Assembly (NCBI GenBank): GCA_008373205.1 | Contig: RQOS01000035.1 | Span: forward strand, 1-49,454 | Length of the DNA stretch: 49,454 nucleotides | Reading direction: 5' to 3' | Origin: SAR202 cluster bacterium | GTDB taxonomy: Bacteria; Chloroflexota; Dehalococcoidia; Lucifugimonadales; Lucifugimonadaceae | Part shown: in pieces, positions 1 through 49,454 of the stretch | How positions within the stretch are numbered: position 1 is the first letter of the stretch | Layout: every line of letters starts with the position of its first letter | Notes under the pieces: generated by a model | Database searches by the model: none | Told to the model about the DNA's origin: nothing | The model's input: the letters and a program-made list of their open reading frames with translations, nothing else | Position numbers and translations under genes: made by a program

Positions 1-2
1 CA

Positions 3-377
3 AAACCTGCATTTTTTAAGCCTGATATTGCTGTCGCTGGAGGTATAACTGGAGTTAAAAAAATAGCTACAATTGCTGAGGCTCATCATATCAAAATATG
101 TCCTCATAATTTTCAAGGACCTATTGCTACAGCTGCGTGTATAGCATTAGGAATTTCATCACCATCTTGGGATGTTCAAGAATCTGTACAAGAAAACATA
201 CCACCAAGAAGAGATATGACAGATGAAATTATTAGACTAGAAAATGGATGGTATGCACCATCCGAGAAGCCTGGGTTGGGATTAAATTTTAATAATGAAG
301 CTCCAAATAAACATCCCTTTGATCCAGCTAAAGTTCCGCCTCCAATTAGGGATGATGGTAGCGTTGCTTTGCAATAA
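3..377 (+). CDS. Enolase-superfamily sugar-acid dehydratase, C-terminal fragment
   Basis: The gene enters from outside the window; about 124 C-terminal residues are visible, ending in TAA at 375-377. They cover the last part of the TIM barrel: a DIAVAGGITGVKKIA strand/helix, then a CPHNFQGPIATAACIALG stretch. The latter resembles the APHxxxGPIxLAAC motif of D-galactonate/mannonate-type dehydratases in the mandelate racemase/enolase superfamily, where the His acts in catalysis. The metal-binding acidic residues lie outside the window, so the substrate cannot be named. The next gene (FAH-family hydrolase) begins 14 bases later on the same strand, as in L-fuconate/L-rhamnonate-type pathways. Family is clear; specificity is inference. 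Confidence 0.85.
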   Translation, partial: KPAFFKPDIAVAGGITGVKKIATIAEAHHIKICPHNFQGPIATAACIALGISSPSWDVQESVQENIPPRRDMTDEIIRLENGWYAPSEKPGLGLNFNNEAPNKHPFDPAKVPPPIRDDGSVALQ

Positions 378-391
378 TTAGAAAGTTTTTT

Positions 392-1171
392 ATGAAATGG
401 TGCAGATTTAAATATCAAAATGAAATAGGTCATGGAATCATCGAAAATAATATGATTTTTCCTATTTCTGGAAATCCTTTTAGTAAATATAAAAAAAAAG
501 AAATACCTCTATCTTTTGAAGAAATAGAATTATTAATTCCAGTTTATCCAAAAACTTTTTATGCTGTGGGGGTAAACTACATGAATCATGTTATAAAGAT
601 GTCTGAGCTCACTGGAAGGGCTGGCACTCCACCTCCAGCTCCGGATGTAGGATATAGAGCGAACAACGCATTAATTGCTCATAATAAACCAATTATTATT
701 CCCGAAGATGCAACTGAAAAAGTCCAATATGAAGGTGAACTTGTTGTAGTAATTGGGAAAAAAGCAAAAAACTTAAATAAAGAAAATGTATTTGAACATA
801 TATTTGGATACACAATTGGGAATGATGTTAGTGAAAGATCGTGGCAGTCTAATGACAGAACACTATGGAGAGCAAAAAATAGTGATACTTTCAAGCCGAT
901 GGGACCATGGATAGAAACAAATGTTGATCTTGAAAATATGATTACAACAATTAGGGTTAATAATGAAATTAAAGATCAATTCAAAACCAATGATATGATA
1001 TTCGGTATTAGTGAATACATTATAAATATCACAAAATATATAACACTTTATCCTGGTGATGTAATTTGGATGGGAACTGATGAAGTCCCAAGTAATATTA
1101 AGAATGGAGATATAGTTGATATTGAAATTAGTGGAATTGGAATTCTTTCAAATCCAGTTATAAAGCAATAA
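392..1171 (+). CDS. Fumarylacetoacetate hydrolase (FAH) family protein
   Basis: A 259-residue FAH-fold enzyme; the family cleaves C-C bonds of acylpyruvates or dehydrates/decarboxylates 2-oxo acids in the cytoplasm, using a divalent metal. Family marks are FYAVGVNYMNHV (about 56-67), the metal-ligand segment YEGELVVVIGK with E114 and E116, and GYTIGNDVSER with D145. The C-terminal YPGDVIWMGTDE strand is also typical (usually GDVIxTGTP). It follows the dehydratase by 14 bases and is probably co-transcribed. In diketo sugar-acid pathways this family splits 2,4-diketo-3-deoxy acids into pyruvate plus a hydroxyacid, which would suit the neighbour. The start ATG has no strong Shine-Dalgarno. The specific reaction is not proven. 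Confidence 0.88.
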   Translation: MKWCRFKYQNEIGHGIIENNMIFPISGNPFSKYKKKEIPLSFEEIELLIPVYPKTFYAVGVNYMNHVIKMSELTGRAGTPPPAPDVGYRANNALIAHNKPIIIPEDATEKVQYEGELVVVIGKKAKNLNKENVFEHIFGYTIGNDVSERSWQSNDRTLWRAKNSDTFKPMGPWIETNVDLENMITTIRVNNEIKDQFKTNDMIFGISEYIINITKYITLYPGDVIWMGTDEVPSNIKNGDIVDIEISGIGILSNPVIKQ

Positions 1172-1172
1172 T

Positions 1173-1706
1173 CTAAACGGAAAAACTTTTAAGCTTTTCA
1201 AATGAAAAATGATCACCAATATCTTTTGCATATTTTACGTCAACAACTACACCTTTTTCATCAATTAGTATATCTAGGGGAAGTGTGTTGAAATGGCCTT
1301 TGATAGGAAAAGGAATGTATCCCTTTAGAAATAAGGCTTTATTAAATCTCGTGAATCTTGTGAAAGAAGCTTTAATTACACCCCACCATGAAGTTTTCAC
1401 TTCATATTTTTCAAAATACTTAAAATTTTCATCTGCTAATATAGCGAAAGGAATATCATGTCTGCTCATAGCTTGTTTTAAATTATTTATTTTTGAATCA
1501 AAAATACCAACCATTGTGAAGTTTTTTCCTAATTCATCATATCTTTTCAAAATTTCATTTATGCGAAGATTACACATTGGACATCTTGCAAATCTATAAA
1601 AAGTTAACAGTACTTTTTTACCTTTAAGACTTGATAGTGAAAAATTTGAACCATTGATTGATGGTAGTGTTATTTCTTCTAAAATGTCACCTATTTTAAT
1701 TTCCAT
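1173..1706 (-). CDS. Peroxiredoxin-like / AhpC-TSA family thiol protein
   Basis: A 177-residue thioredoxin-fold protein. The N-terminus (GDILEEITLPSINGSNFSLSSLKGKKVLLTFYR) has the layout of AhpC/TSA redoxins, and the active site is RCPMCNLRI with Cys42 and Cys45, a CxxC rather than the TxxC of classical peroxiredoxins. There is no signal peptide, so it should be cytoplasmic. It probably reduces peroxides or protein disulfides; partner unknown. Its stop lies one base beyond the stop of the convergent FAH gene, so transcripts must overlap or end inside coding DNA. Confidence 0.8.
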   Translation of the reverse strand: MEIKIGDILEEITLPSINGSNFSLSSLKGKKVLLTFYRFARCPMCNLRINEILKRYDELGKNFTMVGIFDSKINNLKQAMSRHDIPFAILADENFKYFEKYEVKTSWWGVIKASFTRFTRFNKALFLKGYIPFPIKGHFNTLPLDILIDEKGVVVDVKYAKDIGDHFSFEKLKSFSV

Positions 1707-1776
1707 ACACTAAATGTACATTAATTTTTTTACGAAAAAATTACAGTAATGTTAAATGTCTATTATCTACAGCAGT

Positions 1777-2790
1777 TTATAAAATTATGAAATTTGAGTT
1801 CTCATATATCTTTCCTATATTTTTAGCATTGATATATGTACATGTTGATCTCAAAGCACCTAAAATTTCGTTAACTGTATTCTTTACTGGTCCCCTGTCC
1901 TCAACAAGAATTGATTTACCCTCAGATGTTCTATAATCAGCAACTCCTCCGTAATGTTTAGTCATAGCTTTTGTAGAACTCATTCCATATAGTTCTCTAT
2001 AATTTTTATTATCTTTTCTTATTATTGGAGCCATACTTTCTTTATGAGCTGCTAGAAGTGAACCAAGCATCACAAAACCTGCACCTGCTGCAAATGCCTT
2101 AGAGATATCGCCTGTTATTTTTACTCCACCATCAGACACAACAAATCCATTGTATTTTTTTACTTCTTCACTACATTCAATAACCGCAGATAATTGAGGA
2201 TAACCAATACCAGTCGTTTCTGTTGTGTCACAAACTCCACCTGATCCAATACCAACTTTAACTCCGTCAGCACCTGAATCCATTAATAATTTAACTCCCT
2301 CTGGAGTAACAACATTTCCAGCTATAATTCCTAAGTTAGGAAAATGCTTTCTGGTGTCACTTATAGTTTTGGAAAATTTATCTATGTATCCATTTGGAAT
2401 ATCAAAAACTACAGTCTTAATAGCTTTATTAGTTTTTTGATAAATAAAAGAAATAATTTCATCAATTTCAGAAACTTTTTCTAACCCAAATGTTATGTAA
2501 TTATACTCAGGATCTAACCCTTTATTTATATATTTAACCCATGCTTTTTTATCATAAAATTTACTAACAGCATTTGTAATATGAAATTTTTGAAGGGCTA
2601 ATCCCATTTCAAAAGTTCCCACATTATCCATATTAGAAGCCATTATAGGAACTCCAAACCACTCAACGCTAGAATTAGGAAAAGAAATATTAGTATCTAA
2701 AATTACATCTTTTCTAGAGTTCAATTGTGAAGATTTAGGGATAATTAATACATCATTAAAATTTAATTTTTTTTCTTTGGAGTAAAACAT
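1777..2790 (-). CDS. guaC: GMP reductase (GuaC-like)
   Basis: A 337-residue IMPDH/GMPR-family TIM barrel without a CBS insert, the usual length for GuaC. NADPH-dependent GMP reductase converts GMP to IMP and ammonia. E. coli-type landmarks are LNFNDVLIIPKSSQLNSR, PIMASNMDNVGTF, GNVVTPEGVKLLMDSGADGV, YPQLSAVIEC and LGALRSTCTYINA. The catalytic-loop Cys187 is present in GSGGVCDTTETTG, but the usual GPGSVCTTR sequence is altered and its Arg is lost. It could be a GMPR paralogue with shifted specificity. It stands alone on the minus strand, 79 bases after the next upstream gene. Confidence 0.87.
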   Translation of the reverse strand: MFYSKEKKLNFNDVLIIPKSSQLNSRKDVILDTNISFPNSSVEWFGVPIMASNMDNVGTFEMGLALQKFHITNAVSKFYDKKAWVKYINKGLDPEYNYITFGLEKVSEIDEIISFIYQKTNKAIKTVVFDIPNGYIDKFSKTISDTRKHFPNLGIIAGNVVTPEGVKLLMDSGADGVKVGIGSGGVCDTTETTGIGYPQLSAVIECSEEVKKYNGFVVSDGGVKITGDISKAFAAGAGFVMLGSLLAAHKESMAPIIRKDNKNYRELYGMSSTKAMTKHYGGVADYRTSEGKSILVEDRGPVKNTVNEILGALRSTCTYINAKNIGKIYENSNFIIL

Positions 2791-2869
2791 TTTTTTCTTA
2801 ATTATTTATTTTTCCAAATTCAATTATACTTTACTGAAGTAATTTATTTTTCAAAAATAAAAATTTACA

Positions 2870-4357
2870 CTATTTGATAGAAGCTTTTTCGCCAGCTTTT
2901 TTCCCAAATACCGCACCTGCCATCATTCCACCCCCAGAAGGATAATTTTTGTACCAAAGTCCTCCTAACATTTCACCCACTGCATATAGACCATTAATGA
3001 TATCTCCATTTTTATCAAGAACCTCTCCATCTTTTGAAGTTTTTAATCCTCCATAACAAAATGTCATACCTGCAATAACTGGAAAGGCTTCAAATGGTGG
3101 TTCATTCAACTCAAGTGCCCAATTTGATTTTGAAGGAGTTATATTGGAAATTGACTTCCCATCTAAAATATTAGGGTTATAAAAATTTGATGAAATGTTT
3201 TTATTGAAATTATCTATATTAAATAAAAATTTATTAATATTTTCAATTTTAATTTTATTTGCTAAATCATTAAGATTATTTGAAATAATTACTGTTGGAT
3301 TTTTATAATTATCTAACACCCCTGCCCTTCTATGTTTAGAATCAAAAAGTTGATAAGCTACCTGATTCTTTTGCTCTAAAATTGCCTTTCCTGTTTTTGC
3401 ATATGTTAAGCCTCGCCAAGTCTCTCCCTCATCAACAAATCTGCTACCTTCTTGATTAACTAAAATACTAAAAGGATAAGCATATCTACTCCAATAATCA
3501 CCTGATTTATTTTCGCCAGGTAAATCAAAATTTGGTCTATTATAATCTTGAGGAGAAGCATGGCAAGTAGACCAATCATCATATGGAACAGCACCATGAT
3601 TTATAGCCATTTCTAAGCCTTCTCCTGTATTATGAGGTACTCCTCTAAGTTTAATATTTCTCCAATTTTCTCCTAAATATTTTGCTCTCATTTCTGAGTT
3701 AGATTCAAAGCTACCACAAGCAAGAATTATTGATTTTGCAAAGAGTTTTATATTTTGATTTTTATAATTTACTACAACTCCTGATATTTGATTATTTTGT
3801 TCTATAAGATCTATAACTGGACATTCATAAATTATTTTTACACCTTTTTGTATAGCTATCTTTTTCCATCGATTTATTAGGCCATATCCTTTTCCATCAA
3901 ATGAAACAACATTTGCAGAGGTAGGATTCTCAAATGTAGGTGTCCAAAAATGTCCAAGTTTATTCATCCAATTTATTGTGCTTAAAGAATTTGATACTAA
4001 TTCTTTAGAGAGATTTTTGTCAGATTTATTTTCAGTTACCTTGTTAATATCATTCAAGTAATCAAGTTCTGAATAAGATGTAACGATATCTTTTAGTAAA
4101 CTGATTTTTTTTTCAAAACTACTCAGATCGTTTGGCTTTTCAGGAAATTTAATTAACGGTAATAGATCATCAAACGAATTATAAGCAAATCTCATATGAA
4201 TAGTTAAAGCACTATTTCCACCCATATATTTCTCTTCAGTTTTTTCAAGCATTAAAACTTTTGATCCATGCTCTGCTGCAGAGACTGCCGCTGAAAAAGC
4301 TGCATTTCCTGCCCCAACAATTATTACATCTGAATTGTGATTTTCTATACTATTCAT
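2870..4357 (-). CDS. FAD-dependent dehydrogenase, tricarballylate dehydrogenase (TcuA)-like
   Basis: A 495-residue flavoprotein of the fumarate reductase/succinate dehydrogenase flavoprotein superfamily. The N-terminal dinucleotide fold is VIIVGAGNAAFSAA (about 11-24), followed by an acidic end of strand 2 (LMLEK) and MGGNSALT, which parallels RGGNSxHT in TcuA. The C-terminus has YGGLKTSKDGEVLD, GLYAVGEMLGG and the SGGGMMAGAVFGKKAG FAD segment. TcuA oxidises tricarballylate to cis-aconitate, but relatives act on other carboxylates and 3-ketosteroids, so substrate is open. No TcuB or TcuC partner is adjacent. No signal peptide is seen. Confidence 0.8.
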   Translation of the reverse strand: MNSIENHNSDVIIVGAGNAAFSAAVSAAEHGSKVLMLEKTEEKYMGGNSALTIHMRFAYNSFDDLLPLIKFPEKPNDLSSFEKKISLLKDIVTSYSELDYLNDINKVTENKSDKNLSKELVSNSLSTINWMNKLGHFWTPTFENPTSANVVSFDGKGYGLINRWKKIAIQKGVKIIYECPVIDLIEQNNQISGVVVNYKNQNIKLFAKSIILACGSFESNSEMRAKYLGENWRNIKLRGVPHNTGEGLEMAINHGAVPYDDWSTCHASPQDYNRPNFDLPGENKSGDYWSRYAYPFSILVNQEGSRFVDEGETWRGLTYAKTGKAILEQKNQVAYQLFDSKHRRAGVLDNYKNPTVIISNNLNDLANKIKIENINKFLFNIDNFNKNISSNFYNPNILDGKSISNITPSKSNWALELNEPPFEAFPVIAGMTFCYGGLKTSKDGEVLDKNGDIINGLYAVGEMLGGLWYKNYPSGGGMMAGAVFGKKAGEKASIK

Positions 4358-4411
4358 TTAAATTTCATGATTTTTTTCTTATCTAACATGATAAAATTAT
4401 AACGAGCCGAC

Positions 4412-4433
4412 TACTAGAAATTATTTTCTAGTA
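4412..4433. repeat. Perfect AT-rich hairpin, 9-bp arms
   Basis: TACTAGAAA at 4412-4420 and its exact complement TTTCTAGTA at 4425-4433 flank a 4-base loop (TTAT). It lies 55 bases upstream of the TcuA-like gene start and also downstream of the tiny ORF at 4507-4620. It could be an operator for the flavoprotein gene or part of an RNA structure. Confidence 0.6.
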
Positions 4434-4442
4434 CAGGATATT

Positions 4443-4500
4443 TGACCCTCTTTATAAAATATTTTCTCTAATCCACTTTAGATTATATTTTTGAGGGTCA
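4443..4500. repeat. Inverted repeat TGACCCTC / GAGGGTCA
   Basis: Perfect 8-bp arms at 4443-4450 and 4493-4500 with a 42-base interior that can itself form a small TAATC/GATTA stem (4469-4473 and 4481-4485). These are the most GC-rich bases in the gap, directly downstream of the stop of the tiny minus-strand ORF (4507). It may be a structured 3' end of a small transcript or a regulator site. Confidence 0.5.
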
Positions 4501-4506
4501 TTTAAT

Positions 4507-4620
4507 TTAAATATTCATGATGAAAATATATGCGATATAAATAGATCCTGCAACAATAGATATACCTATAACCATAGGCAGAATTTTCTTGATAATAAAA
4601 CTAAATACATTCATAAACAT
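4507..4620 (-). CDS. Possible 37-residue single-span membrane peptide
   Basis: A minus-strand ATG at 4620 opens 37 codons ending in TAA at 4507. The peptide starts MFMNVFSFIIKKILPMVIG and continues as a nearly uninterrupted hydrophobic stretch ending IFIMNI, one predicted membrane helix with a KK pair before it. No clear Shine-Dalgarno precedes it (TTTAGATAAAAT). In DNA this AT-rich a short hydrophobic ORF can arise by chance, so coding status is uncertain. The inverted repeats just beyond its stop are the main reason to list it. No family recognised. Confidence 0.25.
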   Translation of the reverse strand: MFMNVFSFIIKKILPMVIGISIVAGSIYIAYIFIMNI

Positions 4621-4743
4621 ATTTTATCTAAAGTATGATGACAATCAAAAGAACCTAGTAGATATAAAAATTAAGGACGTGCTATCACTTACAAGTTCCG
4701 TATATAAATAATAGCACCATAACAGTATATATTTTTAATAAAA

Positions 4744-4782
4744 AAAATGCCCTCATTCAAATCATCAAAGTGAGGACATTTT
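4744..4782 (-). terminator. Candidate intrinsic terminator (minus strand)
   Basis: AAAATGCCCTCA (4744-4755) pairs with TGAGGACATTTT (4771-4782) over 12 positions with one mismatch and a 15-base loop. Read on the minus strand, the second arm runs into seven consecutive T residues, the classical layout. On the plus strand only four T follow the GC pairs. No gene is known immediately upstream on the minus strand, so it may end an unannotated transcript. Confidence 0.45.
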
Positions 4783-5003
4783 CTATATGTAGCTACTATT
4801 TGATAGCACTCATATAACAGCTACTTTAAGTAGTATATCAAGAAAAATTAATCTAGATAATTAAGTTAGTAAATAAATATTTTAGGGTAAAGAATAGATT
4901 TTTTTTTTACAATTTTTTCTATAATTACATATCATTATCTTGTTAGTAATACGTTCATCTGTATTCTTTTTAAGATTTAAAAAAGTGTAAGGAAAGATAT
5001 AAA

Positions 5004-5996
5004 TTGTCTAATAAATTAGAAAAAAACAAAATTGGTAATACTGACCTAAAAGTCACTAAAATTGGTATGGGTGGAGCACCCTTAGGAAGTTTGGATGAAA
5101 AGACTGCTAGAAAAACTTTAGATCAAGCATTTGAATCAGGTATAAACTATTTTGATACAGCTCCACTATATGGAGCAGGTAACAGCGAAAAACTTTATGG
5201 AAATTTTCTACCTACTATAGATAGAGATAGTTTTATATTATCTAGTAAAGTTGGTCGCCTAATACTTCCAGAAATAGAAGCTAAAAAGTATAAATCTAAC
5301 GAACAAATGACACCTGCATTAGAAACTAACGTAAAAGCATCAAGTTATAAAAATAACGTAGTCTTTAATTTTTCTAGAGACGGTGTTTTGAGATCTATAG
5401 AAGAAAGCTTACAAAGACTCAAAATTGATTGTATAGATATAATTTTTATCCATGATCCAGACGACAATTATGAAATCGCCTTAAATGAGACATTGCCAAC
5501 TTTATTAGAATTAAAAAACCAAGGAGTTATTAAGGCAATTGGAGCAGGAATGAATGAATGGGAGATGCTTTTAGAATTCGCTAAAAATGGAGAATTTGAT
5601 TGCTTTTTATTAGCTGGAAGATATACATTATTAGATTATTCTGCTTTAGATAAATTACTCCCAATATGTTTAAAAAAAGAAATTAGTATTATTATTGGGG
5701 GCCCATATAATAGTGGAATCCTAGCTTCTGATTTAGATAAAAAGTCTACTTATTTCTATGAACCTTCACCCTCTGAAATAATAATAAAAGCAAAAAAAAT
5801 AAAAAAAATATGTGATGAATTTAATGTCCCTTTAAAAGCTGCAGCACTACAGTTTGGACTTAATCACCCTTCTGTTGCTTCTACTATTCCTGGTCCAAGA
5901 AACCCAGAAGAAATTGTTGAGAATTTAGAAATGCTATCTTTTAAAATAGACCCTAAATTATGGGTAGATTTGCAAGAAAATAAACTTATTCCATAA
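5004..5996 (+). CDS. Aldo/keto reductase (L-fucose / D-threo-aldose dehydrogenase-like)
   Basis: A 330-residue NAD(P)-dependent TIM-barrel oxidoreductase. The catalytic tetrad is visible: D51 and Y56 in YFDTAPLYG, K82 in SSKVGR, and H150 in IIFIHDPDD. The IHDPDD sequence and overall layout resemble the D-threo-aldose/L-fucose 1-dehydrogenase and pyridoxal 4-dehydrogenase branch. The start is TTG at 5004 with AAGGAAAG about 8 bases upstream. The next gene, 43 bases downstream, is a mutarotase-like protein, which supports a sugar substrate. The exact sugar is inference. Confidence 0.85.
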   Translation: MSNKLEKNKIGNTDLKVTKIGMGGAPLGSLDEKTARKTLDQAFESGINYFDTAPLYGAGNSEKLYGNFLPTIDRDSFILSSKVGRLILPEIEAKKYKSNEQMTPALETNVKASSYKNNVVFNFSRDGVLRSIEESLQRLKIDCIDIIFIHDPDDNYEIALNETLPTLLELKNQGVIKAIGAGMNEWEMLLEFAKNGEFDCFLLAGRYTLLDYSALDKLLPICLKKEISIIIGGPYNSGILASDLDKKSTYFYEPSPSEIIIKAKKIKKICDEFNVPLKAAALQFGLNHPSVASTIPGPRNPEEIVENLEMLSFKIDPKLWVDLQENKLIP

Positions 5997-6039
5997 TCTC
6001 AAAAAAGTATCTTAGATATAAAAAATCAAAAGAAATATT

Positions 6040-6387
6040 ATGAAAAAGAAAAAATTATTAGTCCTTATAAATGAACTGAAAAATGAAAAAGAAAAAATTA
6101 TAGAATATATTGATTATCATAGTAATCCTTTTCCCGAAATCGTCAAAGATTTACAAAATAAACCTATCGGAAGAATGAGAATTTATATAAATCAAAATAA
6201 ACTCGTTATGCTTTTAGAAGTTGAAGAGGATTTTAATATTAAAGATGGCATCCATATAGAACCTAAGAGTAATAAGGTGGAAGAATGGGAAAATATTATG
6301 GGAAAATTATTTCAAGAACTTGAATCTGGAAACCCAAGATCTTGGGAATTAACTGAAAATATTTTTGACACACAAACTTATTTCTAA
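6040..6387 (+). CDS. L-rhamnose mutarotase (RhaM)-like protein
   Basis: A 115-residue protein that matches the small ferredoxin-like RhaM/YiiL family in layout. It has an early His (H27 in IDYHSNPFPEIVKDL, compare YxxxHxxxWPEL with its catalytic His), a central RIYINQNKLVMLLEVEEDF strand pair, and EWENIMGKLFQEL near the end where the family has EWWxxM. Members interconvert the alpha and beta anomers of L-rhamnose or L-fucose. The second Trp of the EWW motif is replaced by Glu here. It follows the aldo/keto reductase by 43 bases and probably supplies that enzyme with the right anomer. Confidence 0.65.
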   Translation: MKKKKLLVLINELKNEKEKIIEYIDYHSNPFPEIVKDLQNKPIGRMRIYINQNKLVMLLEVEEDFNIKDGIHIEPKSNKVEEWENIMGKLFQELESGNPRSWELTENIFDTQTYF

Positions 6388-6402
6388 TAATAAATAAGTA
6401 TA

Positions 6403-6726
6403 TTAATGAACCAATCCTACCTTTTGACCCTTAAAATCAAAATTGATAACATTATTGTCACAAGTTTCACACCATACTTGTAATCCTAGTTCTGTCCATC
6501 CTACAGAAAAACCAGAAAGTCCAGAATTAGAACTTTCTATAACTTTTGATAGAACGTCAACTTTTTTTCCTTCTTTTTCTGAAATATCACCACACTTTTT
6601 ACAAGTAAAGTATTGAAGAATAAACAAACCTTTTTGAGCATTTTGCTTCATTAATTCGTCTGCTCTTTTTGAATGGTGATCAGATTCATTCTTTTCAGCT
6701 AGATTATCTAATTCATCTTGATTCAT
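6403..6726 (-). CDS. Small zinc-ribbon protein of unknown function
   Basis: A 107-residue acidic and Lys-rich protein. Two CxxC knuckles (CKKCGD and CETCDN), about 45 residues apart, suggest one zinc ribbon. The start at 6726 is chosen over the longer frame because GGGAG lies 9 bases upstream of this ATG. No signal peptide or membrane span. Function not recognised. It faces the mutarotase-like gene tail to tail with 15 bases between stops. Confidence 0.65.
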   Translation of the reverse strand: MNQDELDNLAEKNESDHHSKRADELMKQNAQKGLFILQYFTCKKCGDISEKEGKKVDVLSKVIESSNSGLSGFSVGWTELGLQVWCETCDNNVINFDFKGQKVGLVH

Positions 6727-6862
6727 TTTCAGCTCCCAATAATGTATATATGGATACAAATTTATATAGATGTTATTGAATAGAAAGAAACAATACAAGT
6801 CTAAAAACTTACTAGAAAAAATTGGCTTATATAAATATATTCATTTGAATAAAAATAATAAT

Positions 6863-7630
6863 TTATAGTTGCCCTTTAGCTATTCTTTTGTTTCTAGGTG
6901 AATTAATGGTGGGTATACTTTTTATATAATCTTTAGAAACAGACTCTATATTTTCAATCCTAGGTATAAGTACAACTTCGCTTTCATTTTTGTGGTTTAA
7001 GGAAAAAAGAACATCATTTTTAGAAACATTTAATTTTAAGAAATTGTTAAATTTAGTTTGTTTGTTTTTTAAGTTTTTATTATAAAACCATTTTGCTACT
7101 GAACCTTCTGTGGTCCATGATAAACCTTCTTTTGTACCCGCTCTATATACATCAAAATTATCTTCTGGCAAATCATCATTATAAAAAGAAATTTTTGAAA
7201 AAATATACTTCCACTCATTGAGATTTTTATAATGAGATTCAACATTTCCCCATTCATATTTTATAATCTCTTCTAAAAGTTTTTCAGAAAATTTTGTAGA
7301 TATTAATCTATCAAATTCAAGTATAGGTTCCTTACTTTGTTCTAACTGATTTATTCTATTTTGAAATACGGCACGGGCAAGTTGTCTATCTGAATTTTTT
7401 ACTTTAAGCTTTAGTGCACTAATTATGTTATTTTTTGCAGAAATAGCAAAGTCTGGATCTAAATTATTAATTGAATTGATGTTTACAATTAATTTATCTT
7501 TATCTGTGGATGTTAATGTTGCGTAATCTCTAGATAAAAAAATCACTTCTAAAAATTGAGGAATATTAGATTTTGGAACTCTTAATAAAGCTTTTTCAAG
7601 ATCAGTTATTTTGTAAGGATTTGTGTTCAT
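6863..7630 (-). CDS. Possible ADP-ribosyltransferase-fold protein (R-S-E pattern)
   Basis: A 255-residue protein of unknown function with a helical, charged N-terminal half (about 1-150). The C-terminal half carries, in order, VYRAG (R163), GLSWTTEGSVAKWF (S171) and NESEVVLIP (E216, E218). That order (Arg, then S-x-T, then E-x-E) with an intervening DVLFSL strand looks like the R-S-E signature of ADP-ribosyltransferase-fold proteins, several of them phage- or toxin-related. This is a by-eye motif match only. An upstream in-frame TTG at 7642 would add four residues; neither start has a clear ribosome site. No signal peptide is seen. Confidence 0.5.
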   Translation of the reverse strand: MNTNPYKITDLEKALLRVPKSNIPQFLEVIFLSRDYATLTSTDKDKLIVNINSINNLDPDFAISAKNNIISALKLKVKNSDRQLARAVFQNRINQLEQSKEPILEFDRLISTKFSEKLLEEIIKYEWGNVESHYKNLNEWKYIFSKISFYNDDLPEDNFDVYRAGTKEGLSWTTEGSVAKWFYNKNLKNKQTKFNNFLKLNVSKNDVLFSLNHKNESEVVLIPRIENIESVSKDYIKSIPTINSPRNKRIAKGQL

Positions 7631-7725
7631 AAATTTACTCAATAAAACATTATCATTATTTTAATAAAATTGCTTAGAACAAAACTTAATCAAAAGAGTT
7701 ATAGTAAATACAAAATAAGTTTGAT

Positions 7726-7731
7726 TATAAT
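7726..7731 (+). promoter_or_regulatory. -10 element (TATAAT) of the LRR lipoprotein gene
   Basis: TATAAT at 7726-7731 ends six bases before the ATG at 7738, so transcription would start at or next to the start codon (a leaderless mRNA). No convincing -35 is seen 16-18 bases upstream. Confidence 0.5.
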
Positions 7732-7737
7732 TTGAAT

Positions 7738-8853
7738 ATGAATAATTTAAGTAGTTTTATATTAGTATTTTTATCTTTTGCTCTAATAAATTGTGGCTCA
7801 AGTTCATCTGAAAAAATCGAAGTTAAAAATAATCCGTCAGAAATTACAAACATAGCTTCAAAAAAGCAATTGGATTCTTCTTTAGAAAGCAAAAAAAATG
7901 ATTTTGAAAGAAAAGTAATACCAACATTAGCTAGAGATTCTAATGATAATACAAAAAATCCTATAATTTACCCAACTATAATTCCTACATTGTCTCCTAC
8001 TCCTTCACCGACTTCTAATCCTAATGCTGTAGTTTTTGAGAATGTAGAATTTGAAAATTATATAAAAGAAAAATTAGGGAAATCTCTTATTGATTCTTAT
8101 ATTACTTTTGAAGATATCTCTAATATCAAGGAGATAAAAATAGGGGGGCAAATTGGTCAAACGAATTTAAATAATAAAATTAGTATGGAAAACATAAGAG
8201 ACCTAAAATATTTTAAAAACCTTGAGAAATTAACTATTAGAGAAGCAGGAATAAATGATATAGATGGAATAGAGGAACTGCAAAATTTAGAATATTTAGA
8301 TCTTACAGGAAATAATATTGAAAATATAGAAAGAATTTCTCTTTTATATAATCTAGAACATCTCTATATGTATGATAATAAAATTTCTGATATTTGGGCT
8401 TTTACACCACAAAAAAATCCCTACTTAGAACATTTATGGTTAGATGGAAATAATATTTCTTCGATTTCTCAATTTGTCCCATCAATAAATGAATTCGCAA
8501 AACAATTAACTCATGTTGGTTTAGGTAGAAATCCAATAGTATCAGAAAATTGGCATTGGAATAAGGCGTTTAGTGAAAATTCATTTACTCTTCAAATTCC
8601 AGATCTAGGAATTGACGATGAGATACTTTATGAATTATTTTCTCAAGATCATGGGTTTCAAAATTTACAATATATAAACCTTGGAGGAAATAAAAAAATC
8701 AAGGATTTAGAACCTCTATTAGAACTCAAAGCATTAAAACAAATAACTTTAGATGAAAAATTACATGGAAATGCATTAGACAGACTAATGAGAGATGATG
8801 GGATAGATAAATTATCAGAAATTGGAGTTGATGTCAGATTTGTAAACAGATAA
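7738..8853 (+). CDS. Leucine-rich-repeat lipoprotein
   Basis: A 371-residue exported protein. The N-terminus is a short hydrophobic segment ending LINCGSSSS, a lipobox-like Cys where Asn at -1 is atypical, so lipidation is likely but not certain. A low-complexity Pro/Thr/Ser linker (PTIIPTLSPTPSPTS) follows at about 80-100. After it comes an SDS22/internalin-type LRR block with units such as LKYFKNLEKLTIREAGI, LQNLEYLDLTGNNI and LYNLEHLYMYDNKI, then degenerate repeats to the C-terminus. Such proteins sit on the cell surface and bind ligands or partners. A TTG two codons upstream is the alternative start; ATG fits the -10 better. Confidence 0.8.
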   Translation: MNNLSSFILVFLSFALINCGSSSSEKIEVKNNPSEITNIASKKQLDSSLESKKNDFERKVIPTLARDSNDNTKNPIIYPTIIPTLSPTPSPTSNPNAVVFENVEFENYIKEKLGKSLIDSYITFEDISNIKEIKIGGQIGQTNLNNKISMENIRDLKYFKNLEKLTIREAGINDIDGIEELQNLEYLDLTGNNIENIERISLLYNLEHLYMYDNKISDIWAFTPQKNPYLEHLWLDGNNISSISQFVPSINEFAKQLTHVGLGRNPIVSENWHWNKAFSENSFTLQIPDLGIDDEILYELFSQDHGFQNLQYINLGGNKKIKDLEPLLELKALKQITLDEKLHGNALDRLMRDDGIDKLSEIGVDVRFVNR

Positions 8854-8874
8854 TAATCTCTAGCTCAAAAAGCT

Positions 8875-9231
8875 TTAGTAAGCCAGTATGAGCAACATGA
8901 CAAGTAAAATTATGGTCATTAAAGGAATATCAATAAATGACCTTTGACTCATGATAGGTTTAGACATATCTTTTATTCTTCTTAAAATAATAGTAAATGA
9001 GGGTGTAGCTATAGACCAGAACCATATTCTACTTAACCACCCTGTTGGTTTGTTTAGTTCGAGTAATTGACTGTAAGTATTTGAATCAAAAATAATAATA
9101 TCAAGCAAGTTAAAAAACATAAGTGATATTAATGCGAATATAAACCAATAATATAATTGAGATCTTGTTGCTATAGCTTTAGTATTTGCATAATTTTTAA
9201 ATCCATCTTTGACTGCAGATATCAACTCCAT
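8875..9231 (-). CDS. DUF805 family inner-membrane protein
   Basis: A 118-residue protein. Landmarks are a soluble N-terminus (KDGFKNYANTKAIATRSQLYYWFIF), where the family has KYxxFxGRxxRxEFW, then a hydrophobic span, and PSFTIILRRIKDMSK, matching the PxxxLxxRRLHDxGRS segment. The C-terminus is one more hydrophobic span. AAGGAGAT stands before the ATG. Function of DUF805 (YhaH-like) proteins is unknown. It faces the LRR gene tail to tail with 21 bases between. Confidence 0.75.
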   Translation of the reverse strand: MELISAVKDGFKNYANTKAIATRSQLYYWFIFALISLMFFNLLDIIIFDSNTYSQLLELNKPTGWLSRIWFWSIATPSFTIILRRIKDMSKPIMSQRSFIDIPLMTIILLVMLLILAY

Positions 9232-9306
9232 ATTAAATCTCCTTTGATAAATATTCAGTTTCTATTATCAAGTTTATAATATTGAGAAAAAATTATAAAT
9301 TTATCA

Positions 9307-10434
9307 TTACCATTGCACAAACATCGGCATAATTATGTGCAAATATCCAGAATTTGCTGCTGATCGAAAGACTCCTGGCGATGAAGGGCTCATTGTTTCA
9401 ATTTCTATTTCATCACCATCTAACACTCCTAGAATTTCTCCTAGAAATTTAGAGTTGAAAGCAATTCTAGTTTCTTCACCTTCTATATCTGCCTTAATTC
9501 TAGCCTCATTAGAACCTAGTTCTTCAGCCTGAGACATTATTCTGACTGATCCTTCATTGTCTACATTTTCAGAGACCATTCTAATAATTCCACTTCCATC
9601 TCTTGCAAAAACAGATGCAGCATTTGTAGCTTGTAATATTTCTTGTCGATTAACTCTACAAATTGTTCCTTTTTCTGATGGTATTAATCTTTCATAATCA
9701 GGAAAGTTTCCTTGGATAAGCTGGGTTACGACTTCTATATCACCAAATTTGAATAAAGCTTGGCTCTTCTGATCAGTAACTGTCATGTCCAACATTCCAC
9801 TATCAGATCCTAGCAAAGAAAAAATTTCATTCATAGTTCTCCCTGGAACGATAACAGAAACATCTTCTTCGACTGAGGAATCACAACTACCCGTTTCAAC
9901 AGCTAATCTAAATCCATCAGCAGAAGCTAGTGTAAATTGATTATCTTTAATATCTACTTTAACTCCTGTAAGAGCAGGTCTTGATTCATCACTTGCAACT
10001 GCGAATCTCACTCTTGAAAGAGAACTCTTAAAATCAGAAGAAGATATAGATACTTTTGGTCCATCAGTGATATTAGGTATTGGTGGATAACTTTCTGGAT
10101 CTATTCCATTCATCTGTGCATCAAAATTTGCACAGTGTATTTTTAATCCAATAGGATTAGGAACCATCTCAATGTCTACTTTTTTGTCAGGTAGAGAGTT
10201 TATAAAATCTGAAAGCATTCTAGCAGGTATAGTTACTGAACCTTCTTCTTCTATTTGAGCTCCAATCCAAGTTGTTATAGCAATTTCTAAATTTGTAGCA
10301 GTTAATTTTAATCTGCCATTATCTGTTGCTATAAGAACATTTTGTGTTTCAGGGATAGTTGATCTTGTTGCAACTGCCCTACTAACTATTGCCAAACCTT
10401 TTCTAAGATTTGATTGAATACAACTGAGCTTCAT
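9307..10434 (-). CDS. dnaN: DNA polymerase III sliding clamp, beta subunit
   Basis: A 375-residue clamp, the normal length. It forms the ring that tethers DNA polymerase III to DNA. It opens MKLSCIQSNLRKGLAIVSRAV, contains TIPARMLSDFINSLPDKKV, and ends LHIIMPMFVQW, where the family usually ends PMRL or similar. The start at 10434 is set by GGAAGG seven bases upstream; the longer frame would begin on a TTG. No dnaA, recF or gyrB is adjacent, so this is not a classical origin locus in this window. A promoter candidate lies at 10478-10505. Confidence 0.95.
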   Translation of the reverse strand: MKLSCIQSNLRKGLAIVSRAVATRSTIPETQNVLIATDNGRLKLTATNLEIAITTWIGAQIEEEGSVTIPARMLSDFINSLPDKKVDIEMVPNPIGLKIHCANFDAQMNGIDPESYPPIPNITDGPKVSISSSDFKSSLSRVRFAVASDESRPALTGVKVDIKDNQFTLASADGFRLAVETGSCDSSVEEDVSVIVPGRTMNEIFSLLGSDSGMLDMTVTDQKSQALFKFGDIEVVTQLIQGNFPDYERLIPSEKGTICRVNRQEILQATNAASVFARDGSGIIRMVSENVDNEGSVRIMSQAEELGSNEARIKADIEGEETRIAFNSKFLGEILGVLDGDEIEIETMSPSSPGVFRSAANSGYLHIIMPMFVQW

Positions 10435-10477
10435 ATAGATGCCTTCCAAAAATTATTTTCTAAGTAATATTATGTAA

Positions 10478-10505
10478 ATTATAAAATCTAGAAGCAAATT
10501 TACAA
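10478..10505 (-). promoter_or_regulatory. Putative dnaN promoter
   Basis: On the minus strand TTGTAA (10505-10500), a 16-base spacer, then TATAAT (10483-10478). It lies about 45 bases upstream of the dnaN ATG and overlaps the upstream side of the divergent larB promoter region. Confidence 0.5.
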
Positions 10506-10510
10506 GGATT

Positions 10511-10516
10511 TATAAT
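10511..10516 (+). promoter_or_regulatory. Putative larB -10 element
   Basis: TATAAT at 10511-10516. Transcription starting about seven bases downstream would begin at the first base of the inverted repeat at 10523-10552, so the hairpin would be the entire 5' leader. No good -35 is visible. Confidence 0.35.
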
Positions 10517-10522
10517 AATTTG

Positions 10523-10552
10523 TTTATTATTTTATTGATGTAAAATAATAAA
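10523..10552 (+). repeat. Perfect 12-bp stem-loop abutting the larB start codon
   Basis: TTTATTATTTTA (10523-10534) and TAAAATAATAAA (10541-10552) are exact reverse complements with a six-base loop (TTGATG). The last base touches the ATG at 10553. No Shine-Dalgarno is present in this leader. All pairs are A-T, so the structure is weak and could be melted by warming or ribosome binding. Confidence 0.6.
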
Positions 10553-11215
10553 ATGACTAACGAAGACAACACAACTGAATTTGCAGAGATAGATTACGAC
10601 AGAGAAAAAAGAACTGGTTTTCCAGAAGTAATATTTGGAGAAACAAAAACTCCAGAGCAATCATCCAAAATAGCAAAAAGAATATATGATAATTCAGGTC
10701 TTTTTCTAATTACGAGAACTAATAAAGAAACATATGACAAGGTAATAAAGCTTATTCCTGAAGCAAATTTTGATTCAGAAGCAAAAATGATCTGGTTATC
10801 AAAAAACAAAAAAAAGTCTAATGGTTTTGTATGTGTAGTAAGTGCCGGAACTTCAGATATACCGATAGCAAAAGAAGTTGAAATAACTGCTTCATTGATG
10901 GGCAATAAAACAGAAATAATTAATGATGTTGGGGTTACAGGTATACATAGAATTCTAGGAAAAGTAGAAAAAATAAAAAAAGCTGATTGCGTAGTTGTTG
11001 TTGCAGGTATGGAAGGAGCTCTTCCAACTGTAGTAGCAGGATTAGTTGATAAACCAGTTATTGCTGTACCTACATCGGTTGGCTTTGGCACTGGTGAAAA
11101 AGGTTATTCAGCTTTACTAACAATGCTAAACTCATGTGCCCCTGGTATATCAGTGGTAAATATTGATGCAGGATTTTCCGCAGGGTATCAAGCAGGGCTT
11201 ATTGCAAAGAGATGA
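10553..11215 (+). CDS. larB: Nickel-pincer cofactor biosynthesis carboxylase LarB
   Basis: A 220-residue member of the LarB/AIR-carboxylase (PurE-like) family. LarB carboxylates and hydrolyses nicotinic acid adenine dinucleotide in the first step of the (SCS)Ni-pincer cofactor made for lactate racemase LarA and relatives. Marks are the N-terminal DYDREKRTGFPEVIFGETKTPEQ region, CVVSAGTSDIPIAKEVEIT, NDVGVTGIHRIL, VVVAGMEGALPTVVAGLV and PTSVGFGTGEKGYSALLTMLNSCAPG, all characteristic. LarC, LarE and LarA are not in the window. Leader features are described separately. Confidence 0.92.
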   Translation: MTNEDNTTEFAEIDYDREKRTGFPEVIFGETKTPEQSSKIAKRIYDNSGLFLITRTNKETYDKVIKLIPEANFDSEAKMIWLSKNKKKSNGFVCVVSAGTSDIPIAKEVEITASLMGNKTEIINDVGVTGIHRILGKVEKIKKADCVVVVAGMEGALPTVVAGLVDKPVIAVPTSVGFGTGEKGYSALLTMLNSCAPGISVVNIDAGFSAGYQAGLIAKR

Positions 11216-11247
11216 TTTTTTGTGAATTAAATTAGCATGTAACTAAA

Positions 11248-11700
11248 TTATTGAAGTGTTTTAAGGTATTCAATAATGTCTGCGATTTCCTGATTTTCAG
11301 CCTCTTCCCAAGATGCAGGCATAAGATTTGAGTATCCTTCAACAAGGTATTCACCCGGGTATCTTATAGAAGCTTCAAGATAATCATCTGCTGAACTGTA
11401 ACCAGCTCTAGTAGCAGCTCTAGCATATACTCCAGCCTGACCAGGACCTACTAATTTCTCAGCACCAGTTGAATGACAGGCATTACACCCTTGGTTTTGG
11501 AACCATTCCTCACCTGAAGCTGCATTTCCTACAATTACAACCTCAACTACAGGAGCTGCACCAGCCATAACCATTTCCGTAGTAGCAGGAGTAGGTTCAA
11601 ATACAACTGGAGGAGCAGGTTGGTCTGTCACTTCCCTACAGGAAGTAAATATAAGCGCAAATATCGTGAAAACAAACAGTAAAATAAATTTTTTATTCAT
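11248..11700 (-). CDS. Class I cytochrome c lipoprotein
   Basis: A 150-residue exported mono-haem protein. A lipoprotein signal ends LIFTSC (C21). An Ala/Pro/Val-rich tether (about 24-60) leads to the haem domain with GCNACHS (C72, C75, H76), and M127 in SNLMPASW is the likely distal ligand. The domain ends with the usual IADIIEYLKTLQ helix. It would carry electrons at the outer face of the cytoplasmic membrane. No oxidase or dehydrogenase partner is adjacent. TATACT at 11707-11712 sits six bases before the ATG, so the message may be leaderless; no Shine-Dalgarno is present. Confidence 0.9.
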   Translation of the reverse strand: MNKKFILLFVFTIFALIFTSCREVTDQPAPPVVFEPTPATTEMVMAGAAPVVEVVIVGNAASGEEWFQNQGCNACHSTGAEKLVGPGQAGVYARAATRAGYSSADDYLEASIRYPGEYLVEGYSNLMPASWEEAENQEIADIIEYLKTLQ

Positions 11701-11706
11701 TTTTTG

Positions 11707-11712
11707 AGTATA
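11707..11712 (-). promoter_or_regulatory. -10 element (TATACT) of the cytochrome c gene
   Basis: TATACT on the minus strand ends six bases before the ATG at 11700, with no ribosome site between. This is the same spacing as at 7726 and 12030. Confidence 0.4.
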
Positions 11713-11786
11713 AATTAGTTTCTTGTTAATAACTAATGTTAAGAATAATCTAGGAAATAAGAAAAATAAATATAAAAAACCAATAA

Positions 11787-12023
11787 TTAATCAGATAATC
11801 TCTTAATTTCAATATTTTCTCCAGGTGCTAGAGCAACTTTTCTAAACTGAATGCCCAATTTAAGCATCCAATATGAAAGAGTAGCTTTACCAACACCTAA
11901 CTGATTAGCAGCACCAGTAAGACCCAATTCATTTACTAGCTCAGGTATTATCTTTTCTAGTTCACGTTTGAACTTCTTTTCAACACCAAGCATCTTTGCA
12001 GTTTTCTTAGATTCTATAGCCAT
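11787..12023 (-). CDS. Small helix-turn-helix DNA-binding protein
   Basis: A 78-residue basic protein. The centre IIPELVNELGLTGAANQLGVGKATLSYWMLKLG reads as a helix-turn-helix of the resolvase/homeodomain-like kind (AANQLGVGKATLSYWM is the turn plus recognition helix). No sensor domain is present. It is probably a local transcription factor. It sits alone, with an extended -10 (TGTTATAAT) ending six bases before ATG and a cluster of palindromes just upstream (12048-12119) that could be its own operators. Exact family not named. Confidence 0.7.
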   Translation of the reverse strand: MAIESKKTAKMLGVEKKFKRELEKIIPELVNELGLTGAANQLGVGKATLSYWMLKLGIQFRKVALAPGENIEIKRLSD

Positions 12024-12029
12024 ATTTTG

Positions 12030-12035
12030 ATTATA
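12030..12035 (-). promoter_or_regulatory. Extended -10 (TGTTATAAT) of the HTH gene
   Basis: Minus-strand TGT precedes TATAAT at 12035-12030, an extended -10. Six bases separate it from the ATG at 12023, giving a candidate leaderless transcript. Confidence 0.5.
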
Positions 12036-12047
12036 ACACAGTAATGA

Positions 12048-12120
12048 AAAAGTATAATACTTTTACAATATAAGTTTTGAATTTGTTCAAAACTTGTTTT
12101 GTATTATGTGCATTTTGAAC
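12048..12120. promoter_or_regulatory. Palindrome cluster upstream of the HTH gene
   Basis: AAAAGTAT-A-ATACTTTT at 12048-12064 is a perfect palindrome with a one-base centre. AAGTTTTGAA (12072-12081) and TTCAAAACTT (12086-12095) are perfect 10-bp arms with a four-base loop. A third copy of the TTTTGAA half-site is at 12113-12119. The sites overlap or flank the HTH promoter and are candidate operators for autoregulation. Confidence 0.5.
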
Positions 12121-12326
12121 TCAAATTAGCCTATTTTATTTAACAATTTTTTTATGATTTTATTATATATTATGAATTTTTTTTTATAAAAGTAGAAAAA
12201 ATACCTTTTAATTAATTCTCAAAAGAAAATTTATATAAAATTTACGAGATTTAAACTTTTTTGATTTTAGAGGCCTCAATTAAGTTTTGTATACTTTTTA
12301 TAGATTCTGAAAAAAATAAAGCTTAT
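12121..12326. other. AT-rich leader before the DedA gene
   Basis: With the palindrome cluster, 12024-12326 is a gene-free gap of about 300 bases. This half is nearly all A and T with long T runs (for example 12178-12186). No further gene, RNA motif or clear promoter is seen. Confidence 0.4.
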
Positions 12327-12962
12327 ATGGGCAACACAAGTTTAGAAAATTCAATAATTGAGTGGATAACTAAAGTTTTAGAGACAATAGATTATTTTGG
12401 TGTGTTTATATTAATGATTCTAGACCCCACTGCCCTGCCGATACCTGCAGAAATCATTCTTCCTCTGTCTGGATGGATTCTTGTTGATAATTTTGGAGAA
12501 GTATTATTTCTTTCTCTAATAGCAACAGTAGGATCTACGATTGGATGTATCATTGAATTTTATTTAGCTAGAGCTCTTGGAAGAAAATTCATAATAAAAT
12601 ATGGAAAATATATATTCATTACTGAAGAAGATTTACAAAAACAAGAAAGGGTTTTAAGACAAAACCAATTTTATTTCATATTCTTTACACGCTTAATTCC
12701 ATTAATTCCTAAATCTATAACTTCAATTATTGCCGGAATATATAATCTTAATTTATATAAATTTACAATTTTTACGTTCATCGCAACATTTCCAACCCTT
12801 TTTACTTATGTATATATTGGTAATAATCTAGGAGAGAACTATTCAGAGATAAGAAATTATGTGGGTGGTTATGGGATACCTATACTTATATTCTTATTAT
12901 TATGTATGTTGTTTTATTTTCTATTCAAATTTTATAAAATGAAACAAAGTAAAAGATTATGA
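12327..12962 (+). CDS. DedA family membrane protein
   Basis: About 211 residues. DedA (SNARE-associated/VTT domain) proteins are inner-membrane phospholipid transporters or scramblases. Landmarks are DPTALPIPAEIILPLSGWI, TVGSTIGCIIEFYLARALGR (the GxxxGxxxxYxxGRxxG region) and FFTRLIPLIPKSITSIIAGIYNLNLYKF (the family's FxxRFxPxxRxxxxxxAG motif, with Lys in place of the second Arg). The ATG at 12327 is preferred over a TTG at 12261 by alignment with the family; ribosome sites are poor for both. Its end overlaps the formate dehydrogenase start by four bases (ATGA), so the two are translationally coupled. Confidence 0.82.
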   Translation: MGNTSLENSIIEWITKVLETIDYFGVFILMILDPTALPIPAEIILPLSGWILVDNFGEVLFLSLIATVGSTIGCIIEFYLARALGRKFIIKYGKYIFITEEDLQKQERVLRQNQFYFIFFTRLIPLIPKSITSIIAGIYNLNLYKFTIFTFIATFPTLFTYVYIGNNLGENYSEIRNYVGGYGIPILIFLLLCMLFYFLFKFYKMKQSKRL

Positions 12963-15679
12963 TTGAAACTAAGTTTATAACCCTAAAGGTAAACGATGAA
13001 TTTATTACCGTAAGCGACGGTGATAGAATTTTGGCAGCAATTAATAAATCTAATAAATCTGTACCTACCCTCTGCTACGACGAAAGAATAGGACCTCAAG
13101 GAACATGTCGAATGTGTCTAGTAGAAATAAAAAAAGGAGAAAAATTAGAATATGTCGCGTCGTGTACTTATCTTGCTGAAGAAGGGTTAGAAGTATTTAC
13201 TCATTCTGATTCATTGATTGAATATAGAAAAACAATGTTAGAGCTTTCTTTATCAGAAATACGTTGGGATGAAGATAGTATGAAGCAAACAGAACTTACA
13301 AATAATGAATTTGCTGAAGCAGTTAAAGAATATAAACCTACAGATTTCTTCCCCAAATTACTTAAAAGAGAAGTTGCTAACGACCCTAATCCATTTATCC
13401 AGAGAGATTATGAAAAATGTATAGCATGTTATAGATGTACTAATATTTGTAATGATTGGGAACAAGCATCAGCAATTACTGTAGATGGAAGAGGACAAGA
13501 ATCAAAGATATTCTCTTTTTTTGATAATAAATTAATGGAATCTAATTGTACTTTTTGTGGCCAATGTATCAACACATGTCCTACTGGAGCATTATCTAAT
13601 AAAAAAATAGAAAAGAGTGTAAGCAAACCAGAAACTAAAACTAAAACTATTTGCCCATATTGTGGAGTCGGTTGTGGTATTGAGTTAATAAGTAATGGAG
13701 AAAAAATCCTTGGATCAACTCCTGACTTTGATGCTCCTAGTCTGGGTTCACTATGTGTAAAAGGACAGTTTGCATCATGGGATTTTGTTAACTCTAAGGA
13801 AAGGCTTACTGATCCTCTTTTAAAAAATAATAAAGGCGAGTTTGAAAAAGTTTCATGGGAAAAAGCTTATGAAGTTTTTAGTCAAAAACTAAATAATTCG
13901 ATAGATAATCATGGTCCAGACTCAACCGTATGGTGGGCTTCAGCTAGAGTTGTAACGGAAGCAAATTATTTATTACAAAAATTTGCTAGAACAGTTGTAG
14001 GTACTAATAATATTGATAATTGCTCACGTACCTGACACGCTCCTACGGTCGCTGGGATGGCGGTCATGGTTGGCAGAGGTGCTATGACTAATTCGATTGA
14101 AGAATTAGCAGGATCTAAACTATTATTAGTTACAGGTTCTAATACTACTGAAACTCATCCAGTTATTTCTTTAAGAATGAAAAAGGCCGTTAAGAATGGG
14201 GCTAAACTTATAGTTGTTGACCCAAGAAAAATTGAACTTACAAAATGGGCTGACAAATATATACAGATCAGAATAGGTACTGATATTCCATTCTATAATG
14301 CTGTTGCAAATTATATTATTCAAAATGATTTATACGACAAAGACTATGTTGCAACTAGAACTAGAAATTTTGAAGAAATTAAAGATCATCTGACAATGTA
14401 TACTCCCGAGTATTCTGCAAAGATTTGTGGAATAGATCCTGAAGACATAATTTATACAGCCAAAGAATATGCTAAAGCTTCTCCAAAATCAGCAATCTGT
14501 TACACAGTTGGTATAACTGAACATTCTTGTGGATCATATAATGTTCAAAGTTTAGCTAATTTAGCGATGATTTGTGGAAATTTTGGAAGAGAAAATGCAG
14601 GAGTAAATCCTCTAAGAGGACAAAATAATGTGCAGGGAGTAAGTGACTCCGGTTCCCTTCCAACAGATTTCCCCGGATATCAAAAAGTTGAAGCACCAGG
14701 GATGGTAGAAAAATTTGAAAAAATTTGGGATGCTGAATTACCTAGAAAAAGAGGTATGACTAAAATTACAGCTATGGATAAAATGAATTCAGGAGATGTA
14801 AAATTTCTTTTTGTAATGGGGGAAAATACTATTGTTTCTGATCCTAATGCAAACCATGCAATTCATGCTTTAGAAAATTTAGATTTTTTCGTCGTTCAAG
14901 ATATTTTTATGACACAAACAGCTAAAATGGCTGATCTTGTGCTACCAGCATCATCATTTGCTGAAGCAAATGGCACATTTGTAAATACTGAAAGAAGAGT
15001 ACAGAGAGTTAGGCCTGCAGTGAGCACTCCTGGAAATGCAAAGACAGATGTTGATATTATATTAGGTTTCTATGAAGCAATGGGAAAGAAACATAAAATA
15101 ACTGAACCTTCAGAAATATGGAAAGAAATGGCCAGTACTAGTCCCCTATTCAGTGGAATAAACTATGACAGAATAGAGGCTTTAGGTGGAATACAATGGC
15201 CTTGCCCTGATGAAGATCATCCAGGAACTAGATATTTACATAAAAATCAGATGGAATCAGGAGAAACTGGTATTTTTAGTCCAGTTGACCATATTGAACC
15301 AGCGGAACCAACAAATGAAGAATTTCCTTTTGTTTTATCTACAGGGCGAAGAAGATCAACTTATCATACTGGAACTCAAACTGGCAAAGCAAAGGGATTT
15401 GATGAAATTATTTCTGAAGAGTTAGTTGAAATAAATCCATTCGATGCTAAAAATCTTTCTATTAAAGAAAAGGATATTATAAAAGTTGAATCTAGAAGAG
15501 GTTCAGTAACTGCCAAGGCTAAGATTACAGATAAATCACCAGAAGGTGCCATTTTTATGAGCTTTGCTTTTCCAGACAAAACCAGAACTAACGATTTAAC
15601 TTCAGATGCAGTAGATTTTATTACTGAAACTCCAGAGTATAAAGCATGTGCCGTCAAAATAAGCATTGCCAATAAGTAA
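12959..15679 (+). CDS. fdhA: Selenocysteine-containing formate dehydrogenase, alpha subunit
   Basis: Read as one 906-residue protein with the TGA at 14033-14035 as selenocysteine 359. The frame stays open on both sides and the flanks match FdhF: NNIDNCSRT-Sec-HAPTVAG against NNVDCCARV-Sec-HGPSVAG. Domains in order are an N-terminal [2Fe-2S] (C39, C50, C53, C69), two [4Fe-4S] (C154/157/160/164 and C197/200/203/207), the MopB [4Fe-4S] (ICPYCGVGCG with C232/235/239, then C266), and the Mo-bisPGD catalytic domain ending with the dinucleotide-binding C-terminal domain. It oxidises formate to CO2; the N-terminal iron-sulfur domain suggests an NAD-linked or ferredoxin-linked cytoplasmic enzyme. No FdhD, NuoE/NuoF-type subunit or Sec machinery is in the window. 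A conventional gene caller would split it at 14035. Confidence 0.92.
14033..14062 (+). promoter_or_regulatory. Sec codon and bacterial SECIS-like hairpin
   Basis: Directly after the UGA, bases 14038-14062 fold by hand as C38-G62, G39-C61, C40-G60, U41-G59, a two-base bulge (A57, U58), C42-G56, C43-G55, U44-G54, A45-U53, a bulged C52, C46-G51, with apical loop GGUC (47-50; last two digits of the coordinate given). E. coli fdhF also presents GGUC in its SelB-binding loop. Bases 14036-14065 are about 70% GC, a marked island here. Confidence 0.8.
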
Positions 15680-15695
15680 AAATCAACTTTATAAT
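15666..15695 (+). promoter_or_regulatory. Promoter of tRNA-Arg, overlapping the end of the FDH gene
   Basis: TTGCCA at 15666-15671, an 18-base spacer, TATAAT at 15690-15695, then 15 bases to the mature 5' end of the tRNA. The -35 lies within the last codons of the formate dehydrogenase gene. Confidence 0.65.
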
Positions 15696-15710
15696 AGTAT
15701 ATGTATTTGT

Positions 15711-15787
15711 GTGCCCGTAGCTCAGCTGGATAGAGCAATTGGTTTCTACCCAATAGGTCGGGGGTTCGAATCCTCCCGGGCATGCCA
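15711..15787 (+). tRNA. tRNA-Arg (anticodon UCU)
   Basis: A complete cloverleaf: acceptor GTGCCCG/CGGGCAT (first pair G-U), D arm GCTC/GAGC, anticodon stem ATTGG/CCAAT with loop TTTCTAC (anticodon TCT, reading AGA), variable AGGTC, T arm GGGGG/CCTCC with TTCGAAT loop, discriminator G and an encoded CCA at 15785-15787. AGA is the expected major Arg codon in AT-rich DNA and is common in the neighbouring genes. Confidence 0.97.
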
Positions 15788-15843
15788 AAAAATAACTTAT
15801 TAATAGAACTATTCAATTTGTACTGAAATAGGTTCTGTAAAAA

Positions 15844-17241
15844 CTAACTATTAAGAATTTCTGGTAATTTTGAAATTCTTTTAGCTAATTTTGATACTGA
15901 TCTTTCAAAAAACCAAGCTAAGCCGGTATGAATATCATCATTAAATGGTGTAATCCAACTTTCATCAAGAAACCCTGGACCAAAGTATGCACCAAGTAAT
16001 GATCCCGAACTAGCCCCAAAGCTATCGGTATCAGCACCTTGACTCACCTGAATACAGATCCCATGACCAACATTTTCAGCAAATTTTAATGTATTAATTA
16101 ACATTCCTATTTCTTGATAAATTCTACAATGACCATATTCTCCATATTTATCGCTTATTTTATCGTATGCTTCTTCCCAGGTTTTAGAATTCTTAACATC
16201 TTCAAAACAAACTGAAACTCTTTCATAGAATCTACTTTTTTGAGGTACAAACTTAAGTGCAGTTTCAATTATTTCATCCCTATCTTCCATAATTTGAGCG
16301 CATGAAATAGCAGCTGCTATGAACATAGTTCCATAAACTCCCGTTCGGCTATGTGTAAAACTAGCATCTCTCCATGCAAGTTCTGAAGCAATTGCAGGAT
16401 TGCCAGGATAAGCATATCCATAAGCATCAGCTCGTATTGCAGCACCACATAGTTCGTCTCCAGGGTTTAATATGTCGTTGAAAACATCTATAAAATCCTC
16501 AGTATTATCATCTGAAGGTAAAATATTTCTTGGGCCATTACCTCCTTTTTCAAGAAAAGTAGATCTATCCATTCCGTCAATTTTTAGATCCATTCCTGAC
16601 TTTAATAATTTCGTATTTTCAGGGCCAAATGTTGTACTAATTGGTAAATGATGAATCCATAGTTCTTTCATGTTTTCATGAGTAAAATCTGAACCAAATT
16701 TTTCTAAAATCAACATTCCCATTATTGTGTAATTAATATCATCATCAGGAGCTACATACTTGATATATTCTCTAGCTGTCTCAGGAAAAGATCTATGAAC
16801 TCTTGGAAGTACGTTTTCAATATCCTTAGATATATATTCAGACATTGGCCATTCACCAATTTCTTCAAGAGCTTTTCTTATTTCATGACCAGTAAACATA
16901 GCTTCAAGTGGCTTACCTAACATACAGCCACATAAAGATGCAAGAAAAGCTGCTTCTACTCTTTTTGAACTATCTTCTAGATCGATTTCTTTAATTTGAC
17001 CTTTTGGCCTGGATGGATCCATTTCATTCAAAATATCATTAATAGAATTTGGTTCTACATAATTCCAATCTGATCTAATTTTTAAGTTAGATAATTTTTT
17101 AGAAAAATTTACAAACTCATCATAGCTATCGGATAAACTATCAAGCTCCTCCTGTAATCCTTCAATATTGTGTCCTTGTTCACCTTTATTTAAAACTACT
17201 CCATGAAGTCGTTCTCTTAATGTATCCAATTTGATTAGCAT
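15844..17241 (-). CDS. ADP-ribosylglycohydrolase family protein
   Basis: A 465-residue protein with the ADPRH/DraG all-helical domain from about residue 92 to the end. The binuclear-Mg ligands appear in APDDDINYT (D166-D168) and GADTDSFGAS (D404, D406), and GKPLEA plus SGSLLGAYFG match the family. Members remove ADP-ribose from proteins or small molecules. Residues 1-90 form an extra charged, probably coiled segment (LQEELDSLSDSYDEF) not found in DraG. AAAAGGAG stands before the ATG. The 11-base gap to the downstream SDR suggests an operon (ADPRH is promoter-distal: SDR, then ADPRH). Substrate unknown; many relatives act on nucleosides or O-acetyl-ADP-ribose. Confidence 0.85.
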   Translation of the reverse strand: MLIKLDTLRERLHGVVLNKGEQGHNIEGLQEELDSLSDSYDEFVNFSKKLSNLKIRSDWNYVEPNSINDILNEMDPSRPKGQIKEIDLEDSSKRVEAAFLASLCGCMLGKPLEAMFTGHEIRKALEEIGEWPMSEYISKDIENVLPRVHRSFPETAREYIKYVAPDDDINYTIMGMLILEKFGSDFTHENMKELWIHHLPISTTFGPENTKLLKSGMDLKIDGMDRSTFLEKGGNGPRNILPSDDNTEDFIDVFNDILNPGDELCGAAIRADAYGYAYPGNPAIASELAWRDASFTHSRTGVYGTMFIAAAISCAQIMEDRDEIIETALKFVPQKSRFYERVSVCFEDVKNSKTWEEAYDKISDKYGEYGHCRIYQEIGMLINTLKFAENVGHGICIQVSQGADTDSFGASSGSLLGAYFGPGFLDESWITPFNDDIHTGLAWFFERSVSKLAKRISKLPEILNS

Positions 17242-17252
17242 TTTTTCTCCTT

Positions 17253-18032
17253 TTATTTAGCTGTATATCCACCATCAACTGGCAATAATGCTCCTGTAAT
17301 AAAGGAAGATTCATCACTAGCTAGGAATAATGCTGCATGAGCAACATCTTCTCCAGTAGCTAATCTTCCTAGTGGATGAAGGTCTATTAATTTTTTTTCC
17401 ATTGCCTTGTCTTCAGTTAAGGCTGTCGTAAGATTTGTATATGCATAACCAGGACATATCGCATTTACTCTAATATTAAATTTAGCAAGATTTACACCCA
17501 TATCTCTAGATAATTGAACTACTCCACCTTTTGAATGTGGGTAAGGATTAAATCCATCAGATAATCCCAAAACATCATTATATCCAACCATTCCAATTAT
17601 TGATGCTAAATTGATAATTGATCCTGCTTTATTTTCTTTCATGTAAATTACACTTTCATAAGACATCATCATTGATCCTTTAAGATTGATATCCATCACA
17701 AAATCCCATTTTTTCTCATAATCCCAACTCTGATCAGGAGCTTGTCTTTGGCTAACCCCTGCACTGTTTACCAAAATGTCTATTTTTCCAAAATTATCAA
17801 CGACAAATTTTGCAGTATCCTTACATTCTGATTTTTTGGAAACATCTGTCTTAAGAGTTAGAAAATCACCTTTATAGTTTGATAAATCATCGTTTATTTT
17901 CTCTAAAGATTTTTCATTGTTATCTGAACAAACAACTTTACATCCATTTTCAAGAAAAATCTTAGTTGTTGCTAAACCTATACCTGAACCTGCACCTGTG
18001 ACTATTGCTACTTTATTATTTAATCTAGACAA
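17253..18032 (-). CDS. SDR family NAD(P)-dependent oxidoreductase
   Basis: A 259-residue classical short-chain dehydrogenase. Cofactor motif TGAGSGIG (11-18), NNAG-equivalent NSAG, and the catalytic Tyr and Lys of YPHSK are present; the C-terminus SFITGALLPVDGG is typical. The start is a TTG at 18032 with GGAGGG five bases before it, a strong ribosome site. It precedes the ADP-ribosylglycohydrolase by 11 bases on the same strand. Substrate unknown (sugar, alcohol or 3-oxoacyl). Confidence 0.88.
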   Translation of the reverse strand: MSRLNNKVAIVTGAGSGIGLATTKIFLENGCKVVCSDNNEKSLEKINDDLSNYKGDFLTLKTDVSKKSECKDTAKFVVDNFGKIDILVNSAGVSQRQAPDQSWDYEKKWDFVMDINLKGSMMMSYESVIYMKENKAGSIINLASIIGMVGYNDVLGLSDGFNPYPHSKGGVVQLSRDMGVNLAKFNIRVNAICPGYAYTNLTTALTEDKAMEKKLIDLHPLGRLATGEDVAHAALFLASDESSFITGALLPVDGGYTAK

Positions 18033-18123
18033 TTTTTCCCTCCGATACGCAAATAATTAAGTAAATAATATATTCGAAATTTCAAAATTTATATACCATA
18101 AAAAGACTAGAAGAATTTTAGAA

Positions 18124-18549
18124 ATGAAAAAAGAACTTATTATTGCAGGAGTGGGAAGAAGATTTATGGCTTTTGTTGTAGATCTATTTTATGTTCTGCT
18201 TTTATATTTTGGATTCAATATTATAGGAAGAAATATTTTTTCTGTGGGCACAGGAATTTTTGATTACATAATAATAATTGTATGTTTCTCTTATCTAGTA
18301 ATACCAACAGGTTTGTATGGTAAAACTATTGGGAAATGGGCGCTTAGAATATCAGTTGTTAATCCAGAAGGAAATAAGATAGGAATTGGAGCAGCATTTG
18401 CAAGAGAAATTGGAGGAAAAATTTTCTCCTCTATTCCTCTACTAATTGGTATTCTATGGATAATTAAAGATGAAAAAAATAGAGCATGGTATGATATATT
18501 TTTTGAAACTTTAGTTATAAAAGACAAACCAGTGGAAAGAAAAAAATGA
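18124..18549 (+). CDS. RDD family membrane protein
   Basis: A 141-residue protein with the RDD domain signature GVGRRFMAFVVDLFYVLLLYF at the N-terminus (R and D conserved), a second hydrophobic span, GKTIGKWALRISVVNPEG (the family's GxTxGKxxxGxxVV) and a last span before NRAWYDIFFETLVI (usual xxxxHDxxxxTxVV). Three membrane spans. Function of RDD proteins is mostly unknown; some are sodium/proton antiporters. The stop overlaps the next ATG by four bases. Confidence 0.85.
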   Translation: MKKELIIAGVGRRFMAFVVDLFYVLLLYFGFNIIGRNIFSVGTGIFDYIIIIVCFSYLVIPTGLYGKTIGKWALRISVVNPEGNKIGIGAAFAREIGGKIFSSIPLLIGILWIIKDEKNRAWYDIFFETLVIKDKPVERKK

Positions 18550-19727
18550 GTATATCTAAAGCAATTCTTGATGTGCTAGAACAATCTAGCTGGATAAGAA
18601 AAATGTTTGAGGAAGGAATCCAATTAAAGAAGGAATTTGGTGAAAAAAATATCTTTGATTTATCTCTAGGGAATCCACTACTAGAGCCTCCTGAAAAATT
18701 CAAGAAAAAATTAATTGAACTGTCCAATTCTGATGAAAAAGGTCTTCATAGATATATGCCAAATCAGGGATTTCAATCTACAAGAGAAAAAGTTGCTAAT
18801 TCCTTAGCAAAAGAATCTAATTTTCCTATAACTGCTGAAGAGCTTATCATAACTACAGGTGCAGCAGGTGGAGTAAATGCAATTCTAAAATCTATACTAA
18901 ATCCTAATGATGAAATTATAGTTTTTAGTCCTTTCTTCGTTGAATATTTATTCTATATAAAAAATCATAATGGAATTCCAGTTATTGCAAAAACTGATGA
19001 AAACTTCTTTCCTGACTTAAGTGACTTAAGTAAAAAAATTACAAAGAATACTAAAGGGATAATAATAAATTCACCAAATAATCCAACTGGTGTTTTGTAT
19101 CCAATAGAAATTATCGAGAAAATTGGTGAAATTTTATCTTCAAAAGAAAAAGAGCTAGGTACTGAAATCTATCTTATATCTGATGAACCATACAGAAAAA
19201 TCATATTTGATAATAAAAAATATCCTTTTATTTTTCCACATCACGATAGATCTATTGTAGTTACATCTCATTCTAAAGATTTAGGATTAGCAGGAGAAAG
19301 AATTGGTTACATAGCCTTATCTCCAAAAGATAAAGATAAACAAGTACTTTATGATGCATTGGTATTTTCATTGAGGACATTAGGGCATGTAAATGCAACA
19401 GCTATTATGCAAAAATCTATAGAAGATATTCAGGAAGAATCAGTAGACATAAATATTTATAAGCAAAAAAGAGATTATATATATGATGAGCTAATTCAAA
19501 TAGGATATGAATGTGTGAAACCTGATGGAGCTTTTTATCTTTTCCCTAAATCTCCAATAGAAGATGATGCTAAGTTTGTAAGAATATTGCAAAATTCTAA
19601 AGTCCTTACAGTACCCGGAAGAGGTTTTGGGCTTGCCGGATATTTTAGAATATCTTATAGCGTAGACGATTGGGTTCTTGAAGGATCTATAGAAGGTTTC
19701 AAGAAGGCTTTTGAATCTATAAAATAG
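18546..19727 (+). CDS. Class I/II pyridoxal-phosphate aminotransferase
   Basis: A 393-residue fold-type I aminotransferase, aspartate-aminotransferase-like. Marks are TTGAAGGVNAILKSIL, SPNNPTGVLY, ISDEPYRKIIFD, and the PLP lysine in VVTSHSKDLGLAGERIGY, with the substrate-carboxylate Arg in YFRISYSV. It overlaps the RDD gene by four bases and the convergent threonine synthase by 11 bases. Substrate probably aspartate or aromatic/branched amino acids; not resolved. Confidence 0.88.
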   Translation: MSISKAILDVLEQSSWIRKMFEEGIQLKKEFGEKNIFDLSLGNPLLEPPEKFKKKLIELSNSDEKGLHRYMPNQGFQSTREKVANSLAKESNFPITAEELIITTGAAGGVNAILKSILNPNDEIIVFSPFFVEYLFYIKNHNGIPVIAKTDENFFPDLSDLSKKITKNTKGIIINSPNNPTGVLYPIEIIEKIGEILSSKEKELGTEIYLISDEPYRKIIFDNKKYPFIFPHHDRSIVVTSHSKDLGLAGERIGYIALSPKDKDKQVLYDALVFSLRTLGHVNATAIMQKSIEDIQEESVDINIYKQKRDYIYDELIQIGYECVKPDGAFYLFPKSPIEDDAKFVRILQNSKVLTVPGRGFGLAGYFRISYSVDDWVLEGSIEGFKKAFESIK

Positions 19728-20808
19728 GTTCTTTTAATCCAGATCCTGTGATAGGTAAAAGAACTGTGTCATCTTTTTTTATTTTTTTATCTTTTATTAG
19801 CTTCTTTAGAGCTGGAAATACAAAAGCACATGTTATTTCACTAAAAATACCCTCTTCTTTTGCCAAAATATCATGCCAAATAATAGCTTCTTCGTCAGTA
19901 CATGACACTCCTTCACCTTTAGTAGATTCTACTGCCTGAATTATCTCATCAATTCTAGGAGGATTAGAAACAGATATTCCAGATGCAAGAGTTTTTTTAT
20001 CTACATCAAACTCCCATTTTTTGTTATTTAATTTAGCTACTATTGGTTCAATATTCTTAGATTGAGCTACGTGTAATTTAGGTAGATTAGTTTTATTAGA
20101 TTTCATAATATCTTTGTAGCCTCTCCAAGTTCCTAAAAGTAGGGACCCATTTCCTGTTGGAAAAATTATATGATCTATTGCTTTAAGCTCATTATAAATT
20201 TCATAAGCAAAGCTTTTCATACCTTCAGAAAAATATGGTGATAGGTTATGAGAAATATATGGAATATCATTTTCTTTAGAGAATTTCTTAGCTTCTATAG
20301 TAGAATTTTCTCTAGGCCCTGATATTTTATGTAATTCCGCCCCAAAAATAGATATTTGGTCAAGTTTACCTTTACCTGCAGTGTCTGGGACAAAAATATG
20401 AGCTTTTATATTTGCTGCTGCTGCGTAAGCAGAAAGAGATGCTCCGGCATTTCCCGAAGAATCTTCCACGAATTCTTTAACTTTTTCTTTTTTTGCAATA
20501 TTCATTACTAAAGCACTGCCTCTATCCTTAAATGAACCTGTTGGAGACATAAATTCAAGCTTAGCAAATAATTTATCTAGACCTAATTTTTCACCAATTT
20601 TTTCTAACTTAACTAATGGCGTATTTCCTTCTCCAAGTGAGATTGAATTTTTAGAATTCTTTATAGATTCAATAGGATTTATATTATTAATTGAAATATC
20701 TTCACAATAAAGTAAAGCTTTACGGTTGCAGTCACAAAAAATATTAGAAATGGAATTATTAGATTGTGTGATGTCACAAATGGAACAATTTAGAGAATAT
20801 TTTTTCAT
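19717..20808 (-). CDS. thrC: Threonine synthase
   Basis: A 363-residue fold-type II PLP enzyme that converts O-phospho-homoserine to threonine. An N-terminal Cys-rich knuckle (C8, C11, C25, C27) precedes the core, as in plant/archaeal-type threonine synthases. The core has LGEGNTPLVKLEKIG, the PLP lysine in TGSFKDRGSALVM, SSGNAGASLSAYAA, and the FPTGNGSLLLGTWRGYKDI phosphate loop. Its 3' end overlaps the convergent aminotransferase by 11 bases. Related lyases (for example cysteate synthase) remain possible but the layout fits ThrC best. Confidence 0.85.
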   Translation of the reverse strand: MKKYSLNCSICDITQSNNSISNIFCDCNRKALLYCEDISINNINPIESIKNSKNSISLGEGNTPLVKLEKIGEKLGLDKLFAKLEFMSPTGSFKDRGSALVMNIAKKEKVKEFVEDSSGNAGASLSAYAAAANIKAHIFVPDTAGKGKLDQISIFGAELHKISGPRENSTIEAKKFSKENDIPYISHNLSPYFSEGMKSFAYEIYNELKAIDHIIFPTGNGSLLLGTWRGYKDIMKSNKTNLPKLHVAQSKNIEPIVAKLNNKKWEFDVDKKTLASGISVSNPPRIDEIIQAVESTKGEGVSCTDEEAIIWHDILAKEEGIFSEITCAFVFPALKKLIKDKKIKKDDTVLLPITGSGLKEPIL

Positions 20809-20924
20809 TATAAATCCTTATTAAAATTATGTAGGAAATGAAAGATTTAAGCAAAGAAAAAGATGATGACTTTAAATAAAGAATGTAGAATCAATTATTA
20901 GTGTAAAAAAATAAAATATCTATT

Positions 20925-22070
20925 ATGAAACTTAAACATTGTAATAACTTCCATGACTTTAGAAAGTTAGCTAAAAAAAATCTTCCATCTCCAATATTTC
21001 ACTATATTGATGGAGCTGCTGAAGATGAAACAACATACAGAAGAAATACTAGCTCATATGAAGACGTAGATCTTGTTCCAAATGTTCTTCGTGGAGTTGA
21101 AGATATAGACTTATCGACAACTATTTTTGGTAAAAAGTTAGATTTACCTTTTTATTGTTCCCCTACTGCTCTTCAAAGGCTATTTCATCATCAAGGCGAA
21201 AGGGCTGTAGCAAAAGCAGCTGAAAAATATGGAACAATGTTTGGTCTTTCAACAATTGGTACAGTGCCTATCGAGGAATTAAGTAAAGTAAACACTCCAA
21301 AAATGTTTCAATTTTACTATCATAAAGATCATGGTATAAACGATGCTGTACTAGATAGAGTTAAAGAATCTTCATTTGATGTTATAGCTCTTACAGTAGA
21401 CACAATAACTTCAGGAAATAGAGAACGAGACCTAAAAACTGGTTTTACATCTCCCCCAAAATTAACATTAGGAAGTTTGTACAGCTTTATGTCAAAACCT
21501 AAGTGGGGATTGAATTATGTACTAAGAGAAAAATTTGAATTGCCACTTCTAAAAGATAGTGTAAGTGAATTATCTAATGTATCCACTTCTATTGGACAAT
21601 ATTTTTCAACGATGTTAGATCAATCAATGGATTGGAATGATGCAGAAAAACTTGCTTCCGATTGGGGTGGCCATTTTGCTCTTAAAGGTGTTATGTCAGT
21701 AGAAGATGCAAAAAGAGCCATCGATATAGGATGTACTGGAATAATTATATCTAATCATGGAGGAAGACAACTTGATGGTCAGAGATCTAACTTCGATCAA
21801 CTTGCAGAAATAATGGATGCTGTCGGAGATAAAATTGATGTAATTTGTGAGGGTGGAATACAAAGATCAACTCATATGCTCAAAGCATTATCTATGGGTG
21901 CAAAAGCAGTTGCTGGTGGTAGATTATATCTTTATGCACTTGCAGCAGCTGGTCAAGCCGGTGTTGAGAAAGCTTTAGGATTATATAAAACTGCTTTAGA
22001 GAGAGATATGAAACTTATGGGTTGTACGAATATAAGTGAGCTTAGCAAAGATAATCTAAGATTTAGATAA
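20925..22070 (+). CDS. FMN-dependent alpha-hydroxy acid oxidase/dehydrogenase
   Basis: A 381-residue TIM-barrel flavoenzyme of the glycolate oxidase/L-lactate dehydrogenase (LldD) family. Landmarks are the N-terminal FHDFRKLAKKNLPSPIFHYIDGAAEDE, FYCSPTALQRLFHHQGE, ALTVDTITSGNRERDLKTGF, the lone catalytic His in ISNHGGRQLDGQ, and the FMN phosphate segment around GGRLYLYALAAAGQAGVE. The next gene, convergent and two bases away, is a glyoxylate-type aminotransferase, so glycolate to glyoxylate is an attractive role. The ATG lacks a Shine-Dalgarno, and TAAAAT at 20912-20917 ends seven bases before it. Confidence 0.9.
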   Translation: MKLKHCNNFHDFRKLAKKNLPSPIFHYIDGAAEDETTYRRNTSSYEDVDLVPNVLRGVEDIDLSTTIFGKKLDLPFYCSPTALQRLFHHQGERAVAKAAEKYGTMFGLSTIGTVPIEELSKVNTPKMFQFYYHKDHGINDAVLDRVKESSFDVIALTVDTITSGNRERDLKTGFTSPPKLTLGSLYSFMSKPKWGLNYVLREKFELPLLKDSVSELSNVSTSIGQYFSTMLDQSMDWNDAEKLASDWGGHFALKGVMSVEDAKRAIDIGCTGIIISNHGGRQLDGQRSNFDQLAEIMDAVGDKIDVICEGGIQRSTHMLKALSMGAKAVAGGRLYLYALAAAGQAGVEKALGLYKTALERDMKLMGCTNISELSKDNLRFR

Positions 22071-22072
22071 AA

Positions 22073-23173
22073 TTAGATTTCTTTTTGAAAAACTTCCAAA
22101 ATTTGATCAACATACTCTGATTTACAGGACTCACCCATTAGACCAATTCGGAATACTTTACCAGCAAAGTCTCCAAGTCCTCTACCTATTTCAATGTTGT
22201 AGTCATAAATAAGTTTGTTTCTAAACTCAACATCATCAATATGGTCAGGTTTGGTAACTACGGTTAATTGATCCAACCTATCATTTGGAGATATAGGTAA
22301 ATTAAGTTCAATTGCAGTCAAACCTTTCCGTAGTTTTTCAGCATTAACTTTGTGTCTATTCCATCTGTTTTCTAGACCTTCTTCCTCAAGAAGTCTTAGC
22401 GATTCATAAAGTGCATAAATTGAGCTTACTGCAACAGTATATTGAGGAATATGGTCTTTATCCCAATAATCATTGACTAAAGATAAATCAAGATACCACG
22501 AAGATGGTTTTGTCTTTCTATTCTTAATGTATTGGTAAGCCTTTTCAGACATAGCGCAAGGTGATAAACCAGGAGGAGAAGCAAGACATTTTTGCGAACC
22601 AGCATAGCTAAAATCTATATTCCAATCATCAAAAAGTATTTCTGTACCAGCTATAGAAGTAACACAATCAATCATAAATAAAGCATTAGTTTTAGAAACT
22701 ATATTTCCTAACTCTTCTATATTTTGCAAAACTCCTGTGCTTGTTTCAGCATGTGTAGCTACGACAAGTTTAGTATCAGGATTTTCTTTTAGAGTGTCTT
22801 CTAAAAGTGAAGGGTCCATCTGCTTACCCCATTCGGTTCTTATAGGAATTATTTCTAAACCAAGTCTTTCAGCCATTAGAATTTGTCTCTCGCAAAAATA
22901 TCCATAAGCACAAATGATGACTTTGTCTCCTCTTTCTGCTAAACAAGTTAGACCTGCTTCCATTCCTGAAGATCCTGACCCACTTAAAGCAAATGCATGA
23001 TCTTTAGTTCTATAGAGATCCTTAAGACCTGTTCTCACATCATCTAGTATCTTAAAAAAATCTGGATCTAAATATCCAAGTATCGGATTAGACATAGAAT
23101 TTAAAACATCTGGGTTTGCAGATGATGGACCTGGTCCAAGAATAATTCTTTTATTTACTTTTAGAGGCTTCAA
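22073..23173 (-). CDS. Class V aminotransferase (serine/alanine-glyoxylate type)
   Basis: A 366-residue fold-type I enzyme. It begins NKRIILGPGPSSANPDVL, has the PLP lysine in YAGSQKCLASPPGLSPCAMS, and FRIGLMGE with the C-terminal Arg. These marks fit the AGXT/SgaA group that transfers amino groups to glyoxylate; purine-catabolic ureidoglycine-glyoxylate transaminase is the main alternative. The start is TTG at 23173 with AGGAA upstream. Together with the adjacent FMN oxidase and a malate synthase 9 kb away it suggests handling of glyoxylate. Confidence 0.87.
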   Translation of the reverse strand: MKPLKVNKRIILGPGPSSANPDVLNSMSNPILGYLDPDFFKILDDVRTGLKDLYRTKDHAFALSGSGSSGMEAGLTCLAERGDKVIICAYGYFCERQILMAERLGLEIIPIRTEWGKQMDPSLLEDTLKENPDTKLVVATHAETSTGVLQNIEELGNIVSKTNALFMIDCVTSIAGTEILFDDWNIDFSYAGSQKCLASPPGLSPCAMSEKAYQYIKNRKTKPSSWYLDLSLVNDYWDKDHIPQYTVAVSSIYALYESLRLLEEEGLENRWNRHKVNAEKLRKGLTAIELNLPISPNDRLDQLTVVTKPDHIDDVEFRNKLIYDYNIEIGRGLGDFAGKVFRIGLMGESCKSEYVDQILEVFQKEI

Positions 23174-23235
23174 AGAAAATTCCTATTAATATATATTCTT
23201 AAGAATTAACTAATTATAACTGAAAGGACAAAAAT

Positions 23236-24027
23236 ATGGACCTTGGATTAAATGGCAAAAATGCAATAATTACGGGTGGAAGTGACGGTATTGGTTTAGC
23301 TGCTGCAATCTCATTATCTAAAGAAGGGGCCAATGTAGCAATTCTTGCAAGAACTCAAGAAAAACTTGATAACGCTGTTACAGAGATCAAAAGAGATGCT
23401 AAGGGTAAAGTATTAGCAATATCTACAGACGTAAGAGAAGAATCTTCAGTTATAAGCTCAATAAATAAAGTAAAAGATGAATTTGGAAAAATTGATATTC
23501 TAGTTAATAACGCAGGGACGTCATCTGCTTCTCCGCTTGAGGAAATGACAAATGAACAATTAACTGAAGATCTTAACTTAAAAGTTTATGGAGCAATTTT
23601 TTGTGCTAGAGCTGTAATAGATGACATGAAATCAAATGGATCTGGAAGTATTATAAATATAACTACTCCTGGAGGAAAAGCAACTGCAGGTGGAAGCCAA
23701 CCAACTTCTCTTTCCAGAGCTGCAGGAATTTCTCTGACTAAAGCATGGTCTAAAGAATATGCTTCTCAAAATATAAGAGTTAATACTGTTTGTGTAGGAT
23801 TACTAAAATCTGGCCAACATAGAACAAGAGTTGAAAATATTCAAAAAGAAAAACCAGACTATACTCTAGAAGATCATTGGGAAGTGATGGGAAAAAATGT
23901 TCCAATGGGAAGAGTTGGCGAAGCTATAGAAGTTGGAAATGTTATTTGTTTCCTATCATCATCTAAAGCAAGTTACGTTACAGGTACTGCTGTAAATGTT
24001 GATGGAGGAACTTCACCAGTAGTTTAA
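23236..24027 (+). CDS. SDR-family protein with a non-canonical active site
   Basis: A 263-residue Rossmann SDR. The cofactor motif TGGSDGIG (14-21), NNAG (about 91) and C-terminal SYVTGTAVNVDGG are normal. The catalytic region reads NITTPGGKATAGG and then PTSLSRAAGISLTKAW where the family has YxASKAA, so the Tyr is Thr and the Lys is Arg. Either catalysis is different or the protein has another role. AAAGGA stands before the ATG. Its stop overlaps the convergent amidohydrolase stop in a shared TTAA. Fold is sure; activity is not. Confidence 0.85.
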   Translation: MDLGLNGKNAIITGGSDGIGLAAAISLSKEGANVAILARTQEKLDNAVTEIKRDAKGKVLAISTDVREESSVISSINKVKDEFGKIDILVNNAGTSSASPLEEMTNEQLTEDLNLKVYGAIFCARAVIDDMKSNGSGSIINITTPGGKATAGGSQPTSLSRAAGISLTKAWSKEYASQNIRVNTVCVGLLKSGQHRTRVENIQKEKPDYTLEDHWEVMGKNVPMGRVGEAIEVGNVICFLSSSKASYVTGTAVNVDGGTSPVV

Positions 24028-25193
24028 TTATTTAGGAAATCTAGGGTGCAAGATAGGAACACTTTAACTCCGTTTATCATAGCTTTTTCGTCAAAATCGA
24101 ACCTAGTATTATGATGAGGATATTTATTTCCGACGCTTGCGCCCAAAAGAAAATATACTCCTGGTATTCTCTGTAGAAATTCTGCCATATCATCTCCAAC
24201 ACTTACAGGTTCCGTAGGCCCTACTAAAGAAGGATCTAGAACCTCTCTAGCTTTATCTCTAACCCATGATGCTACTTCTTGTTCATTAACTACAGGACCT
24301 GCACCATACATAATTTCAGTAGTTGCTGTTGATCTCATAGATTCTGCACCTAGTTTACTAATTCTTTCAAGTGAGGAGTAAATTCTCTCTCTTACTTCCT
24401 GAGAATAGGCTCTAATTGTTCCTTCAATGCTTACTGAATCTGGAATAATATTTGGGGCAAATCCTGATTCAATTTTTCCAAAAGTTAATACTCCAGGATC
24501 TTGAGGAGAAATTTCTCTACTCACAATTGTTTGAGCATTAGATATTATATTAGATGCAGCTACAATCGGATCGACATTTAGATGAGGAAGTGCTCCATGC
24601 CCTCCTCTACCTTTTATTTCTAAAGAAAATGCGTCCGCAGATGCAAAAACTGCAGAATCATTAACTCCAACAAATCCAGAAGGAAGTTGATTCCAAATAT
24701 GAAGTCCTAGTACTCTTTCAGGATGATAATCTTCAAATAAGCCATCATCAATCATAGCTAATGCACCTTGAACAATTTCTTCTGCCGGTTGAAAGCACAA
24801 AATTATTTCACCTTTAATTGAATCTTTTAAAGATTGTAATATTCTCGCGGTTTCTAAAAGTATAGATATATGTCCGTCATGTCCGCATGCATGCATTGCA
24901 CCATTTTTAGAAGCAAAATCTAATCCTGTTTCTTCTGTTAGAGGAAGTCCGTCTATATCTGCTCTGATCATTATAGATCTTCCTTCACCTAAGCCACCTT
25001 TTATAAGACCAACAACTCCTGTTTTTCCATAATTAGTCTTAAAAGGGATTCCTAATTTATTAAGCTCATCTTGTATATATTTAGAAGTTTTATGTTCTTC
25101 GAATCCTAACTCTGGGATTGAGTGAAGTATTCTTCTGTGATTGACTAAGTTATTTTCTGCATTATTTAATAATTTCTTAAAATCCATAATCAA
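24024..25193 (-). CDS. M20 family amidohydrolase / aminoacylase
   Basis: A 389-residue metallopeptidase of the M20D (hippurate/N-acyl-amino-acid/IAA-amino-acid hydrolase) group. Metal-site motifs are HACGHDGH and QPAEEIVQGALAMID, with HIWNQLPSG and SHxNxRFD-like HHNTRFDFDEKA. The TTG at 25193 overlaps the TGA of the aldolase gene (TTGA) and has AAGGA six bases upstream, so it is preferred; an ATG two codons later is the alternative. It is translationally coupled to the aldolase. It probably frees an amino acid from an N-acyl compound. Confidence 0.88.
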   Translation of the reverse strand: MIMDFKKLLNNAENNLVNHRRILHSIPELGFEEHKTSKYIQDELNKLGIPFKTNYGKTGVVGLIKGGLGEGRSIMIRADIDGLPLTEETGLDFASKNGAMHACGHDGHISILLETARILQSLKDSIKGEIILCFQPAEEIVQGALAMIDDGLFEDYHPERVLGLHIWNQLPSGFVGVNDSAVFASADAFSLEIKGRGGHGALPHLNVDPIVAASNIISNAQTIVSREISPQDPGVLTFGKIESGFAPNIIPDSVSIEGTIRAYSQEVRERIYSSLERISKLGAESMRSTATTEIMYGAGPVVNEQEVASWVRDKAREVLDPSLVGPTEPVSVGDDMAEFLQRIPGVYFLLGASVGNKYPHHNTRFDFDEKAMINGVKVFLSCTLDFLNN

Positions 25194-26194
25194 TAAATTC
25201 CTTGCCTGGCTTTGGAAGCAGCTATACCTCTTTTTTCAAATTCATCTTGAGCCATAACCACATTTTCTTTTTTACCATCCCATATTTTTAAAGGAGATGC
25301 TTGAAGCCCTCTTCCATAAGAGTAAGTGAGCTCCCATGGAGATTTTTTTAATTTAGCAACCAAATTAATTGAATTCAAATTATCAATTGATTCTTGATCT
25401 TCTTGACCACCTGAAAGAAAAGCTATTCCTGGAACTTCAGCAGGAACATTATTTGAAAGAACTTCAATTGTATAATCAGCAACTTTTCCAGTATCAGCTC
25501 TGTTAGATGCATCAGCACCCGATAAAACCATATTTGGCTTTAGTACAATACCTGGTAAGAATACATTACTTTCATCTAGATGCTCAAAAACTTTATTCAA
25601 AGTTATATCAGTAACTTCAGAACATCTATCTATAGAATGATCTCCATCCATTAATACCTCTGGCTCTACAATTGGAACTAATCCTACTTCTTGACTTAAA
25701 GATGCATATAATGCCAAAAGATAAGAATTAACATTTATTGCATATTGTGTAGGAAGATTATCCCCAATATTAATAACTGCTCTCCACTTAGTAAATCTTG
25801 CTCCAATTTCATAATATTCTTCTAGTCTTTCACGTAATCCATCTAATCCTTCAGTGATAACTTCATTTGGAAACATAGCTAAAGGATGAGTTGATTTATC
25901 CACTTTAATACCTGGAATAATATCATTATCGGAAAGCAATTCAACTATCGGCTGATTTTCAGATGTTTTTTGCTTAAGGGTCTCATCATAAAGTATGACA
26001 CCACTTATATATTCAGAAATTGATTTAGTTTGAAAAAGTAGTTGTCTCCAGTCTCTTCTATTTTCTTCAGAAGATTCAAGATTTATAGAGTCAAATCTTT
26101 TTTTTATGGTTCCGGTACTTTCATCAGCTGCTAATATACCTTTTTTAGGTGAAACCATTAATTTTGCAACTTTTTGTAATTCATTCTTATTCAT
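25190..26194 (-). CDS. Fructose-bisphosphate aldolase, class I
   Basis: A 334-residue Schiff-base aldolase of the animal/plant type. Marks are GILAADESTGTIKKRFDSI near the N-terminus, ARFTKWRAVINIG, the Schiff-base lysine in PGIVLKPNMVLSG, and PGIAFLSGGQ and WELTYSYGRGLQ. It cleaves or forms fructose 1,6-bisphosphate. The start at 26194 is set by GGAGAG five bases upstream, rather than the ATG 18 bases earlier. A minus-strand TATAAT at 26233-26228 is a likely -10. With the FBPase gene 2.3 kb away it supports gluconeogenesis. Confidence 0.93.
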   Translation of the reverse strand: MNKNELQKVAKLMVSPKKGILAADESTGTIKKRFDSINLESSEENRRDWRQLLFQTKSISEYISGVILYDETLKQKTSENQPIVELLSDNDIIPGIKVDKSTHPLAMFPNEVITEGLDGLRERLEEYYEIGARFTKWRAVINIGDNLPTQYAINVNSYLLALYASLSQEVGLVPIVEPEVLMDGDHSIDRCSEVTDITLNKVFEHLDESNVFLPGIVLKPNMVLSGADASNRADTGKVADYTIEVLSNNVPAEVPGIAFLSGGQEDQESIDNLNSINLVAKLKKSPWELTYSYGRGLQASPLKIWDGKKENVVMAQDEFEKRGIAASKARQGIY

Positions 26195-26227
26195 AAATCT
26201 CTCCATATTCATTGAATAAAAAAAGTT

Positions 26228-26233
26228 ATTATA
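26228..26233 (-). promoter_or_regulatory. Putative -10 of the aldolase-amidohydrolase operon
   Basis: TATAAT on the minus strand, 34 bases before the aldolase ATG. The best -35 region 17 bases upstream (ATTCTA) is weak. Confidence 0.35.
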
Positions 26234-26425
26234 ACGATATATGATTACATTAGAATCTATAGCATCTTATTACAAATTGAAACTGGTAATTTAAGTTCTA
26301 AATGGTTAATTTATTAAAAAATGAGTATTTTGATAGTTTTAGGATGATTTTTCAGATGTTTAAGTTGAGTAACTTATTCGTAATTTTCTTAATCTTACCC
26401 AACATCTTGATCTTATTTTTGACAT

Positions 26426-26695
26426 TTAGATGAGCCTATATCCTCTCTTGCTCTGCACCATTATTCCTGGATGACCAAATTGTTTTAATTTTTTTCTTAT
26501 CCTTGATACATACGTATCAACTACCCTTGACTTAGGTAATTTATTAGGCCAAACAAGTTCTATAAGTTCAGATTTACTAAGTACTTTATGAGATTGATTT
26601 ATAAAAATTTTTAGTAACTCATATTCTTTTGGAGTCAAATCAAGAGCTAAATCATTATATGAAATTTGAAATTTTTCTTCTGAAATCTTAAGCAT
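26426..26695 (-). CDS. Stand-alone OmpR/PhoB-type winged-helix DNA-binding protein
   Basis: An 89-residue protein that is only the trans_reg_C domain. It has LALDLTPKEYELLKIFINQ, LSKSELIELVW, the recognition helix region RVVDTYVSRIRKKL and the wing MVQSKRGYRLI, with no receiver domain. AGAGGT lies upstream of the ATG. It follows the ammonium transporter on the same strand after 72 bases containing a GC-rich hairpin, so it may be its regulator or a distal operon gene. In response regulators this domain binds direct repeats. Loss of the receiver by truncation is unlikely because no remnant is seen upstream. Confidence 0.85.
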   Translation of the reverse strand: MLKISEEKFQISYNDLALDLTPKEYELLKIFINQSHKVLSKSELIELVWPNKLPKSRVVDTYVSRIRKKLKQFGHPGIMVQSKRGYRLI

Positions 26696-26725
26696 TTTTC
26701 TATAAACCTCTTTACTTTTATTACC

Positions 26726-26750
26726 GGCTCCCCAGAGGGATTAGGGAGCC
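26726..26750 (-). terminator. GC-rich hairpin between amt and the winged-helix gene
   Basis: GGCTCCC (26726-26732) and GGGAGCC (26744-26750) pair perfectly around an 11-base loop; two more outer pairs form after one mismatch. No T tract follows on either strand, so it may be a processing or stabilising structure, or a partial terminator that lowers downstream expression. Confidence 0.45.
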
Positions 26751-26767
26751 AGTATAAAAGGTATAAA

Positions 26768-28024
26768 CTATTTTTCTACAACGTTTGTGAAGTCTGGGTA
26801 TCCTGATGCACTATGTTCAGTTACATCTAGTCCAATTTTTTGCTCTTCATCACTTGCTCTCATACCAATAGTTAAATCTATCAATTTGAATACAACTAAT
26901 GAAGTTCCAAAAACGAATACAAAAGCAGCTATAACTCCTACAAATTGAGCTCCTAGTTGCCCTGCTCCACCTCCAAAAAGTAATCCATTAATTCCACCGA
27001 ATTCTTCTTGGGCAAATAATCCAACAGCAATAGTTCCCCAAGCACCTGTAAATCCATGTGCAGCTATCGCTCCAACTGGATCATCAATTTTTAAGACATT
27101 TTCCAATAATATGGATGAACCAACAACAACAAATCCACCAATTAATCCAGTTAGAAGTGCCATTCCAGGTCCCATGTTTGCACAACCTGCAGTAATAGCA
27201 ACTAATCCTGCAATTACTCCATTTAGTGTCATATAAACATCAAATCTTTTCCATATTGCATATGATAAAACCATTGCTCCTACAGCTCCTGCTGCGGCTG
27301 CTAAGTTAGTTGTAATGAATATAACTGCTATAGATCCATCATTTCCAGATACTGTTGATCCTGCGTTAAATCCAAACCATCCAAACCAAAGAATAAAGAC
27401 TCCCAGAGCCATAAGGACTACTGAGTGTCCTGGTAATCTTTGAGGTTTACCATCAATATATTTTCCAAGCCTTGGTCCAACAACTATTGCACCAGCTAAT
27501 GCTGCCCATCCTCCAACACTATGAACGACAGTTGATCCAGCAAAATCAACAAAACCAGGTCCTATATCATTTAGCCAACCTCCACCCCATACCCATGAAC
27601 CAAAAATTGGATATATGAAACCTGTTACTGCTACTGCATAAATTAAGTAAGCAGTAAATTTAGTTCTTTCAGCTACTGCTCCAGAAATTATAGTTGCTGC
27701 AGTGGCTGCAAAAACTGTTTGAAATATGAAGAATGCAAAATCAAAATATCCTGTTTCCGATGCAGGATCTATATTTGATAGCAAAAAATTATCAGTTCCT
27801 ATCCAACCAGAACTATTTGTTCCAAACATAAAACCAAAACCTACTAGCCAAAATACCAAAGAACCCAAAGACATATCCATTATATTTTTCATAATGATAT
27901 TTATTGAGTTTTTTGCTCTTGTTGCTCCAGCTTCAAGTAGGGAAAAGCCAGCTTGCATAAGAAAAACAAGCACTGTGGCCAGAAGTGTCCATACTATATC
28001 AAGAGCTACTGGATTGAAATCCAT
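26768..28024 (-). CDS. amt: Ammonium transporter
   Basis: A 418-residue Amt/MEP/Rh channel with about 11 membrane spans. Conserved features are the N-terminal AGFSLLEAGATRAKNSINI, the pore histidines in VVHSVGGWAALAGA and AAHGFTGAWGT, and FGWFGFNAGST. The length fits bacterial Amt. No glnK (PII) gene is attached, although most bacterial amtB genes have one. AAGGAG precedes the ATG. A 9-bp inverted repeat lies 65 bases upstream (28089-28119). Confidence 0.94.
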   Translation of the reverse strand: MDFNPVALDIVWTLLATVLVFLMQAGFSLLEAGATRAKNSINIIMKNIMDMSLGSLVFWLVGFGFMFGTNSSGWIGTDNFLLSNIDPASETGYFDFAFFIFQTVFAATAATIISGAVAERTKFTAYLIYAVAVTGFIYPIFGSWVWGGGWLNDIGPGFVDFAGSTVVHSVGGWAALAGAIVVGPRLGKYIDGKPQRLPGHSVVLMALGVFILWFGWFGFNAGSTVSGNDGSIAVIFITTNLAAAAGAVGAMVLSYAIWKRFDVYMTLNGVIAGLVAITAGCANMGPGMALLTGLIGGFVVVGSSILLENVLKIDDPVGAIAAHGFTGAWGTIAVGLFAQEEFGGINGLLFGGGAGQLGAQFVGVIAAFVFVFGTSLVVFKLIDLTIGMRASDEEQKIGLDVTEHSASGYPDFTNVVEK

Positions 28025-28088
28025 AACATTACTCCTTACTAATTTAAAACTATGTTAGAAATTTTATTGTTCTAATATTTCAAAAGAG

Positions 28089-28119
28089 TTAATGAAATGT
28101 TTCTAATTTTTTTCATTAA
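28089..28119. promoter_or_regulatory. Inverted repeat upstream of amt (TTAATGAAA / TTTCATTAA)
   Basis: Perfect 9-bp arms at 28089-28097 and 28111-28119 with a 13-base spacer. It lies about 65 bases upstream of the amt ATG, within the expected promoter zone. Candidate operator; the centre-to-centre distance of the arms is 22 bases, two helical turns. Confidence 0.5.
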
Positions 28120-28226
28120 TGTGAATATAAATTAATTAAACATTAACGTAACAAATTGATAATATTGCTGAAATATTTTTTGAAGAAAATAAAGAAGTAT
28201 TCTAATAAAAATTGAGTGAATATTAA

Positions 28227-28343
28227 ATGAGAAAATCAGAAATAAATAACCCAGTAATTATAAAAGATTCAAAAAGATCTGCAATTATAATGTCATTTTA
28301 TATAGTGATTATCGTAACTGGAGTTTTAATATCAGTAGTTTAG
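28227..28343 (+). CDS. Possible 38-residue single-span membrane protein
   Basis: ATG at 28227 opens 38 codons to TAG at 28341-28343. The peptide has a polar, basic N-terminus (MRKSEINNPVIIKDSKRSA) followed by one hydrophobic span (IIMSFYIVIIVTGVLISVV), a sensible small inner-membrane topology. Its Shine-Dalgarno is weak. The stop lies inside a perfect 10-bp stem (28332-28357), as if a short transcript ended there. Unknown function. Better supported than most chance ORFs by its amphipathic split, but still unproven. Confidence 0.45.
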   Translation: MRKSEINNPVIIKDSKRSAIIMSFYIVIIVTGVLISVV

Positions 28344-28357
28344 TAAAAAACTACTGA
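28332..28357 (+). terminator. Stem-loop at the end of the small ORF
   Basis: TCAGTAGTTT (28332-28341) and AAACTACTGA (28348-28357) are exact complements with a six-base loop. The stem contains the stop codon region of the small ORF. No T run follows (AAATTATAATTCTT), so termination would be imperfect. Confidence 0.4.
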
Positions 28358-28470
28358 AAATTATAATTCTTAAAAAAAATCACACTGTGCCTTTGTATTT
28401 CATTGAAAAAATATAACCTTAATAATATGTTGTTATAGATAGATTTAAACTGTTTATAAAGAACTAAATT

Positions 28471-29427
28471 ATGGTTAATAGAAATCAAAACTTAAGTGAA
28501 TATCTTAACAATTTAGATATAGAATCAGACTTAAAAAAAATCATCTCTGTCATTTCTTCAACTTGCTATAAAATTTCTGAAGCAATTAGATTATCAAATA
28601 TTAATAATTTATTAGGTAAGACAGGCGAAATAAACATTCAAGGAGAGCAAGTCGAAAAGCTAGATGAGCTAGCTAATAATCTTCTTATAAAAAACTTATC
28701 TGAAACAGGTAAGGTTTTTCTTATGGGATCTGAAGAAATAGAATCGGTTATTATTCCAAACCCAAATAATAAAAATGCAGAATTCATCGTTGTTTTTGAT
28801 CCACTAGATGGTTCTTCAAATATTGATGTGTCTGTAACTATTGGTACAATCTTTGCTATTTATAAACGAGTAAATTCAGATCAAAATGATGAGTCAAATC
28901 TTTTACAAGAAGGTAACAAAGCTATAGCAGCAGGATATACAGTTTATGGCTCTTCAACAGTAATGTGTATTTCAACCAAAGAAGATACTTCAATGTTTTC
29001 ATTTGATAAAAAGGGTTGCCCTATCATCACTAACTCAAAAATTATTCATGGTAACTCTAAAGTATACTCAGTCAATGAATCAAACTGGAATAAATTTACA
29101 GAAAAAGATAAAAGATGGATTACATCACTTAAATCAGGTGTAAATGGTAAATATACCGCTAGATATGTAGGTTCATTAGTAGCTGACTTTCACAGAAACC
29201 TTCTAAAGGGAGGGATTTTTTCATATCCTGCAGACCCAAAAACCGGAATTGGAAGGCTAAGATTAATTTATGAATGCAATCCACTATCTTTCATAGCTAA
29301 AAATACTAATGGTTATGCATCTGATGGAGAAAAAAGTATCCTAGAAATTAAACCTGAAAATCTACATCAAAGAGTAGGCTTTTATATTGGGAACAATATA
29401 GAAATGTCTATATATAAAAATTCTTAG
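28471..29427 (+). CDS. fbp: Fructose-1,6-bisphosphatase, class I
   Basis: A 318-residue FBPase of the usual length. Metal/phosphatase motif FDPLDGSSNIDVSVTIGTIF, GYTVYGSSTVM, RYVGSLVADFHRNLLKGGIF and RLRLIYECNPLSFI are all characteristic. It hydrolyses fructose 1,6-bisphosphate to fructose 6-phosphate, the committed gluconeogenic step. Ribosome site before the ATG is weak. Its stop and the stop of the convergent aminotransferase share four bases (TTAG at 29424-29427). Confidence 0.95.
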   Translation: MVNRNQNLSEYLNNLDIESDLKKIISVISSTCYKISEAIRLSNINNLLGKTGEINIQGEQVEKLDELANNLLIKNLSETGKVFLMGSEEIESVIIPNPNNKNAEFIVVFDPLDGSSNIDVSVTIGTIFAIYKRVNSDQNDESNLLQEGNKAIAAGYTVYGSSTVMCISTKEDTSMFSFDKKGCPIITNSKIIHGNSKVYSVNESNWNKFTEKDKRWITSLKSGVNGKYTARYVGSLVADFHRNLLKGGIFSYPADPKTGIGRLRLIYECNPLSFIAKNTNGYASDGEKSILEIKPENLHQRVGFYIGNNIEMSIYKNS

Positions 29428-30635
29428 ATTACTTTTAGATCCTTAAGAATAGAAGCTAATTCTTTTATTCCTTCATAATTTTTTTCTACAGGTTCAAATG
29501 AAAAGCAAAGTCTAGCCATATTTTGACCATCACCATTTGGAGCAAACATATCTCCAGCAATGTATCCAACACCTCTGCTAAAAACTTCATCTCTGACTTC
29601 AGTTAAATTAGCCCCATCTGTCATTTCAATCCATGTGTAACAGCCACCTTTGGGTGAAGACCATTTTGCACTTGTATTAGAGAAAAAATCTACTAATCCT
29701 TTTTCCATAGATTCTTTCTTATCTTTCAAAATCTTATCATAGGTAGATTTTTGGTTTTCAAGATTATTTCTCAAGAATCCATCAATTGCATAAGCTGTAA
29801 ATTGATTAGGACCTGAGCCAACTTTTACTGATAAAGCTCTGTCAATTACTTCATCACTTGCAGTGAAAAATCCCATTCTTAGACCTGGCGCAATAAGCTT
29901 AGAGAAAGAACCAACATAAATCACCATTCCTGAATCATCAAGAGTAGCAAAGGCTGGTTCTGGATCTCCTTCAAATCTATTGTCGACATAACAATCGTCC
30001 TCTAAAATAGGAATTCCATATTTGTGGCAAATATCAAGAATTTCAAGTTTTCTTGATTTTGGTAAAGTGGATCCAGTAGGATTTTGGTGCTCAGGAATTG
30101 TGTAAAGCATTTTTGGCATAACACCATGCTGACTTTTTATATTAAGAATAGTTTCTTCTAATTTTTCTGGAATTAATCCTTGATCATCTATAGGTGAACC
30201 TACTGTGTTAGCTTCATAAAATGTAAGTTGCTTTGTAGTACCCATATATACAAACTGTTCAGTTATCACATAATCACCTGGATCTATTAAAGCTTGAATA
30301 ACTAATCCATTAGCTTCACCAGAACCATTACATAATACTATTGATTCTTTATTTGCCCTAATTCCTCTATCATTTTTAATTTTATTTGCAGTAAATTCTC
30401 TTAATGATTCATCCCCTTGAACATGTGGATAATATGCCATTTCTATAGAAACTTTTTCTAAATCAGCATCAACTTTTGATTTCAATCCATCAATTAATCC
30501 ATACATTGGAACTGCTTCGAATGGAGGATAAGCTACTGCAAAATCATACTTAGCATGTTGTGTTAGAAGTCTGTCAGCATCAGTTGATTTTTCAGACCAT
30601 AAATTATCAAAATTAAATTTACTTGAAATACTCAT
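29424..30635 (-). CDS. PLP-dependent aminotransferase, MocR/2-aminoadipate type without HTH
   Basis: A 403-residue fold-type I enzyme like LysN/ARO8. Marks are YYPHVQGDESLREFTANKI, IPEHQNPTGST, ILEDDCYVDNRFEG, and the PLP lysine in VGSFSKLIAPGLRMGFF; the C-terminal MARLCFSFEP carries the carboxylate Arg. There is no N-terminal GntR domain, so it is a plain aminotransferase, probably for 2-aminoadipate, branched or aromatic amino acids. GAGGG precedes the ATG. Confidence 0.86.
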   Translation of the reverse strand: MSISSKFNFDNLWSEKSTDADRLLTQHAKYDFAVAYPPFEAVPMYGLIDGLKSKVDADLEKVSIEMAYYPHVQGDESLREFTANKIKNDRGIRANKESIVLCNGSGEANGLVIQALIDPGDYVITEQFVYMGTTKQLTFYEANTVGSPIDDQGLIPEKLEETILNIKSQHGVMPKMLYTIPEHQNPTGSTLPKSRKLEILDICHKYGIPILEDDCYVDNRFEGDPEPAFATLDDSGMVIYVGSFSKLIAPGLRMGFFTASDEVIDRALSVKVGSGPNQFTAYAIDGFLRNNLENQKSTYDKILKDKKESMEKGLVDFFSNTSAKWSSPKGGCYTWIEMTDGANLTEVRDEVFSRGVGYIAGDMFAPNGDGQNMARLCFSFEPVEKNYEGIKELASILKDLKVI

Positions 30636-30755
30636 TTTTTAACCCTCTTCTTCGAAAAAATATATTTTTATCTAGATTACAGACATTATTTCGAAGTAGC
30701 AAGTGTGAAACCTGTATTAAATTTATGTTCTTTTTTTGGACAAAATGAAATAAAA

Positions 30756-30761
30756 TATAAT
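30756..30761 (+). promoter_or_regulatory. Putative -10 of rpoD
   Basis: TATAAT 30 bases before the TTG start. A TTGGAC 14 bases upstream (30736-30741) is too close for a normal -35, and the position 17 bases upstream reads TTTTTG. Confidence 0.35.
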
Positions 30762-30791
30762 TTCAGGGGTAAATAAAAGGAGAGATAATAA

Positions 30792-32318
30792 TTGGTTCGA
30801 AAATCTAATGATGACGGCAATGTAATTGAAGAAGGTTTTGAAAATGAGGATGACGATAATATACGTCGTTCCAGCAAAACAAGTATAGAAGATGAGGCTA
30901 ATGAAGAAGAACAGGACCTTAAATCTTTCACTAGTTCTGAATTAACTAGTTGGGAACAAAGAAGAGAGTCTAATAACGATACATCAAAAAAGAATAAGGA
31001 TGATTCCGAACTAAGTAACGATACAGTAAGAATGTACTTAAAAGAAATAGGTAAAGTAAATCTATTATCAGCTCAAGATGAGGTTATTTTAGCTAGATCT
31101 ATAGAAAGTTCAATTTTCTTGAAAAAGATACTCATAATGCCATCAGATTTTTCTGAAGAGGACATAGATTATGGCACTAACTTTTTTGAAAACAATGATC
31201 TTAATAGCTTCATAATTGAAAAATTACTTGAAAAAATTTCAGATTTATCAAAGATAACTAAAGCACTAAAGAAGTTTTTAAATATTAAAGAAGAAATAAC
31301 TCTTTCAGAACTTTCTACAAATGAAAGAATTAAAGAAATTATCGATGGGCAGAAAGTAGATGAGTTTTTCCTCGAAGCTTCAAAATATATTTCTGATAGT
31401 ACTGGTATTCCCTTGGAAGAAACACAGGAAAAAATTATTGAGCTTTCTATTTTAAGAAGAATTTTCCCTGAAAATTATCTTATAAAATCTAAAGTTAATA
31501 TAGAAAAGCCAATCAAAAACCCTAATCCTGTCATTAAAGATCTTACTGATGGGAATAAGTTTAAAAATCATATCCAAATACTAAAAGAAGAGGGCGAAAA
31601 GGCTAGAAAACATTTAGGTGAAGCAAACTTAAGACTTGTTGTTTCGGTTGCTAAAAAACACTTGAATAGAGGGCTTTCAATGTTAGATCTAATTCAAGAA
31701 GGAAATATTGGATTAATGAGAGCAATTGAAAAATTTGATTTCAGAAAGGGTTTTAAGTTTTCTACTTATGCGACTTGGTGGATAAGGCAAGGAATTACAA
31801 GAGCTATAGCTGATCAAGCCAGAACTATAAGAATTCCTGTTCATGTGGTAGAAACATTAAACAAAATAATGAGGTCAAGAAGAGAATTGGCTCAAGAATT
31901 CAACCGAGAACCTTCAATTCAAGAACTTTCAGAAAGACTAGAAATGCAACCTAATAAAGTTGCTGAGATTCTAAAAATGGCTCAAGAACCAGTTTCGCTT
32001 GAAACACCCATAGGTGAAGAAGGAGAAAATGAACTTGGAGACTTAATTGAAGATGATTCTACCCCTACTCCTCCCGAAGTCGCCGCTCAATCATCTATGA
32101 GAAGTCACATTGATTCAGTACTTAGTCAGTTAAATGATAGAGAAAGAAAAGTATTAGAGCTCAGATTTGGTATTACTGACGGGAAACCAAGAACTTTGGA
32201 AGAAATTGGCAGAGACTTAAGCCTTACAAGAGAAAGAATTAGGCAGATAGAAAGAAAAGCACTGGGAAGATTAAGATCTGATAGAGACGTGTCTGATTTG
32301 AAAGAACTTATTTCCTAG
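30792..32318 (+). CDS. rpoD: Primary sigma factor (sigma-70, RpoD)
   Basis: A 508-residue group 1 sigma factor. A very acidic N-terminus (about 1-75) is followed by region 1.2 (DTVRMYLKEIGKVNLLSAQDEV), a non-conserved insert with helical segments (about 110-265), region 2 (NLRLVVSVAKKHLNRGLSML, DLIQEGNIGLMRAIEKFD, STYATWWIRQGITRAIADQ), region 3 (RIPVHVVETLNKI) and region 4 (LEEIGRDLSLTRERIRQIE). The complete set of conserved regions points to the housekeeping factor. Start TTG at 30792 with AAGGAG upstream. Confidence 0.95.
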   Translation: MVRKSNDDGNVIEEGFENEDDDNIRRSSKTSIEDEANEEEQDLKSFTSSELTSWEQRRESNNDTSKKNKDDSELSNDTVRMYLKEIGKVNLLSAQDEVILARSIESSIFLKKILIMPSDFSEEDIDYGTNFFENNDLNSFIIEKLLEKISDLSKITKALKKFLNIKEEITLSELSTNERIKEIIDGQKVDEFFLEASKYISDSTGIPLEETQEKIIELSILRRIFPENYLIKSKVNIEKPIKNPNPVIKDLTDGNKFKNHIQILKEEGEKARKHLGEANLRLVVSVAKKHLNRGLSMLDLIQEGNIGLMRAIEKFDFRKGFKFSTYATWWIRQGITRAIADQARTIRIPVHVVETLNKIMRSRRELAQEFNREPSIQELSERLEMQPNKVAEILKMAQEPVSLETPIGEEGENELGDLIEDDSTPTPPEVAAQSSMRSHIDSVLSQLNDRERKVLELRFGITDGKPRTLEEIGRDLSLTRERIRQIERKALGRLRSDRDVSDLKELIS

Positions 32319-32389
32319 TTTTCACTTCTAGATTTAACTCAAATAAATAGTATAATTTTGATAATAAATTATATTAGGAGTTACTTACT

Positions 32390-34054
32390 TTGAGCGACAG
32401 ATTATCTTTCAACTCACAAATTGAATGTGATGACATATTTACACCTGAATTTCAAACACTGCTTGTTAATCTTCATGACAAATTTAACGATGAAGTCAAA
32501 CAAATTCGAAAAGAACGAATCGAAAATCAAGAAAAAGCAAGAAATGGGATAATGCCATCTCCATTAGAAAAATCTGAAGCTAATGGTGAATGGAAAATAG
32601 GAGAATTACCTGACGATCTAAGAAAACCTGGAATAGAAATTTCTGGGCCTGCAGGTATAGCTTCTATGCTTATTAATGCATTAAATCCTGGACCTGGTGG
32701 AGTAAGAGCTGAGGGAGATTTAGACGATGATGAAGATGCAGCAGGTCATACTCTAGAGGATTCTATTCATGCAACTAGAAATAGAATGAACGCAACCTTA
32801 GGAACGTTAACTTTTGATAATAAAATAACTGGTAAGCATTATGAATTACAACCTGGCAAAATTCCTTTTTTTATGCATAGAGAAAGAGGATTGCACTTGG
32901 ATGAACCTTCTGTAACTATAGATAATGAACCTATCTCAGCAACAATTCTTGGGACCGCACTAACTCTATTTTTTGGAGGCAGAGCTCAACATAAAAGTGG
33001 TGATGGAGTATATTTCTATATTCCAAAAACAGAATCTGCAAGAGAAACAAAATTTTATAATAGTTTATTTACTGAAATTAAGAATTCTGTTTCAGAAATA
33101 AATGACATAAATATTAAGGCAATAATACTTATCGAGTCACTTCCTGCTGTGTTTCAAATGGAAGAAATGTTATATGCTCTTGGAGAATATGCTGCTGGAT
33201 TGAATGCAGCTAGATGGGACCTTAAAGCAAGTATTCTTGAGTATGTCATGCACGACAAAGATTTTGTATGGCCTGATAGATTCGATGTTACTATTCAAAA
33301 TACTGAGTTTATGTCTAATATTTTTAGAAGATTAGTTGCAATTTGCTTAAAACATGACGCTGTTCCAATAGGAGGAATGGCCACTGCATTGCCTTCTAGA
33401 GATGAAGAGGTAAACATAGAAGCAGCAAAATCTATAAAATCAGATAAAGAGTGGGAAGCAAAACAAGGGTTTATCAGAGCTTGGGTTGCTCATATTTATC
33501 ATATGGATCCAGCTGCTGAGCCATTCAAGAAACTAAGAGACTCAGGATGGGAACCTTCAGAGGATATGAAAAATCCTGATAATTATCCCGTTAAGATAGA
33601 TAATCCTAATGGAACGCTCACTAAAGAAGGAACAAGACAAAATGTTAGAACTTTACTTGAGTATATTGAAGGCTGGTTAAACGGTCGAGGAGCTAAAGGT
33701 ATTGATAGATTAGCAGGAAAACCAGGTAAAAGACCTGCATTAATGGAAGATTTAGCAACAGCTAGGATTTCTACTGGACAAATTGCTCAAAGAATCATAC
33801 ATAAATCTTTCTCAGAAGACACTGAAGAAGAACATACTTTCAATCTTGTTAAAGAAATTATAAATGATGAAACAAAAGATATAATAAATTTACTTGGAGA
33901 TGATGCTACAGATGACCAAAAATCAAAGTATGAAAAATCTTCAAAAATTGCAATGCAATGGATTAAAAACTATACAGATTATGAATTCAGATCATTAGGT
34001 TCTTACACAAGAGATGATCTAGAAAAAATTGCTAGTAGCCCTGATGCTTTCTAA
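32390..34054 (+). CDS. aceB: Malate synthase (AceB-like)
   Basis: A 554-residue malate synthase A-type enzyme: glyoxylate plus acetyl-CoA gives malate and CoA. Motifs are FFMHRERGLHL, FFGGRAQHKSGDGVYFYIPK, AIILIESLPAVFQMEEMLY and the signature-like EYAAGLNAARWDLKASI. The usual GLNxGRWDYIFS is changed at several places (AARWDLKAS), and GPAGIASMLINALNPGP is the N-terminal hallmark (GPxERKMxINALNSGA in AceB). TTG start at 32390 with AGGAG upstream. No isocitrate lyase gene is next to it, so glyoxylate may come from glycolate. Its stop overlaps a convergent NHL gene stop by four bases. Confidence 0.88.
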   Translation: MSDRLSFNSQIECDDIFTPEFQTLLVNLHDKFNDEVKQIRKERIENQEKARNGIMPSPLEKSEANGEWKIGELPDDLRKPGIEISGPAGIASMLINALNPGPGGVRAEGDLDDDEDAAGHTLEDSIHATRNRMNATLGTLTFDNKITGKHYELQPGKIPFFMHRERGLHLDEPSVTIDNEPISATILGTALTLFFGGRAQHKSGDGVYFYIPKTESARETKFYNSLFTEIKNSVSEINDINIKAIILIESLPAVFQMEEMLYALGEYAAGLNAARWDLKASILEYVMHDKDFVWPDRFDVTIQNTEFMSNIFRRLVAICLKHDAVPIGGMATALPSRDEEVNIEAAKSIKSDKEWEAKQGFIRAWVAHIYHMDPAAEPFKKLRDSGWEPSEDMKNPDNYPVKIDNPNGTLTKEGTRQNVRTLLEYIEGWLNGRGAKGIDRLAGKPGKRPALMEDLATARISTGQIAQRIIHKSFSEDTEEEHTFNLVKEIINDETKDIINLLGDDATDDQKSKYEKSSKIAMQWIKNYTDYEFRSLGSYTRDDLEKIASSPDAF

Positions 34055-34944
34055 ACTTTATTAAGTTTTCTAATCCTCTGGCCAACATCACCCATTCCTA
34101 TTTCAGCAATGAATATATTTCCTTTGGAATCAACTGCACAGCCATGCACTGCTTCACAAACCTCAGGCACTCCCCTCCATCTAGTTATAAGATCTCCTGA
34201 AAGGTTCCAAATTGAGATCCCACTACCCTGGCTTTGTTCAACTACATAAACAATATCATCTTGAAAATATATATCTCCAGGGCCAGCTAATCCATTAGTC
34301 CAAATGTCAATAAGTTCTCCATCAGGAGAAAAAATTTGAATCCTATCATTCTCTCTGTCACAAACAAAAACTCTATTATCTTTTGAAACAGCTAATTTAT
34401 GAACTATGGCAAATTGACCATTTCCAGTTCCGTGCTCTCCCCAAGATAATTCATGGTGACCGTCGCTTGAAAATCTATGCACTCTTCTATTTCCATATCC
34501 GTCACTCACAAATATTTTTCCATCAGGAGCTATTGAGGATCCAGTAGGCATATTAAAAGGACCTCCTTGTGTACCATCAGTGGTAAGTGTAAAATTAGCA
34601 AAACCAAATTCACCTAATTCCATTACACATTCACCATTTTGTTTATGTTTAGTAACTTGATGTGTTTGATGATCAGTAAGCCATATATATCCTTCAGAAT
34701 CAATATTTAAGCCATGAGGTACTCTAAATTCTCCTCTTTGGTCACCTTGGTCTCCCCAAGATCCTAAAAATTCTCCTTCATTAGACCATTTAGTTACAGG
34801 ATGTTTTTCTCTAGAAAATACCCATGCGTTATCATCGTTATCAATATCTATATCTGCACATTGCCCTAAAACCCAGTAATCGGGTATTTTTTTAGGCCAA
34901 TTTTCATCTAATTCGTATCTAAAATCTCCTTCTCCAACAATCAT
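34051..34944 (-). CDS. NHL-repeat beta-propeller protein (copy 3)
   Basis: A 297-residue propeller of about six NHL blades, with units such as FRVPHGLNIDSEGYIWLTD, MPTGSSIAPDGKIFVSDGYGNRRVHRF and GQFAIVHKLAVSKDNRVFVCDRENDRIQIF. Related folds include peptidyl-glycine alpha-amidating lyase and vgb-like lyases, but no catalytic assignment can be made. No signal peptide, so cytoplasmic. The start at 34944 is set by GAGGAG six bases upstream. It overlaps nothing upstream but follows the second copy directly; the three form one operon. Confidence 0.82.
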   Translation of the reverse strand: MIVGEGDFRYELDENWPKKIPDYWVLGQCADIDIDNDDNAWVFSREKHPVTKWSNEGEFLGSWGDQGDQRGEFRVPHGLNIDSEGYIWLTDHQTHQVTKHKQNGECVMELGEFGFANFTLTTDGTQGGPFNMPTGSSIAPDGKIFVSDGYGNRRVHRFSSDGHHELSWGEHGTGNGQFAIVHKLAVSKDNRVFVCDRENDRIQIFSPDGELIDIWTNGLAGPGDIYFQDDIVYVVEQSQGSGISIWNLSGDLITRWRGVPEVCEAVHGCAVDSKGNIFIAEIGMGDVGQRIRKLNKV

Positions 34945-34946
34945 AC

Positions 34947-35876
34947 TTAACTCCTCTTCCATTTTCTTAATGAAACAACTTCTCTCTGAGGATCTTGATT
35001 CGATCCATAAGCAGTGAATGAAACTTCTGCTATATAAACAGAACCTTCATTATCAACAGCTATACCATGTGGTCCTATAAGTTGGTCAGGTTGTTCACCT
35101 AAAGTTCCTTTACCGAATGATGAAATCATTTCTCCTTTTTCATTTACTATAGCTACCCTTAAACCAAGATTAGGAACTCCAGCTTGAACTTCTGGGGCTC
35201 CTGCTTCAGCAACATATATTTCTTTGGAGTATTGATCAGAATATATTGCAATAGGTCTATGAAAATGCCATTGATCAAGATAATTCCCATCAAAATCAAA
35301 AATCTGTACTCTAAAATTTTCTCGGTCGCAAAGGGCTATTTTATCTTTATCAAAAATACTTATATTATGAGGAAGAGAAAATTCTCCTTCTTCTGATCCA
35401 GGTTTACCCCAACTCAAAATATGCTTACCTGTACTGTCAAATTTATGAATCCTTGAATTTCCATATCCATCTGAAACAAATATGTCACTGGTTTCTCTAT
35501 CAATAGCTACATCTGTTGGTCTATTGAAATAATCTCCACCCTGCCATTCAGCTGCCTTACCTCTTTCCCCAATAGTGAAAATAATCTCTCCTTCTTTAGA
35601 TCTTTTTTGAACTATATGACCAATATCATCTATAAGAAAAAGATCATCATTATCATCTACTCTTATTCCATGCGGTCTATCGAATTCTCCTTCACCCCAA
35701 TGATTTAAGTAGTTTCCATTTTTATCAAATATAATGAGAGGAAATAATCCCCTATTATAAACATAAACATTATCATCTGAATCTGTCGCTACACTAGTAG
35801 CCTCATGAAATCTCATTGGATGAGGCAGTTTCGCCCAAAATGGAACTGGATCAAATTTTGTTTTATTATCTATCAT
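34947..35876 (-). CDS. NHL-repeat beta-propeller protein (copy 2)
   Basis: A 309-residue propeller clearly paralogous to the upstream copy (shared DRPHGI, NRPTD, VSDGYGNSR, FSLPHNIS, DRENFRVQIFD, NYLDQWH segments). No signal peptide or membrane span. The start at 35876 (AGAGGA seven bases upstream) is preferred; an earlier ATG at 35900 overlaps the end of the upstream gene and has a poor ribosome site. Function unknown; such propellers bind proteins or ligands or act as lyases/lactonases. Confidence 0.84.
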   Translation of the reverse strand: MIDNKTKFDPVPFWAKLPHPMRFHEATSVATDSDDNVYVYNRGLFPLIIFDKNGNYLNHWGEGEFDRPHGIRVDDNDDLFLIDDIGHIVQKRSKEGEIIFTIGERGKAAEWQGGDYFNRPTDVAIDRETSDIFVSDGYGNSRIHKFDSTGKHILSWGKPGSEEGEFSLPHNISIFDKDKIALCDRENFRVQIFDFDGNYLDQWHFHRPIAIYSDQYSKEIYVAEAGAPEVQAGVPNLGLRVAIVNEKGEMISSFGKGTLGEQPDQLIGPHGIAVDNEGSVYIAEVSFTAYGSNQDPQREVVSLRKWKRS

Positions 35877-35884
35877 TTTGTCCT

Positions 35885-36829
35885 CTATTTCTTTATCCAT
35901 TTTCTTAAAGATATTAATTCTCCCAAAGGTTGTGGTTCTTGCTTAGAACCCCACCATGTCCACGCAACTTCTCCAACATAAACATTACCTTTCGAATCTG
36001 TTGTTACTCCGTGTGGAGCTACAAACTGATCAGCATTTTGACCTGGTAATCCTTCTCCTAGATCTGCTATTTTTTCGCCTTCAGGGGTTAAAACTACTAT
36101 CCTATTCCCTAATCCAGGGACTCCTTTTTGAACATCTGGAGGCCCCATTTCTCCTATGTATAAATTTTTGTCACCGTTTTTCCCTTCTGTTACTGACATA
36201 GGGTGATGAAGATGCCATTGATCAAGATAATTCCCTTCTAGATCAAAAATTTGTACTCTAAAATTTTCTCTATCAGCAACAATAACTTTATCATCACCAA
36301 TCATTGAAATATTATGAGGTAAAGAGAATTCTCCATTTCCAGTTCCTGGAACTCCCCAACTTTTTATATGTTTACCGTCGGGCGTAAGTTTATGAACTCT
36401 AGAATTCCCATATCCATCTGAAACAAAGAGTTCTCCTGTTTTTGGATGAATTGCAATATCAGTTGGTCTATTAAACATTTCTCCACCTTGCCAAGGAGCT
36501 TCTTTGCCTCTTTCTCCTACAGTAAATATAATATCGCCGTTATTATTCCTCTTTTGAATAAAATTTCCAGGTCCATCATCGACTAAATAAATATTGTCAT
36601 CTAAATCTATTTCAATACCATGTGGTCGATCAAAGTCACCATGTCCAAAAGATCTCAAGAAGTTTCCAGATTCATCAAATACGCAAACAGGGTCAGTGCC
36701 TCTATTAAATACATAAACATTGTCTTTGGAGTCGACTGCTACTCCTCCGCAATCTCCATAAAATGATATGCCCAATGGCATTTTTGCCCAATTCTCAACT
36801 GGTTCATAGGTAATATTTGTTGTTGTCAT
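35885..36829 (-). CDS. NHL-repeat beta-propeller protein (copy 1)
   Basis: A 314-residue propeller, first gene of the three-copy minus-strand operon. Blades include GVAVDSKDNVYVFNRG, DRPHGIEIDLDDNIYLVDD, NRPTDIAIHPKTGELFVSD and SLPHNISMIGDDKVIVADRE. The start at 36829 is set by GGGGGAAG just upstream; the longer frame adds 26 unlikely residues. It is divergent from an MFS transporter gene 120 bases away, so a shared regulatory region is plausible. Confidence 0.84.
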   Translation of the reverse strand: MTTTNITYEPVENWAKMPLGISFYGDCGGVAVDSKDNVYVFNRGTDPVCVFDESGNFLRSFGHGDFDRPHGIEIDLDDNIYLVDDGPGNFIQKRNNNGDIIFTVGERGKEAPWQGGEMFNRPTDIAIHPKTGELFVSDGYGNSRVHKLTPDGKHIKSWGVPGTGNGEFSLPHNISMIGDDKVIVADRENFRVQIFDLEGNYLDQWHLHHPMSVTEGKNGDKNLYIGEMGPPDVQKGVPGLGNRIVVLTPEGEKIADLGEGLPGQNADQFVAPHGVTTDSKGNVYVGEVAWTWWGSKQEPQPLGELISLRKWIKK

Positions 36830-36948
36830 AAGCTTCCCCCTATTAATATTGATTTTCCACCATATTAGATGTTTGATTTCCTTTAGTGAAGCTATAAGAT
36901 AAAACAAATCGATTATTTAATAATTATTTTCTTACTCAAGGTTGCCTA

Positions 36949-38187
36949 ATGAAACTCCCTTATAGAGGTTATCCCATAGCTCTTATTGCTTTTCTTTCGA
37001 CAGGCCTTTCAATTGGCATGTCTCAGTATGCATTTGGACAATTTGCAACTCCACTTCAAGAAGAATTTGGTTGGACCAAGACACAATTGAATGGAGCTTT
37101 ATCATTGGCTTTTGTTTCTGGAATTACTGGACCAATTTTAGGAAAAGCAGCTGATAAATATGGAATTAAGATAGTTTTATTAATTTCTCTATTGCTTATT
37201 AGCTCGGGGTTTTTACTAAGACCTACTATTTCTCATCTATGGCAGTGGTATTTCTACAGTGGATTAGTTTATGCAGGATTCCCTGGTGCAACCCATATAA
37301 CTTCAGGGAAAATGGTATCAACATGGTTTCCTAAAACTAGAGGAAGAGTTATGGGAGCAGTAACATCAGGAAATAATTTTGGAGGCTTTACTATGCCAGC
37401 CTTAGCTGCATCAATTATAGCCTTTTCAAACTGGGAGTTAGCCTTTATAGTTTTTGGTTCTATAATGTTGTTTCTGGGGATTTTTTCATACTTCATAATT
37501 TCAGAATCTTTAGATTTAGTTGAATCAGAATCAATTCGAACAAACAAAGATCTCGATTCAATTTCATTAGCTAAAAAGCAATCAAAACTAGGATTTGAAT
37601 TTAAGGAAGCTCTTCGCTCTTTTAGATTCTGGACAATTAATCTTTCACTGATGATTGGAGTCTTAACTTATCAGGGAATATTAACTCAATTAACACAATT
37701 TTTAGAAGACGAAGGTATGAGAACTAATCTAGCAACAACATGCTTAATGATGATAGCTGTCATGGGTGTAATAGGAAAGATTACTTTTGGCAGAGCTAGT
37801 GAAATTTTTTCAGCAAGAAAAACTCTAATTTTAAGTATGTTTTTTCAAACTATAGGAACAATAGTACTATGTATTGATTCTGGAGAAATATTATTGTGGA
37901 TAGGTTGCTTTATTTATGGCCTAGGATTTGGTGCATTTGGTGCACTTATCCCATTAATTATTGTTGAACAATTTGGAATGAAAAACCTTGGTTCATTAAT
38001 GGGAATTAATTTAATGCTTACATCTATCACTATGGCAATAGGTCCACTAGTAGCAGGAATGATTCATGATCAAACTGGTTCCTATAGAAACGCTTTCTTA
38101 GGCATTTCTATTCTTTTTATACTAGCAATTATTCTAGTGTGGCTATCAAAATTTGGCAAAGGCCCAAGTGATTTAGACGTCCAATGA
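36949..38187 (+). CDS. MFS transporter, monocarboxylate/oxalate-formate type
   Basis: A 412-residue 12-span carrier. The N-terminus GLSIGMSQYAFGQFATPLQEEFGWTKTQLNGALSL and the loop 2-3 motif GKAADKYGIK resemble the OxlT/monocarboxylate-porter branch. It probably imports a small organic acid. Start ATG at 36949. Its 3' end overlaps the convergent isomerase gene by 15 bases. Shares its upstream region with the NHL operon. Confidence 0.87.
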   Translation: MKLPYRGYPIALIAFLSTGLSIGMSQYAFGQFATPLQEEFGWTKTQLNGALSLAFVSGITGPILGKAADKYGIKIVLLISLLLISSGFLLRPTISHLWQWYFYSGLVYAGFPGATHITSGKMVSTWFPKTRGRVMGAVTSGNNFGGFTMPALAASIIAFSNWELAFIVFGSIMLFLGIFSYFIISESLDLVESESIRTNKDLDSISLAKKQSKLGFEFKEALRSFRFWTINLSLMIGVLTYQGILTQLTQFLEDEGMRTNLATTCLMMIAVMGVIGKITFGRASEIFSARKTLILSMFFQTIGTIVLCIDSGEILLWIGCFIYGLGFGAFGALIPLIIVEQFGMKNLGSLMGINLMLTSITMAIGPLVAGMIHDQTGSYRNAFLGISILFILAIILVWLSKFGKGPSDLDVQ

Positions 38188-39105
38188 TTCTATAACATTT
38201 TTAGCATAACTTATACTCTGATAGTCTTTATAGAATTGATCTCCATTTTGAGTACCCTCAATAGCCATATATCCTTCATATCCAGCATTAGTTAGAGATG
38301 TAATAGCATATCTATAGTCAATTTCTCCATCAGGTAGTGGAACTCTTATAAATACAGATCTTTCATTTTCTGGATGATAAATAGTTTGAAGATTTTTACA
38401 ATGCCAATAGTTAGAAATTGAAGCAACATTATCTATACAGTTTTCAAAAGTTTCTTCTGGCTGATCATAGTTCCATAATACATTTCCTAAATCAGGATTA
38501 ATACCAAAGTTTTTTCTTGATACTAAATCATGAAGATAAAGTGCTGACCAGGAGTTGTCTACAGGAGAATTTTGATGAATTTCTACAGAGATATTCAAAT
38601 TATCATCAGATGCCTTATCACATGCATCTTGGTAAACTTTTGCCAAGTGTTCATAAACCCAAATATCAGCATCTTTAGAAGCATCTTGAGATTTAGACCA
38701 TCCACTACCAGATGCAGGTAAACTACCAGGGGGATTCCCTGGATATCTTGCAGGAGCACTTATTGCACCATTAACTACCTCAGCACCTGACCATTTACCA
38801 TAAGTAATAGCTTTTTTCATTTTTTTAATATTTTCTGGTGCATTTTTAGCCTCAGTAAGAGTTCCTCCACTCCTGATAGATCCAATATCTAGGCCAAAAC
38901 CATTTATTCGCTTTTTGAATTCTGAAACAGACTCTTCTGTACCTCCAGTTCTATCAAGAGTTTCAGTAGATATTTCTAAAGCGTCGAAACCCATTTCCTT
39001 AACTTTAGTTAAGAATTCATCTGTATAATCTTTCGGAGCTAAATCCCAAGGATCTACAGAGTTTGGATATAGTGTCATTCTTCTATTGGCGTAACAAAAT
39101 TTCAT
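38173..39105 (-). CDS. Sugar phosphate isomerase/epimerase-like TIM-barrel protein
   Basis: A 310-residue protein of the AP-endonuclease-2/xylose-isomerase-like barrel family. It shows KEMGFDALEIST, WSGAEVVNGAISAP, LNISVEIHQNSPVDNSWSA (metal-binding E and H), NFGINPDLGNVLW, SNYWHCKNLQ, IRVPLPDGEIDYRYAI and YEGYMAIEGTQNGDQF (metal-ligand E). These give a plausible metal site. Substrate unknown, probably a sugar, keto-sugar or inositol derivative. GGGGGC lies before the ATG. Divergent from an MFS gene across an operator-like repeat at 39121-39140. Confidence 0.8.
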   Translation of the reverse strand: MKFCYANRRMTLYPNSVDPWDLAPKDYTDEFLTKVKEMGFDALEISTETLDRTGGTEESVSEFKKRINGFGLDIGSIRSGGTLTEAKNAPENIKKMKKAITYGKWSGAEVVNGAISAPARYPGNPPGSLPASGSGWSKSQDASKDADIWVYEHLAKVYQDACDKASDDNLNISVEIHQNSPVDNSWSALYLHDLVSRKNFGINPDLGNVLWNYDQPEETFENCIDNVASISNYWHCKNLQTIYHPENERSVFIRVPLPDGEIDYRYAITSLTNAGYEGYMAIEGTQNGDQFYKDYQSISYAKNVIESLDV

Positions 39106-39120
39106 ATAAGCCCCCTTTTT

Positions 39121-39140
39121 ATTATGGAGTTTACCATAAT
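39121..39140. promoter_or_regulatory. Operator-like palindrome ATTATGG-N6-CCATAAT
   Basis: Perfect 7-bp arms (39121-39127 and 39134-39140) with a six-base centre (AGTTTA), inside the 76-base region between the divergent isomerase and MFS genes. The size and symmetry suit a GntR- or LacI-type dimer site. The regulator is not encoded nearby. Confidence 0.5.
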
Positions 39141-39181
39141 TAATAAGTAATTTTGATTTATAAGAAAAAATATATCATATC

Positions 39182-40363
39182 TTGAATCAACTATTTAAAG
39201 AAATTTTAAAGAATCCTTCGATTATCTATGTAATTGTGGGAACATTTTTCTTTTGGGTTTCTTTGTATCTATATGTCCCAATTCTTCCAAACCACTCCCA
39301 ATCTTTAGGAGCATCAGCTACTATGATTGGGTATATTGTTGCGGCTTATGCAATTGGTCAAATGATTCTTAGAATCCCACTGGGAATAGCGGTAGATAAA
39401 TGGGGAACGAAACCTTTTGCAATAATCACGATGCTCTGTTCTGCTTTAGGATCATTAGGCTTGGCACTTGCTTCAGATCCAATTCAACTTTTCTTAGCTA
39501 GAAGTATTACAGGAATTGCAGGTGCAGGATGGGTAGCAATAAGTTTGTTATTTGCTTCTCAATTTGAAAATAAATTAATGCACTATGCTAGCTCATTCAT
39601 GATGGGAATTAATGGAATAGCTATTACAATTTCAACATTAATTAGTGGGAGATTAGCAGATTATTTTGGAGACACAACTCCTTTCATCGGTTCATTAATT
39701 GTCAGCATATTAGGGATGATAGTTTTTTTCATATCAAAAGAAAATAGAAAAAAAACTGATAAAAAACATCACAATTTCTTTAATATTTTGAGTAGTGGAA
39801 TATTGATTAGAATTTCTATAATTGCAATTGGGTTCCATTTTGTTACATTTGGAGTGAATTTTGGATTCCTTCCAATCATTATTGAAAACCTTGGGGGTAG
39901 CAAAACTAATATTGGTGACATCACTACTTTATCTCAACTTGCAGGTATTTGCGGAATGAGTCTTTCTGCTTTATTTATGAATAAGATAGGAATAAGGAAA
40001 ACAATAATATTAGGTTCCTCTTCAATGATAATAAGCCTCATATTTACTTCATATGTAGAAAACTTATCACTTATTGCTTTTTTACAATTTATCTCTGGGT
40101 TCGGAAGAGGAATTCTTTATACAGTTACAATAACATTAATTTTAGTGAGTTTTGAAGAGAGTTCTAGAGGATTAGCTATGGGTGCATATCAAGCTTATTA
40201 CGCAATAGGAATGTTTTTAGGCCCAGCATTATCAGGTTTAATAGTAAATTCGTATGGAATTAATGCTATATTTTGGTTATCTGCCTTAATAACTTTAATT
40301 GCGTTAATTATTGGTACATATAAACCTTATAAAACTGAATTGCAAGGAGGAAAAAATATATGA
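39182..40363 (+). CDS. MFS transporter
   Basis: A 393-residue 12-span carrier with LRIPLGIAVDKWGTK in the loop between spans 2 and 3 (the GxLaDrxGrr motif). Start is TTG at 39182; the ribosome site is weak. It overlaps the next gene by four bases. First gene of a likely operon (MFS, CMD protein, FumC, RidA, VOC, MFS), implying uptake of the compound that the operon processes. Substrate unknown. Confidence 0.86.
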   Translation: MNQLFKEILKNPSIIYVIVGTFFFWVSLYLYVPILPNHSQSLGASATMIGYIVAAYAIGQMILRIPLGIAVDKWGTKPFAIITMLCSALGSLGLALASDPIQLFLARSITGIAGAGWVAISLLFASQFENKLMHYASSFMMGINGIAITISTLISGRLADYFGDTTPFIGSLIVSILGMIVFFISKENRKKTDKKHHNFFNILSSGILIRISIIAIGFHFVTFGVNFGFLPIIIENLGGSKTNIGDITTLSQLAGICGMSLSALFMNKIGIRKTIILGSSSMIISLIFTSYVENLSLIAFLQFISGFGRGILYTVTITLILVSFEESSRGLAMGAYQAYYAIGMFLGPALSGLIVNSYGINAIFWLSALITLIALIIGTYKPYKTELQGGKNI

Positions 40364-40740
40364 AAAATTATGAAGAATTACTTGAGAAAGCAAAAGAATG
40401 GAGAGAGTGGTACTATGATGGAGATCCTGGGACTCCAGAAGTTGCTAAAAGTACTGAGGAAGCATTTAATCTAATAAATGCGACTCTTTTTGGGCATATA
40501 TATCAAAGGCCTAAATTAGATGCAAAAATAAGATCTTTATGCACTATCGCAGCTTTGATAGTTTTAGATAAACCTAATCAATTGCCTGGTCATATTACTG
40601 GTGCCCTAAACTATGGCTGGAGTAAAGAAGAAATTGTAGAATTAATAACTCAAATGCTTTTCTATGGAGGTTATCCAACTGCTGTAAATTCATTAGCTGC
40701 TGCAGCAAAAACATTTGAGGAATATGACAAACGACACTAA
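40360..40740 (+). CDS. Carboxymuconolactone decarboxylase family protein
   Basis: A 126-residue helical protein of the CMD/AhpD-like family. LDAKIRSLCTIAALIVLDKPNQLPGHITGALNYGWSKEEIVELITQ corresponds to the conserved LxxRxRxLxxLA...H...AxxxGxxxeEixE core. There is no CxxC, so AhpD-type peroxidase activity is unlikely and a decarboxylase or isomerase role of the PcaC type is more plausible. AAGGAGG precedes the ATG, which overlaps the transporter stop by four bases. Confidence 0.85.
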   Translation: MKNYEELLEKAKEWREWYYDGDPGTPEVAKSTEEAFNLINATLFGHIYQRPKLDAKIRSLCTIAALIVLDKPNQLPGHITGALNYGWSKEEIVELITQMLFYGGYPTAVNSLAAAAKTFEEYDKRH

Positions 40741-40755
40741 GTTTGGAGAAATTTT

Positions 40756-42141
40756 ATGAACATGAGACTAGAAAAAGATTCAATGGGAGAGTTAGAAGTT
40801 CCATCTAAAGCTTTATATGGAGCAAATACTCGAAGAGCACAATTAAATTTTCCTATTTCTGATCTTCGTTTTGGCAGATCTTTTATTAAAGCTCTAGGAT
40901 TAATAAAACAATCAGCAGCTGAGACAAATTTAGAGCTTAATTTATTAGATAAAAAAATTGCTGAATCAATTATCATTTCAGCTCAAGAAGTTATAGATGG
41001 AGATCATGACGATAGTTTTGTAGTTGATATTTTTCAAACAGGCTCAGGTACGTCTACAAATATGAATGTAAACGAAGTCATTTCAAACCTAGCGATATCA
41101 AAAATGGGTGGAGAAATTGGTTCAAGGAATCCAGTTCATCCTAATGACCACGTAAATAAAGGACAATCATCAAATGATGTTATTCCAACAGCTATTCACA
41201 TAGCTGCTGCTATTTCAATAAAGGACGACTTAGTTCCTTCAATGAAAATCTTGAAAAAATCATTACAAAAAAAATCAGATGAGTTTTGGAATATTGTAAA
41301 AACTGGAAGAACCCATCTTCAAGATGCAACACCAATAAGACTTGGTCAAGAATTTAAGGGTTATTACGGTCAAATAGAAAATTCTATAAAAAAAGTCAAT
41401 TCAGGACTAGATGAATTATCAGTTTTAGCACTTGGAGGTACGGCTGTTGGAACAGGAATAGGAATGAATCCAGAATTTTGCGGTTCAGTTATTAGTAAAA
41501 TTAGTGATAAAACTGGAATAAATTTCTCTGAGACAGAAAATCATTTTCAATCTCAATCTACAATTGATGGAATTGTTTACGCATCAGGTTGTGTAAGAAG
41601 TTTCGCAGTAAGCTTGATGAAAATTGCAAATGATATAAGATGGTTAGGTTCAGGGCCAAGAGCAGGAATAGGTGAATTGAATTTACCTGAAGTTCAACCT
41701 GGATCATCCATAATGCCTGGTAAAGTAAATCCTGTCATAGCTGAGTCAGTAACAATGATATGTGCACAAGTAATGGGAAATGATCAAACAGTTAGTATTG
41801 CAGGACAAAGTGGAAATTTTGAATTGAATGTAATGATGCCAATTGCAGCTCATAACTTGCTAGAATCAATTGAAATTCTGTCAAAGGGAAGTGATAATTT
41901 CTCTAAACAATGTATAGAAGGACTTGTGGCAACAGAAAAAGGTCCTAATATGGTAAACCAAGGATTAGCAATATGTACAGCATTAGCTCCTAAGTTAGGT
42001 TACGATAAAGCTGCTAATATAGCTCATATAGCTTCTGAAACTGGAGAAACAATAAAACAGGTAACATTAAAAGAAACAGAATTAACCTCTGAAGAAATTG
42101 ATGAAATTTTAGAACCCTTGAGTATGACCGAACCAAAATAA
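40756..42141 (+). CDS. fumC: Fumarate hydratase, class II (FumC)
   Basis: A 461-residue fumarase/aspartase superfamily enzyme. Fumarate to malate in the TCA cycle. Marks are SMGELEVPSKALYGANTRRAQLNF, FQTGSGTSTNMNVNEVI, HPNDHVNKGQSSNDVIPTA, KTGRTHLQDATPI and the signature GSSIMPGKVNPV. These favour FumC over aspartase, though within this catabolic operon a related lyase activity cannot be excluded. GGAGAA precedes the ATG, 15 bases after the CMD gene. Confidence 0.9.
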   Translation: MNMRLEKDSMGELEVPSKALYGANTRRAQLNFPISDLRFGRSFIKALGLIKQSAAETNLELNLLDKKIAESIIISAQEVIDGDHDDSFVVDIFQTGSGTSTNMNVNEVISNLAISKMGGEIGSRNPVHPNDHVNKGQSSNDVIPTAIHIAAAISIKDDLVPSMKILKKSLQKKSDEFWNIVKTGRTHLQDATPIRLGQEFKGYYGQIENSIKKVNSGLDELSVLALGGTAVGTGIGMNPEFCGSVISKISDKTGINFSETENHFQSQSTIDGIVYASGCVRSFAVSLMKIANDIRWLGSGPRAGIGELNLPEVQPGSSIMPGKVNPVIAESVTMICAQVMGNDQTVSIAGQSGNFELNVMMPIAAHNLLESIEILSKGSDNFSKQCIEGLVATEKGPNMVNQGLAICTALAPKLGYDKAANIAHIASETGETIKQVTLKETELTSEEIDEILEPLSMTEPK

Positions 42142-42156
42142 AAAAAGGAGAATTAA

Positions 42157-42615
42157 ATGAGTATAGAAGATAAATTAAAAGAATTAGGTATAGAATTACA
42201 AACACCACCAAGTCCAGTAGCAAATTATATTCCAGTTCAACAAACTGGAAACCTAATTTATCTTTCAGGACAAGGCCCTAGAGACGAAGAAGGTAATTTT
42301 ATAACTGGAAAAGTTGGAGCAGATATTTCTGCTGAACAAGCATATGATCTTTCAAGAAATACAGCTGTAAACCTGATTTCTGCAATGAAATCTTATCTTG
42401 GTTCTCTAGAAAGAGTAGTAAAAATAGTTAAGGTATTTGGTATGGTAAATGCAACTAGTGATTTTACAGACCATCCAAAAGTAATAAATGGTTGTTCAGA
42501 TTTTTTTGTAGAAGTTTTTGAAGATAAAGGTCGTCATGCAAGATCTGCTGTAGGAATGGGATCTCTTCCTAATAATATGGCGGTAGAAATTGAAATTATT
42601 GTAGAAGTAAGTTAA
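42157..42615 (+). CDS. RidA/YjgF/YER057c family protein
   Basis: A 152-residue member of the RidA superfamily. IPVQQTGNLIYLSGQGPRDEEG and HARSAVGMGSLPNNMAVEIEIIVEV, the latter with the Arg that binds the substrate carboxylate, are conserved. RidA hydrolyses reactive enamine/imine intermediates from PLP enzymes; longer relatives such as this one (family usually about 130) are often in catabolic operons with unknown substrates. AAAGGAG precedes the ATG. 15 bases from fumC and 17 to the VOC gene. Confidence 0.87.
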   Translation: MSIEDKLKELGIELQTPPSPVANYIPVQQTGNLIYLSGQGPRDEEGNFITGKVGADISAEQAYDLSRNTAVNLISAMKSYLGSLERVVKIVKVFGMVNATSDFTDHPKVINGCSDFFVEVFEDKGRHARSAVGMGSLPNNMAVEIEIIVEVS

Positions 42616-42632
42616 TTATCAAGAGGGACAAA

Positions 42633-43070
42633 ATGACTGATTTAGGTAATATAAAGATAAAAAAAATAAACCATGTAGCAATTCCTATAAATAATAGGAA
42701 GGAATCTTTTAGCTTATATAGAGATTTTTTAGGATTAACAATTATTCCATCAATGGTTGATGAAAAACATGTTATTTGGTCAAAAACAGCAGATGGAACA
42801 ATGGTTCACTTAATTGAACCACCAGATGGTCCTGGTAATGACTTAGTCCCTTTTCATGTTGCCTTTGAAGTAGAAAACTTTGATGAAACTGTAGAAATAC
42901 TAAAAAATTCTAAATATGAAATTACTAATGGACCTCAAATAAGACACGATGGTCAAAGAGCCATTTATATTCAAGATATGGATGGAAATACAATAGAGTT
43001 TGCAACACATAATAATATCAAGCATTCTAATAGAGTTGTAGACGCTTGGGGTTATACTAAGAACGCTTGA
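42633..43070 (+). CDS. VOC (glyoxalase/epimerase-like) family protein
   Basis: A 145-residue vicinal-oxygen-chelate protein with two paired motifs. INHVAIPINNRKESFSLYRDFLGL supplies the first metal His. VPFHVAFEVENFDETVEIL and IYIQDMDGNTIEFATH supply the second His and Glu. This layout is like methylmalonyl-CoA epimerase and glyoxalase I. Reaction unknown. AGAGGG stands before the ATG. In an operon with RidA and an MFS carrier. Confidence 0.85.
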   Translation: MTDLGNIKIKKINHVAIPINNRKESFSLYRDFLGLTIIPSMVDEKHVIWSKTADGTMVHLIEPPDGPGNDLVPFHVAFEVENFDETVEILKNSKYEITNGPQIRHDGQRAIYIQDMDGNTIEFATHNNIKHSNRVVDAWGYTKNA

Positions 43071-43074
43071 TGTA

Positions 43075-44301
43075 TTGAATAAGGATAATTTTTCAATTAA
43101 ATCTATTATTTGGAGTGTGTATGCTCCAAGTTTTCTTCTTTCTATGGGACAAGGATTATTAATTCCTGTTTTACCAATATTTGCGAGAGATACTTTTGGG
43201 TCGGGAGATTTATTAGTTGGATTCTTAATAGCTGCCAGACACTTCGGGACTATGGGATTCGATGTTCCTGCGGGAATTCTTGTAGGAAGATTTGGGCTTA
43301 ATAGAACAATGATAGCTGGTGTAATATTGTTCGGTGTAAGTGCAATATTTGCTGGTTTAAGTGGTAATTTTTCTTTACTTCTTTTTTCAAGATTATTAGC
43401 TGGAGCAAGTTTCGCTCTTTGGTCTATTTCGAGACATGCATATATTGCTTCTGTAATACCTAATGAAAAAAGAGGGAAAGCATTATCTTTATTTGGTGGA
43501 TTGGGAAGAATTGCCACTATAATTGGACCATTAATTGGTGGAATTTTAGCTCAATTTGTATCTATTAGAGCTCCTTTCTTTTTTCAAGCATTCATTGCAT
43601 TTTTAACATTAATTCTAATAACAGCTACGTCTAGAAACTTTGAGATTAATAATAAAAAATCTTCTGATGGTTACATGCATGATCTTAGGAGTACATTTAG
43701 TGATCATAAAAATGCTTACTTAACTGCGGGAATGGCTGCTGTAGCTTTGCAATTTTTGAGAGCAAGTAGAGAAATTGTTATACCTTTATGGGGAGATAAT
43801 ATGGGATTACGTAAAGATGAAATTGGATATATTACAACATTAAGCTTTGCTGTAGACTCACTTATGTTTCCTATCGCAGGTTTTATAATGGATAAGTTCG
43901 GTAGAAGATATACAGGAATACCTGCTTTTATAATATTAGGCTTCTCATTAGTATTAATTGGAACCGTTGATAGTCCAATATTATTTCTAACGTCATACTC
44001 CACTTTGGTTTTATCCGCTATTTTATCCGGGGTTGGGAATGGTATATCAAGTGGATTAGTTCTTACTATAGGATCTGACTTGTCTCCTCCAGATAATAGA
44101 GGCGGATTCTTAGGTATATGGAGATTGATATCAGATGGTGGTGGAGCTGCTGGTCCTACTGTAATGGGAATAATAGCAAATTCTTTTTCTTTAGCTACGG
44201 CTAGTTTCTCAAGTGGAATAATCGCTATAACAGGTATAATTTTTATGAGATTTTTTGTAAAAGAAACTTTAGAAAAAGATGAAACTAAATCAAAGCATTA
44301 A
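43075..44301 (+). CDS. MFS transporter
   Basis: A 408-residue 12-span carrier with GFDVPAGILVGRFGLNRT at the loop between spans 2 and 3 and the RLLAGASFALW segment. The start is probably TTG at 43075, five bases after the VOC stop, with no clear ribosome site, so translation may be coupled. Last gene of the operon. Its final 17 bases overlap the convergent DUF4392 gene. Drug-efflux-like subfamily; substrate unknown. Confidence 0.85.
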   Translation: MNKDNFSIKSIIWSVYAPSFLLSMGQGLLIPVLPIFARDTFGSGDLLVGFLIAARHFGTMGFDVPAGILVGRFGLNRTMIAGVILFGVSAIFAGLSGNFSLLLFSRLLAGASFALWSISRHAYIASVIPNEKRGKALSLFGGLGRIATIIGPLIGGILAQFVSIRAPFFFQAFIAFLTLILITATSRNFEINNKKSSDGYMHDLRSTFSDHKNAYLTAGMAAVALQFLRASREIVIPLWGDNMGLRKDEIGYITTLSFAVDSLMFPIAGFIMDKFGRRYTGIPAFIILGFSLVLIGTVDSPILFLTSYSTLVLSAILSGVGNGISSGLVLTIGSDLSPPDNRGGFLGIWRLISDGGGAAGPTVMGIIANSFSLATASFSSGIIAITGIIFMRFFVKETLEKDETKSKH

Positions 44302-45124
44302 GTTTTTCTAAACAAACTTTATCTTCATCAAGAGATCTCCCATCAACCCATGGTTTAGATTCTCCACTCATACCTTCAACTGCTCCTAGATTGTAAGCTT
44401 TTTCGATTAGTTTTATCCCATCTTTCACAGTGGGTAATAAATTCTTTTTTTCATGCAGTGATATGCCAGCAATTAATCCATAGGCGCCCCAGTTTGAAGT
44501 ACTAGATATAATACTTTCAGATGTTGTAATAATTGAAGGATATTCGATTATATTTCCTATATTTTCTATTTCATTAATATAGTTACCACTACCAATTTCA
44601 TTTCCTCCATCTAAAATACCTATAGTTTTTGGATGTTGTTCAAATAAATAGTCAACTTTAGCATTAAATTTTGAGAAATCTATTCCTCTAAAATTTCTAT
44701 ATTTGCCATCTTTAGATAAACCTGCTCTTTCAATGGAAATTATTGATTTAGGATCATAATTTTTTATCAGCTCATTTGCAAAAGCATTTGAATCAAAATG
44801 AGAAGATATTGGAAATTCTATTACTTTTTTTTCATCCGACATTCCTGAGATTATTTTATATGAAAATTTATCAGTTATATAAAAAACTTCAAAACCTAGT
44901 TTTTCTAAGGTATTTCCAAGAGCTATTGCACCTGGGGGACCATCTGTCTCAGAAGATTTTGCACTTAAAATATAGAATCCTGTAGTTATAAAAACTACTC
45001 CCCTTTTTTCCATAATAAGATCTGTTGATCTTTCAATATATCCTTTTTCTATATTTTCATAAAGAGTTGCCATTCCTCTAGTATCATCTTGTAAAATAAT
45101 TTTTTCAATTTCAGAATAACTCAT
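44285..45124 (-). CDS. DUF4392 protein, D-glutamate cyclase C-terminal-domain homologue
   Basis: A 279-residue protein matching the C-terminal half of mammalian D-glutamate cyclase (DGLUCY, DUF4392). It has RGVVFITTGFYIL, SSETDGPPGAIALGNTLEKLGFEVFYITDK, PKSIISIERAGLSKDGKYRNFRG and GILDGGNEIGSGNY (acidic, metal-like). The family converts free D-glutamate to 5-oxo-D-proline in mitochondria; the bacterial activity is inferred. It starts right after the stop of the DUF1445 gene (TAAATG), so the two are coupled. In animals these two domains are fused in one polypeptide. Confidence 0.82.
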   Translation of the reverse strand: MSYSEIEKIILQDDTRGMATLYENIEKGYIERSTDLIMEKRGVVFITTGFYILSAKSSETDGPPGAIALGNTLEKLGFEVFYITDKFSYKIISGMSDEKKVIEFPISSHFDSNAFANELIKNYDPKSIISIERAGLSKDGKYRNFRGIDFSKFNAKVDYLFEQHPKTIGILDGGNEIGSGNYINEIENIGNIIEYPSIITTSESIISSTSNWGAYGLIAGISLHEKKNLLPTVKDGIKLIEKAYNLGAVEGMSGESKPWVDGRSLDEDKVCLEKLNALI

Positions 45125-45904
45125 TTAAATTACTGCCATATCCTCATCTTTCAAGTCAGTTAAAAACATTTTCCCAGGAGAATGAGTTATCATAATTTCT
45201 AATTTTGCTTCTTGTATAGCTATTTGAGGAGTTACTCCACATGCCCAGTAAACAGGAATAAGTTCCTCATTTTCAGGTATCCATGGATCGCCAAAATCTG
45301 GTTTATAAGGATCTTCTATTCCTATTTCAGATGAATTTCCAACTTGAATAGGAGTGCCATGTTGATTTGGGAATCTACTAGTTATCTGTATAGATCTAAC
45401 AAGCTTTTCTCTAGGAATCCATCTTTGAGTAACAACCATTTTACCTGAAAACTTCCCAGATTTTTCAGTATCTATAGATGTTATAAACATAGGTACATTT
45501 TTACCTTGTTTGAAATAAGGAAGATCCAAACCATTTTTCATTAATTCATTTTCAAAAGTGAACGAACAGCCCAGTAAAAATGTTACAAAATCATCTCTCC
45601 AAAACTCTGTAATATCTGTTGAATTAGAAGAGAATTTACCATCTTTAAAAATTTTATATTCTGGTATATCTTTTCTTATATCGGATTTATAGGCAAAGTT
45701 AGATTCATAATCACCAGGATCAAAAACTTCTATCAGTGGACAAGGCTTAGGATTCCTTTGACAATAGAGCATAAAATCAAATGCATCCTTTTTAGGAATT
45801 ATTACTACATTTGTTTGAACATAACCTTGAGCTAGACCTGATGTTGTAAAATTTTCTCCATTTCTAGCTTTATTTCTAACTTCAATTGAAGATAATTTAT
45901 TCAT
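45125..45904 (-). CDS. DUF1445 protein, D-glutamate cyclase N-terminal-domain / putative hydro-lyase (YcsI family)
   Basis: A 259-residue protein of the DUF1445/YcsI group. Conserved blocks are TTSGLAQGYVQTNVVIIPK, FMLYCQRNPKPCPLIEV, DIRKDIPEYKIFKDG, FVTFLLGCSFTFENELMKNG, GKMVVTQRWI and VYWACGVTPQIAIQ. The start at 45904 is set by GGAGA five bases upstream. Paired with DUF4392 it reconstructs the two-domain animal enzyme as split genes. Alone, this family is annotated only as a putative hydro-lyase. Confidence 0.85.
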   Translation of the reverse strand: MNKLSSIEVRNKARNGENFTTSGLAQGYVQTNVVIIPKKDAFDFMLYCQRNPKPCPLIEVFDPGDYESNFAYKSDIRKDIPEYKIFKDGKFSSNSTDITEFWRDDFVTFLLGCSFTFENELMKNGLDLPYFKQGKNVPMFITSIDTEKSGKFSGKMVVTQRWIPREKLVRSIQITSRFPNQHGTPIQVGNSSEIGIEDPYKPDFGDPWIPENEELIPVYWACGVTPQIAIQEAKLEIMITHSPGKMFLTDLKDEDMAVI

Positions 45905-45905
45905 A

Positions 45906-47480
45906 TTAGTCTCCATTTTTTATGTGATCAGAAATCTTTTCTCCAATCATAATCGCTGTAGCATTAGTGTTTGCCCTAACGCAATCTGGCATAATAGAGC
46001 AATCTGCTATTCTCAATCCTTCTATTCCTATAACTTTGCCGTGTTTATCTACAACGGAAAAGTCATCATCAGTATTACCCATTTTACAAGTTCCAGAAAT
46101 ATGATGCATCGTATGAACTTTAGATGATATCCATTTTTTTAGTAATTTATCATCTTCAAGGGCCTCAGGTAATGGAGCTATTAGATCTTTTCTGAAAGAA
46201 TCAAAGTTACTATTTCTAGCGATTTCAAAGTTAAATTTTACCCCTTCAATCATTCTTTGAAAATCATTCTCATTACTTAAGTAATTATAATTTAAGTCTG
46301 GATGATTTCGTGGATCTAATTTATTTAATGATAATTTTCCAGAACTTTTTGCTAAAAATATTCCTGTGGTTATTCCTACTCGAGTTTTACCAAAATCAGA
46401 CTTTTCAAAATGTAAATTATCTGGACTTATACCTTCAGGTTGGAATCTCATAACAGATATCATATCTAGCCTATCTTTAGAATTTGAAGAAGTATATCTT
46501 AGTCCTACTTTCTGAGCACCTACGTCAGTAAGATTATCATTCAAAGAATGATCTCCGTTCCATCTCAATTCAACAGCTGGATGGTCTCTTAGATTTTGAC
46601 CGACTCCTTTTAATTCATGAACATGTTCAATATTAGATTCGTCTAATTCATCCTTTTTACCAACTCCTGAAAGTAAAAGTAATTTAGGGCTTTCAACAGC
46701 TCCTGCTGAAACAATTATCTCGTTGCCTTCATATATTTCATCATTCTCAAGTATTAATCCGATTTGTTTCCCATTTTCTATAAGAATTTTTTTACAAATT
46801 GAATTTGATAAAACATCTAAGTTTTCTCTTACCATGGCTGGTAAAACATAACATATACCAGTGCTCCATCTTATACCATTAGGGTTGTTTAATGGCATTG
46901 GACCAACTCCTTCAGAGTAAGGTAGATTATGATCTTCTGTAGTCTTAAATCCCATTTCCTGAACTGTATTATAAAATGTCATTTGATCTATTAATAAAGA
47001 ATCAAGGCTATGTCTCTTAACAGGAACAGGTCCATCGTTTCCATGATATTCATTAGTAAAATCTAGATCATTCTCTTGTTTTATATAATATTTTAGACAT
47101 TCCTCAAAAGACCAATCCTCTAAGCCTTTACTACTCCAATTTTCAAAGTCTTCAGGTATGGCTCTTAAAAAAACTTGGCCATTTATAGAACTAGTACCAC
47201 CTGCAACTCTTCCACGAGGTACTCCCATATTTTTGAAATCAGGATTAGATATAGCCTTGTATTGCCAGTCAAATTCTGTTCCAACAGCTAAATTTCCTGT
47301 CCAATCAGCACCAGTAGCCATACCTTTTAGTAGTACATCTGGTATTTCCTCCATATTTTCAAAAGTATTTCCAGCTTCAATCAATAATACTTTAGTACTT
47401 GGATTTTCAGACAATCTTGAAGCTATGACTGCTCCAGATGAACCAGCACCAATAATTATATAATCATAAGTTTTTTTCAA
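45906..47480 (-). CDS. GMC family FAD-dependent oxidoreductase
   Basis: A 524-residue glucose-methanol-choline oxidoreductase. FAD fold YIIIGAGSSGAVIASRLSE at the start, GRVAGGTSSINGQVFLRA (GMC signature 1), IIVSAGAVESPKLLLLSGVG (signature 2) and HHISGTCKMG with the catalytic His, ending near DCSIMPDCVRANTNATAIMIGEK. Members oxidise alcohols or sugars such as choline; substrate unknown. TTG start at 47480 with AGAGGT upstream. Second gene of an operon (SDR, GMC, DUF1445, DUF4392). Confidence 0.92.
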   Translation of the reverse strand: MKKTYDYIIIGAGSSGAVIASRLSENPSTKVLLIEAGNTFENMEEIPDVLLKGMATGADWTGNLAVGTEFDWQYKAISNPDFKNMGVPRGRVAGGTSSINGQVFLRAIPEDFENWSSKGLEDWSFEECLKYYIKQENDLDFTNEYHGNDGPVPVKRHSLDSLLIDQMTFYNTVQEMGFKTTEDHNLPYSEGVGPMPLNNPNGIRWSTGICYVLPAMVRENLDVLSNSICKKILIENGKQIGLILENDEIYEGNEIIVSAGAVESPKLLLLSGVGKKDELDESNIEHVHELKGVGQNLRDHPAVELRWNGDHSLNDNLTDVGAQKVGLRYTSSNSKDRLDMISVMRFQPEGISPDNLHFEKSDFGKTRVGITTGIFLAKSSGKLSLNKLDPRNHPDLNYNYLSNENDFQRMIEGVKFNFEIARNSNFDSFRKDLIAPLPEALEDDKLLKKWISSKVHTMHHISGTCKMGNTDDDFSVVDKHGKVIGIEGLRIADCSIMPDCVRANTNATAIMIGEKISDHIKNGD

Positions 47481-47492
47481 TAAATACCTCTT

Positions 47493-48320
47493 TTAATTCA
47501 ATGATGCTCCACCATTTACATTCAAAGCTTGACCAGTAATCTCTGAAGAATCTTCAGAAGCAAAAAATGCTACTGTTTTTCCTATATCTTCTGCAGTTTG
47601 CCCTCTTCCTAAAGGAGTACGAGCTTTTACTGCTAATTCATCAAATACTTCTTTAGGTGTTTTATTTTTTAAATTTGGATTTTGTTCAATATGATTTATT
47701 GCAATAGCTTCCCAAATTGGAGTCCAAATAACTCCAGGACATACAGCATTTACATTTATGTTGAAACTTCCTAATTCAATTGCTAATAAATGTGTGTATT
47801 GTATAGCAGCGGCTTTAGATACGAGATATGGAGTTTGGACATTTCCTCTATGCATATCTCCTAATCCTCTAGGTTTCCTTCCACCATGAGAAGCAATATT
47901 AATAATTTTCCCGTATTCTTTCATTTTCATATGATCTACAATCGCATCAGCACTATTTACCATTCCAATAACGTTAACATCAAAAGTATTATCCCAATCG
48001 TCTTTAGAATAATTTTTTCTTTCTGAAAAACCTTTGGCACCTATAACACCTGCATTAGCAACTAAAATATCAATAGTTCCATGCTTATCAAGAATTTTAT
48101 CTCTAAAATTTTCTAAATCTTCAGGTTTTGTTACATCCACCGAATCATGTAGAATATCACTTGATAAAGATTCAGCTGTTTTTTCAGCAGAGTCACCAAA
48201 TAAATCACATAGAGCTAAAGTTGCTCCCCTTTCAAATAGTACTCTTGCAATTCCAGCACCAATTCCACTTCCAGCACCAGTAATCATTGCTATTTTCCCT
48301 GATAGATCTTTGCCACTCAT
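47493..48320 (-). CDS. SDR family oxidoreductase
   Basis: A 275-residue classical SDR. TGAGSGIGAGIA (14-25), NAGV, IINIASHGG (Ser), YLVSK (Tyr and Lys) and SSEITGQALNVNGG are all present, so the active site is intact. GAGGT precedes the ATG. First gene of the four-gene minus-strand operon, 12 bases before the GMC gene. The pair SDR plus GMC suggests two-step oxidation of an alcohol. Confidence 0.9.
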   Translation of the reverse strand: MSGKDLSGKIAMITGAGSGIGAGIARVLFERGATLALCDLFGDSAEKTAESLSSDILHDSVDVTKPEDLENFRDKILDKHGTIDILVANAGVIGAKGFSERKNYSKDDWDNTFDVNVIGMVNSADAIVDHMKMKEYGKIINIASHGGRKPRGLGDMHRGNVQTPYLVSKAAAIQYTHLLAIELGSFNINVNAVCPGVIWTPIWEAIAINHIEQNPNLKNKTPKEVFDELAVKARTPLGRGQTAEDIGKTVAFFASEDSSEITGQALNVNGGASLN

Positions 48321-48487
48321 TATTTACCTCGATACGATTTATATTTATTAGAAGTATAAGCAGAGTAATACTTAATATCAAATAACTATACTTTATTTCA
48401 TCAGGTTTTAGTAAATGCGTTTAAAAAACTAATAAAAAAAAAATTAAATCTAAGATAACCTTAAAGAATATATATCAGGAGTAAGGA

Positions 48488-49454
48488 TTGAGTAAAAATA
48501 ATTATCGATTAGAAGAACTAGAAAAACTAGTTTCTTTAGCTAAAAGAAGAGGTATTATATTTCCTTCAAGCGAAATTTATGGTGGACTATCCTCAGTATG
48601 GGATTATGGACCTATTGGCGTAGAGATAAAAAGAAATGTAAAAAATCTATGGTGGAAATCTTTTGTTAGTGAAAGAGATGATATTTTTGGAATAGATGCT
48701 TCAATTTTAATGCATCCTGATGTTTGGAAGGCTTCTGGTCATTTAGAATCATTTTCAGATCCTTTAGTTGAATGTTCTCTTACAGGTAAAAGATATAGAG
48801 AAGATCATATATTTATATTAGAAATAGAAACAAAAAAGGAAAATAAGATTATAGCTATTGAAGCATCAGATAAAAATGAAGCTGAAAAACTAGTAAAAGA
48901 AAAAATTATTTCAATTATTCCTTTAATTGAATCTGATAGTAAAGAGAATCCATCTCCTGATGGAGGAACTTTATCTGATCCAAGAAATTTCAATCTTATG
49001 TTCAAGACATTTATAGGCCCAGTTGAAGATTCTTCTTCCACAGTTTATCTTAGACCTGAAACTGCTCAGGCTATGTTTGTAAACTTTCTAAATGTCTTAA
49101 ATTCTTCAAGAAAAAAAATCCCCTTTGGAATTGCTCAACAAGGAAAGTCTTTCAGAAATGAAATTACCCCTGGAAACTTTACATTTAGAACTAGGGAATT
49201 TGAGCAAATGACGATGAAAAATGGCATGACTACTGGATTCAGTTCTCATTAGATTGGTTTAAGAAATATGGAATTAGAGAAGAAAACTTAATGATTAGGA
49301 AACATGAAAGTGAAGAATTGCCACATTATTCTAAAGCTAGTTCAGATATAGATTATTTATTTCCTTGGAGCTGGGGTGAACTAGAAACTATTTCAAATAG
49401 AACAGACTATGATCTCAAAGCTCACTCAGAACTATCAGGTAAAGATTTATCATA
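48488..49454 (+). CDS. glyQS: Glycyl-tRNA synthetase (alpha2 type), frameshifted and cut by the window end
   Basis: Class II synthetase, N-terminal portion. Marks are [38 protein letters not shown], the insert with [34 protein letters not shown] and [29 protein letters not shown]. After FEQM (about 49209) the frame changes: frame one ends at TAG 49250-49252. The -1 frame continues DDEKWHDYW, then [13 protein letters not shown] and [25 protein letters not shown] to the window end, as in other GlyRS. About nine residues (family EIEYFVRPG) plus one base are missing, so about 28 bases were deleted. TTG start with AGGAG six bases upstream. Confidence 0.88.

Follow-up and report, generated by a model that had tools for sequence, protein, structure and literature searches.

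Organization of the locus

In the window (the whole 49,454-nucleotide stretch of SAR202 Chloroflexota DNA that was analyzed), open reading frames and Pfam/NCBIfam profiles identify four genes on the minus strand between 48320 and 44285, in the order SDR, GMC, DUF1445, DUF4392 (Table 1). The spacings are +12 nt between SDR and GMC, -11 nt (an overlap) between GMC and DUF1445, and 0 nt between DUF1445 and DUF4392. The last two genes are separate reading frames with an intervening stop codon, rather than a single fused polypeptide: the TAA of DUF1445 abuts the ATG of DUF4392 on the minus strand, and judging from this junction the two are likely to be translationally coupled. Both family assignments are well above threshold (PF07286, 180.7 bits with a cut-off of 25; PF14336, 212.4 bits with a cut-off of 27.9), and the DUF1445 protein also exceeds the cut-off of NCBIfam NF003969, 'putative hydro-lyase' (352.8 versus 324 bits).

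Table 1. Genes and junction at the DUF1445-DUF4392 locus (positions in the window)
Feature	Position	Strand	Description
MFS transporter gene	43075..44301	+	PF07690; convergent with the DUF1445-DUF4392 pair
DUF4392 / GLUCM-like_C gene	44285..45124	-	279 aa; PF14336, E=1.3e-62, whole model
Stop/start TAAATG, DUF1445 to DUF4392	45122..45127	-	read in the sequence
DUF1445 / D-Glu_cyclase gene	45125..45916	-	263 aa; PF07286, E=1.8e-53, full model
GMC oxidoreductase gene	45906..47480	-	524 aa; PF00732/PF05199, both GMC domains
SDR oxidoreductase gene	47493..48320	-	275 aa; PF13561/PF00106; first gene of the genus-level operon

The same two domains make up DGLUCY (9030617O03Rik / C14orf159), the mitochondrial D-glutamate cyclase of vertebrates. 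The mouse protein converts D-glutamate to 5-oxo-D-proline, with DUF1445 as 'the former' and DUF4392 as 'the latter' domain (PMC5339696). The SAR202 pair has both domains in the same order and from homologous families (PF07286 and PF14336). Unlike DGLUCY, it is bacterial, is made up of two separate, apparently coupled genes rather than a single fusion, and occurs in a genome that also encodes the 5-oxoprolinase PxpABC. The original prediction of adjacent genes in the DGLUCY order, coupled through TAAATG, is thus borne out by the reading frames, the sequence and the profiles, as is the tight succession of all four genes on one strand.

Split homologues of DGLUCY have already been tabulated in gut bacteria, where the GLUCM_HUMAN row holds 0 full-length and 6 split homologues (PMC11580864); consequently, the split itself is not new. 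In those bacteria, as here, both parts are encoded by near-adjacent genes, but the SAR202 pair differs in lineage and habitat and is retained across an entire order of bacteria without peptidoglycan.

Conservation of the DUF1445-DUF4392 pair

The pair is nearly universal across the order to which the window belongs (SAR202). Among 100 relatives from 51 genera and 40 families, domain searches found DUF4392 in 87 genomes and DUF1445 in 87, and the two genes are nearly always neighbors. DUF1445 lies upstream of DUF4392 on the same strand in 72 of the best 80 database loci, at a distance of no more than 300 nt in 69, and the other orientation was found in none of these 80. The spacing is 0 or -1 nt in each of the nine genomes that represent the window's genus. 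An arrangement with the same order and near-zero spacing in 9/9 genus genomes, and within 300 nt in so many of the database loci, is not due to chance. Of the 8 exceptions among the best 80 loci, several reflect a contig end, a second copy, or a genome from outside the Chloroflexota. The window's DUF4392 protein has its best database match, with 100% identity over the protein, in the Chloroflexi genome TMED70; genomes of Dehalococcoidia and SAR202 rank next. In three of the loci compared, a simple ORF picker chose shadow frames, and the domain-search results were used instead.

The association extends through the phylum. Among 301 Chloroflexota, DUF1445 is present in 31 of the 35 genomes with DUF4392 versus 18 of the 266 without it (Fisher p=3e-25, without correction for relatedness). 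A different Chloroflexota family, as two of its genomes illustrate, has the two genes close together in reversed order. No DUF1445-DUF4392 fusion was present among the 41 loci with gene calls, nor was any prokaryotic fusion seen in this analysis, so that the separate genes need not descend from a fused one. Whether to call this cyclase 'split' thus depends on the point of view.

Genes next to the pair

It had been postulated that the GMC and SDR oxidoreductases belong to the cyclase pathway. Gene order was compared in 41 loci and then in the best 80 database loci. The succession SDR-GMC-DUF1445-DUF4392 characterizes the window's genus (nine genomes) and occurs nowhere else among these loci; where other genera and families have the pair, no GMC gene adjoins it in this arrangement. 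(In one genome, the contig starts within the GMC gene.) Outside the genus, GMC genes near the pair occur only in three loci, all on the opposite strand, and within the genus there are 2-4 GMC proteins per genome, encoded also elsewhere in the same genomes. In four genomes of sister genera, the SDR gene still adjoins GlyRS and is set apart from the pair by intervening genes. Given an arrangement confined to one genus and a multi-copy GMC family, the oxidoreductases are most readily viewed as a local addition to the operon, genus-level companions whose function may be unrelated. They were rejected as general pathway partners, and a link confined to nine genomes gives no evidence for an oxidizing pathway.

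The other neighbors vary with lineage. In the window's family, the pair adjoins an MR_MLE enolase gene or an MFS gene, the latter as a convergent transporter gene in 18 of the 41 loci, all within this family. No dedicated D-glutamate importer was identified; judging from its position, the MFS transporter may be a candidate, though unproven, importer of the substrate. In other families the neighbors include MutS, a NuoG/Fdh-like molybdopterin protein, a zinc alcohol dehydrogenase, OGG and a CehA/McbA metallohydrolase, which were judged to be unrelated housekeeping or catabolic genes and set aside as partners.

Folds and metal ligands

The predicted structure of the DUF4392 protein (pLDDT 96.9) matches that of TON_0340 from the archaeon Thermococcus onnurineus with a Z of 35 (4fc5), and a sequence alignment of the two (4dwz_A, E=2.1e-25) brings every one of the six metal ligands into register. 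The ligands of TON_0340, Glu59, Asp61, Glu115, Asp157, Glu161 and Asp246 (PMC5132392), correspond to E59, D61, E132, D172, E176 and D261 of the window protein, and these six acidic residues are invariant in 20 SAR202 sequences. While the SAR202 protein shares both fold and ligands with TON_0340, the archaeal protein has been described from its activity as a weak Mn-dependent phosphatase (PMC5132392). The next fold matches are Mn-dependent enzymes of the RecJ/NrnA/GdpP type, at a Z of about 10-11 that is level with some unrelated Rossmann-like folds.

For the DUF1445 protein (model pLDDT 90.7), the closest matches are two solved members of its own family, both in sequence (3db9_A, E=2.7e-72; 2pif_A, E=2.3e-69) and in structure (Z 32.9 to 2pif and 30.8 to 3db9). 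A moderate match to 3nek (Z 9.8 over 166 residues) provided no lead to a mechanism.

A connection with 5-oxoproline metabolism

The PxpA, PxpB and PxpC subunits of 5-oxoprolinase are all encoded in the window's genome, away from the pair. The three genes are adjacent in 16/16 SAR202 loci examined, that of the window's genome among them, in one case with short unassigned ORFs between them, and 78 of the 100 related genomes have PxpA. A physical connection is seen elsewhere. One Dehalococcoidia genome that does not belong to the window's order (G352, locus L200) has the genes consecutively on one strand as DUF1445-PxpA-PxpB-PxpC-DUF4392, and replicons of Pseudoalteromonas donghaensis and Pseudoalteromonas sp. 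CF6-2 carry GH3-DUF1445-PxpA-DUF4392-class IV aminotransferase. Plasmid-borne copies of DUF1445 in Bacillus, Pantoea, Haematobacter and Lactiplantibacillus are next to or near pxp genes with no neighboring DUF4392, and these clusters often include biotin carrier or biotin carboxylase genes together with an NRAMP transporter gene. In addition, an Azospirillum copy of DUF1445 sits with genes for gamma-glutamyltransferase and RidA. From such gene orders, DUF1445, joined in two phyla by DUF4392, can be assigned to glutamate/5-oxoproline metabolism.

A related context is that of Bacillus subtilis YcsI, a DUF1445 protein that belongs to the pxpABC-ycsG operon (PMC10448178). The SAR202 protein is likewise of the DUF1445 family and in a 5-oxoproline context; it differs from YcsI in being encoded outside the pxp operon, joined to DUF4392, and with no NRAMP Mn importer alongside.

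Within SAR202, the pattern is mixed. Among the SAR202 loci examined, pxpA is near the pair in only one. Outside the window's family, DUF1445 and PxpA co-occur in SAR202 (PxpA in 19/33 genomes versus 0/6, p=0.02, not corrected for relatedness), and PxpA is absent from 14 of these 33 DUF1445-bearing genomes; phylum-wide, there is no correlation (15/49 versus 94/252). PxpABC is a better-supported partner of the pair than GMC and SDR. The hydantoinase/5-oxoprolinase HyuB, considered as an alternative enzyme to open the ring, is missing from all five genomes of the genus that were tested.

A proposed role for the pair in SAR202

SAR202 bacteria have been reported to lack peptidoglycan synthesis (PMC10444878, PMC11994032). 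In the present analysis, a MurI-family racemase (Asp_Glu_race) is absent from 15 of the 18 genomes tested, including that of the window, while 10 of 14 control genomes have matches, and Mur_ligase_M gives one weak, FolC-sized match per genome. With no peptidoglycan synthesis and the racemase mostly absent, the cyclase is unlikely to serve the cell's own wall, and the simplest reading is that D-glutamate from foreign sources is scavenged; the original suggestion that the D-glutamate derives from peptidoglycan agrees with a host that makes none itself. Uptake of D-aspartate has been found to increase with depth, and information on the use of D-amino acids by marine microbes is described as limited (PMC6946804). 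Text searches of three papers on SAR202 (PMC10444878, PMC6946804, PMC11994032) turned up neither D-glutamate nor 5-oxoproline, and in the literature found there is no report of D-glutamate activity for a stand-alone prokaryotic DUF1445 or DUF4392 protein.

Taken together, these results have led to the hypothesis, to which we assign a probability of roughly 0.6, that DUF1445 and DUF4392 form a two-protein, catabolic D-glutamate cyclase. In this model, SAR202 cells would take up D-glutamate or D-glutamyl compounds freed from the peptidoglycan of other bacteria. We infer that the two proteins associate physically and together cyclize D-glutamate to 5-oxo-D-proline, which PxpABC, encoded elsewhere in the genome, would then re-open to glutamate. 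However, PxpABC has been described for 5-oxo-L-proline, and consequently entry of the D-configured lactam into this L-type enzyme would need a further, hypothetical step.

An extension of this hypothesis would supply such a step. Handedness would be lost at the 5-oxoproline stage, through DUF4392 or another enzyme, so that the pair and PxpABC would turn foreign D-glutamate into L-glutamate by a dedicated deep-ocean recycling route; in this family, a sodium-pumping biotin module (pxpABC-oadG-biotin carrier-oadB) may moreover couple to PxpABC. This elaboration we regard as improbable.

The pair might instead act on another small intermediate of the 5-oxoproline pathway rather than on free D-glutamate, with DUF4392 serving, for example, as an Mn-dependent phosphatase or hydrolase and DUF1445 as a lactam-forming or lactam-isomerizing enzyme. 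The phosphatase activity of TON_0340, whose six acidic ligands are conserved in the window protein, and the kinship of the fold with Mn-dependent DHH phosphodiesterases (at the Z of about 11 shared with some unrelated folds) indicate that DUF4392 may do something other than cyclize, and the plasmid clusters tie DUF1445 to pxp genes with no DUF4392 nearby. Nevertheless, the sole two-domain protein assayed is a D-glutamate cyclase whose loss leads to accumulation of D-glutamate in mice (PMC5339696), and this explanation is unlikely.

It is also conceivable, though at rather long odds, that the pair is protective and removes interfering D-glutamate rather than feeding on it. The pair is indeed conserved even in the 14 genomes without PxpA, and its product could be excreted, as is reported of 5-oxoproline in humans (PMC5339696); yet with MurI-family racemases missing from most genomes tested, there is no obvious endogenous source of D-glutamate. 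Finally, it is very doubtful that a single oxidize-and-cyclize route unites GMC and SDR with the pair and has a D-amino-acid-like or hydroxyacid compound as its substrate, since the tight packing of the four genes on one strand and its retention within the genus are countered by the absence of this order from any other genus or family, the differing neighbors elsewhere, and the multiple GMC copies.

What is new here is that the pair is conserved across an order of marine bacteria lacking peptidoglycan, that a relative carries DUF1445-PxpA-PxpB-PxpC-DUF4392 as one five-gene operon, and that GMC and SDR fall outside the conserved unit. A near-universal pair of this kind in SAR202, an abundant deep-ocean clade, leads to a specific prediction from gene to substrate that could be tested in cultured strains, and the separate genes would allow the contribution of each DGLUCY domain to be examined singly. 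In cultured Candidatus Lucifugimonas marina JH1073 (CP046147.1), from the same family as the window, there is no GMC gene beside the pair, and its two genes are 48 nt apart.

Linked genes and lactam opening

In a contig of the same genome away from the DUF1445-DUF4392 pair, the genes for 5-oxoprolinase, pxpABC, are followed by a sodium-pump module whose OAD_beta (Na+-pumping decarboxylase beta) match has E=4e-142, and this arrangement is kept across much of the family. Elsewhere, biotin carboxylase can accompany pxpABC. Here the sodium-pump module stands in its stead, which hints that lactam opening by PxpABC in this family is Na+-coupled and biotin-dependent. A narrow literature search found no published account of such a combination. 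In Pseudoalteromonas, a five-gene cluster looks like a route for peptidoglycan-derived D-glutamate and would serve as a tractable genetic model.

DUF4392 may have additional roles beyond the pair, since genomes G118 (locus L205) and G196 (contig C78) carry several copies, and DUF1445 was not found in either. In most sister genera, an MR_MLE gene on the opposite strand adjoins, or nearly adjoins, DUF1445 on its upstream side (L071, L072, L074-L076, L078-L081); this enolase superfamily is expanded in SAR202.

Location of the features discussed
Feature	Location	Strand
pxpA-pxpB-pxpC, OAD_gamma-like, biotin carrier, OAD_beta	L182:5273-9799 (G000:C22)	-
GH3-DUF1445-PxpA-DUF4392-class IV aminotransferase	L198:2559-7679; L213:1590-6688	
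Formate-dehydrogenase-like ORF (one in-frame TGA, 14033-14035)	window 12959-15679	+
Glycyl-tRNA synthetase ORF	window 48488-49252	+

Other features of the window

The formate-dehydrogenase-like protein is probably a selenoprotein. Its in-frame TGA lies in the context CSRT-TGA-HAPTVAGM, corresponding to the selenocysteine position of E. coli FdhF, and a hairpin predicted immediately 3' in the RNA (z only -1.0) carries GGUC in its apical part, like an E. coli-type SECIS. Compared with G001, a near-identical genome, the ORF for glycyl-tRNA synthetase lacks 28 nt; this deletion shifts its reading frame and is probably an assembly error.
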